Positions 1 through 41,004 of a stretch of 41,004 nt of DNA are shown in pieces. The notes beneath the pieces were generated by a model. That model made no database searches. It saw only the letters and a program-made list of their open reading frames with translations, and was not told the DNA's origin. The DNA comes from a virus: positions 1 to 41,004 of the IMG/VR virus record IMGVR_UViG_3300045282_000110; one strand, written 5' to 3'. The translations under genes were made by a program, and so were the position numbers. Every line of letters starts with the position of its first letter. Positions within the stretch are counted from its first letter, which is position 1.

Positions 1-120
1 GAGAACCGGCAGGCACCCGACGAGGACAGCGTGAAAAGCGAATACCTGACGGAGGCGACGCTGCTCGTCGGCAACGAGAAGAACCACGCCATCCTGAAGG
101 CCGTGACGGCGTATAGCTGA
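1..120 (+). CDS. Major capsid protein, C-terminal fragment (gene cut by the window start)
   Basis: Frame 1 reads ENRQAPDEDSVKSEYLTEAT and continues to TGA at 118-120. This is the same sequence as the last 39 residues of the capsid gene at 39816-40997. The fragment exists only because the circle was opened within the gene. It is not a separate or broken gene. Confidence 0.95.
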   Translation, partial: ENRQAPDEDSVKSEYLTEATLLVGNEKNHAILKAVTAYS

Positions 121-127
121 TCGGCTC
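1..127. repeat. Terminal direct repeat, left copy
   Basis: Bases 1-127 are identical to 40878-41004. The shared segment is the last 39 codons of the major capsid gene, its stop, and 7 further bases. A repeat that starts in mid-gene and has no features of its own is what an assembler leaves at the join of a circular contig, and 127 is a common assembly word size. The non-redundant circle would be 40877 bp. A real 127-bp terminal repeat in the virion is possible but less likely. Confidence 0.95.
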
Positions 128-131
128 CATG

Positions 132-163
132 AAGCCACCCCCAGTCACGGCTGGGGGTGGCTT
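132..163 (+). terminator. Strong hairpin after the capsid gene
   Basis: AAGCCACCCCCAG (132-144) pairs perfectly over 13 bp with CTGGGGGTGGCTT (151-163) around a six-base TCACGG loop, 12 bases after the capsid stop. There is no clear T-tract, so it may be a processing/stability hairpin or a partial terminator that lowers expression of downstream genes relative to capsid. The inner GCCACCCC/GGGGTGGC stem is shared with the hairpin at 27674-27702. Confidence 0.75.
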
Positions 164-191
164 CGCCAACCCATCAAAGGCCAGAATCCTC

Positions 192-806
192 ATGCGAATC
201 GTCAGCAAATCAGCCCGCTACAACCACCTGGTACGGAACGAGGTGGCGCAGATCGGCCAGGACGAGAACGGCGTGCTGCGCCGCCAGGTTGTGAAGCCGC
301 AGATCTGGCTCGAGTTTCGCCAGTCGGGCCTCGTCGGGTACGACATCGAGTTCGCGATGCAGTTCTGGGCGAAGCGGGATCTCCGCGACCCGCTCGACCC
401 GTTCAGTGCCAGTGCGTGGGGCGCGCATCCAGACACGCGGGATGGCGCGATGGCGGGCCAGATCTACACCGCTTGGCGACCCACCTTCTCGGTGTACGAC
501 ACCGACTGGGCCGACGCGGGCGACGTCAGGGACACGATCATCAAGCACTTCACCGAGCATCCCGAAGGCCAGGATTACGTGGTTGTGCAGCCGATGGCGT
601 TGAAGCCGCCGTGGCCGTCGTACGATTCGATGCATGCGTCGAAGATCGCGCCGTTCGCTGCGGATGCCGGTGTGCTCGTCGAAGCGTTGAAGTACGAGCT
701 GGCGATGCAGAACCGGGAGTCGGTGGTTGCTGCGTTGCAGAAGAAGGCCGAGGAAGCTGCGCAGGTTGCTGCGGATGATGCGGCGTTGACGGTGCGGGTC
801 CCGTGA
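192..806 (+). CDS. Unknown virion-region protein downstream of capsid
   Basis: 204 aa, not recognised. The ATG at 192 is preferred because the open frame upstream runs through the capsid hairpin. The body is mixed alpha/beta and rich in W, Y and F (for example QIWLEFRQSG and QFWAKRD). The C-terminal 35 residues form an Ala/Glu-rich probable helix (VVAALQKKAEEAAQVAADDA). Its place directly after capsid suggests a head-associated or completion role, but nothing in the sequence proves this. Its stop overlaps the GTG start of the epimerase gene (GTGA), so the two are probably translationally coupled. Confidence 0.75.
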   Translation: MRIVSKSARYNHLVRNEVAQIGQDENGVLRRQVVKPQIWLEFRQSGLVGYDIEFAMQFWAKRDLRDPLDPFSASAWGAHPDTRDGAMAGQIYTAWRPTFSVYDTDWADAGDVRDTIIKHFTEHPEGQDYVVVQPMALKPPWPSYDSMHASKIAPFAADAGVLVEALKYELAMQNRESVVAALQKKAEEAAQVAADDAALTVRVP

Positions 807-1570
807 GGATCCTCGTTACCGGAGGCGCCGGCAGTCTCGGACCGAGCCTGATGCGCGAGCTCGAAGCGCGCGGTCACGGTGTTGAATGCTTTGACCTTGG
901 AGTGAATCCGCTCGCGGACGTCAGGTACCCGATCGACATCGGGTACGTGCCTGGTGTCGTGTACCACCTGGCGGCCGATAAGCACGCGCCGAGCGGCGAG
1001 GATCATCCGTTCGCCACGCAGCACGTCAACATCGAAGGGACCCGCAACGCCTTGGCGCTCGGGTGTCGCGTGATCCTCGCATCGACGTGCAAGGCGGCGG
1101 TGCCGGAGACGGTGTACGGCGCGTCGAAGCTGATTGCGGAGCGGATGGTTTTGAACGCGCACGGCGTTGTCGGACGCCTGTATAACGTGCGCGAATCGAA
1201 CCGCAACGTATTCCAGGCGTGGGACAAGCAGTTCGAAGAGACGAGCCGGATCGATGTCGCTCCGTGTACCCGGTACTTCATCACGCTCGCCGACGCGGTC
1301 ACGTTCCTCGCTGACCTGCTCTCGATTCAGAGTGGCCGGTACGCGCCGAATCCGGGTGCGCCGCATCACATGGTGAACGTCGCGCGCAAGTGGTGCCGTG
1401 ATCGCGACGTCGACCCGGACGACACCATTCGCATGGTGGAGCGGCGTCGTGGTGATCGGGTGGTGGAGCCGTTGCATGCGCCGCACGAGACGATCCGGAG
1501 CGTTCCTGGTCGCTCGTTCAATCAGATCACGTCGCCGCATGACGTGCACGCCGAGGTGCTCGTCGCGTGA
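803..1570 (+). CDS. NAD-dependent epimerase/dehydratase (extended SDR)
   Basis: 255 aa. The N-terminus MRILVTGGAGSLG is the Rossmann TGxxGxxG NAD(P)-binding loop of extended short-chain dehydrogenases. YHLAADK (54-60) matches the conserved HxAA element, and S94/T95 with Y105-G-A-S-K109 supplies the Ser/Thr and YxxxK catalytic residues. Family members epimerise, dehydrate or reduce nucleotide-sugars. The protein is shorter than typical 310-340-aa epimerases, mostly in the C-terminal substrate-binding part. It is coupled by overlap to the gene before it and to the glycosyltransferase after it (GTGA), so a joint role in making and transferring a modified sugar is likely. The exact substrate cannot be read from the sequence. 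Confidence 0.85.
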   Translation: MRILVTGGAGSLGPSLMRELEARGHGVECFDLGVNPLADVRYPIDIGYVPGVVYHLAADKHAPSGEDHPFATQHVNIEGTRNALALGCRVILASTCKAAVPETVYGASKLIAERMVLNAHGVVGRLYNVRESNRNVFQAWDKQFEETSRIDVAPCTRYFITLADAVTFLADLLSIQSGRYAPNPGAPHHMVNVARKWCRDRDVDPDDTIRMVERRRGDRVVEPLHAPHETIRSVPGRSFNQITSPHDVHAEVLVA

Positions 1571-3174
1571 CTGGTCCGATCACCACGATCCTGATCCCGT
1601 GGGACGGCCGCAACGAAGCGTGGCTCACCGAATGCCTGAACAGCTTCCCGAACGGCACGCCGTTCATCATCGCCAAGAACAACGGGAAACGCGAGATGCA
1701 CGCCGCACTCAACGCCGCGCTGGACGAGATCACGACGCCGTACACATTCGTGTGCGGCGCGGACGACCTCGCCGGCCCCGGGATGCTGGAGATGCTCGAG
1801 GATGCGATCGGTGACGCGGACGGCGTCTACCCGAGGATGGAGCTCTTCGGTGATCGCGAGCAGACGTTCGAGCCGCCGCATTACGGGCGGCACATCATCC
1901 AGTGGCGGAACACGTGCGGCGTCTTCCTCGTGAAGACCGGCGTGCTTCGCGCCGTTGGCGGTTGGCGTCTCGCGGTCGTCGAGGACTGGGACTTGATGAA
2001 CCGGATCGCGAAAGCCGGATACCGGTTCGAACGAATCCTCCCCGCCGAGTATCGATACCGGCAGCACCGGCAGAGCCTGACGCAACGAATCGAGCACGCC
2101 GCGCGCGACGAATCGTTCTCGCAAGAGGACCAGCTGAAGGAGATCCTCGGAGACCGTTTGGAACGCTATCCGGTGGAGGCCGTGTTCATGCCGAGCGCGA
2201 GCCCTGGTGTCGCGTATGTGCGCGGCAGCGTGCCGGCGGAGCCGCTTCCGGGGATCGTGGCGGGGAACATCCCGCACGGCTACTTCGGATGCGACGCGAT
2301 CATCGCGATGCACCCAGCATCCGAAGCGCTCGACGTGCTGAACCGGTTCGGCGATGAAGTGCTCGTGATCGGCGACGTCGACGACGCGTACGTATCCGAA
2401 CAACTGGTGCCGGATCTGTACATCTCGAACCTCCGCGCGGTCGGGAACCAGTGGTTTGACCAGCAGCCGGATCACGTCGAATTCGTGCAGCGGTGTCCCG
2501 CCGTGTTCTGCGCGACGCCGCACCTGGCCGAGCTGTACGCCGACTACAACCCGCACGTGTATCTGCTCCGCAATAGCATCCTGGAGGCGGATTGGCGCAG
2601 GGTGCGTGAGCCGATGGGTGATGGGAAGCTGCGGATCGGGTGGGCGGCCTCGCGGCAGCATGAGCGGGATGCGCCACTCGTCGCGGAAGCACTCAGGCGT
2701 GTGAAGAAGCGGCACCCCGACGTTGAGGTGATGCTGGTGACGAACTTCCCAGCGCCGGCGTCGTGGGACTTCGAGTACGTGCAGCAGCCGCAGACGATCA
2801 GCCTCGCCGCGTACCGCGCACTGCTGGCGTCGTTTGATATCTCGATCGCGCCGATCCGTAATCACGAGATGGGGCGCGGCAAATCGGACTTGAAGTGGCT
2901 CGAGTCGAGCATGGCCGGCGCGGCATTCATCGGGTCCGACGCGAAGCCGTACGCGACCGTGAAGCATGGCCGCACCGGCCTGCTCGCGGACACGCCAGAC
3001 GAGTGGGAGGAAGCGATCGAGACGCTCATAGTCGACGACACGCTCCGCCTGAAGCTCGCGCAGGCTGCGCGGAGGCATGTCGTCACGAACCGGACTGCGC
3101 AGAAGACGGCGTACCTGTACCGGAAGGCGCTGCGCGAGATCCGCACACGAGCAGGGATGAGGGTCGCAGCATGA
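1567..3174 (+). CDS. Two-domain glycosyltransferase (GT2-like N-terminus, GT1/GT4-like C-terminus)
   Basis: 535 aa with a GTG start overlapping the epimerase stop. Residues about 3-180 look like a GT-A (family 2) domain: a TTILIPWDGR opening strand, a GADD metal-binding DxD-type motif near residue 60, and VVEDWDLMNRIAKAG as the ED acceptor-site motif. Residues about 215-520 look like a GT-B domain of the GT1/GT4 type: LRIGWAASRQ, then GRGKSDLKWLESSMAGAAFI, GRTGLLADTPDEWEEAI and a final helical segment. The fusion could add two sugars in sequence. Its position between capsid and tail genes makes virion decoration an attractive inference. Host-surface modification is the alternative. Confidence 0.85.
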   Translation: MTGPITTILIPWDGRNEAWLTECLNSFPNGTPFIIAKNNGKREMHAALNAALDEITTPYTFVCGADDLAGPGMLEMLEDAIGDADGVYPRMELFGDREQTFEPPHYGRHIIQWRNTCGVFLVKTGVLRAVGGWRLAVVEDWDLMNRIAKAGYRFERILPAEYRYRQHRQSLTQRIEHAARDESFSQEDQLKEILGDRLERYPVEAVFMPSASPGVAYVRGSVPAEPLPGIVAGNIPHGYFGCDAIIAMHPASEALDVLNRFGDEVLVIGDVDDAYVSEQLVPDLYISNLRAVGNQWFDQQPDHVEFVQRCPAVFCATPHLAELYADYNPHVYLLRNSILEADWRRVREPMGDGKLRIGWAASRQHERDAPLVAEALRRVKKRHPDVEVMLVTNFPAPASWDFEYVQQPQTISLAAYRALLASFDISIAPIRNHEMGRGKSDLKWLESSMAGAAFIGSDAKPYATVKHGRTGLLADTPDEWEEAIETLIVDDTLRLKLAQAARRHVVTNRTAQKTAYLYRKALREIRTRAGMRVAA

Positions 3175-3554
3175 GGATCCGGATTCGGGAACGGGAAGCG
3201 TGGCGGGAGCCGATCCTGGCCGCCGTTGAGGAGTGTTACGACGAGACGGTGGAGCGGACCGGCCGGCGTGGCGTCAGGTGGATCCTGCATGACCGGAAGC
3301 AATTCGAGACGCTGAAGCGGCTCGCGGACGGCACGGCATGCGCGGAATGCATGGAGGTCTTCCCTGAACGACCGGGCTCGTCGAGTGTGAAGCGGTTTGC
3401 TGAGGTGTACGACAAGCCGGGTCAGGTGCTGCCGTGGCGGCAACGCGTGATGCAGGGCTGTTGTCCGGTGTGCGGCGCTGAGGTGTCGACCGAGTACTTC
3501 CAGGCGTTGCATCAGGGGTTGCTGCCGAAGATTCCCCCGATCGAGGAGCGCTAG
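3171..3554 (+). CDS. Small Cys-rich protein, probable zinc binding
   Basis: 127 aa with ATG overlapping the glycosyltransferase stop. The N-terminus is strongly basic/acidic (MRIRIREREAWRE). Two Cys pairs, CAEC (about residue 57) and CCPVC (about residue 97), are spaced like a zinc ribbon. The family is not recognised. It sits in the virion operon between the sugar enzymes and the adaptor gene. A small head-tail or regulatory zinc protein is possible. Confidence 0.7.
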   Translation: MRIRIREREAWREPILAAVEECYDETVERTGRRGVRWILHDRKQFETLKRLADGTACAECMEVFPERPGSSSVKRFAEVYDKPGQVLPWRQRVMQGCCPVCGAEVSTEYFQALHQGLLPKIPPIEER

Positions 3555-3821
3555 GTGGCGACCGCTGCGTCTCACTTTCGCGAGCCTGACGGGACACTGG
3601 TCTACACCGTTCGAACGAAGGACGGCGACCTCATGAACAACATCGAGAAGGCTGCGCGGAACGTGATCCGATCAACGAACACCGCGGATCATCGGTTCGG
3701 GCGTGCTAAGTGCTCAGGATTCGGTCATGAGGGTCCGCCGTGCGACTCGTGTCCCCTCGATGAGACGTGTGGAGTGTTCCGTCCTGAGACGCGGTTCGAC
3801 TTGGCGAGGAAGAAGGCGTAA
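3555..3821 (+). CDS. Small protein with a four-Cys C-terminal cluster
   Basis: 88 aa with a GTG start immediately after the preceding TAG. The C-terminal third carries CSGFGHEGPPCDSCPLDETC, four cysteines that could hold zinc or an Fe-S cluster. The N-terminal half is unremarkable. Its TAA shares a base with the ATG of the adaptor gene (TAATG), which suggests coupling. The function is not recognised. Confidence 0.7.
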   Translation: MATAASHFREPDGTLVYTVRTKDGDLMNNIEKAARNVIRSTNTADHRFGRAKCSGFGHEGPPCDSCPLDETCGVFRPETRFDLARKKA

Positions 3822-4513
3822 TGGCTACCACCTTCGGAGACCTGAAAACCGCTGTCCAGGCACTCAGCGTGTCGAGCGATGCGACGAATGCCGGCGTCTA
3901 CATCAATGATGGGTACATCGACGTGTGCGCGCGGGCAGCACTCGGCGAGACGAACGCCACCAAGAACCTCGTCGCAAACCAGACCAAGTACAGCCTCACC
4001 AGCGACTTCACTCTGACCGGTGTGCTGGCGATCAACGAGCTGCGGTATATCCAGTCGGGCGCGACGTCGAATTTCGCGATCGTCCCCGCCGCATCGCTCC
4101 GCGAAGTGCTCGACCTGAACAGCGCCGCGGTGACGGGGTTCACGCGGGCGTATGCGTGGCAGGGCGCCGACACGCTGCAGATCGCGCCGGCTCCTTCAGC
4201 GGGGGACACGATCACGATCTTCTACGTCCCATCACCAACCGCGCTCAGCGCCGCCGGAGATATTCCCAGCGTGATTCCGTCGCAGTGGCAGGAGCGTCTC
4301 CTCACGTCGTACGGCACGAGCCGTTTGGCTGAGGTGGAGTCGCCGGATCTGGCGGAGACGTACCGCCAGAAGTACGAGGGATTCCTCGGCCAGTTCCAGA
4401 TGTGGATGATGCAACGCCAGGGCAACACCGCGCGAGGGATGATCATCGGGTATCCGAATCGTCCCAACCAGCCGATCCATGACCGGTCCACCTACTTCTC
4501 GGGGATGCGCTGA
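3821..4513 (+). CDS. Head-tail adaptor-like protein (P22 gp4 / T7 gp11-like)
   Basis: 230 aa. The N-terminal part (TFGDLKTAVQALS, then VYINDGYIDVCARAALGE) resembles podovirus adaptor proteins that cap the portal and start the tail: a helical head followed by a beta-rich middle and a C-terminal helical region (residues about 150-195). Length suits the class. The next genes encode tail-tube-like and ejection proteins, in line with this role. The assignment rests on pattern and context rather than an invariant motif. Confidence 0.65.
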   Translation: MATTFGDLKTAVQALSVSSDATNAGVYINDGYIDVCARAALGETNATKNLVANQTKYSLTSDFTLTGVLAINELRYIQSGATSNFAIVPAASLREVLDLNSAAVTGFTRAYAWQGADTLQIAPAPSAGDTITIFYVPSPTALSAAGDIPSVIPSQWQERLLTSYGTSRLAEVESPDLAETYRQKYEGFLGQFQMWMMQRQGNTARGMIIGYPNRPNQPIHDRSTYFSGMR

Positions 4514-5538
4514 TGAGGCTTGATTCTGGGAAGCAGCTGCAGCGGCCGGCACCGAAGCGGCAGGTATCGTCGAAGCCGCAGCCGAAGCGAACACGTCAGA
4601 TGGCGACGCCTCGGGATACGTCTTCGCATGTGGATGCGATCACGCTGACGATGCATATGGCGAAGCGTGATCACGTGGTGCATATTGCGAAGGGTTCGAA
4701 GTCGCATGAGGACTTCGCGAAGATGCTGCAGACGCTGCTGAAGCATGGAGCGATGGCGGGCGACGGCCGTCGGGCGCTGATCGCCACGCAGCAGCGGATC
4801 TGGCCGCTGGAGGGCATGCACCCGCGTGGCGCCAAGATGGTGCCGGACGATGGGAAGGCGACTGCGCTGATCGCGGCCTCGCAGAAGGGCCGTCACCCGT
4901 TCCGGTCGGTGGCAGAGATCAGGCGCCGCTCCGCCGGACGGCATAAGCTGACCGCACTCGACACATCGCAGGTTGTGGATCGCCGTAATCGCTACGTCCG
5001 CTCGGGACCATTCGCATACTTCCAGGATTCATGGTCGAGCGATGGGCGCCTGGAGCGTGGCGCACCGCGCAGCCATTCCGGCGTTGGCCAGGCGGGAACC
5101 GCAGAGTCGATTCCGATCGCTCGACCGCCCGCCCAGCGCCGCACGCGCGTGCGGCCTGGGAAGATTTCCAAGGGCGCGATGGCAGGCGATGGCCGCCTCG
5201 AGCGGCCCGCACCAGCCGACGCCGGCGACACGCGCGGCGTGAAGCCGCAGAAGAACCCGGCCGGGACGGCGCCGACGCGGGAGACGCGGCTGCCCGAGCA
5301 GGTGCTGACCGGCTCGCAGAAGGACTTTCTGCTGTTCGCAGACAACATGCGGCTCGCATCGGGGAAGCGAAAGAGCCGCGTTGGCCCCTTCGAGCGGCCC
5401 GCGCCACGGTACTCCATTGGGGGGATTGGAAAGGGGTCGTACGACGCAGCCGGAAGGTCGCGATACTACCGGAACAGAATGTTTGCGCCCGGGTCGTACA
5501 CGCGCACCGTTGACAAGTCGAAGATCAGGAACGCGTAG
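4513..5538 (+). CDS. Basic, repeat-containing virion-region protein
   Basis: 341 aa with ATG overlapping the adaptor stop (TGATG). It is highly basic and low in hydrophobics. A motif of the form MRLxSGK followed by RPAPxR occurs at the N-terminus (MRLDSGKQLQRPAPKR) and again near the C-terminus (MRLASGK, then FERPAPRY). GAMAGDGR occurs twice, and LERGAPR and LERPAPA occur between. Such short linear repeats suggest a disordered virion protein with several docking sites. A related ERPAPR segment opens the 1141-aa protein at 9749. It is not recognised as a known family. Confidence 0.7.
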   Translation: MRLDSGKQLQRPAPKRQVSSKPQPKRTRQMATPRDTSSHVDAITLTMHMAKRDHVVHIAKGSKSHEDFAKMLQTLLKHGAMAGDGRRALIATQQRIWPLEGMHPRGAKMVPDDGKATALIAASQKGRHPFRSVAEIRRRSAGRHKLTALDTSQVVDRRNRYVRSGPFAYFQDSWSSDGRLERGAPRSHSGVGQAGTAESIPIARPPAQRRTRVRPGKISKGAMAGDGRLERPAPADAGDTRGVKPQKNPAGTAPTRETRLPEQVLTGSQKDFLLFADNMRLASGKRKSRVGPFERPAPRYSIGGIGKGSYDAAGRSRYYRNRMFAPGSYTRTVDKSKIRNA

Positions 5539-7418
5539 TGGCTGGCCGCTCGAGCATGAGTGCGTGGCTGCATCACGGCAACTTCGCCGCCGGCATGGTG
5601 CAGGACATACCGAGGCACATGCTGCCGGAGAACGCCGTCTGGGACGCCTTGGATTGCTTCATCGGCGAGGAAGGGACCCTCCACAAGCGCGGATCAACCG
5701 TCACCGCACTCTCGAGCGGCACCACGCTGAGCGGAACCTGTGTCGGCTTCTCCCAGCTCGATCACGACGACGCAGCCCTCGTCAGGGGCTACGTCGTGGA
5801 CGAATCGAACGGATCGACCGGGAGCTTCATCATCGGGTCGTTCACGCCCGGGTCAGGGACGTTCGCGACGACGAGCCTCAGCATTACGCAGCCGATCGTT
5901 TCGTCGAATGGGGTGGGTCGTCCGTTCAACCATAACGGGTACCTCGTCGTTCCGGTCCGGTTGCCGTCGGCCGCGTCGACGAACCTGAACCGGATGTTCG
6001 TCGCGATGAGTGGCGGCCAGTCAGCGTTCCAGCAGTTGAGCACCGCCAGCGTTACCGTCACGCAGGGATCGAGGCAGATCACGGGCTTCTCAGCATCGGA
6101 TACGAATGTCGCTGAGGTTGGGGACATCATCGAGATTGACAAGAACGCTGCGAGCGACCACTACATCGGCCGGATCACGAAGATCAGCGGCAGCACGATC
6201 AGCGTCACCCCGACTCCGACACGATCATTCACGAGCGGCACGGGGCGCGGACTTCTGCTCGCGGCGTGCCGGTTCCTTGACCTCGTTGGTACAGGGACGA
6301 CGAGTTTCCGTGGTGCGCAGTGCGGCGCGTCGTGGCAGAACCGCGTCCTGTTCGGCGGTGTCGGGACGGAGATCGCAGCCGGCGTGTACGAGTGGCACCC
6401 GAACCGCGTGATCTGGAGCCTCCTTCCAACGGAAACGTCCGCTGTTGGTGGCGTTACGGATGGCGATTTGTGGTTGTCGGATCGCGGGTTCCCGGTGTCG
6501 AACTACGCGGATGTCCCGTGGATGGATCTCGTCAGGGGCCTCGAGCCTGTCTCGGACGGCGAGATGCTGATCCTCGGACGACCACTCTGCTCACGCCTCG
6601 TCGGGACGCTGAACACGAACACGACGACGTCAGGCGGACTCACGTACGAGCTGCGGCCTTTGAATCAGAAGATCCAGTGCGTGAACGACAAGGCGACAGT
6701 CAGGACTCCGAGCGGCGTGATGATGATGGGCCCCGACGGCGTCTACCTGTACCACAACGGCAACCTGATCAACACGATGATCGGCCGGATCCAGAACTAC
6801 TTCCTCGACAACATCGCGAACTCGACCATTTATGGCTCCGGGATGATCCAGTCGAACCACTACTACCTCTCCACCTCAGCCGGCGTGTTCGTGTGCAACA
6901 TGGATGGGTTCCGGTGGACCAGGTTCCAGAACGTCGACATCACGAATTGCTTCAAGGACCCGCAGGACACGACCCGCATCTTCGCGGCCAGGTTCCAGCC
7001 AGGCACCGCGTCGAACACCACCAAGATCGTCCGAGTCGATTATCTCGCCAATCCGGGCTCGTCGGCGACGACGGATGTTGCGGGGACGGGTCCGACGATG
7101 ACGGTGAAGACGAAGACGTACGACAATGATGAGCCGAGCCGGTTGAAGCAGTTCCGGCATGAGCGCGTGACGGTGCGGATGCCGGGAAGCACGGGGACGG
7201 TGACGGTGTCGTCGACGCCGGGTCTTGATGGGGAGGAGTCGGGTGCGACGCTCGGCACCATCACGAACGCGGCCGGATCACAGTCGAAGCGGTACGACAC
7301 GACGACGCTCAGCCGTGCGATGGGGTTGACGATCGCGCAGACCCAGAATCCCGACGAGTGCGAACTGATCGACGTTGACATCGCTGCGCGCGCGTTGCGG
7401 GTGGAGCGCGTCTCGTGA
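5538..7418 (+). CDS. Tail stabilisation/nozzle-like beta protein
   Basis: 626 aa with a GTG start overlapping the upstream stop. The opening segment (GNFAAGMVQDIPRH, then LPENAVWDALDCF and LHKRGST) follows the pattern of podovirus DNA-stabilisation/nozzle proteins related to P22 gp10, in which a protein says which positions are 'empty of feature' and a beta-propeller follows. The rest is rich in short beta strands with G/S/T turns (for example VGDIIEIDKNA, LIGRIQNYFLDNIANST), consistent with a beta-propeller or sandwich. The size is close to tail hub/nozzle proteins (450-800 aa). Its place after the adaptor supports a tail-tube role. Confidence 0.65.
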   Translation: MAGRSSMSAWLHHGNFAAGMVQDIPRHMLPENAVWDALDCFIGEEGTLHKRGSTVTALSSGTTLSGTCVGFSQLDHDDAALVRGYVVDESNGSTGSFIIGSFTPGSGTFATTSLSITQPIVSSNGVGRPFNHNGYLVVPVRLPSAASTNLNRMFVAMSGGQSAFQQLSTASVTVTQGSRQITGFSASDTNVAEVGDIIEIDKNAASDHYIGRITKISGSTISVTPTPTRSFTSGTGRGLLLAACRFLDLVGTGTTSFRGAQCGASWQNRVLFGGVGTEIAAGVYEWHPNRVIWSLLPTETSAVGGVTDGDLWLSDRGFPVSNYADVPWMDLVRGLEPVSDGEMLILGRPLCSRLVGTLNTNTTTSGGLTYELRPLNQKIQCVNDKATVRTPSGVMMMGPDGVYLYHNGNLINTMIGRIQNYFLDNIANSTIYGSGMIQSNHYYLSTSAGVFVCNMDGFRWTRFQNVDITNCFKDPQDTTRIFAARFQPGTASNTTKIVRVDYLANPGSSATTDVAGTGPTMTVKTKTYDNDEPSRLKQFRHERVTVRMPGSTGTVTVSSTPGLDGEESGATLGTITNAAGSQSKRYDTTTLSRAMGLTIAQTQNPDECELIDVDIAARALRVERVS

Positions 7419-7939
7419 TTCTGGATGATGGCGGCCGGCAGGGTTTGGCGCCGATCGGGATGACGGGAGCAGCGCAGAATACGAGTCCGAGTGATACGGA
7501 GCGGCGCACGTTTCCAGGGTTGGCTACGAAAAGCAGCGTGTTCGCGTGGACAGCTGATTTTCCGTCGCTTCTCAGCCGGGCGTTTACAACTGGCACTGTT
7601 ACTGACACGATCAATCTGCGGAATAACGCATCTGGGTTCGGGGCCAGCGTTGATGTGCCGTCGTGGGCAGCGGGATGCGTGGTGTCGTTCAATACGTTTG
7701 TCGCGGGCTTGGGGACATCAACGTTCTGGAATTGGGCACTGTACGGCCCGTTCAATACGTCTACGTCTCCGGTGTTCACTCACGAGATGCAGGCGAAAAC
7801 GCTTGGTCTTCTTGGCGATACGAGCGTCGTGATCGTTCCGTTCTTCGATGAGCCAACGATGACCGTTTCGTATAGCACGAACGGGACGGGTACTGGTACG
7901 TGGTCTGTGACGCTGCTGGGGTTCGTGCGGAATGTTTAG
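7415..7939 (+). CDS. Beta-rich tail-region protein
   Basis: 174 aa with GTG overlapping the upstream stop (GTGA). It is rich in Thr, Ser, Gly and aromatic residues with alternating hydrophobic strands (TDTINLRNNASGFGASVDV, WNWALYGPF), typical of small jelly-roll or beta-sandwich virion proteins. No charged catalytic motif is visible. A tail appendage or decoration protein is likely, but the family is not recognised. Wobble-position GC looks lower here than in its neighbours. Confidence 0.65.
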   Translation: MILDDGGRQGLAPIGMTGAAQNTSPSDTERRTFPGLATKSSVFAWTADFPSLLSRAFTTGTVTDTINLRNNASGFGASVDVPSWAAGCVVSFNTFVAGLGTSTFWNWALYGPFNTSTSPVFTHEMQAKTLGLLGDTSVVIVPFFDEPTMTVSYSTNGTGTGTWSVTLLGFVRNV

Positions 7940-7948
7940 GGAGGCGTG

Positions 7949-8680
7949 ATGGCAGTCGTGAATACCGTGAAGGCACCTCCGTTCCCGAAGCCTCCCCCGA
8001 AGCCTCCGCCGCCTCCAAAGCCTCCTGTTCTCACAAAGCCTCTGGTGCCTGCGCCGACGCCGCAGGATCGGTTCAAGGCGTGGTATCAGACGGATCCACG
8101 CTACCTGATGCAGAATCCGCAGTTCGCCGCGCAACGCTCCGGCATCTACGCACAGTACGGGTGGATGCCGGACGGGAAAGGCGGGTATCGGAAGACGACC
8201 GCGGCAGAGAATCCGTTCAGCCAGATCCAGGCCCTGTCAAACGCGTTGTCGGGCAATAGCCAGGCGATCCAGAACTCCGCGAACAGTCGAGGCCTCCTCT
8301 TCTCGGGTGCTCAGGTACAGGGCCAGCAGAACGCAGGCACGGCGTACGAGAAGCAACTCGCGGACGCACAGAAAGCGTTCCAGTCGGCACTGAGCGGTGT
8401 GAACACGGACGAGTCGAACCTGATCACGAGCCTGTACCCGGATTATCTGAAGACGGCGCCTCCCGGCTCGCCAGCAGCCGTCGCAGCCAAGGCTGTAGCT
8501 GCGAAGTCAGCCGCGTCGACGAAGTGGGAAGCGGACCGGAAGGCGCGCGTCGCGAGGGCGCAGGCGCATCTGAAGCAGGACAAGATCGACGCGAAGCGCC
8601 GCAAATACCATCCCCGCCCGAAGCCCAAGCCGCAGCCTCGCGGGGTTGCCGGCGGCCCGCACGGATACCAGAGGCCCTGA
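7949..8680 (+). CDS. Pro-rich internal virion/ejection-like protein
   Basis: 243 aa. The ATG at 7949 is chosen because AGGGAGG sits just upstream. A GTG three bases earlier is also possible. Residues about 9-35 are a polyproline/lysine stretch. The middle is Q/N/A-rich and helical (QIQALSNALSGNSQAIQNSA, AGTAYEKQLADAQKAFQSAL). The C-terminus is very basic (HPRPKPKPQPR), fit for DNA contact. Together with the next two genes it resembles the set of three ejection proteins found in podoviruses. This is inferred from order and composition. Confidence 0.65.
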   Translation: MAVVNTVKAPPFPKPPPKPPPPPKPPVLTKPLVPAPTPQDRFKAWYQTDPRYLMQNPQFAAQRSGIYAQYGWMPDGKGGYRKTTAAENPFSQIQALSNALSGNSQAIQNSANSRGLLFSGAQVQGQQNAGTAYEKQLADAQKAFQSALSGVNTDESNLITSLYPDYLKTAPPGSPAAVAAKAVAAKSAASTKWEADRKARVARAQAHLKQDKIDAKRRKYHPRPKPKPQPRGVAGGPHGYQRP

Positions 8681-8683
8681 GCC

Positions 8684-9748
8684 ATGGCAGCGAAGAAGAA
8701 GAAGCGGGTTCCGTACAATCCTCTCCAGCCGTACGGGACGCATAGCCTCGAGTGGCTCACGTCGCAGGCGAACGCTCGAGCAGCAGCGGACGCGAACGCT
8801 GCCGTCGCAGCCCTGCCGTCGTCGAGTTTCTACACCACCAGCGCCGCGCAGCTCGGCAATGCGTTGAAGGGTATCCAGGGGAACCAGACGCAGGTCGCCG
8901 CCGCTGGCGGCGGGTTGTATCAGAAGGCGTTCCAGGACGCGTCAGCGGCGGCGAACCGGGCCGCGATGGCGGGTGGCGGGCCTGGGGTGACGGCGACGCC
9001 TGGCGGGTCGAGTCTTGTCAGTGCGCTCGGTGCGACGATGGCGCAGGCTTTGGCGGGTGGTCAGAACGCTGCGATTGCTCGCGGCCGGAACGATGTCCTC
9101 GATCGCGCGCAGCAGGTGAGTGCGATCAAGATGAAGCAGCAGTCGGCTGCGAATGATTATCTGAAGCAGGAGAAGGATACGGCGCTGCAGGCGGCGGTCG
9201 CGAACTTCAACAACACGCTGGCGCAGCAACAGTTCGGGTTGCAGGCCAGCAACACGGCGGCGGATAACCAGTTCCAGCAGGACCAGCTGGCCGCGAATAC
9301 CGCTGCTGATCAGGCGGCGGCTGCGTCGAAGAACAAGGCGAACTCGGCGAAGCAGCGGGCGCAGACGGTGAAGGAAGCCAAGGCGAACTACGACAGGTGG
9401 ACGAAGCCGGTATCGAAGCGGACCGGGTTTACGTACACGTTCACGCCGAACATCCGGATGAAGAACCCTGACGGGACGCTCGGTCCTCTCTTCCCGGCAT
9501 TCACGGTAACGGCGGCGAATGGACCCGCAGGTCTCGCGCTGGCGGTGAAGCACATGACCGCGAACGGTGTGCCGAATCTGACCGGTACCAGGGTCGGGTC
9601 GTGGCTGTCAGGAACGAAGGAGAACACCGCGAACGCTCCCGCGATGGATCCGCAGACGGCGTACGTCAGGGCCAGGAACATGCTCGTACGGGCGGGATTT
9701 TCGATGCGGGAGGCGCAGCAGATCATGCGTGCCTACACGGGCCGATAG
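8684..9748 (+). CDS. Ala/Gln-rich helical internal virion/ejection-like protein
   Basis: 354 aa, four bases after the previous stop. It starts with a basic tag (MAAKKKKRVPYNP), followed by a long Ala/Gln/Asn-rich helical region (residues about 25-230, e.g. QQFGLQASNTAADNQFQQDQ) and a more globular C-terminal third with RARNMLVRAGFSMREAQQIM. This composition fits internal virion proteins that are stored in the capsid and ejected with the DNA. The stop is followed directly by the ATG of the large internal protein. Confidence 0.65.
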   Translation: MAAKKKKRVPYNPLQPYGTHSLEWLTSQANARAAADANAAVAALPSSSFYTTSAAQLGNALKGIQGNQTQVAAAGGGLYQKAFQDASAAANRAAMAGGGPGVTATPGGSSLVSALGATMAQALAGGQNAAIARGRNDVLDRAQQVSAIKMKQQSAANDYLKQEKDTALQAAVANFNNTLAQQQFGLQASNTAADNQFQQDQLAANTAADQAAAASKNKANSAKQRAQTVKEAKANYDRWTKPVSKRTGFTYTFTPNIRMKNPDGTLGPLFPAFTVTAANGPAGLALAVKHMTANGVPNLTGTRVGSWLSGTKENTANAPAMDPQTAYVRARNMLVRAGFSMREAQQIMRAYTGR

Positions 9749-12700
9749 ATGAGGATCAAGGAAGCCGACGCTGCAAGCGAACGACCGGCTCCTCGACCAC
9801 GCCTGACTGCGTCGAAGCCGGCGCCGCGAACCGCTCGCGGCGGCGGGAGCGTTGCGCATCAGCGTGCCCAATCGTTTAGGGCGGCAACGAGTCAGCAGCA
9901 TGCGAGACGTGGAGCAGCGATTCATCTCACGAAGCCGGACGCGGCAACGCAACGCCTATTGCAGTTGTCGACCGATCCCGCGACAGGCCAGCTCAAGCCC
10001 GGCACTGGAGCGGTGTTCGTGAGTTTCGCGAAGCAGCTCGCAGAACGCCCCGGCCAGGCAGGAGCGAACGCGTACCTGCACCTCGCGAACGCCGGACTCC
10101 CCGTCGCCGACCTCGGGTTGAAGGCGCAGAAGAATGCCGGGAACGTCCTGAAGCAGCTCGCAGCCAGGGGTGCGGATGTTGGGAAGCTCCCGAAGGTATC
10201 GGTACTGGAACCTTCCGAACGCGACGCGATCCGCGCGACGCTGAAGAAGAAGGGCGTCGACCCCGGCCCGGACGCGTCCGATGCGGACGTGCTGGCGGCG
10301 ATCCAGAAGCACAAGCCGCGACTGTCCGACATCGTGTTGAACGCGCCGAGCTCGGCGGGGAAGGCGCTGTTGGGGTTGCCGATGGGAGCGTGGATGCTTG
10401 GCCAGGGCGCCGGCGCGCTCGCGTTCAACCACGACCCGGCAGCGCTCCAACAGATGGGACAAGGCACCCTCGACTACTACCAGCACATCCGGAAGCATCC
10501 AATCGGTGCGCTCGAGCAGGACCCGGTCGGCACCGCGATGGCGGTGATGCCGGCAAAGACGCTGATCGGTGGCGCCGCAGGCAACGTGTCACGAGCCGGC
10601 ATCCTCGGAGCTGCCGCGAAGGACTTCGCCACCGCGCCCCGCAAGCCGCTGGTATTGCCGAAAGCGCGGCTCTCCCATGATCCGCTCGAGGCTCCCCAGG
10701 TCGTGTCGACGCTCGACCAGTCACCCCTGTCGACGAACCTGATCGATCGCGCGGTGCAGACTGGTGCGTCAAGGGTGACGGCGGGGTCGGCGAAGCTGAG
10801 CCGGAAGCGGATCGAGACGATCTCGCGGCGTCACGCAGCCGAATCGAAGTTCGCCGGATACCAGACTCGTAACGAGGCGTTGCAGCCTGTCCAGGTGGCG
10901 GGCCGGAAGTTGTCGAAGCATGAGAAGCGCGCCGCGGTCGCGCTCGCGCAGGGCGTGACGCCGAAGCAGATGGCGGCGTACTACAAGATCAAAGCAGCAG
11001 CCGAACCCGGATCGAAGCATCTGAAGGCGCAGGCTGACATCTGGGATACCGTCGCGTCGAAGGTGCCCGCATCGAACCCGCGCATCACTGCGTACCTCGA
11101 TGCGTTGCGGCCCGCTGTCGGGATCCGCGAAGCCAGCCTCCAGCGGATCACGACGGCGGATGAGGCGATGCTGCAGGCGCGCGAGGGGATCGTGCAGAGC
11201 GAGGTGCAGCAGACGCTCCGCGACGCCGGATCATCCCTCGCCGAGGATGCCGCGCCCTCGCCGATCTATTTCCCGCACGTCGCGGAGGGTCCGAAGTTCG
11301 GCGACTTCCTGTCCCACAAGAGCATGCAGCCGATCCTGAAGACACAGCGGACGGTGTCGCACCAGAACAACCTGGTGCTGTTCCGCGAGGGTCGGTGGCA
11401 ACCTGACCTACGCCACGTCGAAGCACGCATCGCAGCAGCACCCTTGGCCGAGGAATCCCTCAATCACCTGAAGGGGCAGGTAGAACAGTTCGGCCGGCGC
11501 GTCCCCGCCGGCACCCAGTACGACCCGAACCATGCGACGCTGATCCGTCTTCATCCGCAGAAGATCTCGAGCATCAAGACCGACACGAGCGGCGAAGGAC
11601 TGGCGCAGCAGATCCGGGATGTGAAGGGGACCAGCCGGAACAACCAGGACTTCTTGCAGCAGCTCGAGCAGCAGCTTGTGGTGCATACGAACGGCGTGGT
11701 ACCCGAAGGCGTCGATGCGGTACTGGTACCGAACGAGGTGATGGGGCAGATCAAAGGCACGCTGAAGTCGATGCAGCGCGGCGGGTTGAAGCGGGGAGCG
11801 AACACCGCCACCGACGTGTGGCGCTACATCACCCTGAATCTGCGTGGCGGATACCTGACGAACAACATCTTCGGGAACACGCTGCAGTCCGGCATCGCAG
11901 GCGTCGGACCCCGCTCGATCATCCACGCCATGGATCGCCGCCTCGAGGGTACCGTGCCGCAGAAGCTGATCGGTAGCGGTACCACCGCGGACCTGTCGAA
12001 GGTGCAGCGTCTCGGCGGGAACGCCGAAACACCAGCTGGTCGCGTGTTGACCGCGATCGGCGAGTCTGCGCCGGCACGCGCGATCGGGACGGCGATGGAG
12101 CATAACCCGATCACGACGCTGAACATCGACTACGAGAACATGCTCCGCCGCGCCGTGTACTTGCGTCAAGCTGTTCCGATCGCGAAGAAGACGGTCACCG
12201 GTTCCCGGTTCAGCCGCATGTCGGACGACGTGATTCAGCACCTCGAGCAGCATGAGGTTCCGGAGGCGACGCAGAAGGTGGTCGACTTCCTGGGGGATAT
12301 GCGCAAGCAGGCGCGGCACGAGAATCTGCGGATCGTGATGCCGTTCTACCGCTGGATCGGATTCATCTCGAAACTCAGCCTCGCCACGTTGCCCCTGAAG
12401 TACCCGGTCCGCAACGCGCTGATTCAGGAGCTCGGGAGGGCGGGGAATCGGCAGTTGTCGGCGATGGGGATCGTGCCGTCGTGGCTGCAGGGCAACATCC
12501 CGCTCGACGCGCGTACCGATCAGCATGGTCACGTGATCTCGAACGTGTTGTCGACGCAGGGCTTGAATCCGTTCGCGACGATCGCGCAGACGTACGGCAG
12601 GGGATTGCCTGGCTTGGCGAACTCGCTGAACCCGGTCCTCACGTCTGCGTCGGATACTGCGTACGGGAAGAGTCTCGATACCGGGTTTGCGATGCGCGAC

Positions 12701-13174
12701 GCGAAAGGGAACGTGATCGACATCAGCCGTGCCGGTGATCCGGTGTTCTGGCGGACCCTGATCGCGCAGGAGCTCCGGAACCTGCCGATCGTGAACCTCG
12801 TCTCGCCGCCGCAGCATCATCCGGCGGACACGATCCCGATCCCCGGCCTGGACGGATCCGCGTCGACGCCGAAGGGGATGCAGCAGCCGAGGATGTCGAC
12901 GCTCCGGAACACGCTCGCGTACCTGACAGGTGTCAGGGCGCGTCCGACCGACCTGACGTTGTACAACCTGCAGGGCGCCTACAACCTGATCCAGGCGTCG
13001 GACTTGTCGGCGGCGGAGAAGAAGGCGGCGCGGCACCGGTTCAACGTCGAGATGGGCAAAGCCAAGGGAACCACCGCCGCACAAGCCGCAGCCGGCGGAG
13101 GCTCCTCCACGTATCAGGCGCCGACGTACACGCCTGGCAGCGGCTATACCACGCCGACGTATTCGGTGCCGTGA
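9749..13174 (+). CDS. Large (1141 aa) internal virion/ejection-like protein
   Basis: The largest gene in the genome. The N-terminus is basic and disordered and carries ERPAPRPRLTASKPAPRTAR, like the repeats in the 341-aa protein. A Gly/Ala-rich hydrophobic stretch lies around residues 205-290 (LLGLPMGAWMLGQGAGALAF and AMAVMPAKTLIGGAAG) and may be membrane-active. The centre contains VWRYITLNLRGGYLTNNIFG, a pattern seen in large phage internal proteins, and the C-terminus ends in a Tyr/Thr/Pro tail (YTPGSGYTTPTYSVP). Size and position match the large ejection proteins of podoviruses such as T7 gp16, although no lytic domain is present here; that activity is in the next gene. Confidence 0.65.
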   Translation: MRIKEADAASERPAPRPRLTASKPAPRTARGGGSVAHQRAQSFRAATSQQHARRGAAIHLTKPDAATQRLLQLSTDPATGQLKPGTGAVFVSFAKQLAERPGQAGANAYLHLANAGLPVADLGLKAQKNAGNVLKQLAARGADVGKLPKVSVLEPSERDAIRATLKKKGVDPGPDASDADVLAAIQKHKPRLSDIVLNAPSSAGKALLGLPMGAWMLGQGAGALAFNHDPAALQQMGQGTLDYYQHIRKHPIGALEQDPVGTAMAVMPAKTLIGGAAGNVSRAGILGAAAKDFATAPRKPLVLPKARLSHDPLEAPQVVSTLDQSPLSTNLIDRAVQTGASRVTAGSAKLSRKRIETISRRHAAESKFAGYQTRNEALQPVQVAGRKLSKHEKRAAVALAQGVTPKQMAAYYKIKAAAEPGSKHLKAQADIWDTVASKVPASNPRITAYLDALRPAVGIREASLQRITTADEAMLQAREGIVQSEVQQTLRDAGSSLAEDAAPSPIYFPHVAEGPKFGDFLSHKSMQPILKTQRTVSHQNNLVLFREGRWQPDLRHVEARIAAAPLAEESLNHLKGQVEQFGRRVPAGTQYDPNHATLIRLHPQKISSIKTDTSGEGLAQQIRDVKGTSRNNQDFLQQLEQQLVVHTNGVVPEGVDAVLVPNEVMGQIKGTLKSMQRGGLKRGANTATDVWRYITLNLRGGYLTNNIFGNTLQSGIAGVGPRSIIHAMDRRLEGTVPQKLIGSGTTADLSKVQRLGGNAETPAGRVLTAIGESAPARAIGTAMEHNPITTLNIDYENMLRRAVYLRQAVPIAKKTVTGSRFSRMSDDVIQHLEQHEVPEATQKVVDFLGDMRKQARHENLRIVMPFYRWIGFISKLSLATLPLKYPVRNALIQELGRAGNRQLSAMGIVPSWLQGNIPLDARTDQHGHVISNVLSTQGLNPFATIAQTYGRGLPGLANSLNPVLTSASDTAYGKSLDTGFAMRDAKGNVIDISRAGDPVFWRTLIAQELRNLPIVNLVSPPQHHPADTIPIPGLDGSASTPKGMQQPRMSTLRNTLAYLTGVRARPTDLTLYNLQGAYNLIQASDLSAAEKKAARHRFNVEMGKAKGTTAAQAAAGGGSSTYQAPTYTPGSGYTTPTYSVP

Positions 13175-14178
13175 ACGCGATCCAGGCCATCCAGCACGCC
13201 GCGAAACAGTACGGCATCCGTGACTGGCGAGCACTCGCCGCCGTCGCAAACGCCGAGAGTGGCCTCAACCCCGGCAGCATCGGCGATGGTGGTTCTAGCT
13301 TCGGATTGTTCCAGCTACATCAGGGCGGTGCCCTCGGAAACATGGGCAACAGCCAGGCTCGCCAGTACCTGGATGCGTACCGGAACGCGTCGTTCGCGGC
13401 TCGCAAGATTCGCGAGATGGGACTGCATAACCTGACCGGCAAGGCCGCCATCGCAGCGTTCGTGTCGAAGTTCGAACGACCCGCGAATCCCAGTGGCGAG
13501 ATCGCGCGCGCCTACGCGTGGTACCAGCAAGGAAACACCGGGACGCCGCCGCCGATGGCGACGACCAGTGTCGGGGCGTCACCCGATCCGACGCAGGCTT
13601 CGCCGACCAGTCAGGTGCCGTTCGCGTTCATCCAGGACATGATCGACCGGAACGCGAAGATGTTCCACCTCCCTTCGCTGAACCTTCCGATGCCTGCTCA
13701 GCCGGCACAACCCGACCCGATGACGCTCGACGCGTCCACCAGCACCCCGACGATGCCTTCGGCGCCTTCGATGCCGGGTGGGACGGTGCCGGGTGCGGGA
13801 GGCTACCCGGCGGGGAAGCATGGAAAGTTGATCGGGTTCCCGCATCAAGGCACGCACACCCTCGGGAACTGGCAATCCGATAACGCCGTCGACATCGCCC
13901 TGCCGATCGGCACGCCGATCCTGGCTGCGACGGATGGCGTGATCGACTCGAGGTTCGGCAGCCTCGGCAAGGGTGGACGGTTCGCCGGTCTACGCCTCAC
14001 GGTTGATGGGCATGGTCAGGCGTCGTACTACGCCCACCTATCCCGCTATGCGGCTGGGATCAAGCCTGGCGTGCGTGTGCGGCGTGGTCAGGTGATTGGG
14101 TATTCAGGATCCGCGAACGGTGTCGCGCATCTCCACTTTGGAGTGCAGCACGGCACACCAACCCAGTACGTGCGCTAG
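13171..14178 (+). CDS. Two-domain cell-wall hydrolase: SLT-like plus M23-like peptidase
   Basis: 335 aa with GTG overlapping the upstream stop. Residues about 3-120 form an SLT/lysozyme-like domain: VANAESGLNPGSIGDGGSSF puts the catalytic Glu at E29, followed by GLFQLH. A Pro/Thr-rich linker (about 123-215) leads to a peptidase M23-like domain (about 215-335): VDIALPIGTPILAATDGVI, HGQASYYAHL (H289) and AHLHFGV (H320, H322). The usual first zinc ligand, a His four residues before the Asp, is replaced (SDNAVD241), so activity or metal binding may differ. Lying at the end of the ejection-protein block, it is probably virion-borne and opens peptidoglycan during entry. There is no signal peptide. 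Confidence 0.85.
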   Translation: MNAIQAIQHAAKQYGIRDWRALAAVANAESGLNPGSIGDGGSSFGLFQLHQGGALGNMGNSQARQYLDAYRNASFAARKIREMGLHNLTGKAAIAAFVSKFERPANPSGEIARAYAWYQQGNTGTPPPMATTSVGASPDPTQASPTSQVPFAFIQDMIDRNAKMFHLPSLNLPMPAQPAQPDPMTLDASTSTPTMPSAPSMPGGTVPGAGGYPAGKHGKLIGFPHQGTHTLGNWQSDNAVDIALPIGTPILAATDGVIDSRFGSLGKGGRFAGLRLTVDGHGQASYYAHLSRYAAGIKPGVRVRRGQVIGYSGSANGVAHLHFGVQHGTPTQYVR

Positions 14179-14330
14179 CTGGTAAGGAACGCTGCGACGC
14201 CGAACACGCAGCCGGCACTGATGGGAATCCACATCGGAAACAGCTTCTCGTCATCCGCGATCATCACGCCGACGAGGATGCAGATCATCGCGAGCGCTCC
14301 CAGCAGACTAGGCTGGCTCAGCTGGCTCAT
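14175..14330 (-). CDS. Small two-helix membrane protein on the opposite strand
   Basis: 51 aa reading leftward from ATG at 14330. It has two predicted membrane helices, LLGALAMICILVGVMIA and WIPISAGCVFGVAAFL, with a short charged loop DDEKLF between. Its TAG overlaps the hydrolase stop on the other strand tail-to-tail. Codon use is GC-biased at third positions as in real genes here, and no plus-strand gene competes for 14179-14381. A holin/antiholin or an independently transcribed prophage gene are both possible. The ribosome site is weak. Confidence 0.6.
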   Translation of the reverse strand: MSQLSQPSLLGALAMICILVGVMIADDEKLFPMWIPISAGCVFGVAAFLTS

Positions 14331-14381
14331 CCATCGAGCATACACCGATCAGCTTGATACTCCGCATCTTCGTGGTGCTTG

Positions 14382-14717
14382 ATGCTGATCGTGCTGGGCA
14401 CCGTGCTGGCCGGCATCCTGGTCGCGGCCGGTGGTGGTGGTGGTCTCTACGCCTTCGCGAACCGCAAGCCGGACCTGGCCGCGAAGATGGTCGCGCAGGC
14501 CGCCGACGTCGTCGACACGATGGGGAAGCTGAACGCGAAGCTGGAGACGGCGCTCGAGAAGTCGGAGGCGTCGAACGTGAAGCTGGAGGCGGCGCTGGTG
14601 CGAGCCGAGGAGGCGCTGAAGCGATCCGAGCAGCGAGAGGACACGCTGACCCGGGAGGTGCGCGCGCTGCGCGCCGACCTGGCGGCATGGAGTAGAGAGG
14701 CGAGCGGTGGATCCTGA
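14382..14717 (+). CDS. Membrane-anchored coiled-coil protein (i-spanin-like)
   Basis: 111 aa. ATG at 14382 is preferred, with a TTG one codon upstream as an alternative. Residues 2-22 form one membrane helix ([15 protein letters not shown], Gly-rich end). The rest is a long charged coiled coil ([40 protein letters not shown]). This is the architecture of inner-membrane spanins and of other lysis accessory proteins. A high-GC Gram-positive host would not need a spanin, so a structural role is also possible. It overlaps the collagen-like gene by 11 bases. Confidence 0.7.
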
Positions 14718-15471
14718 CAGCGGCATCGACGAGGCCAAGGCGAACGTCGCCACCGCCGTTGATCAGGCGAAGGCGGGGCAGCTACTACAGGCATCGCAGA
14801 TCCGTCGGGCGATGGTGTGGCTGGCGATCGCCGTCGCCGCCATCGCGGTCATCGCCGGCGTCTCGATGCTGTTGACGATCCGCGCCACGCACGACGTCAC
14901 GAGCCGCAACCGCGACCTGGCGATCGAGGCGCAGGTGAAAGCGACGCGGTCGCAATTGGCGGCGAACCAGGCGAAGCTCGACGCGGCGGAGGCGGAGGCG
15001 CGCGCGAACGCGGCTCGGATCGTGTCGATCGAATCGCAGCAGAAGAACGCCGCCACCATCCGCTGCCTGACGTTGAAGACGCGCCGGTCGGTCGCGCGGT
15101 GTCTCGGCGCCCAGCCTGGCGCGCCAGGGAGATCGGGAGCTCCGGGTCAGGCAGGTACGCCCGGGCCAGTAGGCATAGCAGGCGTCAACGGCTTACCGGG
15201 TCTGACCGGTCGCCCTGGGCCGGCTGGTGACACCGGTAAGACTGGCGGAACCGGCAGTGCGGGCGCAACGGGCAATACAGGCGGCACCGGAGCGACCGGC
15301 AACACGGGTGCAACGGGTGACGTTGGGCCACAGGGACCCGCCGGCGCTACGGGTCCGCAAGGCGATCCTGGCCCGCAAGGCCCCGCCGGGCCGGCCGGTG
15401 CGGATGCCGTGTTCCCAGCGACGCTGACGTGTGTCGACAACGGCAATGGCACCTTCACCTGCACCCCGTGA
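14707..15471 (+). CDS. Membrane-anchored protein with collagen-like repeat tail
   Basis: 254 aa with a GTG start. Residues about 36-58 form a membrane helix ([20 protein letters not shown]), 64-115 a helical Ala/Glu/Arg coiled coil, and about 136-234 a nearly uninterrupted Gly-X-Y collagen-like tract ([33 protein letters not shown]). The end ([11 protein letters not shown]) could be disulfide-linked. Collagen-like tracts are common in phage fibres, but a transmembrane anchor ahead of one is unusual. It may be a trimeric surface protein shown on the infected or lysogenic cell. Its TGA shares a base with the next ATG. Confidence 0.8.
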
Positions 15472-15674
15472 TGCCGCACCCACGCCGAAACGTGACGTTC
15501 GCCGCCGCTCCGGGCGAGATGCTCGCACCACGCGACCTCTACCACCAGTTGAAACCATCCGATTCGCGGCTGGTTGATAAGCGGTGTGAGCGGTGCCGGT
15601 GCGTGATGGCGACGGATCGTCACCCACGCGAGAAGTACTGCTCGCCCTGCGAAAGGAAGGTTCTCCAGTGGTGA
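15471..15674 (+). CDS. Small zinc-ribbon-like protein
   Basis: 67 aa, with ATG sharing a base with the upstream TGA (TGATG). Four cysteines in two pairs, CERCRC and CSPC, are separated by about 17 residues, as in a compact zinc ribbon or treble clef (CRCVMATDRHPREKYCSPC). The same pattern occurs in many tiny phage DNA-associated proteins, and the role is unknown. Confidence 0.65.
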   Translation: MPHPRRNVTFAAAPGEMLAPRDLYHQLKPSDSRLVDKRCERCRCVMATDRHPREKYCSPCERKVLQW

Positions 15675-15684
15675 GAGGTGTAAG

Positions 15685-16146
15685 ATGAGATCGCTTACCA
15701 GGCGACGGCTCGGAACGGCCCTCCTCGTGGGGGCCGTTTTTATGGTCCCACCCAGTACCGCGTCCGCGCATCATCTGACGTTCCGGCAACTCGTCCGAAA
15801 CGCGCACGCAAACCCGTTCAAGTGCGACATCGGCCACAAGGGCATGTACGGCCGCGGCCAGTTGCATTGCATCACGCGTGTCGTGTTCCGCCGCACTCCG
15901 TGGATGGGTCGTGAGGCGGATCGCATCATCTCGTGCGAGTCGGGCTGGGACCGGTGGGAGGTCACGCCGCCCTATAGCGCGTCGGGTTTGGCGCAGTTCT
16001 TGCCGTCGACGTGGCGGAACCTGCCGCGCCGCATCTCGCGGCACAGCGTCTTTCACCCCGTCTGGAACGTGATCGGCATGCGGTACCTGCGTATCTCGGA
16101 CGGGTCGTGGAGGGAGTGGACGTGTGCCGGGATTGTCGGTGTCTAG
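15685..16146 (+). CDS. Secreted lytic transglycosylase/lysozyme-like protein
   Basis: 153 aa. GAGAGGTG lies upstream of ATG 15685. The N-terminus is a classic Sec signal peptide: RRR, hydrophobic LGTALLVGAVFMV, then cleavage near ASA/HH at residue 28. The mature part has an SLT-like active site, ISCESGWDRW with E85 as catalytic Glu, followed by SASGLAQFLPSTW. C47, C62 and C84 could form disulfides outside the cell. An intrinsic-terminator-like hairpin sits inside the signal-peptide codons (15714-15741). A shorter protein could start at ATG 15742 but would lack the signal peptide. Confidence 0.8.
   Translation: MRSLTRRRLGTALLVGAVFMVPPSTASAHHLTFRQLVRNAHANPFKCDIGHKGMYGRGQLHCITRVVFRRTPWMGREADRIISCESGWDRWEVTPPYSASGLAQFLPSTWRNLPRRISRHSVFHPVWNVIGMRYLRISDGSWREWTCAGIVGV
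15714..15741 (+). terminator. Intrinsic-terminator-like hairpin inside the signal-peptide codons
   Basis: AACGGCCC (15714-15721) pairs with GGGCCGTT (15731-15738) across a nine-base loop and runs straight into a five-T tract (15737-15741). This is the best hairpin-plus-T-run seen in the window. It lies within the first 20 codons of the secreted transglycosylase gene, so it may limit expression of the lysis genes downstream or mark the end of the collagen/zinc-ribbon transcript. Confidence 0.6.
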
Positions 16147-16162
16147 TGAACGGAGTCGAGTG

Positions 16163-16351
16163 ATGCCAGTTCAACGGAAGGTGCAGGCCGGCGCGTTAGG
16201 TGGCGCCGTCGGAATCATCATCGCGTGGATCTTGAGCGGCCCCGCCGGCCTCGACGTGCCAGCCGAAGTCGGAGCCGCCATCTCAACGGTGTGCAGCTTC
16301 GCGCTCGCATGGCTCATCCCCGCCAAGGAACAGGAGGTAGCAGCACCATGA
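16163..16351 (+). CDS. Holin-like small membrane protein
   Basis: 62 aa. ATG 16163 has GGAG upstream; a longer in-frame ATG at 16124 overlaps the previous gene and gives a less typical N-terminus. There are two membrane helices, ALGGAVGIIIAWIL and VGAAISTVCSFALAWLI, with a basic start (MPVQRK) and a charged tail (PAKEQEV). This size, topology and place between two wall hydrolases is typical of phage holins. It overlaps the next small gene by four bases. Confidence 0.75.
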   Translation: MPVQRKVQAGALGGAVGIIIAWILSGPAGLDVPAEVGAAISTVCSFALAWLIPAKEQEVAAP

Positions 16352-16482
16352 CGGATCAGCAGGGCGATCACGATGATCGCGACGCAGAACGAAAGACGGT
16401 AGACGTGGCGCCGGAGGATCAGCCTGATCCGGGTGATCCGGACGCCGCCGACAGCGTTGGGCCGGAGACGGAAGATGACTGA
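16348..16482 (+). CDS. Tiny acidic protein
   Basis: 44 aa from ATG 16348 (ATGA overlap with the holin-like gene), too short for most gene finders. The sequence is almost all Asp, Glu, Pro and polar (DQQGDHDDRD, PEDQPDPGDPDAAD) and predicted disordered. Its stop overlaps the endolysin start by eight bases. It could be a real DNA-mimic-like or spacer peptide, or simply a coupling ORF that passes ribosomes from holin to endolysin. Confidence 0.45.
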   Translation: MTDQQGDHDDRDAERKTVDVAPEDQPDPGDPDAADSVGPETEDD

Positions 16483-17050
16483 CCGTCTCACCGATGATGT
16501 TGCCAAGTATGCGCGGATGGTCGCAAAGCGCGCTGTCGAGCGACGCTCAGAGATCGACTACACCCAGACCGCGGCGCGCTGGTCAGGCATCGACCAGGTA
16601 CGTGACTACCCGAAGCTGCCGCCGCACGCCGACTGTTCGAGCTTCACGACGTGGGTGTTCTGGACCGCGCGTCGCCACATCCGCGGCGTGTCGGGCGTCG
16701 ACGTCGTCAATAACTTGCGATGGGAGGCCGGCTACACCGGCACGCAGATCCAGCACGGCGCGCAGCACCGCGACAACCATCCCGGCATGTGGAAGCCTGG
16801 CCGGACGCTCGTGTTCTACGCCGACGCCGGCAACGAACCGACGCACGTCGCGCTCTGGGTTGGAGACCTGATCTGGCACGCGGAGCTCGGCACCCTGAAG
16901 AGTCTCCGCGACCAGCAGATCGTGGTCGAGAAGAACGGCAAGAAGTGGATCCTGAAGAACGTCGTCGTCTCGCACGGCCAGGATGCCGGCCCGCAAATCC
17001 GCGCCTGGAGCTACCGCAGGATAGTCCAGGCACGCGCGTACGCCGTCTAG
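16475..17050 (+). CDS. NlpC/P60-type endolysin
   Basis: 191 aa from ATG 16475, which sits inside the overlap with the acidic ORF. HADCSSFTTWVFW gives the nucleophile C54, THVALWVGDL gives H124 followed by the usual strand, and H135 lies shortly after. This Cys-His order and spacing is that of NlpC/P60 peptidases, which cut D-Glu-DAP or related bonds in wall peptides. No wall-binding domain is obvious beyond the ending. It has no signal peptide, so release through the nearby holin-like protein is likely. Confidence 0.8.
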   Translation: MTDRLTDDVAKYARMVAKRAVERRSEIDYTQTAARWSGIDQVRDYPKLPPHADCSSFTTWVFWTARRHIRGVSGVDVVNNLRWEAGYTGTQIQHGAQHRDNHPGMWKPGRTLVFYADAGNEPTHVALWVGDLIWHAELGTLKSLRDQQIVVEKNGKKWILKNVVVSHGQDAGPQIRAWSYRRIVQARAYAV

Positions 17051-17074
17051 AACCCACCAACGAAAGGACCACCC

Positions 17075-17182
17075 ATGATCACCGCCATGACCGCCGAGAC
17101 GTTCCAGTGGCTCACGCTGATCGCGCTCGCGCTGATCCTCGCCATCCTGCTGTTCGGCGCGTGGGGCGCAAGGCGCCCATGA
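17075..17182 (+). CDS. Very small membrane protein (35 aa)
   Basis: ATG 17075 is preceded by GAAAGGA. The product has one helix, WLTLIALALILAILLFGAW, and ends in ARRP. It overlaps the next tiny ORF by four bases (ATGA). Position after the endolysin suggests a holin, pinholin or antiholin role. The homology is unknown. Confidence 0.5.
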   Translation: MITAMTAETFQWLTLIALALILAILLFGAWGARRP

Positions 17183-17244
17183 GCATCCTCTTCATCGTGA
17201 TCGTGATCGTGCTCGTGCTGATCATCGTCGGCGTCATCCGCTAG
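17179..17244 (+). CDS. Very small hydrophobic peptide (21 aa)
   Basis: MSILFIVIVIVLVLIIVGVIR from ATG 17179 overlaps the previous stop as ATGA. It is almost pure Ile/Val/Leu, ideal for a single membrane helix ending in one Arg. The overlap makes translation likely if the upstream ORF is translated. A pinholin-like or membrane regulatory peptide is a guess. Confidence 0.45.
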   Translation: MSILFIVIVIVLVLIIVGVIR

Positions 17245-17245
17245 G

Positions 17246-17446
17246 GTGGCCGACTGGATCTGGCTGCTGCTGATCGTGCCGCCGGTGATCTTCGAGCTCG
17301 ACTGCGCCTTCGCACGACGCCGCGCCGCAAGGACGATCAGCGAGAACGTGCGTGGGTGGGAGAAGGGCCGCTGGTACGTGCGGCTCATCTTCGGGTTCCT
17401 GATCGTCGTGCTCTTTATGCACCTCGTATGGCCGGGTTGGTGGTAG
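17246..17446 (+). CDS. Small two-helix membrane protein
   Basis: 66 aa from GTG 17246, one base after the previous TAG. It has hydrophobic segments at both ends, WIWLLLIVPPVIFEL and LIFGFLIVVLFMHLVWPG, with a basic middle (RRRAARTISENVR). The helix-loop-helix layout with a positively charged linker would suit a holin or a membrane-bound accessory protein. It is not recognised. Confidence 0.6.
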   Translation: MADWIWLLLIVPPVIFELDCAFARRRAARTISENVRGWEKGRWYVRLIFGFLIVVLFMHLVWPGWW

Positions 17447-17449
17447 CGG

Positions 17450-17626
17450 TTGGCGCGACCAGGCACGGAGAAGAGCGTCCTCGTTCCGATCGTGATGCTC
17501 GCCCGGTGGGCGGCGGATCTTGAAGAAGCGCGTCGCCTCGCGTCGGAAGGTGACGCGCGACGCTCCGACGAGCGCGTCAAGAAGACGATCACGGAGCTGC
17601 GGCTCGCGGCAAGCGAGACCAACTAG
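17450..17626 (+). CDS. Small helical protein (58 aa)
   Basis: TTG 17450 follows the previous stop by three bases. The product is charged and helical (LEEARRLASEGDARRSDERV, then KKTITELRLAASETN). Third-position GC is high, as in real genes here. The nearest alternative start is an internal GTG/ATG about 14 residues in. The function is unknown. It is the last gene of the lysis block before the immunity region. Confidence 0.5.
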   Translation: MARPGTEKSVLVPIVMLARWAADLEEARRLASEGDARRSDERVKKTITELRLAASETN

Positions 17627-17744
17627 CCGGCACGGCTTGCGGGAATAGCCTCCATCTAGGGCATATCCTTGTAACGAGCAGCACGATACGCTCCAAACGA
17701 ATCTACCGCGACCGAGGCGCGGCACCCAGCAGAGGGAGCCAACC

Positions 17745-17927
17745 GTGAACAGCGACTGCGACCGCGCCTTCGCGATCATTGCCCTTTCGATCGGGTACGC
17801 GGCTGGCCGGCTTTCGCTCGACGAAGCTGCTCGGCTCGTTCCGCACCGCCCGCCACCCCGCCTTCCGCGTCGCCGGACGGTGCCGCACCGTCCCGGGCGG
17901 CTGCGAGCTCGGCGCGCAACGCGCTGA
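17745..17927 (+). CDS. Possible small protein opposing the XRE gene
   Basis: 60 aa from GTG 17745 with GAGGGAG eight bases before. The first half looks like a real helix (RAFAIIALSIGYAAGRLSLD), but the second half lies opposite the C-terminus of the minus-strand XRE gene and becomes Arg/Pro-rich, as antisense shadows do. Either this gene is real and the XRE protein is shorter than drawn, or the ribosome site is fortuitous. The 117 bases before it (17627-17744) show no other gene and no clear terminator. Confidence 0.35.
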   Translation: MNSDCDRAFAIIALSIGYAAGRLSLDEAARLVPHRPPPRLPRRRTVPHRPGRLRARRATR

Positions 17928-18189
17928 CGGTCGCCTCGATCCGCTCGAGCGTCGCCTCGATCCGCTCTAGACGATCGATCTCCGCCGGCGGCTCGATGAC
18001 AGCCGGCAACTCGACGCCGAGCTCGAGCAGCCGCTCCCGGCTGTCCGGACCGGGCTCGCTGAGCCCGCGTTCCCACCGGCTGACGGTCTGGCTGTCGACG
18101 TCGACCAGGGCTGCGAGGTCCTTCTGGGTGCTTCGGCCGCGGTAGGCGCGGATCGCGAGCGACGTCGGCGTGGAGCTGCGGGCCACCAC
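17776..18189 (-). CDS. XRE-family HTH regulator, candidate lysogeny repressor
   Basis: 137 aa reading leftward from GTG 18189. Residues about 12-60 are an XRE helix-turn-helix: STQKDLAALVDVDSQTVSRW then ERGLSEP. A helical segment with two copies of LERIEAT (about 74-88) follows and could form a dimer coiled coil. The C-terminal 40 residues are Gly/Ala/Arg-rich and may be poorly folded or wrongly included. It diverges from the other XRE gene across an 81-base gap with repeated GACTA elements, the standard layout of a phage immunity switch. Being alone and leftward makes it the likelier repressor. Confidence 0.75.
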   Translation of the reverse strand: MVARSSTPTSLAIRAYRGRSTQKDLAALVDVDSQTVSRWERGLSEPGPDSRERLLELGVELPAVIEPPAEIDRLERIEATLERIEATVSALRAELAAARDGAAPSGDAEGGVAGGAERAEQLRRAKAGQPRTRSKGQ

Positions 18190-18201
18190 CGGAGCGTGCG
18201 C

Positions 18202-18270
18202 GACTAGTTGCGTGAGCGCAAGAGTCGCCTATAGTTGACTAGCCGCGACTAAACGACTAGCCTTGACTAC
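18202..18270 (+). promoter_or_regulatory. Operator cluster and rightward promoter between the divergent XRE genes
   Basis: GACTA occurs at 18202, 18237, 18247, 18255 and 18265; the last four are 8-10 bases apart, about one helical turn. TTGACT (18235-18240) and TAGCCT (18258-18263) are separated by exactly 17 bases and match the loose actinobacterial TTGACN-17-TANNNT pattern. The predicted start would fall at or within a base of ATG 18271, giving a leaderless message, and no ribosome site precedes that ATG. The operator copies overlap this promoter and would block it when bound. A TATAG element at 18230-18234 could serve the leftward gene. Confidence 0.6.
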
Positions 18271-18615
18271 ATGCAGAGCACCGACACGATCGGGACGCGC
18301 ATCCGAGCAGCTCGCGGGAGGCTCACGCAGGAGGCCTTCGCGCGCCTGGTCGGAGTCAGCGCCCTGACTCCAAGCAAGTGGGAACGAGGCGTGATGACGC
18401 CGAACCTCGAGAGCATCGAGCGGATCGCAGCCGCGACCGGCCATCCGGTCGAGTTCTTCACGGAGGCGCTGCCCTCCCCTGAGCCACACCCCGTCGTGCT
18501 CGAGGCCGTTCGCCTGCTGGCGAAGCTCGACGGGGAACACCGCGCGACGGCCGCGCGCAAACGTCAGTACATCGTCAGCACCCACTACGCCGGCATCTGC
18601 CGACGCGCGGTATGA
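18271..18615 (+). CDS. XRE-family HTH regulator (Cro/early regulator position)
   Basis: 114 aa. Residues about 8-62 form an XRE HTH: IGTRIRAARGRLTQEAFARL, VGVSALTPSKWERGVMTPN, then LESIERIAAATGHPVEFF. The remaining 50 residues are helical and basic (KLDGEHRATAARKRQYIV). It is the first gene of the rightward early operon and begins at the promoter described just upstream, probably as a leaderless message. Which of the two XRE proteins maintains lysogeny cannot be told from sequence. Its TGA overlaps the next ATG. Confidence 0.8.
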   Translation: MQSTDTIGTRIRAARGRLTQEAFARLVGVSALTPSKWERGVMTPNLESIERIAAATGHPVEFFTEALPSPEPHPVVLEAVRLLAKLDGEHRATAARKRQYIVSTHYAGICRRAV

Positions 18616-18800
18616 CGACAACCTTCAGCGAGGCGCGGCATGCCGCGACGGCTGGCCGGACGCATCCGCCGGGTGCGGCAGATGCGCTCCGGAGACTGGT
18701 GGGCGGCGGCGACCTTCCGAGGGCATCGGGAGATCACGCGTTGGACAGACGCGGGCTAGCAGCCCCGCTGCCGCCCACCTCACCTCTTCGGCGCTCCTGA
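18612..18800 (+). CDS. Possible small ORF coupled to the XRE gene
   Basis: 62 aa from ATG 18612 (ATGA overlap with the upstream stop). Its composition (Pro/Ala/Arg/His-rich) is not convincing. A competing 39-aa ORF starts at ATG 18640 behind AGCGAGG and gives a more protein-like product with TRWTDAG at its end (18640-18759). One of the two is probably translated. Stop/start overlaps at both ends favour the longer one. Confidence 0.35.
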   Translation: MTTTFSEARHAATAGRTHPPGAADALRRLVGGGDLPRASGDHALDRRGLAAPLPPTSPLRRS

Positions 18801-18836
18801 TGCCGACGCTCATCGACGCCGACGGAAGGCTAACCC

Positions 18837-18920
18837 GTGCGACTGCGCTTCGCGCTGTACCTGTTGCTGATGCTCGCCCTGTTCATGTTGCTCGCAGCAC
18901 CCCGCTACGTAGGCGGGTAA
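18837..18920 (+). CDS. Possible tiny membrane peptide (27 aa)
   Basis: GTG 18837 is preceded by GGAAGG at good spacing. The product, beginning MRLRFALYLLLMLALFMLL, is one membrane helix with basic N-terminus and ends PRYVGG. An overlapping 55-aa ORF (18800-18967) in another frame is chained by stop/start overlaps to both neighbours but has a poor composition. Only one reading is likely. Apart from these, 18616-18963 shows no larger gene. Confidence 0.4.
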   Translation: MRLRFALYLLLMLALFMLLAAPRYVGG

Positions 18921-18963
18921 CACCTCAACCACCAGGCCACGAAGCCAAGGAGGCACCAAGGCC

Positions 18964-19497
18964 ATGACCACACTCCAGGACATCGGCGCCGACGGCGGCG
19001 CAGGAGACCTCCCGCCTTTTATCGACGAGACAGGCAAGGAAGAGCTGATCGAGAATCAGCATCCGTTCTTCATCGTCGGCGGCACCGTCGAGCGGACCGG
19101 CCAGTACAAGCCGCAGACGTTCTACGTGATCCGGTTCGGAGCGCCCGGCAAGACGACCGCGCTGCAGGACGGAACCAGGATCACGCTGACCGCACCAGGC
19201 TGGGCGAAGAACGCGGACCTGTGGACGCTCGCATTCGATGCGAATGATGACCGGAAGGATCAGATGGCGAAGATCCTGAAGGCCGTCGCAGTGGAGGAGA
19301 ACAGCTTCGTCGGACCATGCTTCCTTCACGGCATCCCGCTCAAGTCCGGGCACACGTACAAGAAGATTCGTGGTGTTCGCGACGATAACCCCCAGCCAGT
19401 CGCACCATCCAACGAAAACGGTGACGCGACTCCGCAGTCCGAGAGCGATGAAGACATTCCGTTCGCCCATGACGACACGTTCCGGGTCACCATCTGA
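18964..19497 (+). CDS. Putative single-strand DNA-binding-type protein
   Basis: 177 aa with AGGAGG upstream of ATG 18964. Residues about 34-135 are beta-rich (FFIVGGTVERTG, TFYVIRFGAPGKT, TRITLTAPGW), compatible with an OB-like fold. Toward the C-terminus the chain turns acidic and disordered and contains DEDIPF, like the DDDIPF tip with which SSB proteins recruit partners, although here ten more residues follow it. It heads an early operon with a RecB-like nuclease, which fits a recombination/replication role. The fold assignment is tentative. Confidence 0.55.
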   Translation: MTTLQDIGADGGAGDLPPFIDETGKEELIENQHPFFIVGGTVERTGQYKPQTFYVIRFGAPGKTTALQDGTRITLTAPGWAKNADLWTLAFDANDDRKDQMAKILKAVAVEENSFVGPCFLHGIPLKSGHTYKKIRGVRDDNPQPVAPSNENGDATPQSESDEDIPFAHDDTFRVTI

Positions 19498-19871
19498 TGG
19501 GACGGCCGGCTTCCTGCCTGTGCGGAGAGTGCGCGAAGTGCAAGCACCGCATCTACATGCGGAGCTGGTATGCGCTTCGTCCTGGCTACGCCGCGGCGTC
19601 TGTCAAGAAGCGCAGGCAGGAAGCCGGCGACGAGCTCCGCGAGTACGACCGGCGCCGATACGAAGATCCCGCCGTCCGCATGAAGTTCGCGGCGCGGGTG
19701 AAGATCAGGCAACTCGTCCGGAGAGGGAAAGTTACCCCCGATCCGTGTGCGCGCTGCGGATCGGCTGATCGCATTGAAGCGCACCACGAGGACTACACGA
19801 AGCCGCTGGACGTCGTCTGGCTTTGCCAGTCGTGCCACGTCCGCGAGCATCACAAGGAGATCACAGCATGA
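19497..19871 (+). CDS. HNH/zinc-finger nuclease-like protein
   Basis: 124 aa with ATG sharing a base with the upstream TGA. The N-terminal part has CLCGECAKCKHR, a Cys cluster. The C-terminal half has CARCGSADRIEAHHEDYTKP and LCQSCHVREHHK, which is the HNH pattern: a Cys4 zinc knuckle holding the beta-beta-alpha unit with the HH pair. Such proteins are common phage homing or packaging-linked endonucleases. Here it sits in the replication region and not beside terminase, so a homing-type or recombination role is more likely. Confidence 0.75.
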   Translation: MGRPASCLCGECAKCKHRIYMRSWYALRPGYAAASVKKRRQEAGDELREYDRRRYEDPAVRMKFAARVKIRQLVRRGKVTPDPCARCGSADRIEAHHEDYTKPLDVVWLCQSCHVREHHKEITA

Positions 19872-20035
19872 TGAGTATCGATTGGGATCAGTGGCGGTGG
19901 GAGCAGGAATACTCGCGTGCGGAGGATGATCGTACCGCGCGTTGCAGCTATGAGGATGCGCGTTGGCAGCGATTCGTCGACCAGGTGGACGATGATCCGG
20001 TACAGGTCGACGCCGACGATGATGTGGAGGCGTGA
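19868..20035 (+). CDS. Small acidic aromatic protein (55 aa)
   Basis: ATG 19868 overlaps the HNH stop (ATGA), with a second ATG next to it. The sequence is rich in Asp, Trp and Arg (SIDWDQWRWEQEYSRAEDD) and ends in an Asp run (DDDPVQVDADDDVEA). Strong negative charge would fit a DNA-mimic or partner-binding protein. Its stop shares a base with the nuclease start. It is not recognised. Confidence 0.55.
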   Translation: MMSIDWDQWRWEQEYSRAEDDRTARCSYEDARWQRFVDQVDDDPVQVDADDDVEA

Positions 20036-20901
20036 TGGCTGTTGCTTCCAAGCCGCGGATCATTACGCTCGAGGATGCGATGAGCCCCACGTTGGCACCG
20101 GTTGAGGTGTCGGCGTGGCCGGCAAGCATCAAGAACTTGTCGCCGTCGTCGATCAAGAAGTTCTTGATGTGCCCTGAGCAGTGGCGGAAACACTATCTGC
20201 ATCGTGAGAGCGAACCGGTCGGGTACTACCTGTTCCAGGGGAGCGTGAACCACCGCACGATCGACTGGGGCCTCCGTCAAAAGATGAAGGGTGGCCGGCT
20301 TCCCGAGGTGAAGGAGATCCTCGAGCGGTTCGATCACGAGTGGACGACGGAGCTCGCAGAGCGTGGCGGTGCATCGGAGATCGTCTGGCGAGGCACGAAC
20401 CCGTCCGAGGCGAAGAAGGAGACGGCTGGCCTTGTGCGGGCGTACCTGCCGATCGCGCAGACGTTGAATCCGATTGCGCTTGAGGAGATGTGGAAGGTTG
20501 ATGTGCCGCTGGTGCCGGTGCCGTTGCTCGGGAAGATCGATATCGAGCTCGTTGATCGGCTGGTTGATCGGAAGGAGACGGCTCGGCGTGAACGGAGCCC
20601 GAAGCCTGACTGGATCATGCAAGGCGGGATCTATTCGGCTGTGAAGCATAAGCCGATCGATTTCCATGTCTCCACGAAGACGAAGATGCCGATGGTGTAC
20701 ACGCCTGGTGTCGATCCGGACCTCGCGCAACCAGCGTGGTCGACAAGGCGGATGGAGACGTACGTGCAACGAGTCGCGCGGATGATCTCAATGATCTACA
20801 TGCAGTACGGACCAGATGATGTGTGGCCTCCGGGAACGATGCACACGTGGGCATGCAATCTGTGCGGGTATCGCCCGAACTGTGCGTGGTGGGAGGAATG
20901 A
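20035..20901 (+). CDS. Cas4/RecB-like PD-(D/E)XK nuclease with Fe-S cysteines
   Basis: 288 aa from ATG 20035 (TGATG). Recognisable elements in order are MCPEQW with C46, GSVNH with H73, LLGKIDIELVDR with D169, VDRKETA with K180 and WIMQGGIY with Q196. The end carries CNLCGYRPNC (C274, C277, C283). The H-D-(E/D)xK-Q order is that of RecB/Cas4-family exonucleases, and one early plus three late cysteines is their usual 4Fe-4S arrangement. It probably resects DNA in phage recombination together with the upstream SSB-like protein. The CRISPR Cas4 role is not implied because no array or cas genes are present. Confidence 0.8.
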   Translation: MAVASKPRIITLEDAMSPTLAPVEVSAWPASIKNLSPSSIKKFLMCPEQWRKHYLHRESEPVGYYLFQGSVNHRTIDWGLRQKMKGGRLPEVKEILERFDHEWTTELAERGGASEIVWRGTNPSEAKKETAGLVRAYLPIAQTLNPIALEEMWKVDVPLVPVPLLGKIDIELVDRLVDRKETARRERSPKPDWIMQGGIYSAVKHKPIDFHVSTKTKMPMVYTPGVDPDLAQPAWSTRRMETYVQRVARMISMIYMQYGPDDVWPPGTMHTWACNLCGYRPNCAWWEE

Positions 20902-21038
20902 TGCTGAACCTGGCATGGGACACGATCCTGATGGTGACGTGGTTCGTTGCCGGCTACGTCCTTCGCGGCATCCGCGACGAACGCGCTGCGATCAAGAAGA
21001 TGCTCGACGAGGCGCCGAGCGTCAGAAGGACACGCTGA
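20898..21038 (+). CDS. Small single-helix membrane protein
   Basis: 46 aa from ATG 20898, overlapping the nuclease stop, with a second ATG following at once. The helix is AWDTILMVTWFVAGYVLRGI, then a basic/acidic tail (RDERAAIKKMLDEAP). It is one of several tiny membrane proteins in the early operon. The function is unknown. Confidence 0.6.
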   Translation: MMLNLAWDTILMVTWFVAGYVLRGIRDERAAIKKMLDEAPSVRRTR

Positions 21039-21268
21039 TGGCTGAGTCTTCGCCTACCGCCTGGTGGTTCTGTCCCGCGTGCGGCTGGATCAGCAAGACG
21101 GGACATCACGAGCACCCGATCACGCTCGTTCACATTCTGCCCCGCGACTTGTCTCTCGTTGATCTCGCCGTCCGCCTCGACGCCGCCGGGTACGACGTGA
21201 CGCTGCTCGTGCCACCGCAAGCGCCCGGAGGCGATCGTCTGGTGATCACCGCGAAGGGGCCGGCGTGA
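21038..21268 (+). CDS. Small CxxC protein
   Basis: 76 aa from ATG 21038 sharing a base with the upstream TGA. WWFCPACGWISKTGHHEHP offers a CxxC pair with nearby histidines as a possible zinc site. The second half (LVDLAVRLDAAGYDVTLLVP) looks like a small alpha/beta unit. No family is recognised. Its stop overlaps the excisionase-like gene. Confidence 0.6.
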   Translation: MAESSPTAWWFCPACGWISKTGHHEHPITLVHILPRDLSLVDLAVRLDAAGYDVTLLVPPQAPGGDRLVITAKGPA

Positions 21269-21462
21269 CCAAGCGCGTCATCCCTCCCCTCATCGATGTG
21301 CGCATGGCCTGCGAGGAGACCGGCCTGCCGAAGTCGACGGTCATGCGGATCATGCGGCAGTGCGACGTGGTGAAGCCGCCTGGTGTGCGGCGCGTGTTCG
21401 TCAGGCGGTCAGATTTCGAGCGAGCGCTCGGCCTCGGAACGACGGCGGAGAAGACGAGGTGA
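21265..21462 (+). CDS. Excisionase-like small HTH protein
   Basis: 65 aa from GTG 21265. It has the winged MerR/HTH_17 pattern used by phage excisionases and terminal HTH adaptors: VRMACEETGLPKSTVMRIMR followed by VRRVFVRRSDFERALG. Its place about 220 bases from the convergent integrase gene supports a recombination directionality role. A transcription factor is the alternative. Confidence 0.65.
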   Translation: MTKRVIPPLIDVRMACEETGLPKSTVMRIMRQCDVVKPPGVRRVFVRRSDFERALGLGTTAEKTR

Positions 21463-21539
21463 ACGCGCTCGACGCACTAGGACTCGCCGGGTGGATTATC
21501 GGCTGCCTGATGCTCGTCGTGTTCATGGTGATGCGATGA
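21459..21539 (+). CDS. Tiny membrane peptide (26 aa)
   Basis: GTG 21459 overlaps the excisionase-like stop and the stop overlaps the next ATG. The product MNALDALGLAGWIIGCLMLV continues as one hydrophobic helix to VFMVMR. Stop/start overlaps on both sides make translation plausible. The function is unknown. Confidence 0.45.
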   Translation: MNALDALGLAGWIIGCLMLVVFMVMR

Positions 21540-21682
21540 CCGCGCTCGATTGGATCGTCCACAACGTTCTGCCCGGACTCGGCGGGATCGCCGCTGGAGT
21601 CCTCGTCGTTGTGGCCTTCTACTGGGCCACCGACCCATATCGGCGTCGCCGTCGGCGCAGCCAGTTCAAGGACACGTCGTGA
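21536..21682 (+). CDS. Small membrane protein (48 aa)
   Basis: ATG 21536 overlaps the previous stop (ATGA). A Gly/Val-rich helix (LGGIAAGVLVVVAFYWA) is followed by a polybasic tail (RRRRRRSQFKDTS). It ends two bases from the integrase stop on the other strand, so the two transcripts converge tail-to-tail. Confidence 0.55.
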   Translation: MTALDWIVHNVLPGLGGIAAGVLVVVAFYWATDPYRRRRRRSQFKDTS

Positions 21683-21684
21683 CG

Positions 21685-22692
21685 CTACCGCGGCGGGACC
21701 AAATGGGCGTAGTAGCGGAGAGTTATCTGGGGATTCGAATGGCCGAGTCGCGCGGCGACACGGACAACGTCCATCCCGTTGCGCAGGCATCGCGAACCGT
21801 GCAGGTGTCGCCAACTGTGCGGACCGAATGTCCGCGTCGCTTCCTCGTGCTGTTTGCCGCGGCAGGCGCGGAGGATGCCTTGTCCGACAGCGCCGCGACT
21901 CGCAACCGGGAACACGCGCATCCAATCCTGCGCACCCTCGGGCCGCATGGGCAGGGTGAAGGGTGCGTCGGGTTCGCTCTGCACCCACCGCTCACCCGCG
22001 CTCGTCTTCGACTCCACGATCCGGATCGCTTGGTGCTCGGTGTCGACGTCTGCCCAGGTGAGGTTCACCGCCTCGCTGATCCGCAACCCGGTCGCGCCGA
22101 TGAATTCGACGATCGCGCGATGCTCCGCATTCAGCCGCGACAGGATCAGGTCTTCCTCGTCGGGCGTCGGGATCGTGACGCGTTTGCCGGTACTCGGCGG
22201 CTTCTTCACCGATCGTGCGTCGACGGGGTTCGGATCGATGCCGGCGTAGTCGAGCACCATCCGCAGCACGCTCACGCGGCCGCGGATGGTGCGGTTCGCC
22301 TCGCCACGATCCTTCAGCGCAAGGATCATCGTCTGAACGTCACGCGGGCTGACCTCGGACGCGTCGAGATGCCCGAGCAGCTCCACGACGGGACGTGTCC
22401 GGTCGGTGATCGACTCGAGCGACGCCGGCCGCATATCCGCACGCCGCGTCTCCAACCACTCCACGACAACGTCACGCACGAGGCGGCGATGCGTCACGCC
22501 GCCAATCACCGTCCGATCCGGGACTCGGCCGGCGGCGAGCTCGCGCTCCGCCCACTGCTTCCGCAACTCCGCCTCCGTCTTCGTCTTGAAGCTGCCGAGA
22601 TGCACCTGGCGGTGCAGGCTCGTCTGCTGCCACCGCACCACGAATCGGACTACGCCGGGGCGGCGTTCGGTGCGGACGATAAACACCGCCAT
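21685..22692 (-). CDS. int: Tyrosine integrase
   Basis: 335 aa reading leftward. ATG at 22692 is preferred to the longer frame because GGACGG lies just upstream of it and MAVFIVRTERRPG is a typical integrase start. There is an N-terminal arm-binding part (about 1-60), a core-binding SAM-like domain (about 65-155) and a catalytic domain with R204 (ATGLRISEAVNLTW), K229, H292xxR295 (HSWRHLHG), H318 (LGHSN) and Y328 (RYYAHL). All key residues are present. It inserts the phage circle into a host attachment site. Its 5' end faces the gene at 22731 with 38 bases between. Confidence 0.92.
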   Translation of the reverse strand: MAVFIVRTERRPGVVRFVVRWQQTSLHRQVHLGSFKTKTEAELRKQWAERELAAGRVPDRTVIGGVTHRRLVRDVVVEWLETRRADMRPASLESITDRTRPVVELLGHLDASEVSPRDVQTMILALKDRGEANRTIRGRVSVLRMVLDYAGIDPNPVDARSVKKPPSTGKRVTIPTPDEEDLILSRLNAEHRAIVEFIGATGLRISEAVNLTWADVDTEHQAIRIVESKTSAGERWVQSEPDAPFTLPMRPEGAQDWMRVFPVASRGAVGQGILRACRGKQHEEATRTFGPHSWRHLHGSRCLRNGMDVVRVAARLGHSNPQITLRYYAHLVPPR

Positions 22693-22730
22693 CAGTATCT
22701 GCCGTCCTGACAGTTGTGAGGAGGAATCCG

Positions 22731-23045
22731 ATGCCTGATTTGCCGATTGATGATGCATCCTCGCGCATCACCCAGCAGGCCTACGACAACGGATATGGCC
22801 AGAGCTTCACCGCGTCTGGTCCAGCCCTGTTCCAGGTTGTCTGCCGGACATGCGGGTGTGTCGTGGAGGCCTACTACTGGCGTATGCACCGCGAGCGATG
22901 CGCGGACGATCTTTTGACAGGGAACCATCCTGCTCCTCATGCAGGTCGGACGGTTCCCCTCGATGCGGAGGAGTCCGACCCGGACGTAGTGTCTGACTCG
23001 GCAGCCATCGGCATACACATTCACAAGAAGAAGACGGGACAATGA
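22731..23045 (+). CDS. Small Cys-containing protein of the early operon
   Basis: 104 aa with a strong GAGGAGGAAT ribosome site before ATG 22731. VVCRTCGCVVEAYYWRMHRERC suggests a zinc-finger unit (CxxCxC ... HxxxxC) at residues about 36-58. The ending is polar (HIHKKKTGQ). It sits divergently from the integrase, sharing its upstream region, and its stop overlaps the next ATG. Confidence 0.65.
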   Translation: MPDLPIDDASSRITQQAYDNGYGQSFTASGPALFQVVCRTCGCVVEAYYWRMHRERCADDLLTGNHPAPHAGRTVPLDAEESDPDVVSDSAAIGIHIHKKKTGQ

Positions 23046-23236
23046 ACGTTTCCGTCGAGTGTGGACGATGCCGAGGAGACATCTACTTCCACGCCTGCCC
23101 GGAACACCACTGGGCCGTTCTGGGTGTCTGCCGTGGTTGCCTCGCGACCAACATCGAACACAGCGGTAGGTGCCTCGAATGCGACTTTTCCGTGTGCGAC
23201 GTCGCGCCAGACCTAGAGGAAGAAGTTCAGGAATGA
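23042..23236 (+). CDS. Small zinc-ribbon protein
   Basis: 64 aa from ATG 23042 (ATGA). It has three Cys pairs, CGRC, CRGC and CLEC, plus an additional Cys, and HACPEHH, spaced as in small zinc ribbons. The acidic tail (DLEEEVQE) overlaps the methyltransferase start. Proteins like this often accompany phage DNA-modification genes, but its job is unknown. Confidence 0.65.
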   Translation: MNVSVECGRCRGDIYFHACPEHHWAVLGVCRGCLATNIEHSGRCLECDFSVCDVAPDLEEEVQE

Positions 23237-23820
23237 AGCGATACCGAACCATCGTTGCCGATCCTCCGTGGTTCACGAAGGCTGGCCCGTTGACTGGTGG
23301 ACTCGATCCAGAGGGCTGGGAGAACCAGCGCAGTCACGCCAGCCGCGGCCTTCCTTATCGGACGATGACCGTCGACGCGATGGCGGCCGTTCCGGTAGCC
23401 GATCTCGCGGAGCCGGATGCGCACCTGTACCTGTGGACGATCAACCGGTATATCGAGGATGCGTACGTGATCGCGCGAGCGTGGGGGTTCAAGCCGAGCA
23501 CGATGCTCGTCTGGGCGAAGACGCCGTTTGGAGGCGGGCTCGGGGGGACGTTCGGGCTCTGCACGGAGTACATCCTGTTCGCGCGCCGCGGCACCCTCGC
23601 GTCTACAGGACGCCTCGGTCGGAACTGGTTCGACTGGAAGCGGCAGTACGACGAACGCGGCAAGCCGGTGCATAGCCGGAAGCCGGAGGCGTTCCTCGAC
23701 CTCGTCGAGAGCGTATCGCCTGGCCCGTACCTCGAGTTGTTCGCGCGTCGGAACCGCCTCGGGTGGGACACATGGGGGAACGAGAGCCTGAATCACGTCG
23801 ATCTGGAGTCGTCTGCGTGA
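23233..23820 (+). CDS. MT-A70-type adenine N6 methyltransferase
   Basis: 195 aa. DPPW at residues 10-13 is the MT-A70 catalytic motif. LYLWTINRY, FKPSTMLVWAK and RKPEAFLDLVE complete the usual order of strands and SAM-pocket elements. It has the length of the compact phage forms. It probably methylates adenine in phage DNA, giving protection from host restriction, or has a regulatory role. No cognate nuclease is evident nearby, which favours self-protection. The ending ESSA is echoed 211 bases later by the next small gene. Confidence 0.85.
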   Translation: MKRYRTIVADPPWFTKAGPLTGGLDPEGWENQRSHASRGLPYRTMTVDAMAAVPVADLAEPDAHLYLWTINRYIEDAYVIARAWGFKPSTMLVWAKTPFGGGLGGTFGLCTEYILFARRGTLASTGRLGRNWFDWKRQYDERGKPVHSRKPEAFLDLVESVSPGPYLELFARRNRLGWDTWGNESLNHVDLESSA

Positions 23821-24031
23821 CTACGCATCGTGCACCGATCCATCAGGAGACCTCATGACGCCTATGCCTCCCGGACGCGCGCTCGGAGTCGCCGAACTCC
23901 TGCGCCACTACACGCCCGCCCAGGTCGCGGCGATGCTGTCGAAGGCAGACAAGGGCGACATCGACGGCGCGCTCCGGATCGCGCTCAACGAAAAACCGCT
24001 CAACGAGAAGCCGCCGGAGTCGTCTGCGTGA
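23805..24031 (+). repeat. Pair of 16-bp direct repeats at gene ends
   Basis: GGAGTCGTCTGCGTGA ends the methyltransferase gene (23805-23820) and also ends the next small gene (24016-24031). Both copies are followed at a similar distance by CATCGTGC. The shared ends give both proteins the same ESSA tail. A local duplication or recombination event that brought in the intervening 211-bp gene segment is the simplest reading. Confidence 0.7.
23855..24031 (+). CDS. Small helical protein (58 aa)
   Basis: ATG 23855 has CAGGAGA at good spacing. The product is mostly helical (VAELLRHYTPAQVAAMLSKA, then DIDGALRIALNEKP) with two consecutive copies of LNEKP. The tail PPESSA matches the end of the preceding methyltransferase through a DNA repeat. 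The stop shares a base with the next ATG. Confidence 0.55.
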   Translation: MTPMPPGRALGVAELLRHYTPAQVAAMLSKADKGDIDGALRIALNEKPLNEKPPESSA

Positions 24032-24390
24032 TGTTTCATCGTGCGCATATCTTATACCGCCATCTCGACGCCTCGTCTTGTTTGGCTCTACCACAGCGTT
24101 TGACGGCTACTTGTCGCATACGAACGGGAACTGGCGCAAACCCGCGAAACCCGTGGATTGCAGCCACTTTGGGAGCGGCGCGGCGTCGCATATGGAGCCG
24201 ATATGCACCCCTGATCGTTGCAATATCTTCTACCGAGGCGTCGGCTGAGCCGAACGAGTCGCCGTGCGTGACCTGCGACGGAGAGGGCATGGTCGCGCAC
24301 TGCTGCGAGCAGCGGATCGGGCCGTACCGCTGGAAGTGCTGCGGCGATCCGATCCTCGCCCCATGCCCGGACTGCGACGGCGCGTCGTGA
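24031..24390 (+). CDS. Protein with C-terminal Cys-rich zinc region, start uncertain
   Basis: 119 aa if read from ATG 24031. The last 45 residues are convincing: CVTCDGEGMVAHCCEQRIG, KCCGD and CPDC form a DnaJ-like or rubredoxin-like zinc arrangement, and the stop overlaps the next GTG. The first 70 residues fall in a stretch of different base composition (24032-24240), with motifs that look regulatory, and may not be translated. A shorter start within 24240-24280 is possible but has no ATG. Confidence 0.45.
   Translation: MFHRAHILYRHLDASSCLALPQRLTATCRIRTGTGANPRNPWIAATLGAARRRIWSRYAPLIVAISSTEASAEPNESPCVTCDGEGMVAHCCEQRIGPYRWKCCGDPILAPCPDCDGAS
24041..24208. other. Iterated GCATAY motif in an AT-richer island
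   Basis: GTGCGCATAT (24041-24050), GTCGCATACG (24113-24122), GTCGCATATG (24185-24194) and, inverted, CGATATGCAC (24199-24208). The last two form a GCATAT/ATATGC stem with a seven-base gap. The first three copies are exactly 72 bases apart. Regularly spaced repeats in a low-GC patch suggest protein-binding sites, for instance integrase arm or excisionase sites, or a regulator. The integrase gene is about 1.3 kb away. Confidence 0.45.
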
Positions 24391-25040
24391 GCCGGCCGCT
24401 CCTCCTCGACCTGTTCTCGGGTGCCGGCGGATGCGCGATGGGGTATCACAACGCCGGATTCGACGTCGTCGGCGTCGACATCGTCGACCAGCCACGCTAC
24501 CCGTTCACGTTCATCCAGGCGGACGCGCTCGAGCACCTCCGTACGTCCGACCTGTCGCTCGTCGCCGCGATCCACGCATCGCCACCATGCCAGGCGTTCA
24601 GCCTCGCAACGCTATACCACCCGGCGACCGCCGCGAAGCATCCCAACCTGATCGACGAGACACGGCGCCTGCTCGACGCGTCCGGGTTGCCGTACGTGAT
24701 CGAGAACGTCGAACGCAGCCCTCTCCGCCGTGACCTCGTGCTGTGCGGCGAGATGTTCAACCTCCGCGTGCATCGACACCGCGTGTTCGAACTCGGCCGC
24801 TGGTTCGCGATGCAGCCACACCATCAACCGCACCGACTCGAAGGCGCCGTTCACAACTGCGACGTCCGCGACGGCGTTGCGCGCCTCGTGGCCGGCAACT
24901 ACTCCAACCATCCCGACGCGTCCGACGCGATGGACATCGACTGGATGACGCGGAAGGAACTCGCCCAGGCTATCCCGCCGGCGTACACGTCCTACGTCGG
25001 CGCCGCGCTGATGCAGCACCTGAGGAGCGCCGCCGCGTGA
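24387..25040 (+). CDS. C5-cytosine DNA methyltransferase
   Basis: 217 aa from GTG 24387. Motif I is LLLDLFSGAGGCAMGYHNAG, motif IV SPPCQAFS with nucleophile C68, motif VI ENVERS (106-108), and motifs IX/X follow near the end (IPPAYTSYVGAALMQ). It is clearly shorter than classical C5 enzymes (300-400 aa), with a reduced target-recognition region as in many phage forms. It probably methylates phage DNA against restriction, working beside the MT-A70 gene 570 bases upstream. Confidence 0.9.
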   Translation: MSRPLLLDLFSGAGGCAMGYHNAGFDVVGVDIVDQPRYPFTFIQADALEHLRTSDLSLVAAIHASPPCQAFSLATLYHPATAAKHPNLIDETRRLLDASGLPYVIENVERSPLRRDLVLCGEMFNLRVHRHRVFELGRWFAMQPHHQPHRLEGAVHNCDVRDGVARLVAGNYSNHPDASDAMDIDWMTRKELAQAIPPAYTSYVGAALMQHLRSAAA

Positions 25041-25204
25041 CTGAGCAGCTCGCCCTCTTCGAGCCCACCCCGACCCGGCCGGATAAGCCGCTCGACGAGC
25101 GTCGTGCATGGCTCCACCCAGACGGCTCCTACCGCTCATGGGAGGGCGACCTATTCCCCGGCCTTGAGGAGGATGACGCGACGAAGAAGAAGGAGGCGGC
25201 GTGA
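25037..25204 (+). CDS. Small protein with N-terminal clamp-binding-like motif
   Basis: 55 aa from GTG 25037 overlapping the methyltransferase stop. It opens MTEQLALFEPTPTRPDKPLD. QLALF closely resembles the QL(S/D)LF pentapeptide with which bacterial proteins dock on the DNA polymerase sliding clamp. A later GDLFPGLEE and a Lys-rich tail follow. A phage peptide that targets the host clamp, or tethers a partner to it, is an inference from the motif alone. It overlaps the RuvC-like gene (GTGA). Confidence 0.55.
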   Translation: MTEQLALFEPTPTRPDKPLDERRAWLHPDGSYRSWEGDLFPGLEEDDATKKKEAA

Positions 25205-25725
25205 GCCTTTGCGTCGGCATCGACTTCAACACCAGCCGCGTCGACGTCGCCGCAATCCCGCTCGACCCCGACATCAACGCCGCGCCCGTCTGCCACCACT
25301 TCGACGTCCACCGCCTCGGAGACACAAAGGACAAGCAACGCCCAATCGACTACCAACGCCTACGCCGCAGCCTCCACGACACGATCGAAACGCTCGAGAA
25401 CCTCCTCTACGCCGACGTCGCCACCATCTGGATCGAAGCACCAGCCGGCAAGGTCCACCCAAACCTGTACCGGATGCACGGCGCGCTGCTCGCAAGCTGC
25501 AGCCCCCGCATCCAAACCGGCTCCATCTACCCGATCCAGTGGCGCCAAGCGATCGGCCACACCAGCAAGGACTCGAAAACCGCTGGCCACAGGATCATCC
25601 GCAGCATCTGGCCAACCACCGGCGAGTGGGACGAGCACGAGCTCGACGCGCTCGGCATCGCCACCGCCAGCCGAAACCTCCAATGGCGAGCCGCAGGAAC
25701 CCTCAACGAGAGGCGCACAGGATGA
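25201..25725 (+). CDS. RuvC-like Holliday-junction resolvase/RNase H-fold nuclease
   Basis: 174 aa from GTG 25201. VGIDFNTSRVDVAAI gives D8 at the first strand, ATIWIEAPAG gives E79, and WDEHELDALGIATA supplies the acidic C-terminal pair E147/D149. This is the RuvC order and spacing, and the length is that of bacterial RuvC. It probably resolves branched DNA before packaging. Overlaps on both sides place it in the early operon with the methyltransferases and the replication initiator. Confidence 0.75.
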   Translation: MSLCVGIDFNTSRVDVAAIPLDPDINAAPVCHHFDVHRLGDTKDKQRPIDYQRLRRSLHDTIETLENLLYADVATIWIEAPAGKVHPNLYRMHGALLASCSPRIQTGSIYPIQWRQAIGHTSKDSKTAGHRIIRSIWPTTGEWDEHELDALGIATASRNLQWRAAGTLNERRTG

Positions 25726-25976
25726 GCAACGAGACGTTTTCTCTGGCCGAGATGAAGGTGATCATGAAGGGCTGCATCGACGCGGCCGGCGAACGAGGCG
25801 TCGACGGAGACGAGTTGGATCGATGCGCGCAGTGGGCTCACACCGCTGCACTCGAGACCGCGATGCTGAACCTCGTGCTCATCGGTTCGGTAGGCGTGAC
25901 ATGGCCGGAAGGATCCGAAGAACCGGTGTTCGTGTCGCTCCGACCCTACCGCGAACCAGAGGTATGGGAGCAGTAG
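25722..25976 (+). CDS. Small early protein (84 aa)
   Basis: ATG 25722 lies within the end of the RuvC-like gene (ATGA). It is a mostly helical product (FSLAEMKVIMKGCIDAAGER, then DRCAQWAHTAALETAMLNLV) and ends in a short beta-like stretch (GVTWPEGSEEPVFVSL). There are no motifs of known function. It is directly followed by the next gene without a gap. Confidence 0.6.
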   Translation: MSNETFSLAEMKVIMKGCIDAAGERGVDGDELDRCAQWAHTAALETAMLNLVLIGSVGVTWPEGSEEPVFVSLRPYREPEVWEQ

Positions 25977-26192
25977 ATGCCGCGTCCATCCCGATACGTC
26001 GACCGCAGCACGAAGAAGTTCCGCATGCGAGCTCTCTGCCAAGACTGCGACTGGTCCAGATACGCCTACGGCCTCCGGACCGCACTCTGCACCCTCCAAC
26101 AGCAAGCACGCGAACACGCCTACCTCGACACGCACAAGGTCGACCTGGCGGTATGGGTCAACACGACCTACACGCCCAAGGACCCGCCGTGA
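25977..26192 (+). CDS. Small Cys-pair protein (71 aa)
   Basis: ATG 25977 abuts the previous stop. It has a basic start (MPRPSRYVDRSTKKFRMR), then CQDCDW and a second Cys in TALCTL, with His in EHAYLDTH completing a possible zinc site. The fold would be like short phage zinc-finger proteins that bind nucleic acid. The stop overlaps the replication gene. Confidence 0.6.
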   Translation: MPRPSRYVDRSTKKFRMRALCQDCDWSRYAYGLRTALCTLQQQAREHAYLDTHKVDLAVWVNTTYTPKDPP

Positions 26193-26575
26193 GATCGCCA
26201 CGCATCCGCACCATCAAGCCGGAACTCTGGCAGGACCAGGACCTCCAACTTCTCCCCGTCCACGCTCGGCTCCTGTTCATCGGGCTGCTGTCGAACGCCG
26301 ACGACGAAGGACGCCTCGAAGGGCATCCGGGACTGATCCGAGCCCGCATCTTCCCATGCGACACGGACGTCACGAACCGCCGCATCGAGGGGTGGCTCGA
26401 GGCGCTCGAGGAAGGCAGATTCGTCGCGTTGTACGCCGTCTCAGGCCGGCCCTACATCGAGATCACGAACTGGCTGAAGCACCAGAAAATCAACCGCCCA
26501 ACAGCATCCACAATCCCCGATCCATCACTGAATGGACACGGAGCGATCACTGAGCATTCACTGAGGATTCCGTGA
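26189..26575 (+). CDS. Phage replication initiator / replisome organiser N-terminal-type protein
   Basis: 128 aa from GTG 26189. It follows the pattern of phage replication proteins whose N-terminal winged helix reads RIRTIKPELWQDQDLQLL, ARLLFIGLLSNADDEGRLEG, IRARIFP, WLEALEEGRFVALY and ITNWLKHQKINRP. Only the DNA-binding domain is present, with no C-terminal helicase-recruiting part, so the protein is short. The next ORFs may fill that role. Tandem 11-bp repeats begin inside its last codons and run past the stop, in the way lambda ori lies in gene O. Confidence 0.75.
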   Translation: MRSPRIRTIKPELWQDQDLQLLPVHARLLFIGLLSNADDEGRLEGHPGLIRARIFPCDTDVTNRRIEGWLEALEEGRFVALYAVSGRPYIEITNWLKHQKINRPTASTIPDPSLNGHGAITEHSLRIP

Positions 26576-26601
26576 ACGTTCACGAACCATTCACAACCTC
26601 G
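26514..26601 (+). repeat. Tandem 11-bp iterons, probable replication origin
   Basis: Units of exactly 11 bp start at 26514, 26525, 26536, 26547, 26558, 26569, 26580 and 26591. The best copies are TCACTGAATGG, TCACTGAGCAT and TCACTGAGGAT; weaker ones are TCCCCGATCCA, ACACGGAGCGA, TCCGTGAACGT, TCACGAACCAT and TCACAACCTCG. The core is TCACTGA. The 11-bp phase puts every copy on the same DNA face and is not a multiple of three, so it is not caused by coding. GTGAACGTTCAC (26572-26583) is a perfect palindrome inside the run. Just downstream lie another palindrome (GCCTGCGCAGGC) and a tandem GGGATC tract. Confidence 0.7.
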
Positions 26602-26733
26602 CGCGTAGGCCTGCGCAGGCGCGGATCGGGATCGGGATCTAAGACCAACCCCACCCCCACCCCGCCTTCGCGCGCGCCCGCGCGAAGCGGGCGGCCGGCG
26701 AAGCGCGGTAGCGGGGGGAGGAAAGATGGGTGA
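26572..26733 (+). CDS. Possible small basic ORF over the origin flank
   Basis: 53 aa from GTG 26572 (overlap with the initiator stop) to 26733. It is low-complexity Gly/Ser/Pro/Arg (RRRGSGSGSKTNPTPTPPSR) with a Lys/Arg end. It spans the iterons and the repeat-rich stretch behind them, so the frame may be open only because of base composition. A disordered basic tail peptide is conceivable. If it is not coding, 26576-26725 is simply origin DNA. Confidence 0.3.
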   Translation: MNVHEPFTTSRVGLRRRGSGSGSKTNPTPTPPSRAPARSGRPAKRGSGGRKDG

Positions 26734-27220
26734 AGGGCAGATCCTCGACGAGCTCGTGACGCTCCTCGAGGCGAGATCGTCAACGCCGATCCTGAACCCC
26801 GAAGCGTGGCGGAAAGCAACCCGGGCACGCCTCGAAGCGCAAGGCATCGAAGCGATCACCGAACAACACGCTCGGCTGACCGGTACCCGCGTCGCCACCC
26901 CAAGCCGCGGTGTCGACTATCACGTTCGCCACCTCGACCACGCGATCACCGACGCCGTCAACCTGCTCGGCCGGATCGACGCACAAACGGGACAGCGATC
27001 GCTCAGCGACGAGGACGTGTGGACGATCCTCTGCCAGGACTATCCCCAGGAGATCGCGTCACGAGCCGCGAACATCGCGATGGAAGGCACGTTCCAAATC
27101 CAGTACGGCCATAGCCGGCGCGACAAGGTCGACGATCCATCGTGGAAACGGATCACGCTCGCCGAGTATCTCGCCGCCAACCCCAACGCAGCACCCCCAG
27201 CCACTGAAGAAGCGTCGTGA
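26726..27220 (+). CDS. Replication-region protein, possible partner of the initiator
   Basis: 164 aa with GGGGGAGGAAAG before ATG 26726. The product is mainly helical (EAWRKATRARLEAQGIEAIT, DHAITDAVNLLGRIDA), with no Walker motif or zinc cysteine cluster (a single Cys). Position right after an initiator and origin is where phages put a helicase loader or primosome component. That role is inferred from position only. The stop overlaps the sigma-like gene. Confidence 0.5.
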   Translation: MGEGQILDELVTLLEARSSTPILNPEAWRKATRARLEAQGIEAITEQHARLTGTRVATPSRGVDYHVRHLDHAITDAVNLLGRIDAQTGQRSLSDEDVWTILCQDYPQEIASRAANIAMEGTFQIQYGHSRRDKVDDPSWKRITLAEYLAANPNAAPPATEEAS

Positions 27221-27423
27221 TCACGATCGACGACTTCAACCGCGCCCTCGCCGCGACCTGCACCGAACGACAACGCGTGATCGTGCAGCTCCGCTACATC
27301 CAGCACGAAACGTGGGACACGATCGGCCAGGAACTCAACGTCAACCCCTCCACCGCGCTCCGCGAAGCACGCACCGCGTTCGAACGCATCCGCCGCCACC
27401 TCGAACCAGGAGACGCACCGTGA
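27217..27423 (+). CDS. Sigma-70 region-4-like HTH protein, candidate late regulator
   Basis: 68 aa from GTG 27217. TERQRVIVQLRYIQHETWDT, then IGQELNVNPSTALREARTAF, is the region-4 helix-turn-helix pattern (including the ERxRxVxxLRY start) used by sigma factors and by small phage transcription activators such as ArpU/RinA types. It is the last regulator-like gene before the packaging block, with a hairpin 250 bases downstream, so control of late transcription is a sensible inference. Confidence 0.65.
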   Translation: MITIDDFNRALAATCTERQRVIVQLRYIQHETWDTIGQELNVNPSTALREARTAFERIRRHLEPGDAP

Positions 27424-27641
27424 CCGATCACCTGCTCGCCGCGTACCGCAAACACACCCTCGACGCAGCCGCCACCCGCAACGTCGCACGAGCCCTCCGA
27501 GACAGCATCGACATCATCATCGAACCAGGCAGCCCCGCCGGGAAACGAGCCCTCCGCGGCATCCCCGTCGTCGGAGGATGCTCAGGAACCAGCCCCGGAA
27601 CCGACCCACTCCACGCCCTCCTCGACACCGAACACCCTTGA
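27420..27641 (+). CDS. Small protein at the end of the early operon
   Basis: 73 aa from GTG 27420 overlapping the upstream stop (GTGA). A helical N-terminal half (HLLAAYRKHTLDAAATRNVA) precedes a Gly/Pro-rich tail. It is not recognised. It is followed by the hairpin and intergenic region that separate early and packaging genes. Confidence 0.55.
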   Translation: MTDHLLAAYRKHTLDAAATRNVARALRDSIDIIIEPGSPAGKRALRGIPVVGGCSGTSPGTDPLHALLDTEHP

Positions 27642-27673
27642 GTCCAACCGACCCGTATGCAACAATCCGCACC

Positions 27674-27702
27674 GCCACCCCTGTCTCCAGACACGGGGTG
27701 GC
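27674..27702 (+). terminator. Hairpin ending the early operon
   Basis: GCCACCCC (27674-27681) TGTCT, a CC loop, AGACA, then GGGGTGGC (27695-27702): a 13-bp stem with a single unpaired C. It is followed by TTCCTCGTCCT, a weak T/C-rich tail and not a strong T-tract. It uses the same GCCACCCC/GGGGTGGC core as the hairpin after the capsid gene. It may terminate early transcripts, and a late regulator could allow read-through into terminase. Confidence 0.6.
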
Positions 27703-27876
27703 TTCCTCGTCCTATGCCCTACGGCATCGCTACGTGAACCTCGGACCCCTCCAGACAGGGAAGACATCGTGGCCCAATCAGCCACGATGGAACATCGCAA
27801 TTATCCAGCGGTGTCTGAGTATCACGATCGCCGGGTACTGGGTCGAGTTCCCCGTTCGAAGCCGAAGTCGACCCTG
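27703..27876. other. Structured non-coding leader before the terminase genes (possible packaging site)
   Basis: 174 bases without a convincing gene. They hold a second copy of CTCCAGACA (27749-27757; first copy 27685-27693), a perfect nine-pair hairpin CATCGTGGC/GCCACGATG (27765-27789) and an ATGCCCTACGGC sequence (27714) that recurs at 27877 as a real gene start. A frame from GTG 27769, preceded by AGGGAAG, is open through to 28032 but has low third-position GC before 27877. The position directly upstream of terS is typical for a cos or pac site, but no such site can be proved by eye. Confidence 0.45.
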
Positions 27877-28032
27877 ATGCCCTACGGCGTCGCAAAAACC
27901 CAAGGCGGCGACACCCGCAAGAACGACGCATGGATGGAACGCTGCATCCTCGCCGTGCAAGCCAAAGGCAAGGACAAGGTGACCGCGATCCGGATCTGCA
28001 AAGCCCAGCTAGCCAAGCGAAACACAGGATGA
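27877..28032 (+). CDS. Small basic protein ahead of terminase
   Basis: 51 aa from ATG 27877: MPYGVAKTQGGD, then WMERCILAVQAKGKDKVTAI and RICKAQLAKR. The sequence resembles short proteins that often sit near packaging or portal genes in phage genomes, but I cannot name a function. No ribosome site precedes this ATG. A start at GTG 27769 (87 aa) has one. Its TGA overlaps the terS start (ATGA). Confidence 0.6.
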   Translation: MPYGVAKTQGGDTRKNDAWMERCILAVQAKGKDKVTAIRICKAQLAKRNTG

Positions 28033-28430
28033 GTGGAACGGTTCAAACCCGGACGGATAGACTCCTGAAAGAAACGTGGCAGCCTCGATTCCTGAAGGCA
28101 TACGAGGAACTCGGCACCGTCACGCACGCAGCAACAGCGGCCGGCGTTGCCCGTTCCACCGTGTACCAGGTCGAGAAGAACGATCCGGAGTTCGCGGCAG
28201 CGTTTGAAGAGGCTCGTGAAGCGGCGGCCGATCGTCTCGAGCGAGTAGCGATTCAGCGTGCCGAGGAAACATCCGACACGCTGCTGATCTTCCTTCTGAA
28301 GGCGCTTCGCCCGGAGAAGTATCGCGAGAACGTTCGCGTTGAGCACTCTGGTGCGTTGTCGCTGAACGAGGTGCTGTTCGCCGACGCGTTGCCGGTCGAA
28401 TCGGTTGAGGATGCCGAGGTGGTCACGTAG
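28029..28430 (+). CDS. terS: Terminase small subunit
   Basis: 133 aa from ATG 28029. The HTH DNA-binding part (YEELGTVTHAATAAGVARST, VYQVEKNDPEFAAAF) and the following oligomerisation helices (EEAREAAADRLERVAIQRA) plus a C-terminal LLIFLLKALRPEKYRENV segment are the pattern of small terminase subunits that recognise the phage packaging site. The length is typical. It lies just before the large subunit. Confidence 0.8.
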   Translation: MSGTVQTRTDRLLKETWQPRFLKAYEELGTVTHAATAAGVARSTVYQVEKNDPEFAAAFEEAREAAADRLERVAIQRAEETSDTLLIFLLKALRPEKYRENVRVEHSGALSLNEVLFADALPVESVEDAEVVT

Positions 28431-28462
28431 CCACTGCACTCCTGGATCGATCGGTTGCGGAG

Positions 28463-30145
28463 GTGCAAGGCGAGCTCGTGTGGAGCCGGTATCACTCGCG
28501 GTTGAAGATCGAGGATCGGACGACGGCGAAGCTGATTCCGCTGCACCTGAACCGTGTTCAGCGTCGTCTCCACGCTCGCATCGAAGAGCGCAGGTCTCTC
28601 GGCCGACCAGTTCGGATGATCGTCTTAAAGAGCCGGCGGATGGGCGTCTCGACGCTGATCCAAGGCAGGTTTGCGCATGCGGCGTGCGTGACGCGCACGT
28701 TCCGCGGCGTGACCGGTGCGCACCTCGACGATTCGTCGCAGTATCTGCACGGGATGACGGAGCAGATGGTTGACGAGCTGCCGCCGGCGTTGCGGCCTGA
28801 GAAGCGGACAGGGATCCAGGGGAAGCGGATCGTGTTCCGCCACGGCTCGTCGCTGCGCACGTTCACCGCTGGCGGCAGGGAAGGCGTTGGTCGTGCGACC
28901 GGCGCGAACGCGTTGCATGGTTCCGAGGTGGCGTACTGGCCTGATCCGAAGTCGACGCTGACGGCGCTGCTGCAGATCATCCCTGACGCTCCGAACACGT
29001 GGATCTTCCTCGAGTCGACCGCGAACGGGATCGGCGACGAGTTCCATCAGCGGTGCGAGCAGGCGATGAACCAGCAGGGTGATTACGAGTTTTTCTTCGC
29101 GCCGTGGTTCGAATTCGACGACTACACCCTCGACGACGCTCGTACCGGTGAGATGCTCGGGAAGGCCCCTGAATGGACGCCTCGCGAGCTTTCACTCATC
29201 GCGAGGGGGGTTACCACTCCGCAGCTCGCGTGGCGACGCTGGGCCGTACAGAACCTTTGTGGGGGAGACGCCGCGATCTTCGATCAGGAGTATCCCGACA
29301 GTCCCGAAGTCGCATTCCTCACCTCGGGCCGGCCGTACTTCGCGCACGAACTGCTCGAGCGGTTCCATCCCATCGATACCTCGAGGATCGGCAGCATCGA
29401 GGGGGACCCGATCCGCGGCGGCTCCAGCCTCCGCTTCGAGGAAAACCAGCATGGACCATTGCGGATCTGGCAAGTTCCACGAGTCGGCCGTGAGTACATC
29501 GTGTTCGGAGACGTGGCCGGCAAGGTCACCCTCGACACGCACGACGCGAGGCCGATCGGGAAGAAGGACGACTACTGCGCAGCCAGCGTCGTCGACCGCG
29601 AGACGGGTGAGCAGGTCGCGGCGTATCACGCGCGGATCGATCCTGACCTGTACGGCATCGAGCTCGCCCGTCTCGGCTACCTCTACAAGACGGCGCTGGT
29701 AGCGGTCGAGAACACGGGAGGGTACGGCGTTGCGACGATCGCGACGCTGTACCGCTCGTTGACGTATCCGAACCTGTATACGCACCGGAAACTGGACTCG
29801 TATACGCAGGCGTGGACGGATGAGATCGGGTGGGATACGACGGAGACGACGCGGCCCGTGATGCTGTCGTCGCTGCGCAGCATGCTGCGTGATCATCCGG
29901 AGCGGTTGAAGGATGACGGGTTGAAGCGGGAGATGCGGACATTCGTCGTGCACTCCAACGGCAAGCCGGCAGCCCAGTCGGGGACGCATGACGACAGGGT
30001 GATGTCGCATGCCGGCGCGCTCGAGGTTTGGCGGGAGCATGCTCAGCGGCCGCTGAGGGTGAAGGCGCAGAGGAAGACGGCGCTTCGTGAGTACGCGAGG
30101 GTGGCTGGTTCGATTTCGGAGAGGGCTCCGAGGATCTCGGCATAG
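28463..30145 (+). CDS. terL: Terminase large subunit
   Basis: 560 aa from GTG 28463; no ATG, GTG or TTG lies upstream in the frame, although codons read open back toward the terS stop. The ATPase has a Walker A-type VLKSRRMGVST (about 54-64), a Walker B region ALHGSEVAYW (E155) and the coupling motif LESTANG (183-189). The nuclease domain has IVFGDVAGK (D350), VAVENTGGYG (E416) and THDDRVMSHAG (D510/D511). It powers DNA translocation into the procapsid and cuts the DNA. All key residues are present. Confidence 0.93.
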   Translation: MQGELVWSRYHSRLKIEDRTTAKLIPLHLNRVQRRLHARIEERRSLGRPVRMIVLKSRRMGVSTLIQGRFAHAACVTRTFRGVTGAHLDDSSQYLHGMTEQMVDELPPALRPEKRTGIQGKRIVFRHGSSLRTFTAGGREGVGRATGANALHGSEVAYWPDPKSTLTALLQIIPDAPNTWIFLESTANGIGDEFHQRCEQAMNQQGDYEFFFAPWFEFDDYTLDDARTGEMLGKAPEWTPRELSLIARGVTTPQLAWRRWAVQNLCGGDAAIFDQEYPDSPEVAFLTSGRPYFAHELLERFHPIDTSRIGSIEGDPIRGGSSLRFEENQHGPLRIWQVPRVGREYIVFGDVAGKVTLDTHDARPIGKKDDYCAASVVDRETGEQVAAYHARIDPDLYGIELARLGYLYKTALVAVENTGGYGVATIATLYRSLTYPNLYTHRKLDSYTQAWTDEIGWDTTETTRPVMLSSLRSMLRDHPERLKDDGLKREMRTFVVHSNGKPAAQSGTHDDRVMSHAGALEVWREHAQRPLRVKAQRKTALREYARVAGSISERAPRISA

Positions 30146-30155
30146 GAGGCGGAGG

Positions 30156-30560
30156 ATGGATCCGGCATTGATGGCAGCACTCGCAGCAGCAGGAGGCCAA
30201 GGAGGCGGTGCTCCACCGGGTCCGCCTCCTCCTGGTGCGCCGCCTCCGGATCCGTCGATGATGGGTGCTCCTGGTGCTCCGATGCCTCCTGGAGCGCCTC
30301 CGGGTGGGACGCCGGCGGATGCGGTGCTGCCGATCGTGTTGCAGATGCAGCAGCAGCAGCAGCAGGAAGCACAGCAGTTGCAGCAGCATCAGGCCGAGTC
30401 GATGTTGAGCATTCTGGCGCAGCAGGTTGCGCAGATGGCGAATCCGCTTGGTCAGGCTGCGTTGACGCAGGGTGCGTTGCCGGCGCCTCTGGACACGCTC
30501 GGTGATCCGAACCAGAATCCGCAGGATCAGATGACGGTCGCGAACAGTGGAGGAGGCTAG
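30156..30560 (+). CDS. Pro/Gly/Gln low-complexity protein
   Basis: 134 aa with AGGAGGCGGAGG before ATG 30156. Residues about 14-55 are a Pro/Gly/Ala/Met tract (PPGPPPPGAPPPDPSMMGAP) and 61-78 a Gln tract (QMQQQQQQEAQQLQQHQ), followed by a helix (SMLSILAQQVAQMANPLG). The portal C-terminus has a similar Pro/Gly/Met tract. It is probably a disordered head-associated protein with a short helical docking segment, and no known family is seen. Confidence 0.65.
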   Translation: MDPALMAALAAAGGQGGGAPPGPPPPGAPPPDPSMMGAPGAPMPPGAPPGGTPADAVLPIVLQMQQQQQQEAQQLQQHQAESMLSILAQQVAQMANPLGQAALTQGALPAPLDTLGDPNQNPQDQMTVANSGGG

Positions 30561-30562
30561 CC

Positions 30563-30865
30563 GTGGCGGGTATTCAGAGTGGTGTGCAGCAGGCGAATAT
30601 GCAGACGGGGATCCGGCGGACGCAGCCGAAGCGACGCGTTCCTGGTACGCCGGGCGTTCCGAGGCAGGCTGCTGAAGCGCAGCTGAATCAGGTTGCGGCG
30701 CAGATGCGTGGTACCAGTGGAGCGACTCGCAGTGGAGCGACAGGGATGCAGAACACGTTCACGGCGACGCAGCAACAGGCGAAGCTGCGAAAGCGGCAGC
30801 AGGCGCTGCGTGTGCGGCAGCCGATGCGGGACATGACGATGCCGTTCGGCAAGATCAACTACTAG
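30563..30865 (+). CDS. Small basic protein of the packaging region
   Basis: 100 aa from GTG 30563, two bases after the previous stop. It is Gln/Arg/Ala/Thr-rich (QQQAKLRKRQQALRVRQP) with little hydrophobic core, so likely disordered or DNA/portal-binding. It is not recognised. A ribosome site (GGAGGA) belongs to the end of the preceding gene and fits this start. Confidence 0.6.
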   Translation: MAGIQSGVQQANMQTGIRRTQPKRRVPGTPGVPRQAAEAQLNQVAAQMRGTSGATRSGATGMQNTFTATQQQAKLRKRQQALRVRQPMRDMTMPFGKINY

Positions 30866-30874
30866 CCGGGGAGG

Positions 30875-31063
30875 ATGATGATGGCTGACAAGACCAGGAC
30901 GGCGTCGGCGAGGAAGCCGGCGGTGCCGAAGGGTGCGACGATGGTGGAGACGCCGCTCGTCACGATCTACCGGGATGATCAGGGATCGCTGCTGCTGGTC
31001 GTCGACAACGAGTCGGGGGTTGAGGTGTCGCTGCCGCCCGAGCTCGCGTACCTGGCGAACTAG
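30875..31063 (+). CDS. Small protein with beta-like C-terminal half
   Basis: 62 aa. GGGGAGGATGATG offers three in-frame ATGs from 30875. A basic N-terminal tail (TRTASARKPAVPKGA) is followed by short strands (TPLVTIYRDDQGSLLLVVDN, then GVEVSLPPELAYLAN). A small beta-sheet domain is likely. The function is unknown. It abuts the next GTG start. Confidence 0.6.
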   Translation: MMMADKTRTASARKPAVPKGATMVETPLVTIYRDDQGSLLLVVDNESGVEVSLPPELAYLAN

Positions 31064-31291
31064 GTGACGGCGTTGGCGGAGCAGTTGACGGCGAACGGCA
31101 TCTTTCCGAGCGTGACGGTCGCGGACCTGGCGATCAGTGCCGGCCAGGCGTATCGGGATGGGAATGGTCAGGTGCGTTGTGCCGGGTCGCCGGTGGCGGT
31201 GCAGGCTGATATCAGGGCTGCGGGTCAGGTGGCGGGGTTGGTGTTGATGACGACGCCGCCGCATCGAGGCAACGGCGCAAACAAGTGGTGA
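31064..31291 (+). CDS. Small protein ending in RGNGANKW
   Basis: 75 aa from GTG 31064 directly after the previous TAG. It is mixed alpha/beta (ALAEQLTANGIFPSVTVADL). Its last eight residues, RGNGANKW, are encoded by a 27-bp sequence repeated exactly at the end of the next gene. The repeat marks the boundary of the following cassette, so the ancestral gene may have continued directly into the sequence after the second copy. Confidence 0.6.
   Translation: MTALAEQLTANGIFPSVTVADLAISAGQAYRDGNGQVRCAGSPVAVQADIRAAGQVAGLVLMTTPPHRGNGANKW
31263..31289 (+). repeat. 27-bp direct repeat, copy 1
   Basis: The sequence starts ATCGAGGCAACGGCGCAAAC and ends AAGTGGT, and it recurs identically at 31492-31518, 229 bases on. 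It covers the last codons of two neighbouring unrelated genes; only the stop differs (TGA here, TAG in copy 2). Confidence 0.95.
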
Positions 31292-31298
31292 GAATCCG

Positions 31299-31520
31299 AT
31301 GAGTGAGTACCGCGCTGGAAGCTATTGCCCCGATTGTCAGCGCTTGCACTCGGTTGCTTGGCATACGGATGGATCGCTGATCTGTCAGGAGTGCGGCCAC
31401 GTTCTTGGCGCCTGGCAGGGATTTCCGTTAGTTCTCGATCCCGAGCGTGTGCCGGGAACGATAGTCGCGGTTCAGCAAGTCGATATTGGCGATCGAGGCA
31501 ACGGCGCAAACAAGTGGTAG
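31299..31520 (+). CDS. Zinc-ribbon cassette gene, also ending in RGNGANKW
   Basis: 73 aa from ATG 31299. Two Cys pairs, CPDC and CQEC, about 20 residues apart, make a zinc ribbon (CPDCQRLHSVAW, LICQECGHVLGAW). The C-terminus RGNGANKW is identical to the end of the preceding, otherwise unrelated protein, because the 27-bp repeat flanks this gene. Base composition is a little lower in GC than its neighbours. It looks like an inserted cassette that could be lost by recombination between the repeats. Confidence 0.65.
   Translation: MSEYRAGSYCPDCQRLHSVAWHTDGSLICQECGHVLGAWQGFPLVLDPERVPGTIVAVQQVDIGDRGNGANKW
31492..31518 (+). repeat. 27-bp direct repeat, copy 2
   Basis: Identical to 31263-31289. 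It lies at the end of the zinc-ribbon gene, just before the ATP-grasp start at 31523. See copy 1. Confidence 0.95.
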
Positions 31521-31522
31521 CG

Positions 31523-32590
31523 ATGCGCCTCATGGTGCTCGGTGCGGGTGGGCCGGCGGCGGAGAACTTCATCAAGAGTCTCCGCGCCGCGTATCCGGAT
31601 GCGTGGATTCTCGGGTGCGACGTGAATCCGTGGCTGCTCGAATTGTCGACTGCGGATGAGCGGGTGCTGCTCGAGACGCGGCCACTCGACCAGGATCACG
31701 GCGAAGAACTTGGGCTGCTCGCGGCGCAGTGCGATGTCTCGATGATCCATGCGCAGCCGGATGAGGAGGCGTTGTTCCTCGCGATCCAGAGCGTGTTCGA
31801 CTTCAAGCAGCTCGTGTTCACGCCGTCGTACCAGGTCGTCGCGGCGTGTCAGGACAAGCTCGCGTGTGCCCAGATGCTCGGAGAGCTTGCGCCTGCGTCT
31901 ACCGCGTGGGTAACGCCGATCGGCACCCGGAACCATTGGAAGAACGTCGACATGTACGACGGTTCGCCGATTGGTGAGGCGCGATGGATGCGTGCGCGTC
32001 GTGGCGCCGGCTCGCTCGCTGCGAAACGTGTCGACGAGTACCGGGATGCGTTGGCGTGGGAAAGCGTCTGGAAGGGCCGCGTCGCTCCCGATGAGTTCAT
32101 GCTCGCTGAGGTGCTGCCTGGCCACGACGTGTCGTATACCGGCGTCTGGTGGCGAGGCGAGCCCGTCGCCGCGGCGTGTCGGGAACGCGTCGAGTACGCC
32201 GATACGCGGACTCCTTCGGGCCAGTCGTCGTCGCCTCGTGTCGCTCGCCTCGTCTCGGACGATTACGTGTTCGATGTCGCGGAGGCGGCGGTGCGGATCG
32301 TGAACAAGGCGTGCGATGCGGTGCCGCATGGCGTGTTCTACGTTGATATGCGGGAGGACGCGCTGGGTCGGCCGCGGGTGACGGAGATCAATGCGGGCCG
32401 GTTCAATACGACGCAGAACTTCTACACCGAAGCCGGCCTCAACCTCGTCGAGGTGTACGCATCGCTGCATCACGGTGAGCCTGTTCCGTTCATCGGGTCA
32501 CGGCGTTTGAAGCGTGACGATGAGGCGTACTGGATCAGGCAGCCGGACATGGGCCACAAACTCCTCACCAGGACCCGCGTTGGCGCTTAG
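31523..32590 (+). CDS. ATP-grasp ligase-like enzyme
   Basis: 355 aa from ATG 31523. It has an N-terminal Rossmann-like pre-ATP-grasp part (MRLMVLGAGGPAAENFIKSL, WILGCDVNPW), then the linker DKLACAQMLGELAPAS seen in carbamoyl-phosphate-synthase-like ATP-grasp proteins, and the ATP/metal site near the end (FYVDMREDALGRPRVTEINA, GRFNTTQNFY). The family joins a carboxylate to an amine or thiol via an acyl-phosphate. Its substrate is unknown. It sits between packaging and portal genes, an unusual place for a metabolic enzyme. Confidence 0.8.
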   Translation: MRLMVLGAGGPAAENFIKSLRAAYPDAWILGCDVNPWLLELSTADERVLLETRPLDQDHGEELGLLAAQCDVSMIHAQPDEEALFLAIQSVFDFKQLVFTPSYQVVAACQDKLACAQMLGELAPASTAWVTPIGTRNHWKNVDMYDGSPIGEARWMRARRGAGSLAAKRVDEYRDALAWESVWKGRVAPDEFMLAEVLPGHDVSYTGVWWRGEPVAAACRERVEYADTRTPSGQSSSPRVARLVSDDYVFDVAEAAVRIVNKACDAVPHGVFYVDMREDALGRPRVTEINAGRFNTTQNFYTEAGLNLVEVYASLHHGEPVPFIGSRRLKRDDEAYWIRQPDMGHKLLTRTRVGA

Positions 32591-34634
32591 CCCAGACCAA
32601 ACCAGGCTCGCATTGAGCCTGGCACGCGAAGTCGCTCGAGCCGAAAAGCCGCACCGGAAACGCGTCGAGAAGTACCGCCAACTCGACGACGTGTACGACG
32701 CGATCCTGAAAGCATCCGACTCCAAGTGGCGGCACGACCTGCACCCACCGTTCGCGTTGCAGTTCATCGAGACCGTCGTGTCCGCGATCGTGGAAGAGCC
32801 GAGCGACCCGATCGTCAAGCCCTTGAGTCCGAAGGACAAGCACGTAGCGGACAAGTGGGAGCTGTTGCTCGCGAAGCAGGAGGATAAGGATTTCTTCGCG
32901 GAGAAGTGGCCGCGCTTCGTGCGTCGCGGGTTGAAGCGTGGCATCGCGATTGCGAAGGTCGGATGGCGGCAGGAATGGTCGGAGGTTTTGCAGCGCGAGT
33001 TCCGCGCGGCACCCGGCAACGTGATGCAGGAACAAGACCCGAAATGGGTCACCGAGCTCGTGTTTGACCAGCCGACGTTCATCCCGATCGACGCGTGCGA
33101 CTTCTGGTGGAACCCCGACGCGACGTGCCCGGAAGAGATCGACACCGCGTATTACCGCACCTGGGAGACCAGGGCCAGCCTGTTGGCGATGCAGGAAGAG
33201 AAGATCTATCAGAACGTCGATGAGATCCCACCATCGCCGAACACGCCCGTCGCGACGCCGAACGTGAACACGGGCGAAGACCGCGCTGAGCGTGACGAGG
33301 TGCTCCGTGCTGGTCCGATCGAGATCATCGAGCGGTGGACGAAGGATCGGTTGGTGGTGATCGCGGACCGGAAGGTCGTGATTCGTGATGAGCGGAACCC
33401 GTTCGGGCATGGCCTGATCCCGTTCGTGTATGCGACGCCGATCGAACGAGACGGCTTCGTGGTTGGGAAGAGTCTCTGCGAGTTGGTCGCGCATGAGCAG
33501 ACGGAGTTGTGGGTGCTGATGAATCAGCGGCTCGACAATACCGAGATCATGGCGAATAGCGTGTTGTGGATGCCGGGCGTGAGCGATGAGATCATGCAGG
33601 CGACGGGTGACCGGTTCCCGGGCCAACGGGTGCCGATCGATAATCCGGGGCAGATGCCGCAGTGGGACCGGCCGAACACGTCGATCATCGAGCCGGTGCT
33701 GGTCGCGGAGGATCGCATCAAGCAGGACATGAAGGACGTGACCGGCGCCGTCGACTACGTCAGCGGTGCGGGTGATGGCAGCGTTGATCAGCAGACCGCG
33801 ACGGAGGTCACGCTGATGCAGAGTGGTGCGCAGCGCCGGTTGATGAGCTTCAAGACGCAGTTTGCGAATGCGCGGAATCGGGCTGGTCAGCAGCAGATCG
33901 AGCTGAACAAGCGGTTGATGACGAAGCCTGAGCTGATCATGAGCATGAGTGGCGGTGCGTACGAGCCGGACATGATCGAACCGTACGAGCTCGCGAAAAG
34001 TACGTGCGTGTATCAGGTTGCTGACGTGTCGGAAAGCATGAATCAGCAGCAGCGGAGGATGGAGGCGACGATCAAGCTGCAGACGCTGGCGGGGTTGGCG
34101 CCGTTGATGCCGGGCGAGATCAATTTCCGCGAGTTGGTGGAGGACTTCTCCGAGGCGTACGGTGATGATCGCGAGGCGTACCTGAACGATCCACCGCCAC
34201 CGCAGCCTGGGATGCCGGGTATGCCGCCGGGAATGCCAGGCATGGCTCCTCCTGGCGTGGCTCCTCCGGGGATGCCGATGCCGGCACCGAATGGGAATGG
34301 GAATGGTCAGCCGCCGCCTGATCCATCCGCGTTGATGCAGGCAGTCGCAGCCGGCCCGCCACAGGATCCCAGCCAGGGCCAGGCGATCGAACCCTACACA
34401 CCAGCGCAGCAGCCGCAGATTCACATCAATCCGGTGATTCACGTGCCGGATTCGCAGGTGATATCGCATCCGCCGGTGGTGCATATCCGTCCCGTGCCTG
34501 CTCCGGTCGTGCACGTCGCCGCTCCGAACGTGACCGTCACTCCCGTCGTAGCTCCCGCTGCGAAGGGGAAGCGGAAGATGCGGATCCAGCGCGACAAGCA
34601 GGGCAACATCACCAGCGCCGAAGTCGACGGGTAG
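32580..34634 (+). CDS. Portal protein
   Basis: 684 aa from TTG 32580, overlapping the ATP-grasp stop; the frame is open further upstream (ATG 32514), but that extension is Arg/Ser-rich shadow sequence. Features of podovirus-type portals are RKRVEKYRQLDDVYDAIL at the start, FALQFIETVVSAIVEEP, WVLMNQRLDNTEIMANS, and IKQDMKDVTGAVDYVSGAGD with QQTATEVTLMQSGAQRRL, then a long helix (FANARNRAGQQQIELNK). The C-terminal 150 residues are Pro/Gly/Met-rich, then repeat HV/PVV units and end in a basic tag. It forms the dodecameric DNA channel. Confidence 0.85.
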   Translation: MALSPDQTRLALSLAREVARAEKPHRKRVEKYRQLDDVYDAILKASDSKWRHDLHPPFALQFIETVVSAIVEEPSDPIVKPLSPKDKHVADKWELLLAKQEDKDFFAEKWPRFVRRGLKRGIAIAKVGWRQEWSEVLQREFRAAPGNVMQEQDPKWVTELVFDQPTFIPIDACDFWWNPDATCPEEIDTAYYRTWETRASLLAMQEEKIYQNVDEIPPSPNTPVATPNVNTGEDRAERDEVLRAGPIEIIERWTKDRLVVIADRKVVIRDERNPFGHGLIPFVYATPIERDGFVVGKSLCELVAHEQTELWVLMNQRLDNTEIMANSVLWMPGVSDEIMQATGDRFPGQRVPIDNPGQMPQWDRPNTSIIEPVLVAEDRIKQDMKDVTGAVDYVSGAGDGSVDQQTATEVTLMQSGAQRRLMSFKTQFANARNRAGQQQIELNKRLMTKPELIMSMSGGAYEPDMIEPYELAKSTCVYQVADVSESMNQQQRRMEATIKLQTLAGLAPLMPGEINFRELVEDFSEAYGDDREAYLNDPPPPQPGMPGMPPGMPGMAPPGVAPPGMPMPAPNGNGNGQPPPDPSALMQAVAAGPPQDPSQGQAIEPYTPAQQPQIHINPVIHVPDSQVISHPPVVHIRPVPAPVVHVAAPNVTVTPVVAPAAKGKRKMRIQRDKQGNITSAEVDG

Positions 34635-34652
34635 CCAGCCATCGCCGACAAC

Positions 34653-35099
34653 GTGACCGTCTCGAATCCACCGTTGGTGGATTACACCGTCGCGTCCGAT
34701 GAGGTCGCGGTCGCCGGCACCCAGCCGGTCAGCCAGGTGCAGTGGGTGAAGCTGGTCGACGGCACCGTGAACGGCACCACGCCGATCGCCGGCGACGCGA
34801 ACGGCCTTCGCGTCAACCCGACGCCTCGAGCCGCGACGACAGCGGTCACGAGCGTCGCATCGTCCGCGACAAACGTGACGCTGCTTGCGTCGAACACGTC
34901 GCGGGTCGGTGCGGCGGTGTTCAACGATTCGACCGCGCTGCTGTTCGTGAAGCTTGGCGCTACGGCATCCGCGACGAGCTTCACCGTGAAGCTGTACCAG
35001 GATGGCTACTTCGAGGTGCCGTTCGGGTTTACTGGTCAGATAGACGGACTTTGGGCCTCGGCTACTGGATCAGCACGGATTACTGAGGTGACTCCGTAG
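34653..35099 (+). CDS. Small beta-rich virion protein
   Basis: 148 aa from GTG 34653. The codons just before (ATC GCC GAC AAC at 34641-34652) would give an N-terminus ADNVTV often seen in phage proteins of this kind, so a non-standard ATC start at 34641 is possible. It is Thr/Val/Ala-rich with strands and turns (VAVAGTQPVSQVQWVKLVDG, TAVTSVASSATNVTLLASNT) and ends VPFGFTGQIDGLWASATGSA, a jelly-roll-like profile. It is probably a head decoration or fibre-attachment protein, with no catalytic motif. Confidence 0.65.
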   Translation: MTVSNPPLVDYTVASDEVAVAGTQPVSQVQWVKLVDGTVNGTTPIAGDANGLRVNPTPRAATTAVTSVASSATNVTLLASNTSRVGAAVFNDSTALLFVKLGATASATSFTVKLYQDGYFEVPFGFTGQIDGLWASATGSARITEVTP

Positions 35100-36820
35100 T
35101 GCCGCTGACGCAGTTCGATCTCCGCGCCGTCTCCGCATCGAACAACCTCTATAGCACCGGCACCGTCGTGTTGAGTGGCGGCGCGAACGTGACGGTTGGC
35201 ACGAACGCGCAGACGATCACGATCGCCGCTGCTGCCCAGTCGGTGCAGACGCAGAGCCTGTTCTCAGGCGGCGTCTCGAACCTCGGGAACACCGCCGGCT
35301 CGACCGGCGTCTCGGGTACCAGGATGGTGCTGGTTGGTTCGCAGAACGTGACGCTGTCCCAGTCGACGGACGCGAACGGGAACACCGTCTCGTTCAGCGC
35401 CGCAGGCGGCGGAGCAGGAGCCTTCTCCGCAGGTGTCTCCACCGCAGGGAACACGGCTGGCTCGACCGGAGTCACCGGGACGCGTCTCGTCCTGGTCGGC
35501 TCGAACATGGTCAGCCTGTCCCAGTCAACGGATGCCAACGGCGGCACCGTCAGCTTGAACGCGACGCAGACGGTGCAGACGCAGGACGTGCTCTCCGCAG
35601 GCGTGTCAACGGGTGGGAACACGGCCGGCAACACGACCGTGAACACCGGCTCAAGGCTGGTCCTCGTCGGCTCCGGAATGGTTTCCCTCAGTCAGGCGAC
35701 TGCGGCTGGCGCTTCCACCATCTCGATCAGCGCGACGCAGAGCGTGCAGACCCAGAGCCTGTTCAGCGGAGGCGTCTCCAACCTGGGGAACACCGCTGGT
35801 TCGACAGGAGTCACGGGCACCCGCCTGGTGCTCGTCGGGACGAACATGGTCAGCCTCTCCCAGTCGACGGACGCGAGTGGCGGCACAGTCAGCATCAACG
35901 CGACGCAGAGCGTGCAGACGCAGGGGAACCTGTCCATAGGCGTCTCGACGGGTGGGAATACGCAGGGGAACACGACCGTCAACACCGGATCCAGGCTCGT
36001 TCTGGTCGGTACGAACAACATCACCCTCAGCCAGGCGACCGCAGCCGGCGCGACGACCGTCAGCATCAGCGGCGCAGCTCCGTTGACTGCGTCGATGTGG
36101 CCGTTCACGCCGAACCCGATCGCGACCAACACGCTGAACAGTGGAACCAGTGGCTCCACTGGTGGCTCCAGCCAGACGAGCATCTCGTATTACGTCGCGC
36201 CGATCGTGATCGATGAGGCGATCACGTTCAACGAGATCCGCCAGGCGATCTCCAACGTGACGAGTGCAGGCACCGGAAGCATCAGCGCCGCGCACTACCT
36301 CGGCATCTACACGCTGAACGCCGGCACTGCGCTGAGCCTCGTGTCGAGCGCGATCTTCAACGTCGTGGTATCGCAGAACAGTGCGACGGCGATGACTGCG
36401 TCGTGGTGGTGGGGCACGAACAGCGCAGCGAACTCGTCCAGCATCAGCGGCAACATGACGAATAGCTTCTTCGGGCTGAGGCCCGTGACGATGCTGGCGG
36501 GAGCGAACAGCATTCCTCCCGCTGATTATTGGGTCGCGCACGGATACACGCAGCGCACGAGCGGAGGGTCCAGTATCGGCGGGTATGGCGCAGCGATGTT
36601 CCTGAGCGCGCTCGGCTCCAATGCTGCCGGTCTGAATGTGCCGTTCGGCACGAACATCCAGGTCATGCCGGGGCGGTTCATGGGCCAGTTCACCACGACC
36701 TCGAACGGCACGACCACGAACGTGATGGTCGTCCCGGCCAGCATCCATACCAGCGCGATCACGACCAACCTCGGAACCGTCGCATGGATCATTCCGAACT
36801 TCTGGCTCCTCAGCACCTGA
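35099..36820 (+). CDS. Repeat-built fibre-like surface protein
   Basis: 573 aa from GTG 35099. Residues about 40-325 contain at least six repeats of about 45-55 residues with the form VQTQ-LFSGGVSNLGNTAGSTG, TGTRLVLVG, MVSLSQSTDA, GTVSI (two of them are shortened variants beginning GNLSIGVSTGGNTQGNTT). The repeats are Gly/Ser/Thr/Asn/Val-rich with regular polar turns, as in beta-helical or beta-roll fibres. The C-terminal 230 residues (MWPFTPNPIA onward) look like a separate globular head. It is a likely receptor-binding or decoration fibre, and its neighbour encodes a glycosyltransferase. Confidence 0.75.
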   Translation: MPLTQFDLRAVSASNNLYSTGTVVLSGGANVTVGTNAQTITIAAAAQSVQTQSLFSGGVSNLGNTAGSTGVSGTRMVLVGSQNVTLSQSTDANGNTVSFSAAGGGAGAFSAGVSTAGNTAGSTGVTGTRLVLVGSNMVSLSQSTDANGGTVSLNATQTVQTQDVLSAGVSTGGNTAGNTTVNTGSRLVLVGSGMVSLSQATAAGASTISISATQSVQTQSLFSGGVSNLGNTAGSTGVTGTRLVLVGTNMVSLSQSTDASGGTVSINATQSVQTQGNLSIGVSTGGNTQGNTTVNTGSRLVLVGTNNITLSQATAAGATTVSISGAAPLTASMWPFTPNPIATNTLNSGTSGSTGGSSQTSISYYVAPIVIDEAITFNEIRQAISNVTSAGTGSISAAHYLGIYTLNAGTALSLVSSAIFNVVVSQNSATAMTASWWWGTNSAANSSSISGNMTNSFFGLRPVTMLAGANSIPPADYWVAHGYTQRTSGGSSIGGYGAAMFLSALGSNAAGLNVPFGTNIQVMPGRFMGQFTTTSNGTTTNVMVVPASIHTSAITTNLGTVAWIIPNFWLLST

Positions 36821-37542
36821 TGAGCGACCAGCCGATCATCCACCTCGCCTATGACCCGGGCGCCCATAACGGCGACCTTGCAAAGACGCAGAAGCGTCTC
36901 TCGCGGCAGCGTGGCTACGCGAACCTGTCGACCGTGATCGTCGCACCCGTGACCGGGCCCGTCCAGCCGCGCATCGTGGAGACGTGGTGGAGCTTGTTGA
37001 CGCCGATGAACCAGCCGGCGTACCGGATGCTGGTGGAGCGAGCCGAAGTCGGCTCTGCGTATGAGGCTGCGCTCGACGTGATCTTCGGCAGCCAGCTCAA
37101 CGAGTGGTCGTACCTGCTCACCCTCGAGCATGACAACCTGGTGCCGGTGGATGCGCTGATCAAACTCGTCGAGGCGATCGAGAAGGGCCCGTACGACGCG
37201 GTCGGGAGTCTCTACTTCACGAAGGGTGAAGCGGGGGCTCCGATGATCTACGGCGATCCGGCACGCGTTCCGATCAGTTTCGAGCCGCAGCAGATCCATC
37301 CCGATCAGCACGGCCTGCAGGAGACGAACGGGATCGGGATGGGTTGCTCACTATTCCGCATCTCGGCGTTGAAGCGACTCCAGCGGCCGATCTTCCAGAC
37401 CCTCACCGGCAGTGAAGGCAAGGGCCTGATGACGCAGGATCTCTATGCGTGCAAGGCGATGCGTGAAGCAGGGATGCGGATTGCCGTCGACACCAACGTC
37501 CGCGTCGGACACCTCGACTTCGCGACCGGAATCGCCTGGTGA
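36820..37542 (+). CDS. GT-A fold glycosyltransferase-like protein
   Basis: 240 aa from ATG 36820 (TGATG with the fibre stop). LLTLEHDNLVPVDALIKLVE provides a DxD-like metal site (EHDN), ahead of DAVGSLYFTKG and GIGMGCSLFRI, the acceptor-side element of family-2-like enzymes. Residues near the end (ACKAMREAGMRIAVDTNV) match the helix before the final strand. It probably transfers a sugar onto the adjacent fibre or another virion protein; this is inferred from context. The stop overlaps the methyltransferase. Confidence 0.7.
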   Translation: MSDQPIIHLAYDPGAHNGDLAKTQKRLSRQRGYANLSTVIVAPVTGPVQPRIVETWWSLLTPMNQPAYRMLVERAEVGSAYEAALDVIFGSQLNEWSYLLTLEHDNLVPVDALIKLVEAIEKGPYDAVGSLYFTKGEAGAPMIYGDPARVPISFEPQQIHPDQHGLQETNGIGMGCSLFRISALKRLQRPIFQTLTGSEGKGLMTQDLYACKAMREAGMRIAVDTNVRVGHLDFATGIAW

Positions 37543-38159
37543 CCACTCGAGCGCGGAAGAAGCCGGTCGTTTCGACGCTCGCCGACCAGGGCCACCTCCT
37601 GAAGCTCGACCTCGGGTGTGGACAACGGAAACGTGATGGGTATCACGGCGTCGACAACGCTCCAGGCGCGGATGCTGATACGCGGTTCGACTTGTTCTCG
37701 GGCGAGCCGTGGCCGTTCAAGGACGACTCGGTCAGCCATGTGCATGCGAGTCATCTCGTTGAGCATATTCCGCACTACATGCCGGCGTACCAGGGCCGCG
37801 ACGGGTTCTTCGTGTTCTTCGACGAGGTCCACCGCATCTGCGCGGACGGCGCGGAAGTCACGCTGGAGCATCCGTACGCGATCAACGAACGCGCATTCTG
37901 GGATCCGACGCATACCCGGTACATCCACGAAACAACCTGGTTCTACCTCGACGCCGGATGGCGGAAACTGCAGGGACTCGACCATTACCCGGTCAGGTGT
38001 GATTTCAAGATCGCGAACATCGTGAGCGGCATCAGCGCGGTGTTCGAGCATCGCACGGATGAGGTGAAGGCGTTCGCGAAGCAGCACTACTGGAACGCGA
38101 TCGGTGACTTGTCCGTCACGTTGACTGCGTCGAAGCCGGGTGGGAGCGCTGATGGTTGA
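37539..38159 (+). CDS. Class I SAM-dependent methyltransferase
   Basis: 206 aa from GTG 37539. LKLDLGCGQRKRDGYHGVDN is motif I with the acidic strand-2 end (VDN), and DSVSHVHASHLVEHIPHYM is motif IV/post-IV. The fold is that of small-molecule or sugar methyltransferases and not DNA enzymes (no DPPW or PPCQ). With the glycosyltransferase upstream it could methylate a glycan or a glycosylated residue. It overlaps the next ORF. Confidence 0.8.
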   Translation: MTTRARKKPVVSTLADQGHLLKLDLGCGQRKRDGYHGVDNAPGADADTRFDLFSGEPWPFKDDSVSHVHASHLVEHIPHYMPAYQGRDGFFVFFDEVHRICADGAEVTLEHPYAINERAFWDPTHTRYIHETTWFYLDAGWRKLQGLDHYPVRCDFKIANIVSGISAVFEHRTDEVKAFAKQHYWNAIGDLSVTLTASKPGGSADG

Positions 38160-38395
38160 GCCTGCTGCTGCTGTACCGGCCTCGCGTCAAGGTACGCGTC
38201 ACGGTGACGGGTGGCGGGGCTTGGTTCCCGCTCACCGACCGCCAGGTTCGCGAGCATCGGCAACGCCATGAGCATCATCCCCCCCGCCAACCTGAGAAGA
38301 AGCGGCTCCCTGCGAAGCCTCCCGTCGAAACGCCTGTGCCCGTCGTGCTGGCGGAGGATGAGGCGTTGATGCTGGTCATGTTTGGACTGCTCTAG
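38156..38395 (+). CDS. Small basic protein (79 aa)
   Basis: TTG 38156 overlaps the methyltransferase stop. It is Arg/Pro/His/Val-rich (RPRVKVRVTVTGGGAWFPLT, then HPPRQPEKKRLPAKPPVETP) with a hydrophobic tail (LAEDEALMLVMFGLL). It may be a small head-region protein, and no family is known. The tail overlaps the next ORF by 14 bases. Confidence 0.5.
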   Translation: MSLLLLYRPRVKVRVTVTGGGAWFPLTDRQVREHRQRHEHHPPRQPEKKRLPAKPPVETPVPVVLAEDEALMLVMFGLL

Positions 38396-38555
38396 CCATG
38401 CCGACTCTGGCCGTCAGCAATGGCTTGCATGGGCAGGCCGCGCCAACCACACCTCCCCTCGTGGAGCGGGCGGCGCGGCACAACCCACCATCGCTTGGCC
38501 TCCGAAAACGCCCAAGGCGATCAGTGATCCTTGGCCGTGGGACATGCTGCGATGA
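38382..38555 (+). CDS. Short Trp/Pro-rich ORF in a +1 frame
   Basis: 57 aa from TTG 38382: QQWLAWAGRANHTSPRGAGG, then AQPTIAWPPKTPKAISDPW and PWDMLR. It has real-protein character (Trp clusters) and fills 38396-38551, where no other convincing ORF lies. The stop overlaps the next ATG (ATGA). It is in a different frame from the preceding gene with a 14-base overlap. A weak ATG-start ORF at 38398 is the rival reading. Confidence 0.5.
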   Translation: MDCSSHADSGRQQWLAWAGRANHTSPRGAGGAAQPTIAWPPKTPKAISDPWPWDMLR

Positions 38556-38788
38556 ATGACGATCTGCAGCTGCTGATCAGCCGGCTCGACATGCTGCCGG
38601 AATGGCACGCCCTCGAACAGCACCTGGAAGCGAAACGCGGCACCCTGATCCGGCAATTGATCCATGGCGATTTGTCGTGGGATGCGTATCTGCGCGTGTC
38701 AAGCGAGATTCGCGGCCTCGAGACGATCCTGATCGCACCATCCACCCCGACGCCGAAGCGGCCAGTTTCGGTGACCGGCCGACACTAG
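38552..38788 (+). CDS. Small protein before the scaffold gene
   Basis: 78 aa from ATG 38552, coupled to the upstream ORF. It is a helical product (LLISRLDMLPEWHALEQHLE, LSWDAYLRVSSEIRGLETIL) with a polar tail. It may be a small head-assembly partner, and the function is unknown. The scaffold start follows nine bases after its stop. Confidence 0.6.
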   Translation: MNDDLQLLISRLDMLPEWHALEQHLEAKRGTLIRQLIHGDLSWDAYLRVSSEIRGLETILIAPSTPTPKRPVSVTGRH

Positions 38789-38797
38789 GAGCCAGAA

Positions 38798-39733
38798 GTG
38801 TCCGATATCGCCGACCAGTTCCCCGAAGGAACCTTCAGGGACCCCGACACGGACGAAGAGGACGTCGCCGAAGAGGAGGAGGCGCCTGATACCGCCGACG
38901 TCGGTGATGAGGGTGTTGATGATGGTGAGGAGGGGGATGGTGCGGCTGCTGAGGCGCCGCTGATCTTCGGGAAGTACAAGACGATCGAGGATGCCGAGAA
39001 GGCGCACAAGGAGCTCGAACGCCAGTTCCACGAATCCCGCCAGCAGCCACCCGAACCAGACGAAGAGGAAGCTCCGCAGGATGAGGATCCGTTCGGCGTC
39101 TGGGGATCCGTGCTCGGCGCCGATGACGCACAGCCACTGGCGGAGATCATCATCCAGGAGCCCGCCCGGGCGCAGGAGGTGATCGAGTGGGTGACCGAGA
39201 ACCAGCACGAGTTCGGGTATCGCGGACCCCAGGTCGTCTCGCAGCTGTTCGCGTTATGGCAGGCACAGGATCCCGTCGCAGCCACCGATTGGCGCGTTGA
39301 GACGATCATCGCCGCCAGGGCGGAGGAGATGGAAGCGTCGTATGCGCAGCACCTCGAGCCACTCCAGTCGGCGCATACGCAGCAGATGGTGCAAGCCACC
39401 ATCGCCAGGTTCGCGAACGAGTATCCGAACGCGACCGAGTACCTGCCGAAGGTGATGGAGCGACTCCAGACACCCGACGTGCAGAACGTGATCGCGCAGG
39501 ACCCGGCGTACCAGACGGATCCAGAGAAGATGTTCGGCCTCCTGCAGGCAGCGATGAGCCAGATCGCTTTGGAGGAGTGGCAAACCAACATGCGGCTCGC
39601 AGCCAATGACGCCGGCCAGGCGTCGGAGACACCTGCGAAGAAGCCGCGCACCCAGGCGCGATCAAGCGTCGCGAAGCCGCCTCCCGACGAGACGGTCGAC
39701 ATGTTCCCCGCCGGCACGTTCCGCGCGGGCTAG
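38798..39733 (+). CDS. Capsid scaffolding protein
   Basis: 311 aa with CTAGGAGCCAGAA before GTG 38798. The N-terminal 50 residues are almost all Asp/Glu (DTDEEDVAEEEEAPDTADVG), followed by IFGKYKTIEDAEKAHKELER, then extended helices, as in podovirus scaffolds such as P22 gp8, and a Lys/Arg/Pro-rich tail. The motif FPEGTFR near residue 8 recurs as FPAGTFR at the very C-terminus. It directly precedes the capsid gene, as expected. Confidence 0.8.
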   Translation: MSDIADQFPEGTFRDPDTDEEDVAEEEEAPDTADVGDEGVDDGEEGDGAAAEAPLIFGKYKTIEDAEKAHKELERQFHESRQQPPEPDEEEAPQDEDPFGVWGSVLGADDAQPLAEIIIQEPARAQEVIEWVTENQHEFGYRGPQVVSQLFALWQAQDPVAATDWRVETIIAARAEEMEASYAQHLEPLQSAHTQQMVQATIARFANEYPNATEYLPKVMERLQTPDVQNVIAQDPAYQTDPEKMFGLLQAAMSQIALEEWQTNMRLAANDAGQASETPAKKPRTQARSSVAKPPPDETVDMFPAGTFRAG

Positions 39734-39815
39734 GACACCTCGCAAGGCCAGCTCGAGCCCTAGCAACGAACGCCATCACCCACACGAATCCCAGAAAGGC
39801 TTACGGAACCACCTG

Positions 39816-40997
39816 ATGGCAACCATTGCTACCGGAGTCGTGTCCGACAACACGATTACCGCGAACCAGCGCGTGATCGACATGAGCGACTACATCAACC
39901 TGCTCGAGGATGACGCCGCTCCGTTCACCCGCTTCCTGAACCGCGTCAACAAGCAGACGTGCTTCAGCCAGAAGAAGGAGTGGCTCAGCGACGAGCTGAT
40001 CCCGCGCCTCACCGCGCTCGCCGCGACCGCCGCGTCGGCGGACACCACGATCGGTCTGACTGCCGGTACCGGCCAGTATTTCCGGGTCGGCGATGTGCTG
40101 CGGATCGCGACGACCGGAGAGAACGTCGCGGTCACCGCGATGGCGACGGACACCGCCGGCGTGACACGTTCCCTCGGCGGCGTCAACGCCGCGACGGCCG
40201 CGTCGGGTGTTGATGTCGTGTATATCGGCAACGCTGCGCTTGAGGGTGCCACGATCGGCACGCTGAAGCAGACGAAGCTGACCGCGAACTTCAACTACAC
40301 CCAGATCCAGCGGCACCCGTTCGGCGCCACCAACACCCTCGCAGCCTCGCAGCTGTACGGCGGGCCGGACATGAAGCGGGAGCGGAAGAAGAAGCTGCTC
40401 GAGCACCTGATCGCGTGGGAGCACACGTTCTTCTGGGGCCAGCGTGACCTGTTCACCGGCGGCACCCAGCCGCAGGGGTTCGCCGGCGGCCTGACCGACT
40501 TCATCGTCACCAACATCACGTCGGCCGGATCGAACGCGCTCACCCAGACCGCGTTCGAGACGTTCCTGCGCACCGGGTTCCGGTTCGGATCGAGGAACAA
40601 GGTGCTGTTCTGCAGTCCGCTGATCATGAGCGGCCTCTCGTCGTTCCCGATGGGCAAGCTCGCACCACCCAATCCGGACATCTCCAAGTGGGGCGTCCAC
40701 GTCCAGCAGTACCAGAGTGGTGCCGGCGACGTCGTCGATGTCGTGAACATGCGGGAATGGGCCGACTACTCGACCAACCTCACCCAGTTCGGCGGGTGGG
40801 CGTTCCTGGTCGACATGACCGACGTGTACATGTGCACACTCGAGGGGAACGGCATCTCGCGCGACACGAAGCTGTACGAGAACCGGCAGGCACCCGACGA
40901 GGACAGCGTGAAAAGCGAATACCTGACGGAGGCGACGCTGCTCGTCGGCAACGAGAAGAACCACGCCATCCTGAAGGCCGTGACGGCGTATAGCTGA
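39816..40997 (+). CDS. Major capsid protein (SU10/DUF5309-like, HK97 fold)
   Basis: 393 aa from ATG 39816. The start and core match the SU10-like capsid family: APFTRFLNRVNKQT, KKEWLSDELIPR, then ANFNYTQIQRHPFGATNT, IAWEHTFFWGQRDLF and ISKWGVHVQQYQSGAGDVVD near the end. The 82 bases between scaffold stop and this start contain no clear promoter; AGAAAGG lies about 20 bases upstream, too far for a standard ribosome site. The last 39 codons are repeated at the window start because the genome is circular. Confidence 0.85.
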   Translation: MATIATGVVSDNTITANQRVIDMSDYINLLEDDAAPFTRFLNRVNKQTCFSQKKEWLSDELIPRLTALAATAASADTTIGLTAGTGQYFRVGDVLRIATTGENVAVTAMATDTAGVTRSLGGVNAATAASGVDVVYIGNAALEGATIGTLKQTKLTANFNYTQIQRHPFGATNTLAASQLYGGPDMKRERKKKLLEHLIAWEHTFFWGQRDLFTGGTQPQGFAGGLTDFIVTNITSAGSNALTQTAFETFLRTGFRFGSRNKVLFCSPLIMSGLSSFPMGKLAPPNPDISKWGVHVQQYQSGAGDVVDVVNMREWADYSTNLTQFGGWAFLVDMTDVYMCTLEGNGISRDTKLYENRQAPDEDSVKSEYLTEATLLVGNEKNHAILKAVTAYS

Positions 40998-41004
40998 TCG
41001 GCTC
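40878..41004. repeat. Terminal direct repeat, right copy
   Basis: Identical to bases 1-127. It covers the end of the capsid gene, its TGA (40995-40997) and TCGGCTC. Together with the left copy it shows that the sequence closes into a circle. Confidence 0.95.

Follow-up and report, generated by a model that had tools for sequence, protein, structure and literature searches.

A helix-phased array of palindromic iterons inside a phage initiator gene as the probable site of its replication origin

Does a run of 11-bp repeats that crosses the end of a phage initiator gene mark the origin of replication, or does it serve the encoded peptide, the control of expression, partition or nothing at all? 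This question is raised by the IMG/VR record IMGVR_UViG_3300045282_000110, which was analyzed here over its whole length of 41,004 bp (the window) and whose gene content includes head, portal, terminase and tail genes. A local minimum of the cumulative GC skew lies near 28 kb, a weak signal that is confounded by gene composition.

The initiator gene at 26189-26575 (plus strand) encodes 128 aa. Residues 5-113 match the phage replication initiation proteins of phrog_1408 (E 3.7e-32), and AlphaFold2 models a confident winged helix (pLDDT 91), the domain itself being encoded at 26201-26500. The protein thus belongs to the phrog_1408-type family by homology of its N-terminal winged helix, but it lacks the C-terminal domain that most members carry after a low-complexity linker; only 24 residues follow the winged helix, against a median of 168 among relatives, and initiators as short as this are found in the rare members L180 and L257. 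No sequence match to solved structures was obtained for the initiator, and a full-length relative gave weak top matches by fold (E > 0.001), namely 4pql ("initiator") and 4pt7 ("N-terminal domain of DNA binding protein"), both of which we take to be plasmid RepA N-terminal domains. A C-terminal domain encoded elsewhere in the window was considered and rejected, as BLAST of the C-termini of 304 relatives against all window ORFs gave scattered weak matches (best E 0.006). The next gene (26726-27220, plus strand, 164 aa) occupies the position at which the C-terminus of the initiator is encoded in relatives, and judged by position alone its product, for which no homologue was recognized, could substitute for the missing part. 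A helicase loader or helicase gene follows the initiator in many annotated relatives, and some of their C-termini match DnaT-type domains; no helicase or loader gene was recognized among the window ORFs searched. Genes for MT-A70-type and C5-cytosine DNA methyltransferases lie upstream of the initiator at 23170-23820 and 24264-25040, and two genes past it 27217-27423 encodes a 68-aa product that matches sigma-70 region 4.

The array (26514-26601, plus strand) had been described in the first-pass annotation as eight 11-bp units in register, three of them with an exact TCACTGA core, that span the last codons and the stop of the initiator gene, and each of these points was borne out. The cores, with the consensus TCA-N-TGA, start at 26514, 26525, 26536, 26547, 26558, 26569, 26580 and 26591, those at 26525, 26547 and 26558 are without mismatch, and the stop codon falls inside the array. 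Several of the eight match poorly, and both units beyond the stop are weak. The tandem-repeat search and shuffle comparison that the annotation had proposed upheld the 11-bp periodicity: when these 88 bp are shuffled with dinucleotide content preserved, 0 of 3000 shuffles score as high as the array at period 11 (stacked-column score, z = 10.5), no shuffle reaches the best score over periods 5-29, and the lag-11 self-match has its genome-wide maximum at 26511. Six 21-nt copies were recovered by the repeat finder at spacings of exactly 11, 11, 11, 11 and 11, while Tandem Repeats Finder reports the best core of the array alone (26547-26570). The paired motif TCANTGA-N4-TCANTGA, with at most two mismatches, occurs five times in the 41 kb, all within the array. 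A tandem repeat of 339 bp (1.8 copies, 77% match) is also present at 35447-36071, within a 573-aa ORF near structural genes.

Relatives of the initiator were taken from IMG/VR, GTDB and cultured phages, giving 513 loci, or 318 once near-duplicates were removed, and motifs in them were found by HMM. Averaged over the first 174 loci, self-match is raised at lags 10, 11 and 20 within 100 bp past the winged-helix domain and at lags 6-7 farther downstream than this zone; regions elsewhere show mainly coding-type periods, save that lag 10 reaches 0.305 between -240 and -120. A de novo palindrome scan (all 3-nt half-sites, gaps 0-3, periods 9-12, score >= 6) detected an array in 167 of the 318 relatives, with a period of 11 in 107, 10 in 57, 9 in two and 12 in one. 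At a cut-off of score >= 5, palindromic arrays of TCx half-sites with a period of 10 or 11 bp were present just past the winged-helix domain in 189 of 317 classed loci and in 3 of 954 codon-shuffled controls. The main classes are TCG|CGA every 10 bp and, every 11 bp, TCG-N-CGA, TCG|CGA, TCA-N-TGA, TCC|GGA and TAC-N-GTA. The window array belongs to the TCA-N-TGA class, which is also found in Gordonia phage Gsput1, Corynebacterium phage PSonyx and Marinomonas phage P12026, and array-bearing loci in named genomes, some of which are metagenome bins, extend over eight phyla. Since relatives carry arrays of the same period and these three phages fall into the same class, 11 bp is not peculiar to the window phage, as the first-pass annotation had supposed; a period of 10 or 11 is common across a large initiator family. 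Its expectation that relatives would keep the array together with the gene holds in part, for the same place is occupied in those 189 loci, but some relatives keep the gene without an array by the scan (the HNH-fused L182 and L144, and, for TCx arrays, the H102 group of HK639, F10 and Mx8), and about a third of relatives have no clear array. In two further H102 relatives, likewise without TCx arrays, Escherichia phage Louie (L519) and Bordetella phage IFTN8 (L522), 11-bp units like AGCACTGTGCA / AGCACCATGCA (GCAC-N-GTGC) were seen by eye just past the winged-helix domain; these are perhaps another half-site class. Tandem sites that overlap the initiator gene in register in the window, and that are kept in place among relatives, are two of the features expected of an iteron-type origin inside the initiator gene.

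A column-by-column comparison of the array classes identified residue 102 as their best separator. This residue lies in the conserved HQKI-x-RP tail past the wing and is Asn in the window initiator (HQKI-N-RP; codon at 26492-26494, plus strand). TCx arrays were found in 132 of 185 loci with Asp at this position, 39 of 92 with Asn, 12 of 15 with Glu, 5 of 12 with Ser and one of two with Ala. The rule that Asp goes with TCG and Asn with TCA was fixed first and then applied to 161 new deduplicated loci, in which half-sites were called from the DNA alone. Among these, D102 was accompanied by TCG in 48, TCA in two and TCT in one, and N102 by TCA in 21 and TCG in none; the rule holds in 69 of the 72 test loci (Fisher on the TCG/TCA table, D versus N, 5e-16). 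Glu, first met in the new loci, had TCG in 12 of 12, Ser had TCC in three and TCA in one, and Thr accompanies TCCGGA in Bifidobacterium phage BigBern1, which lies slightly below the score limit. Named examples of the two pairings are Gordonia phage Gsput1 (N102, TCA) and Mycobacterium phage Bernal13 (D102, TCG). Phylogeny alone was considered as the source of this link. On a tree built without column 102, eight of the 12 changes of half-site share their branch with a change at residue 102 (p 1.6e-10; next-best column 1e-4), and all 14 of the nearest cross-class pairs, 53-68% identical, follow the rule; both results counter that explanation. Few changes lie on well-supported branches, where three independent pairs agree in three of three, a number of pairs too small for that test alone to be significant.

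This covariation suggests that the initiator recognizes the sites of the array. Asp-cytosine and Asn-adenine are familiar side-chain pairing preferences, which makes a direct contact between residue 102 and the third base of the half-site plausible. The rule was tested within TCx half-sites, and there are departures from it. One N102 clade of 14 loci, largely enterobacterial, has TAC-N-GTA in place of TCA, and some D102 loci have TCA with a gap of 2, GTG or TTCC cores. L113 and L115 (Thermodesulfobacterium), both with D102, are among the exceptions, their long arrays consisting of TCAGATGA-type cores at gap 2 and period 10. Given the TAC clade, the deviant D102 cores and the H102 group without a TCx array, other residues must matter, and residue 102 is not the sole determinant.

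Shortly past the array the window reads GGATCGGGATCGGGATC, and the GGGATC-type tandem tract that had been noted there is confirmed as GGATCG x2.8 at 26623-26639 (plus strand), a short block of 17 bp. Across 131 loci, the 60 bp past the last iteron contain 1.5-2.6 GGA per 20 bp, against 0.2-0.5 elsewhere, and purines make up as much as 79% of the coding strand in this block. The repeats of relatives take the forms GGAAGG, GGAACAGG, GGATCAA or GGACCTA, with units of about 5-8 bp, and the mean AT fraction past the array is 0.42-0.48, so that GGA repeats stand where lambda has an AT-rich tract. In the window, the region 26599-26725, around and after the GGATCG block and ahead of the next start codon, is very GC-rich and holds overlapping inverted repeats (e.g., 26666-26674 with 26679-26687). 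The role that we favor for the GGA module is to open the strands or to load a helicase on one strand; alternatively, it could be a tract prone to R-loops or a site that the C-terminal part binds.

Very probably, the array is that part of the phage origin of replication to which the initiator binds, and on its cores the initiator would form a row that acts on the adjoining GGA module. The winged-helix protein, once made, would bind the palindromic TCA-N-TGA cores in its own gene, and with one core per helical turn successive copies would line up along a single face of the helix. This row would open the GGA module at 26623-26639 or position a helicase on it; for most relatives, the final helicase step would fall to the C-terminal part together with a downstream loader or helicase gene. 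Initiator binding, opening at the module, helicase loading and a replication start at the array are steps that we infer from sequence comparison.

The strongest competitor is that the array is an operator by which the initiator represses or paces expression of its own or the next gene, with replication starting elsewhere. Autoregulation by initiators is common, and the covariation of residue 102 with the half-site shows recognition rather than function. However, some 325 bp of the gene precede the array, which is not at a promoter, it is paired with the GGA module at a fixed distance, and the layout mirrors the proven origins of lambda (PMC7466680) and pSK41 (PMC5703833), so that we consider an operator function unlikely.

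The reading frame offers a further test of what is being kept. Given that an 11-bp array runs through all three frames, one TGA in three would fall in frame as a stop. Across the TCA-class loci (n=42), codon-aligned units have GGA in 30 of 40 cases and TGA in one, whereas out-of-frame units have TGA in 106 of 119 and GGA in 4 of 119. The window unit at 26536-26542 (plus strand), whose TGA would be such a stop, reads CAC GGA. At the next codon-aligned unit, 26569, the TGA is kept and used as the stop codon of the initiator gene (26573-26575, plus strand), leaving two units beyond it in untranslated DNA. The short initiator of L180 likewise ends at an iteron TGA, and the arrays of L257 are wholly 3' of the initiator stop. 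Given the in-frame TGA-to-GGA change, the units beyond the stop here and the L257 arrays past the gene, the array is kept as a DNA site, and selection appears to maintain its sites while avoiding in-frame stops. The degeneracy of unit 26536 is thereby explained by stop avoidance and is not mere decay.

These data bear directly on the idea that the repeats are a feature of the protein, a repetitive linker kept for its peptide, which would accord with the array being translated in most relatives. Neither of the periods 10 and 11 is divisible by three, TGA-to-GGA swaps are confined to in-frame units, units continue beyond the stop in the window and in L257, codon-shuffled DNA is without the array, and the encoded linker of pSK41 is reported to be dispensable (PMC5703833). 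A coding-repeat explanation is ruled out by the period, the frame test and the codon shuffles, and we regard a protein function as very improbable. The earlier claim that coding does not explain the repeats therefore stands, with the amendment that the degenerate units are partly due to the reading frame.

Just as little credit can be given to a parS-like site for partition or incompatibility to which some other protein binds: some actinophages do have parS sites of repeated short motifs (PMC7157519), but the window genes searched gave no ParA/ParB family match, and it is with residue 102 of the initiator itself that the sites vary. A chance or decayed repeat with no function in the window phage, as several degenerate units and a gene without the C-terminal part of its relatives might suggest, is scarcely credible with z = 10.5, a place and core as in relatives and a GGA module present.

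An origin formed by iterons in the initiator gene is thus well supported, since the place is kept, the sites are palindromic and covary with residue 102, in-frame stops are avoided and units persist past the stop. Comparison across relatives backs the first-pass annotation in this central proposal, while its 11-bp specificity fails and the degeneracy that it noted is set in part by the reading frame. Whether the locus represents a widespread format in many bacterial phyla, with palindromic iterons once per turn, a near one-residue code (D/E for TCG, N for TCA and S/T for TCC at position 102) and a strand-specific GGA module for opening or helicase loading, all inside the initiator coding sequence, we consider an evenly balanced matter. 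Phages and prophages, cultured or not, commonly carry members of the family, and many of these are annotated as hypothetical. If the format is real, the origins of many phages would be readable from sequence, and odd linkers such as SLNAHGGLTEDS, RESSRNPRE and GNREQG would be explained as translated DNA sites. Because one initiator residue largely predicts the array sequence, recognition is now directly testable, and exchanging one amino acid would cleanly test how specific an initiator is for its origin. For origin opening, the GGA module would be relevant as a non-AT-rich partner element.

Among known systems, oriλ and lambdoid origins lie inside gene O (PMC7466680), and oriλ resembles the window in that initiator-bound iterons, the binding being predicted here, lie mid initiator gene beside a second element; many relatives also share the lambda-like order of initiator and then loader gene. 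Lambda, however, has four longer iterons (six in Stx phages) and an AT-rich tract (PMC7466680), whereas this family has 6-7 bp cores every 10 or 11 bp and a GGA-rich purine repeat. The analogy with lambda that had been drawn therefore fits in layout but not in the second element, which is GGA-repeat DNA; longer iterons beside an AT-rich tract are not what the window holds, and its initiator has no O-family match in Pfam. At pSK41-type RepA_N origins, a winged-helix N-terminal domain binds repeats central in its own gene (PMC5703833), as is proposed here, and the fold similarity to 4pql and 4pt7 is weak. With its four Rep boxes, A+T-rich tract and DnaD-like C-terminal domain, pSK41 differs from the window family (PMC5703833), and the window initiator had no Pfam match that would place it in RepA_N. 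The principle of an origin within the initiator gene is thus already known (PMC7466680; PMC5703833). In the literature searched, which left subscription papers largely outside, we found no description of a helix-phased iteron format, the residue-102 link or the GGA module, nor the exact array strings.

By sequence the window protein belongs to the phrog_1408 and related phage initiators, from most of which it differs by its missing C-terminal part. Mycobacteriophage RepA-type systems can be likened to it as well. In these phages, repA with its flanks supports plasmid replication and the origin was placed within or next to repA, with no repeated motifs reported for the stretch that runs from the tail genes to parS-L (Wetzel et al., 2020, PMC7157519). 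Mycobacterium phage prophiGD05-3 (L517), whose gene at 2498-3337 is annotated as RepA-like, falls within the family of the window initiator and carries an 11-bp TCGCGA array together with GGAACAGG repeats, and it is through this annotation that the two systems are connected. The prophiGD05-3 array is accordingly proposed as a candidate origin for RepA-type mycobacteriophages.
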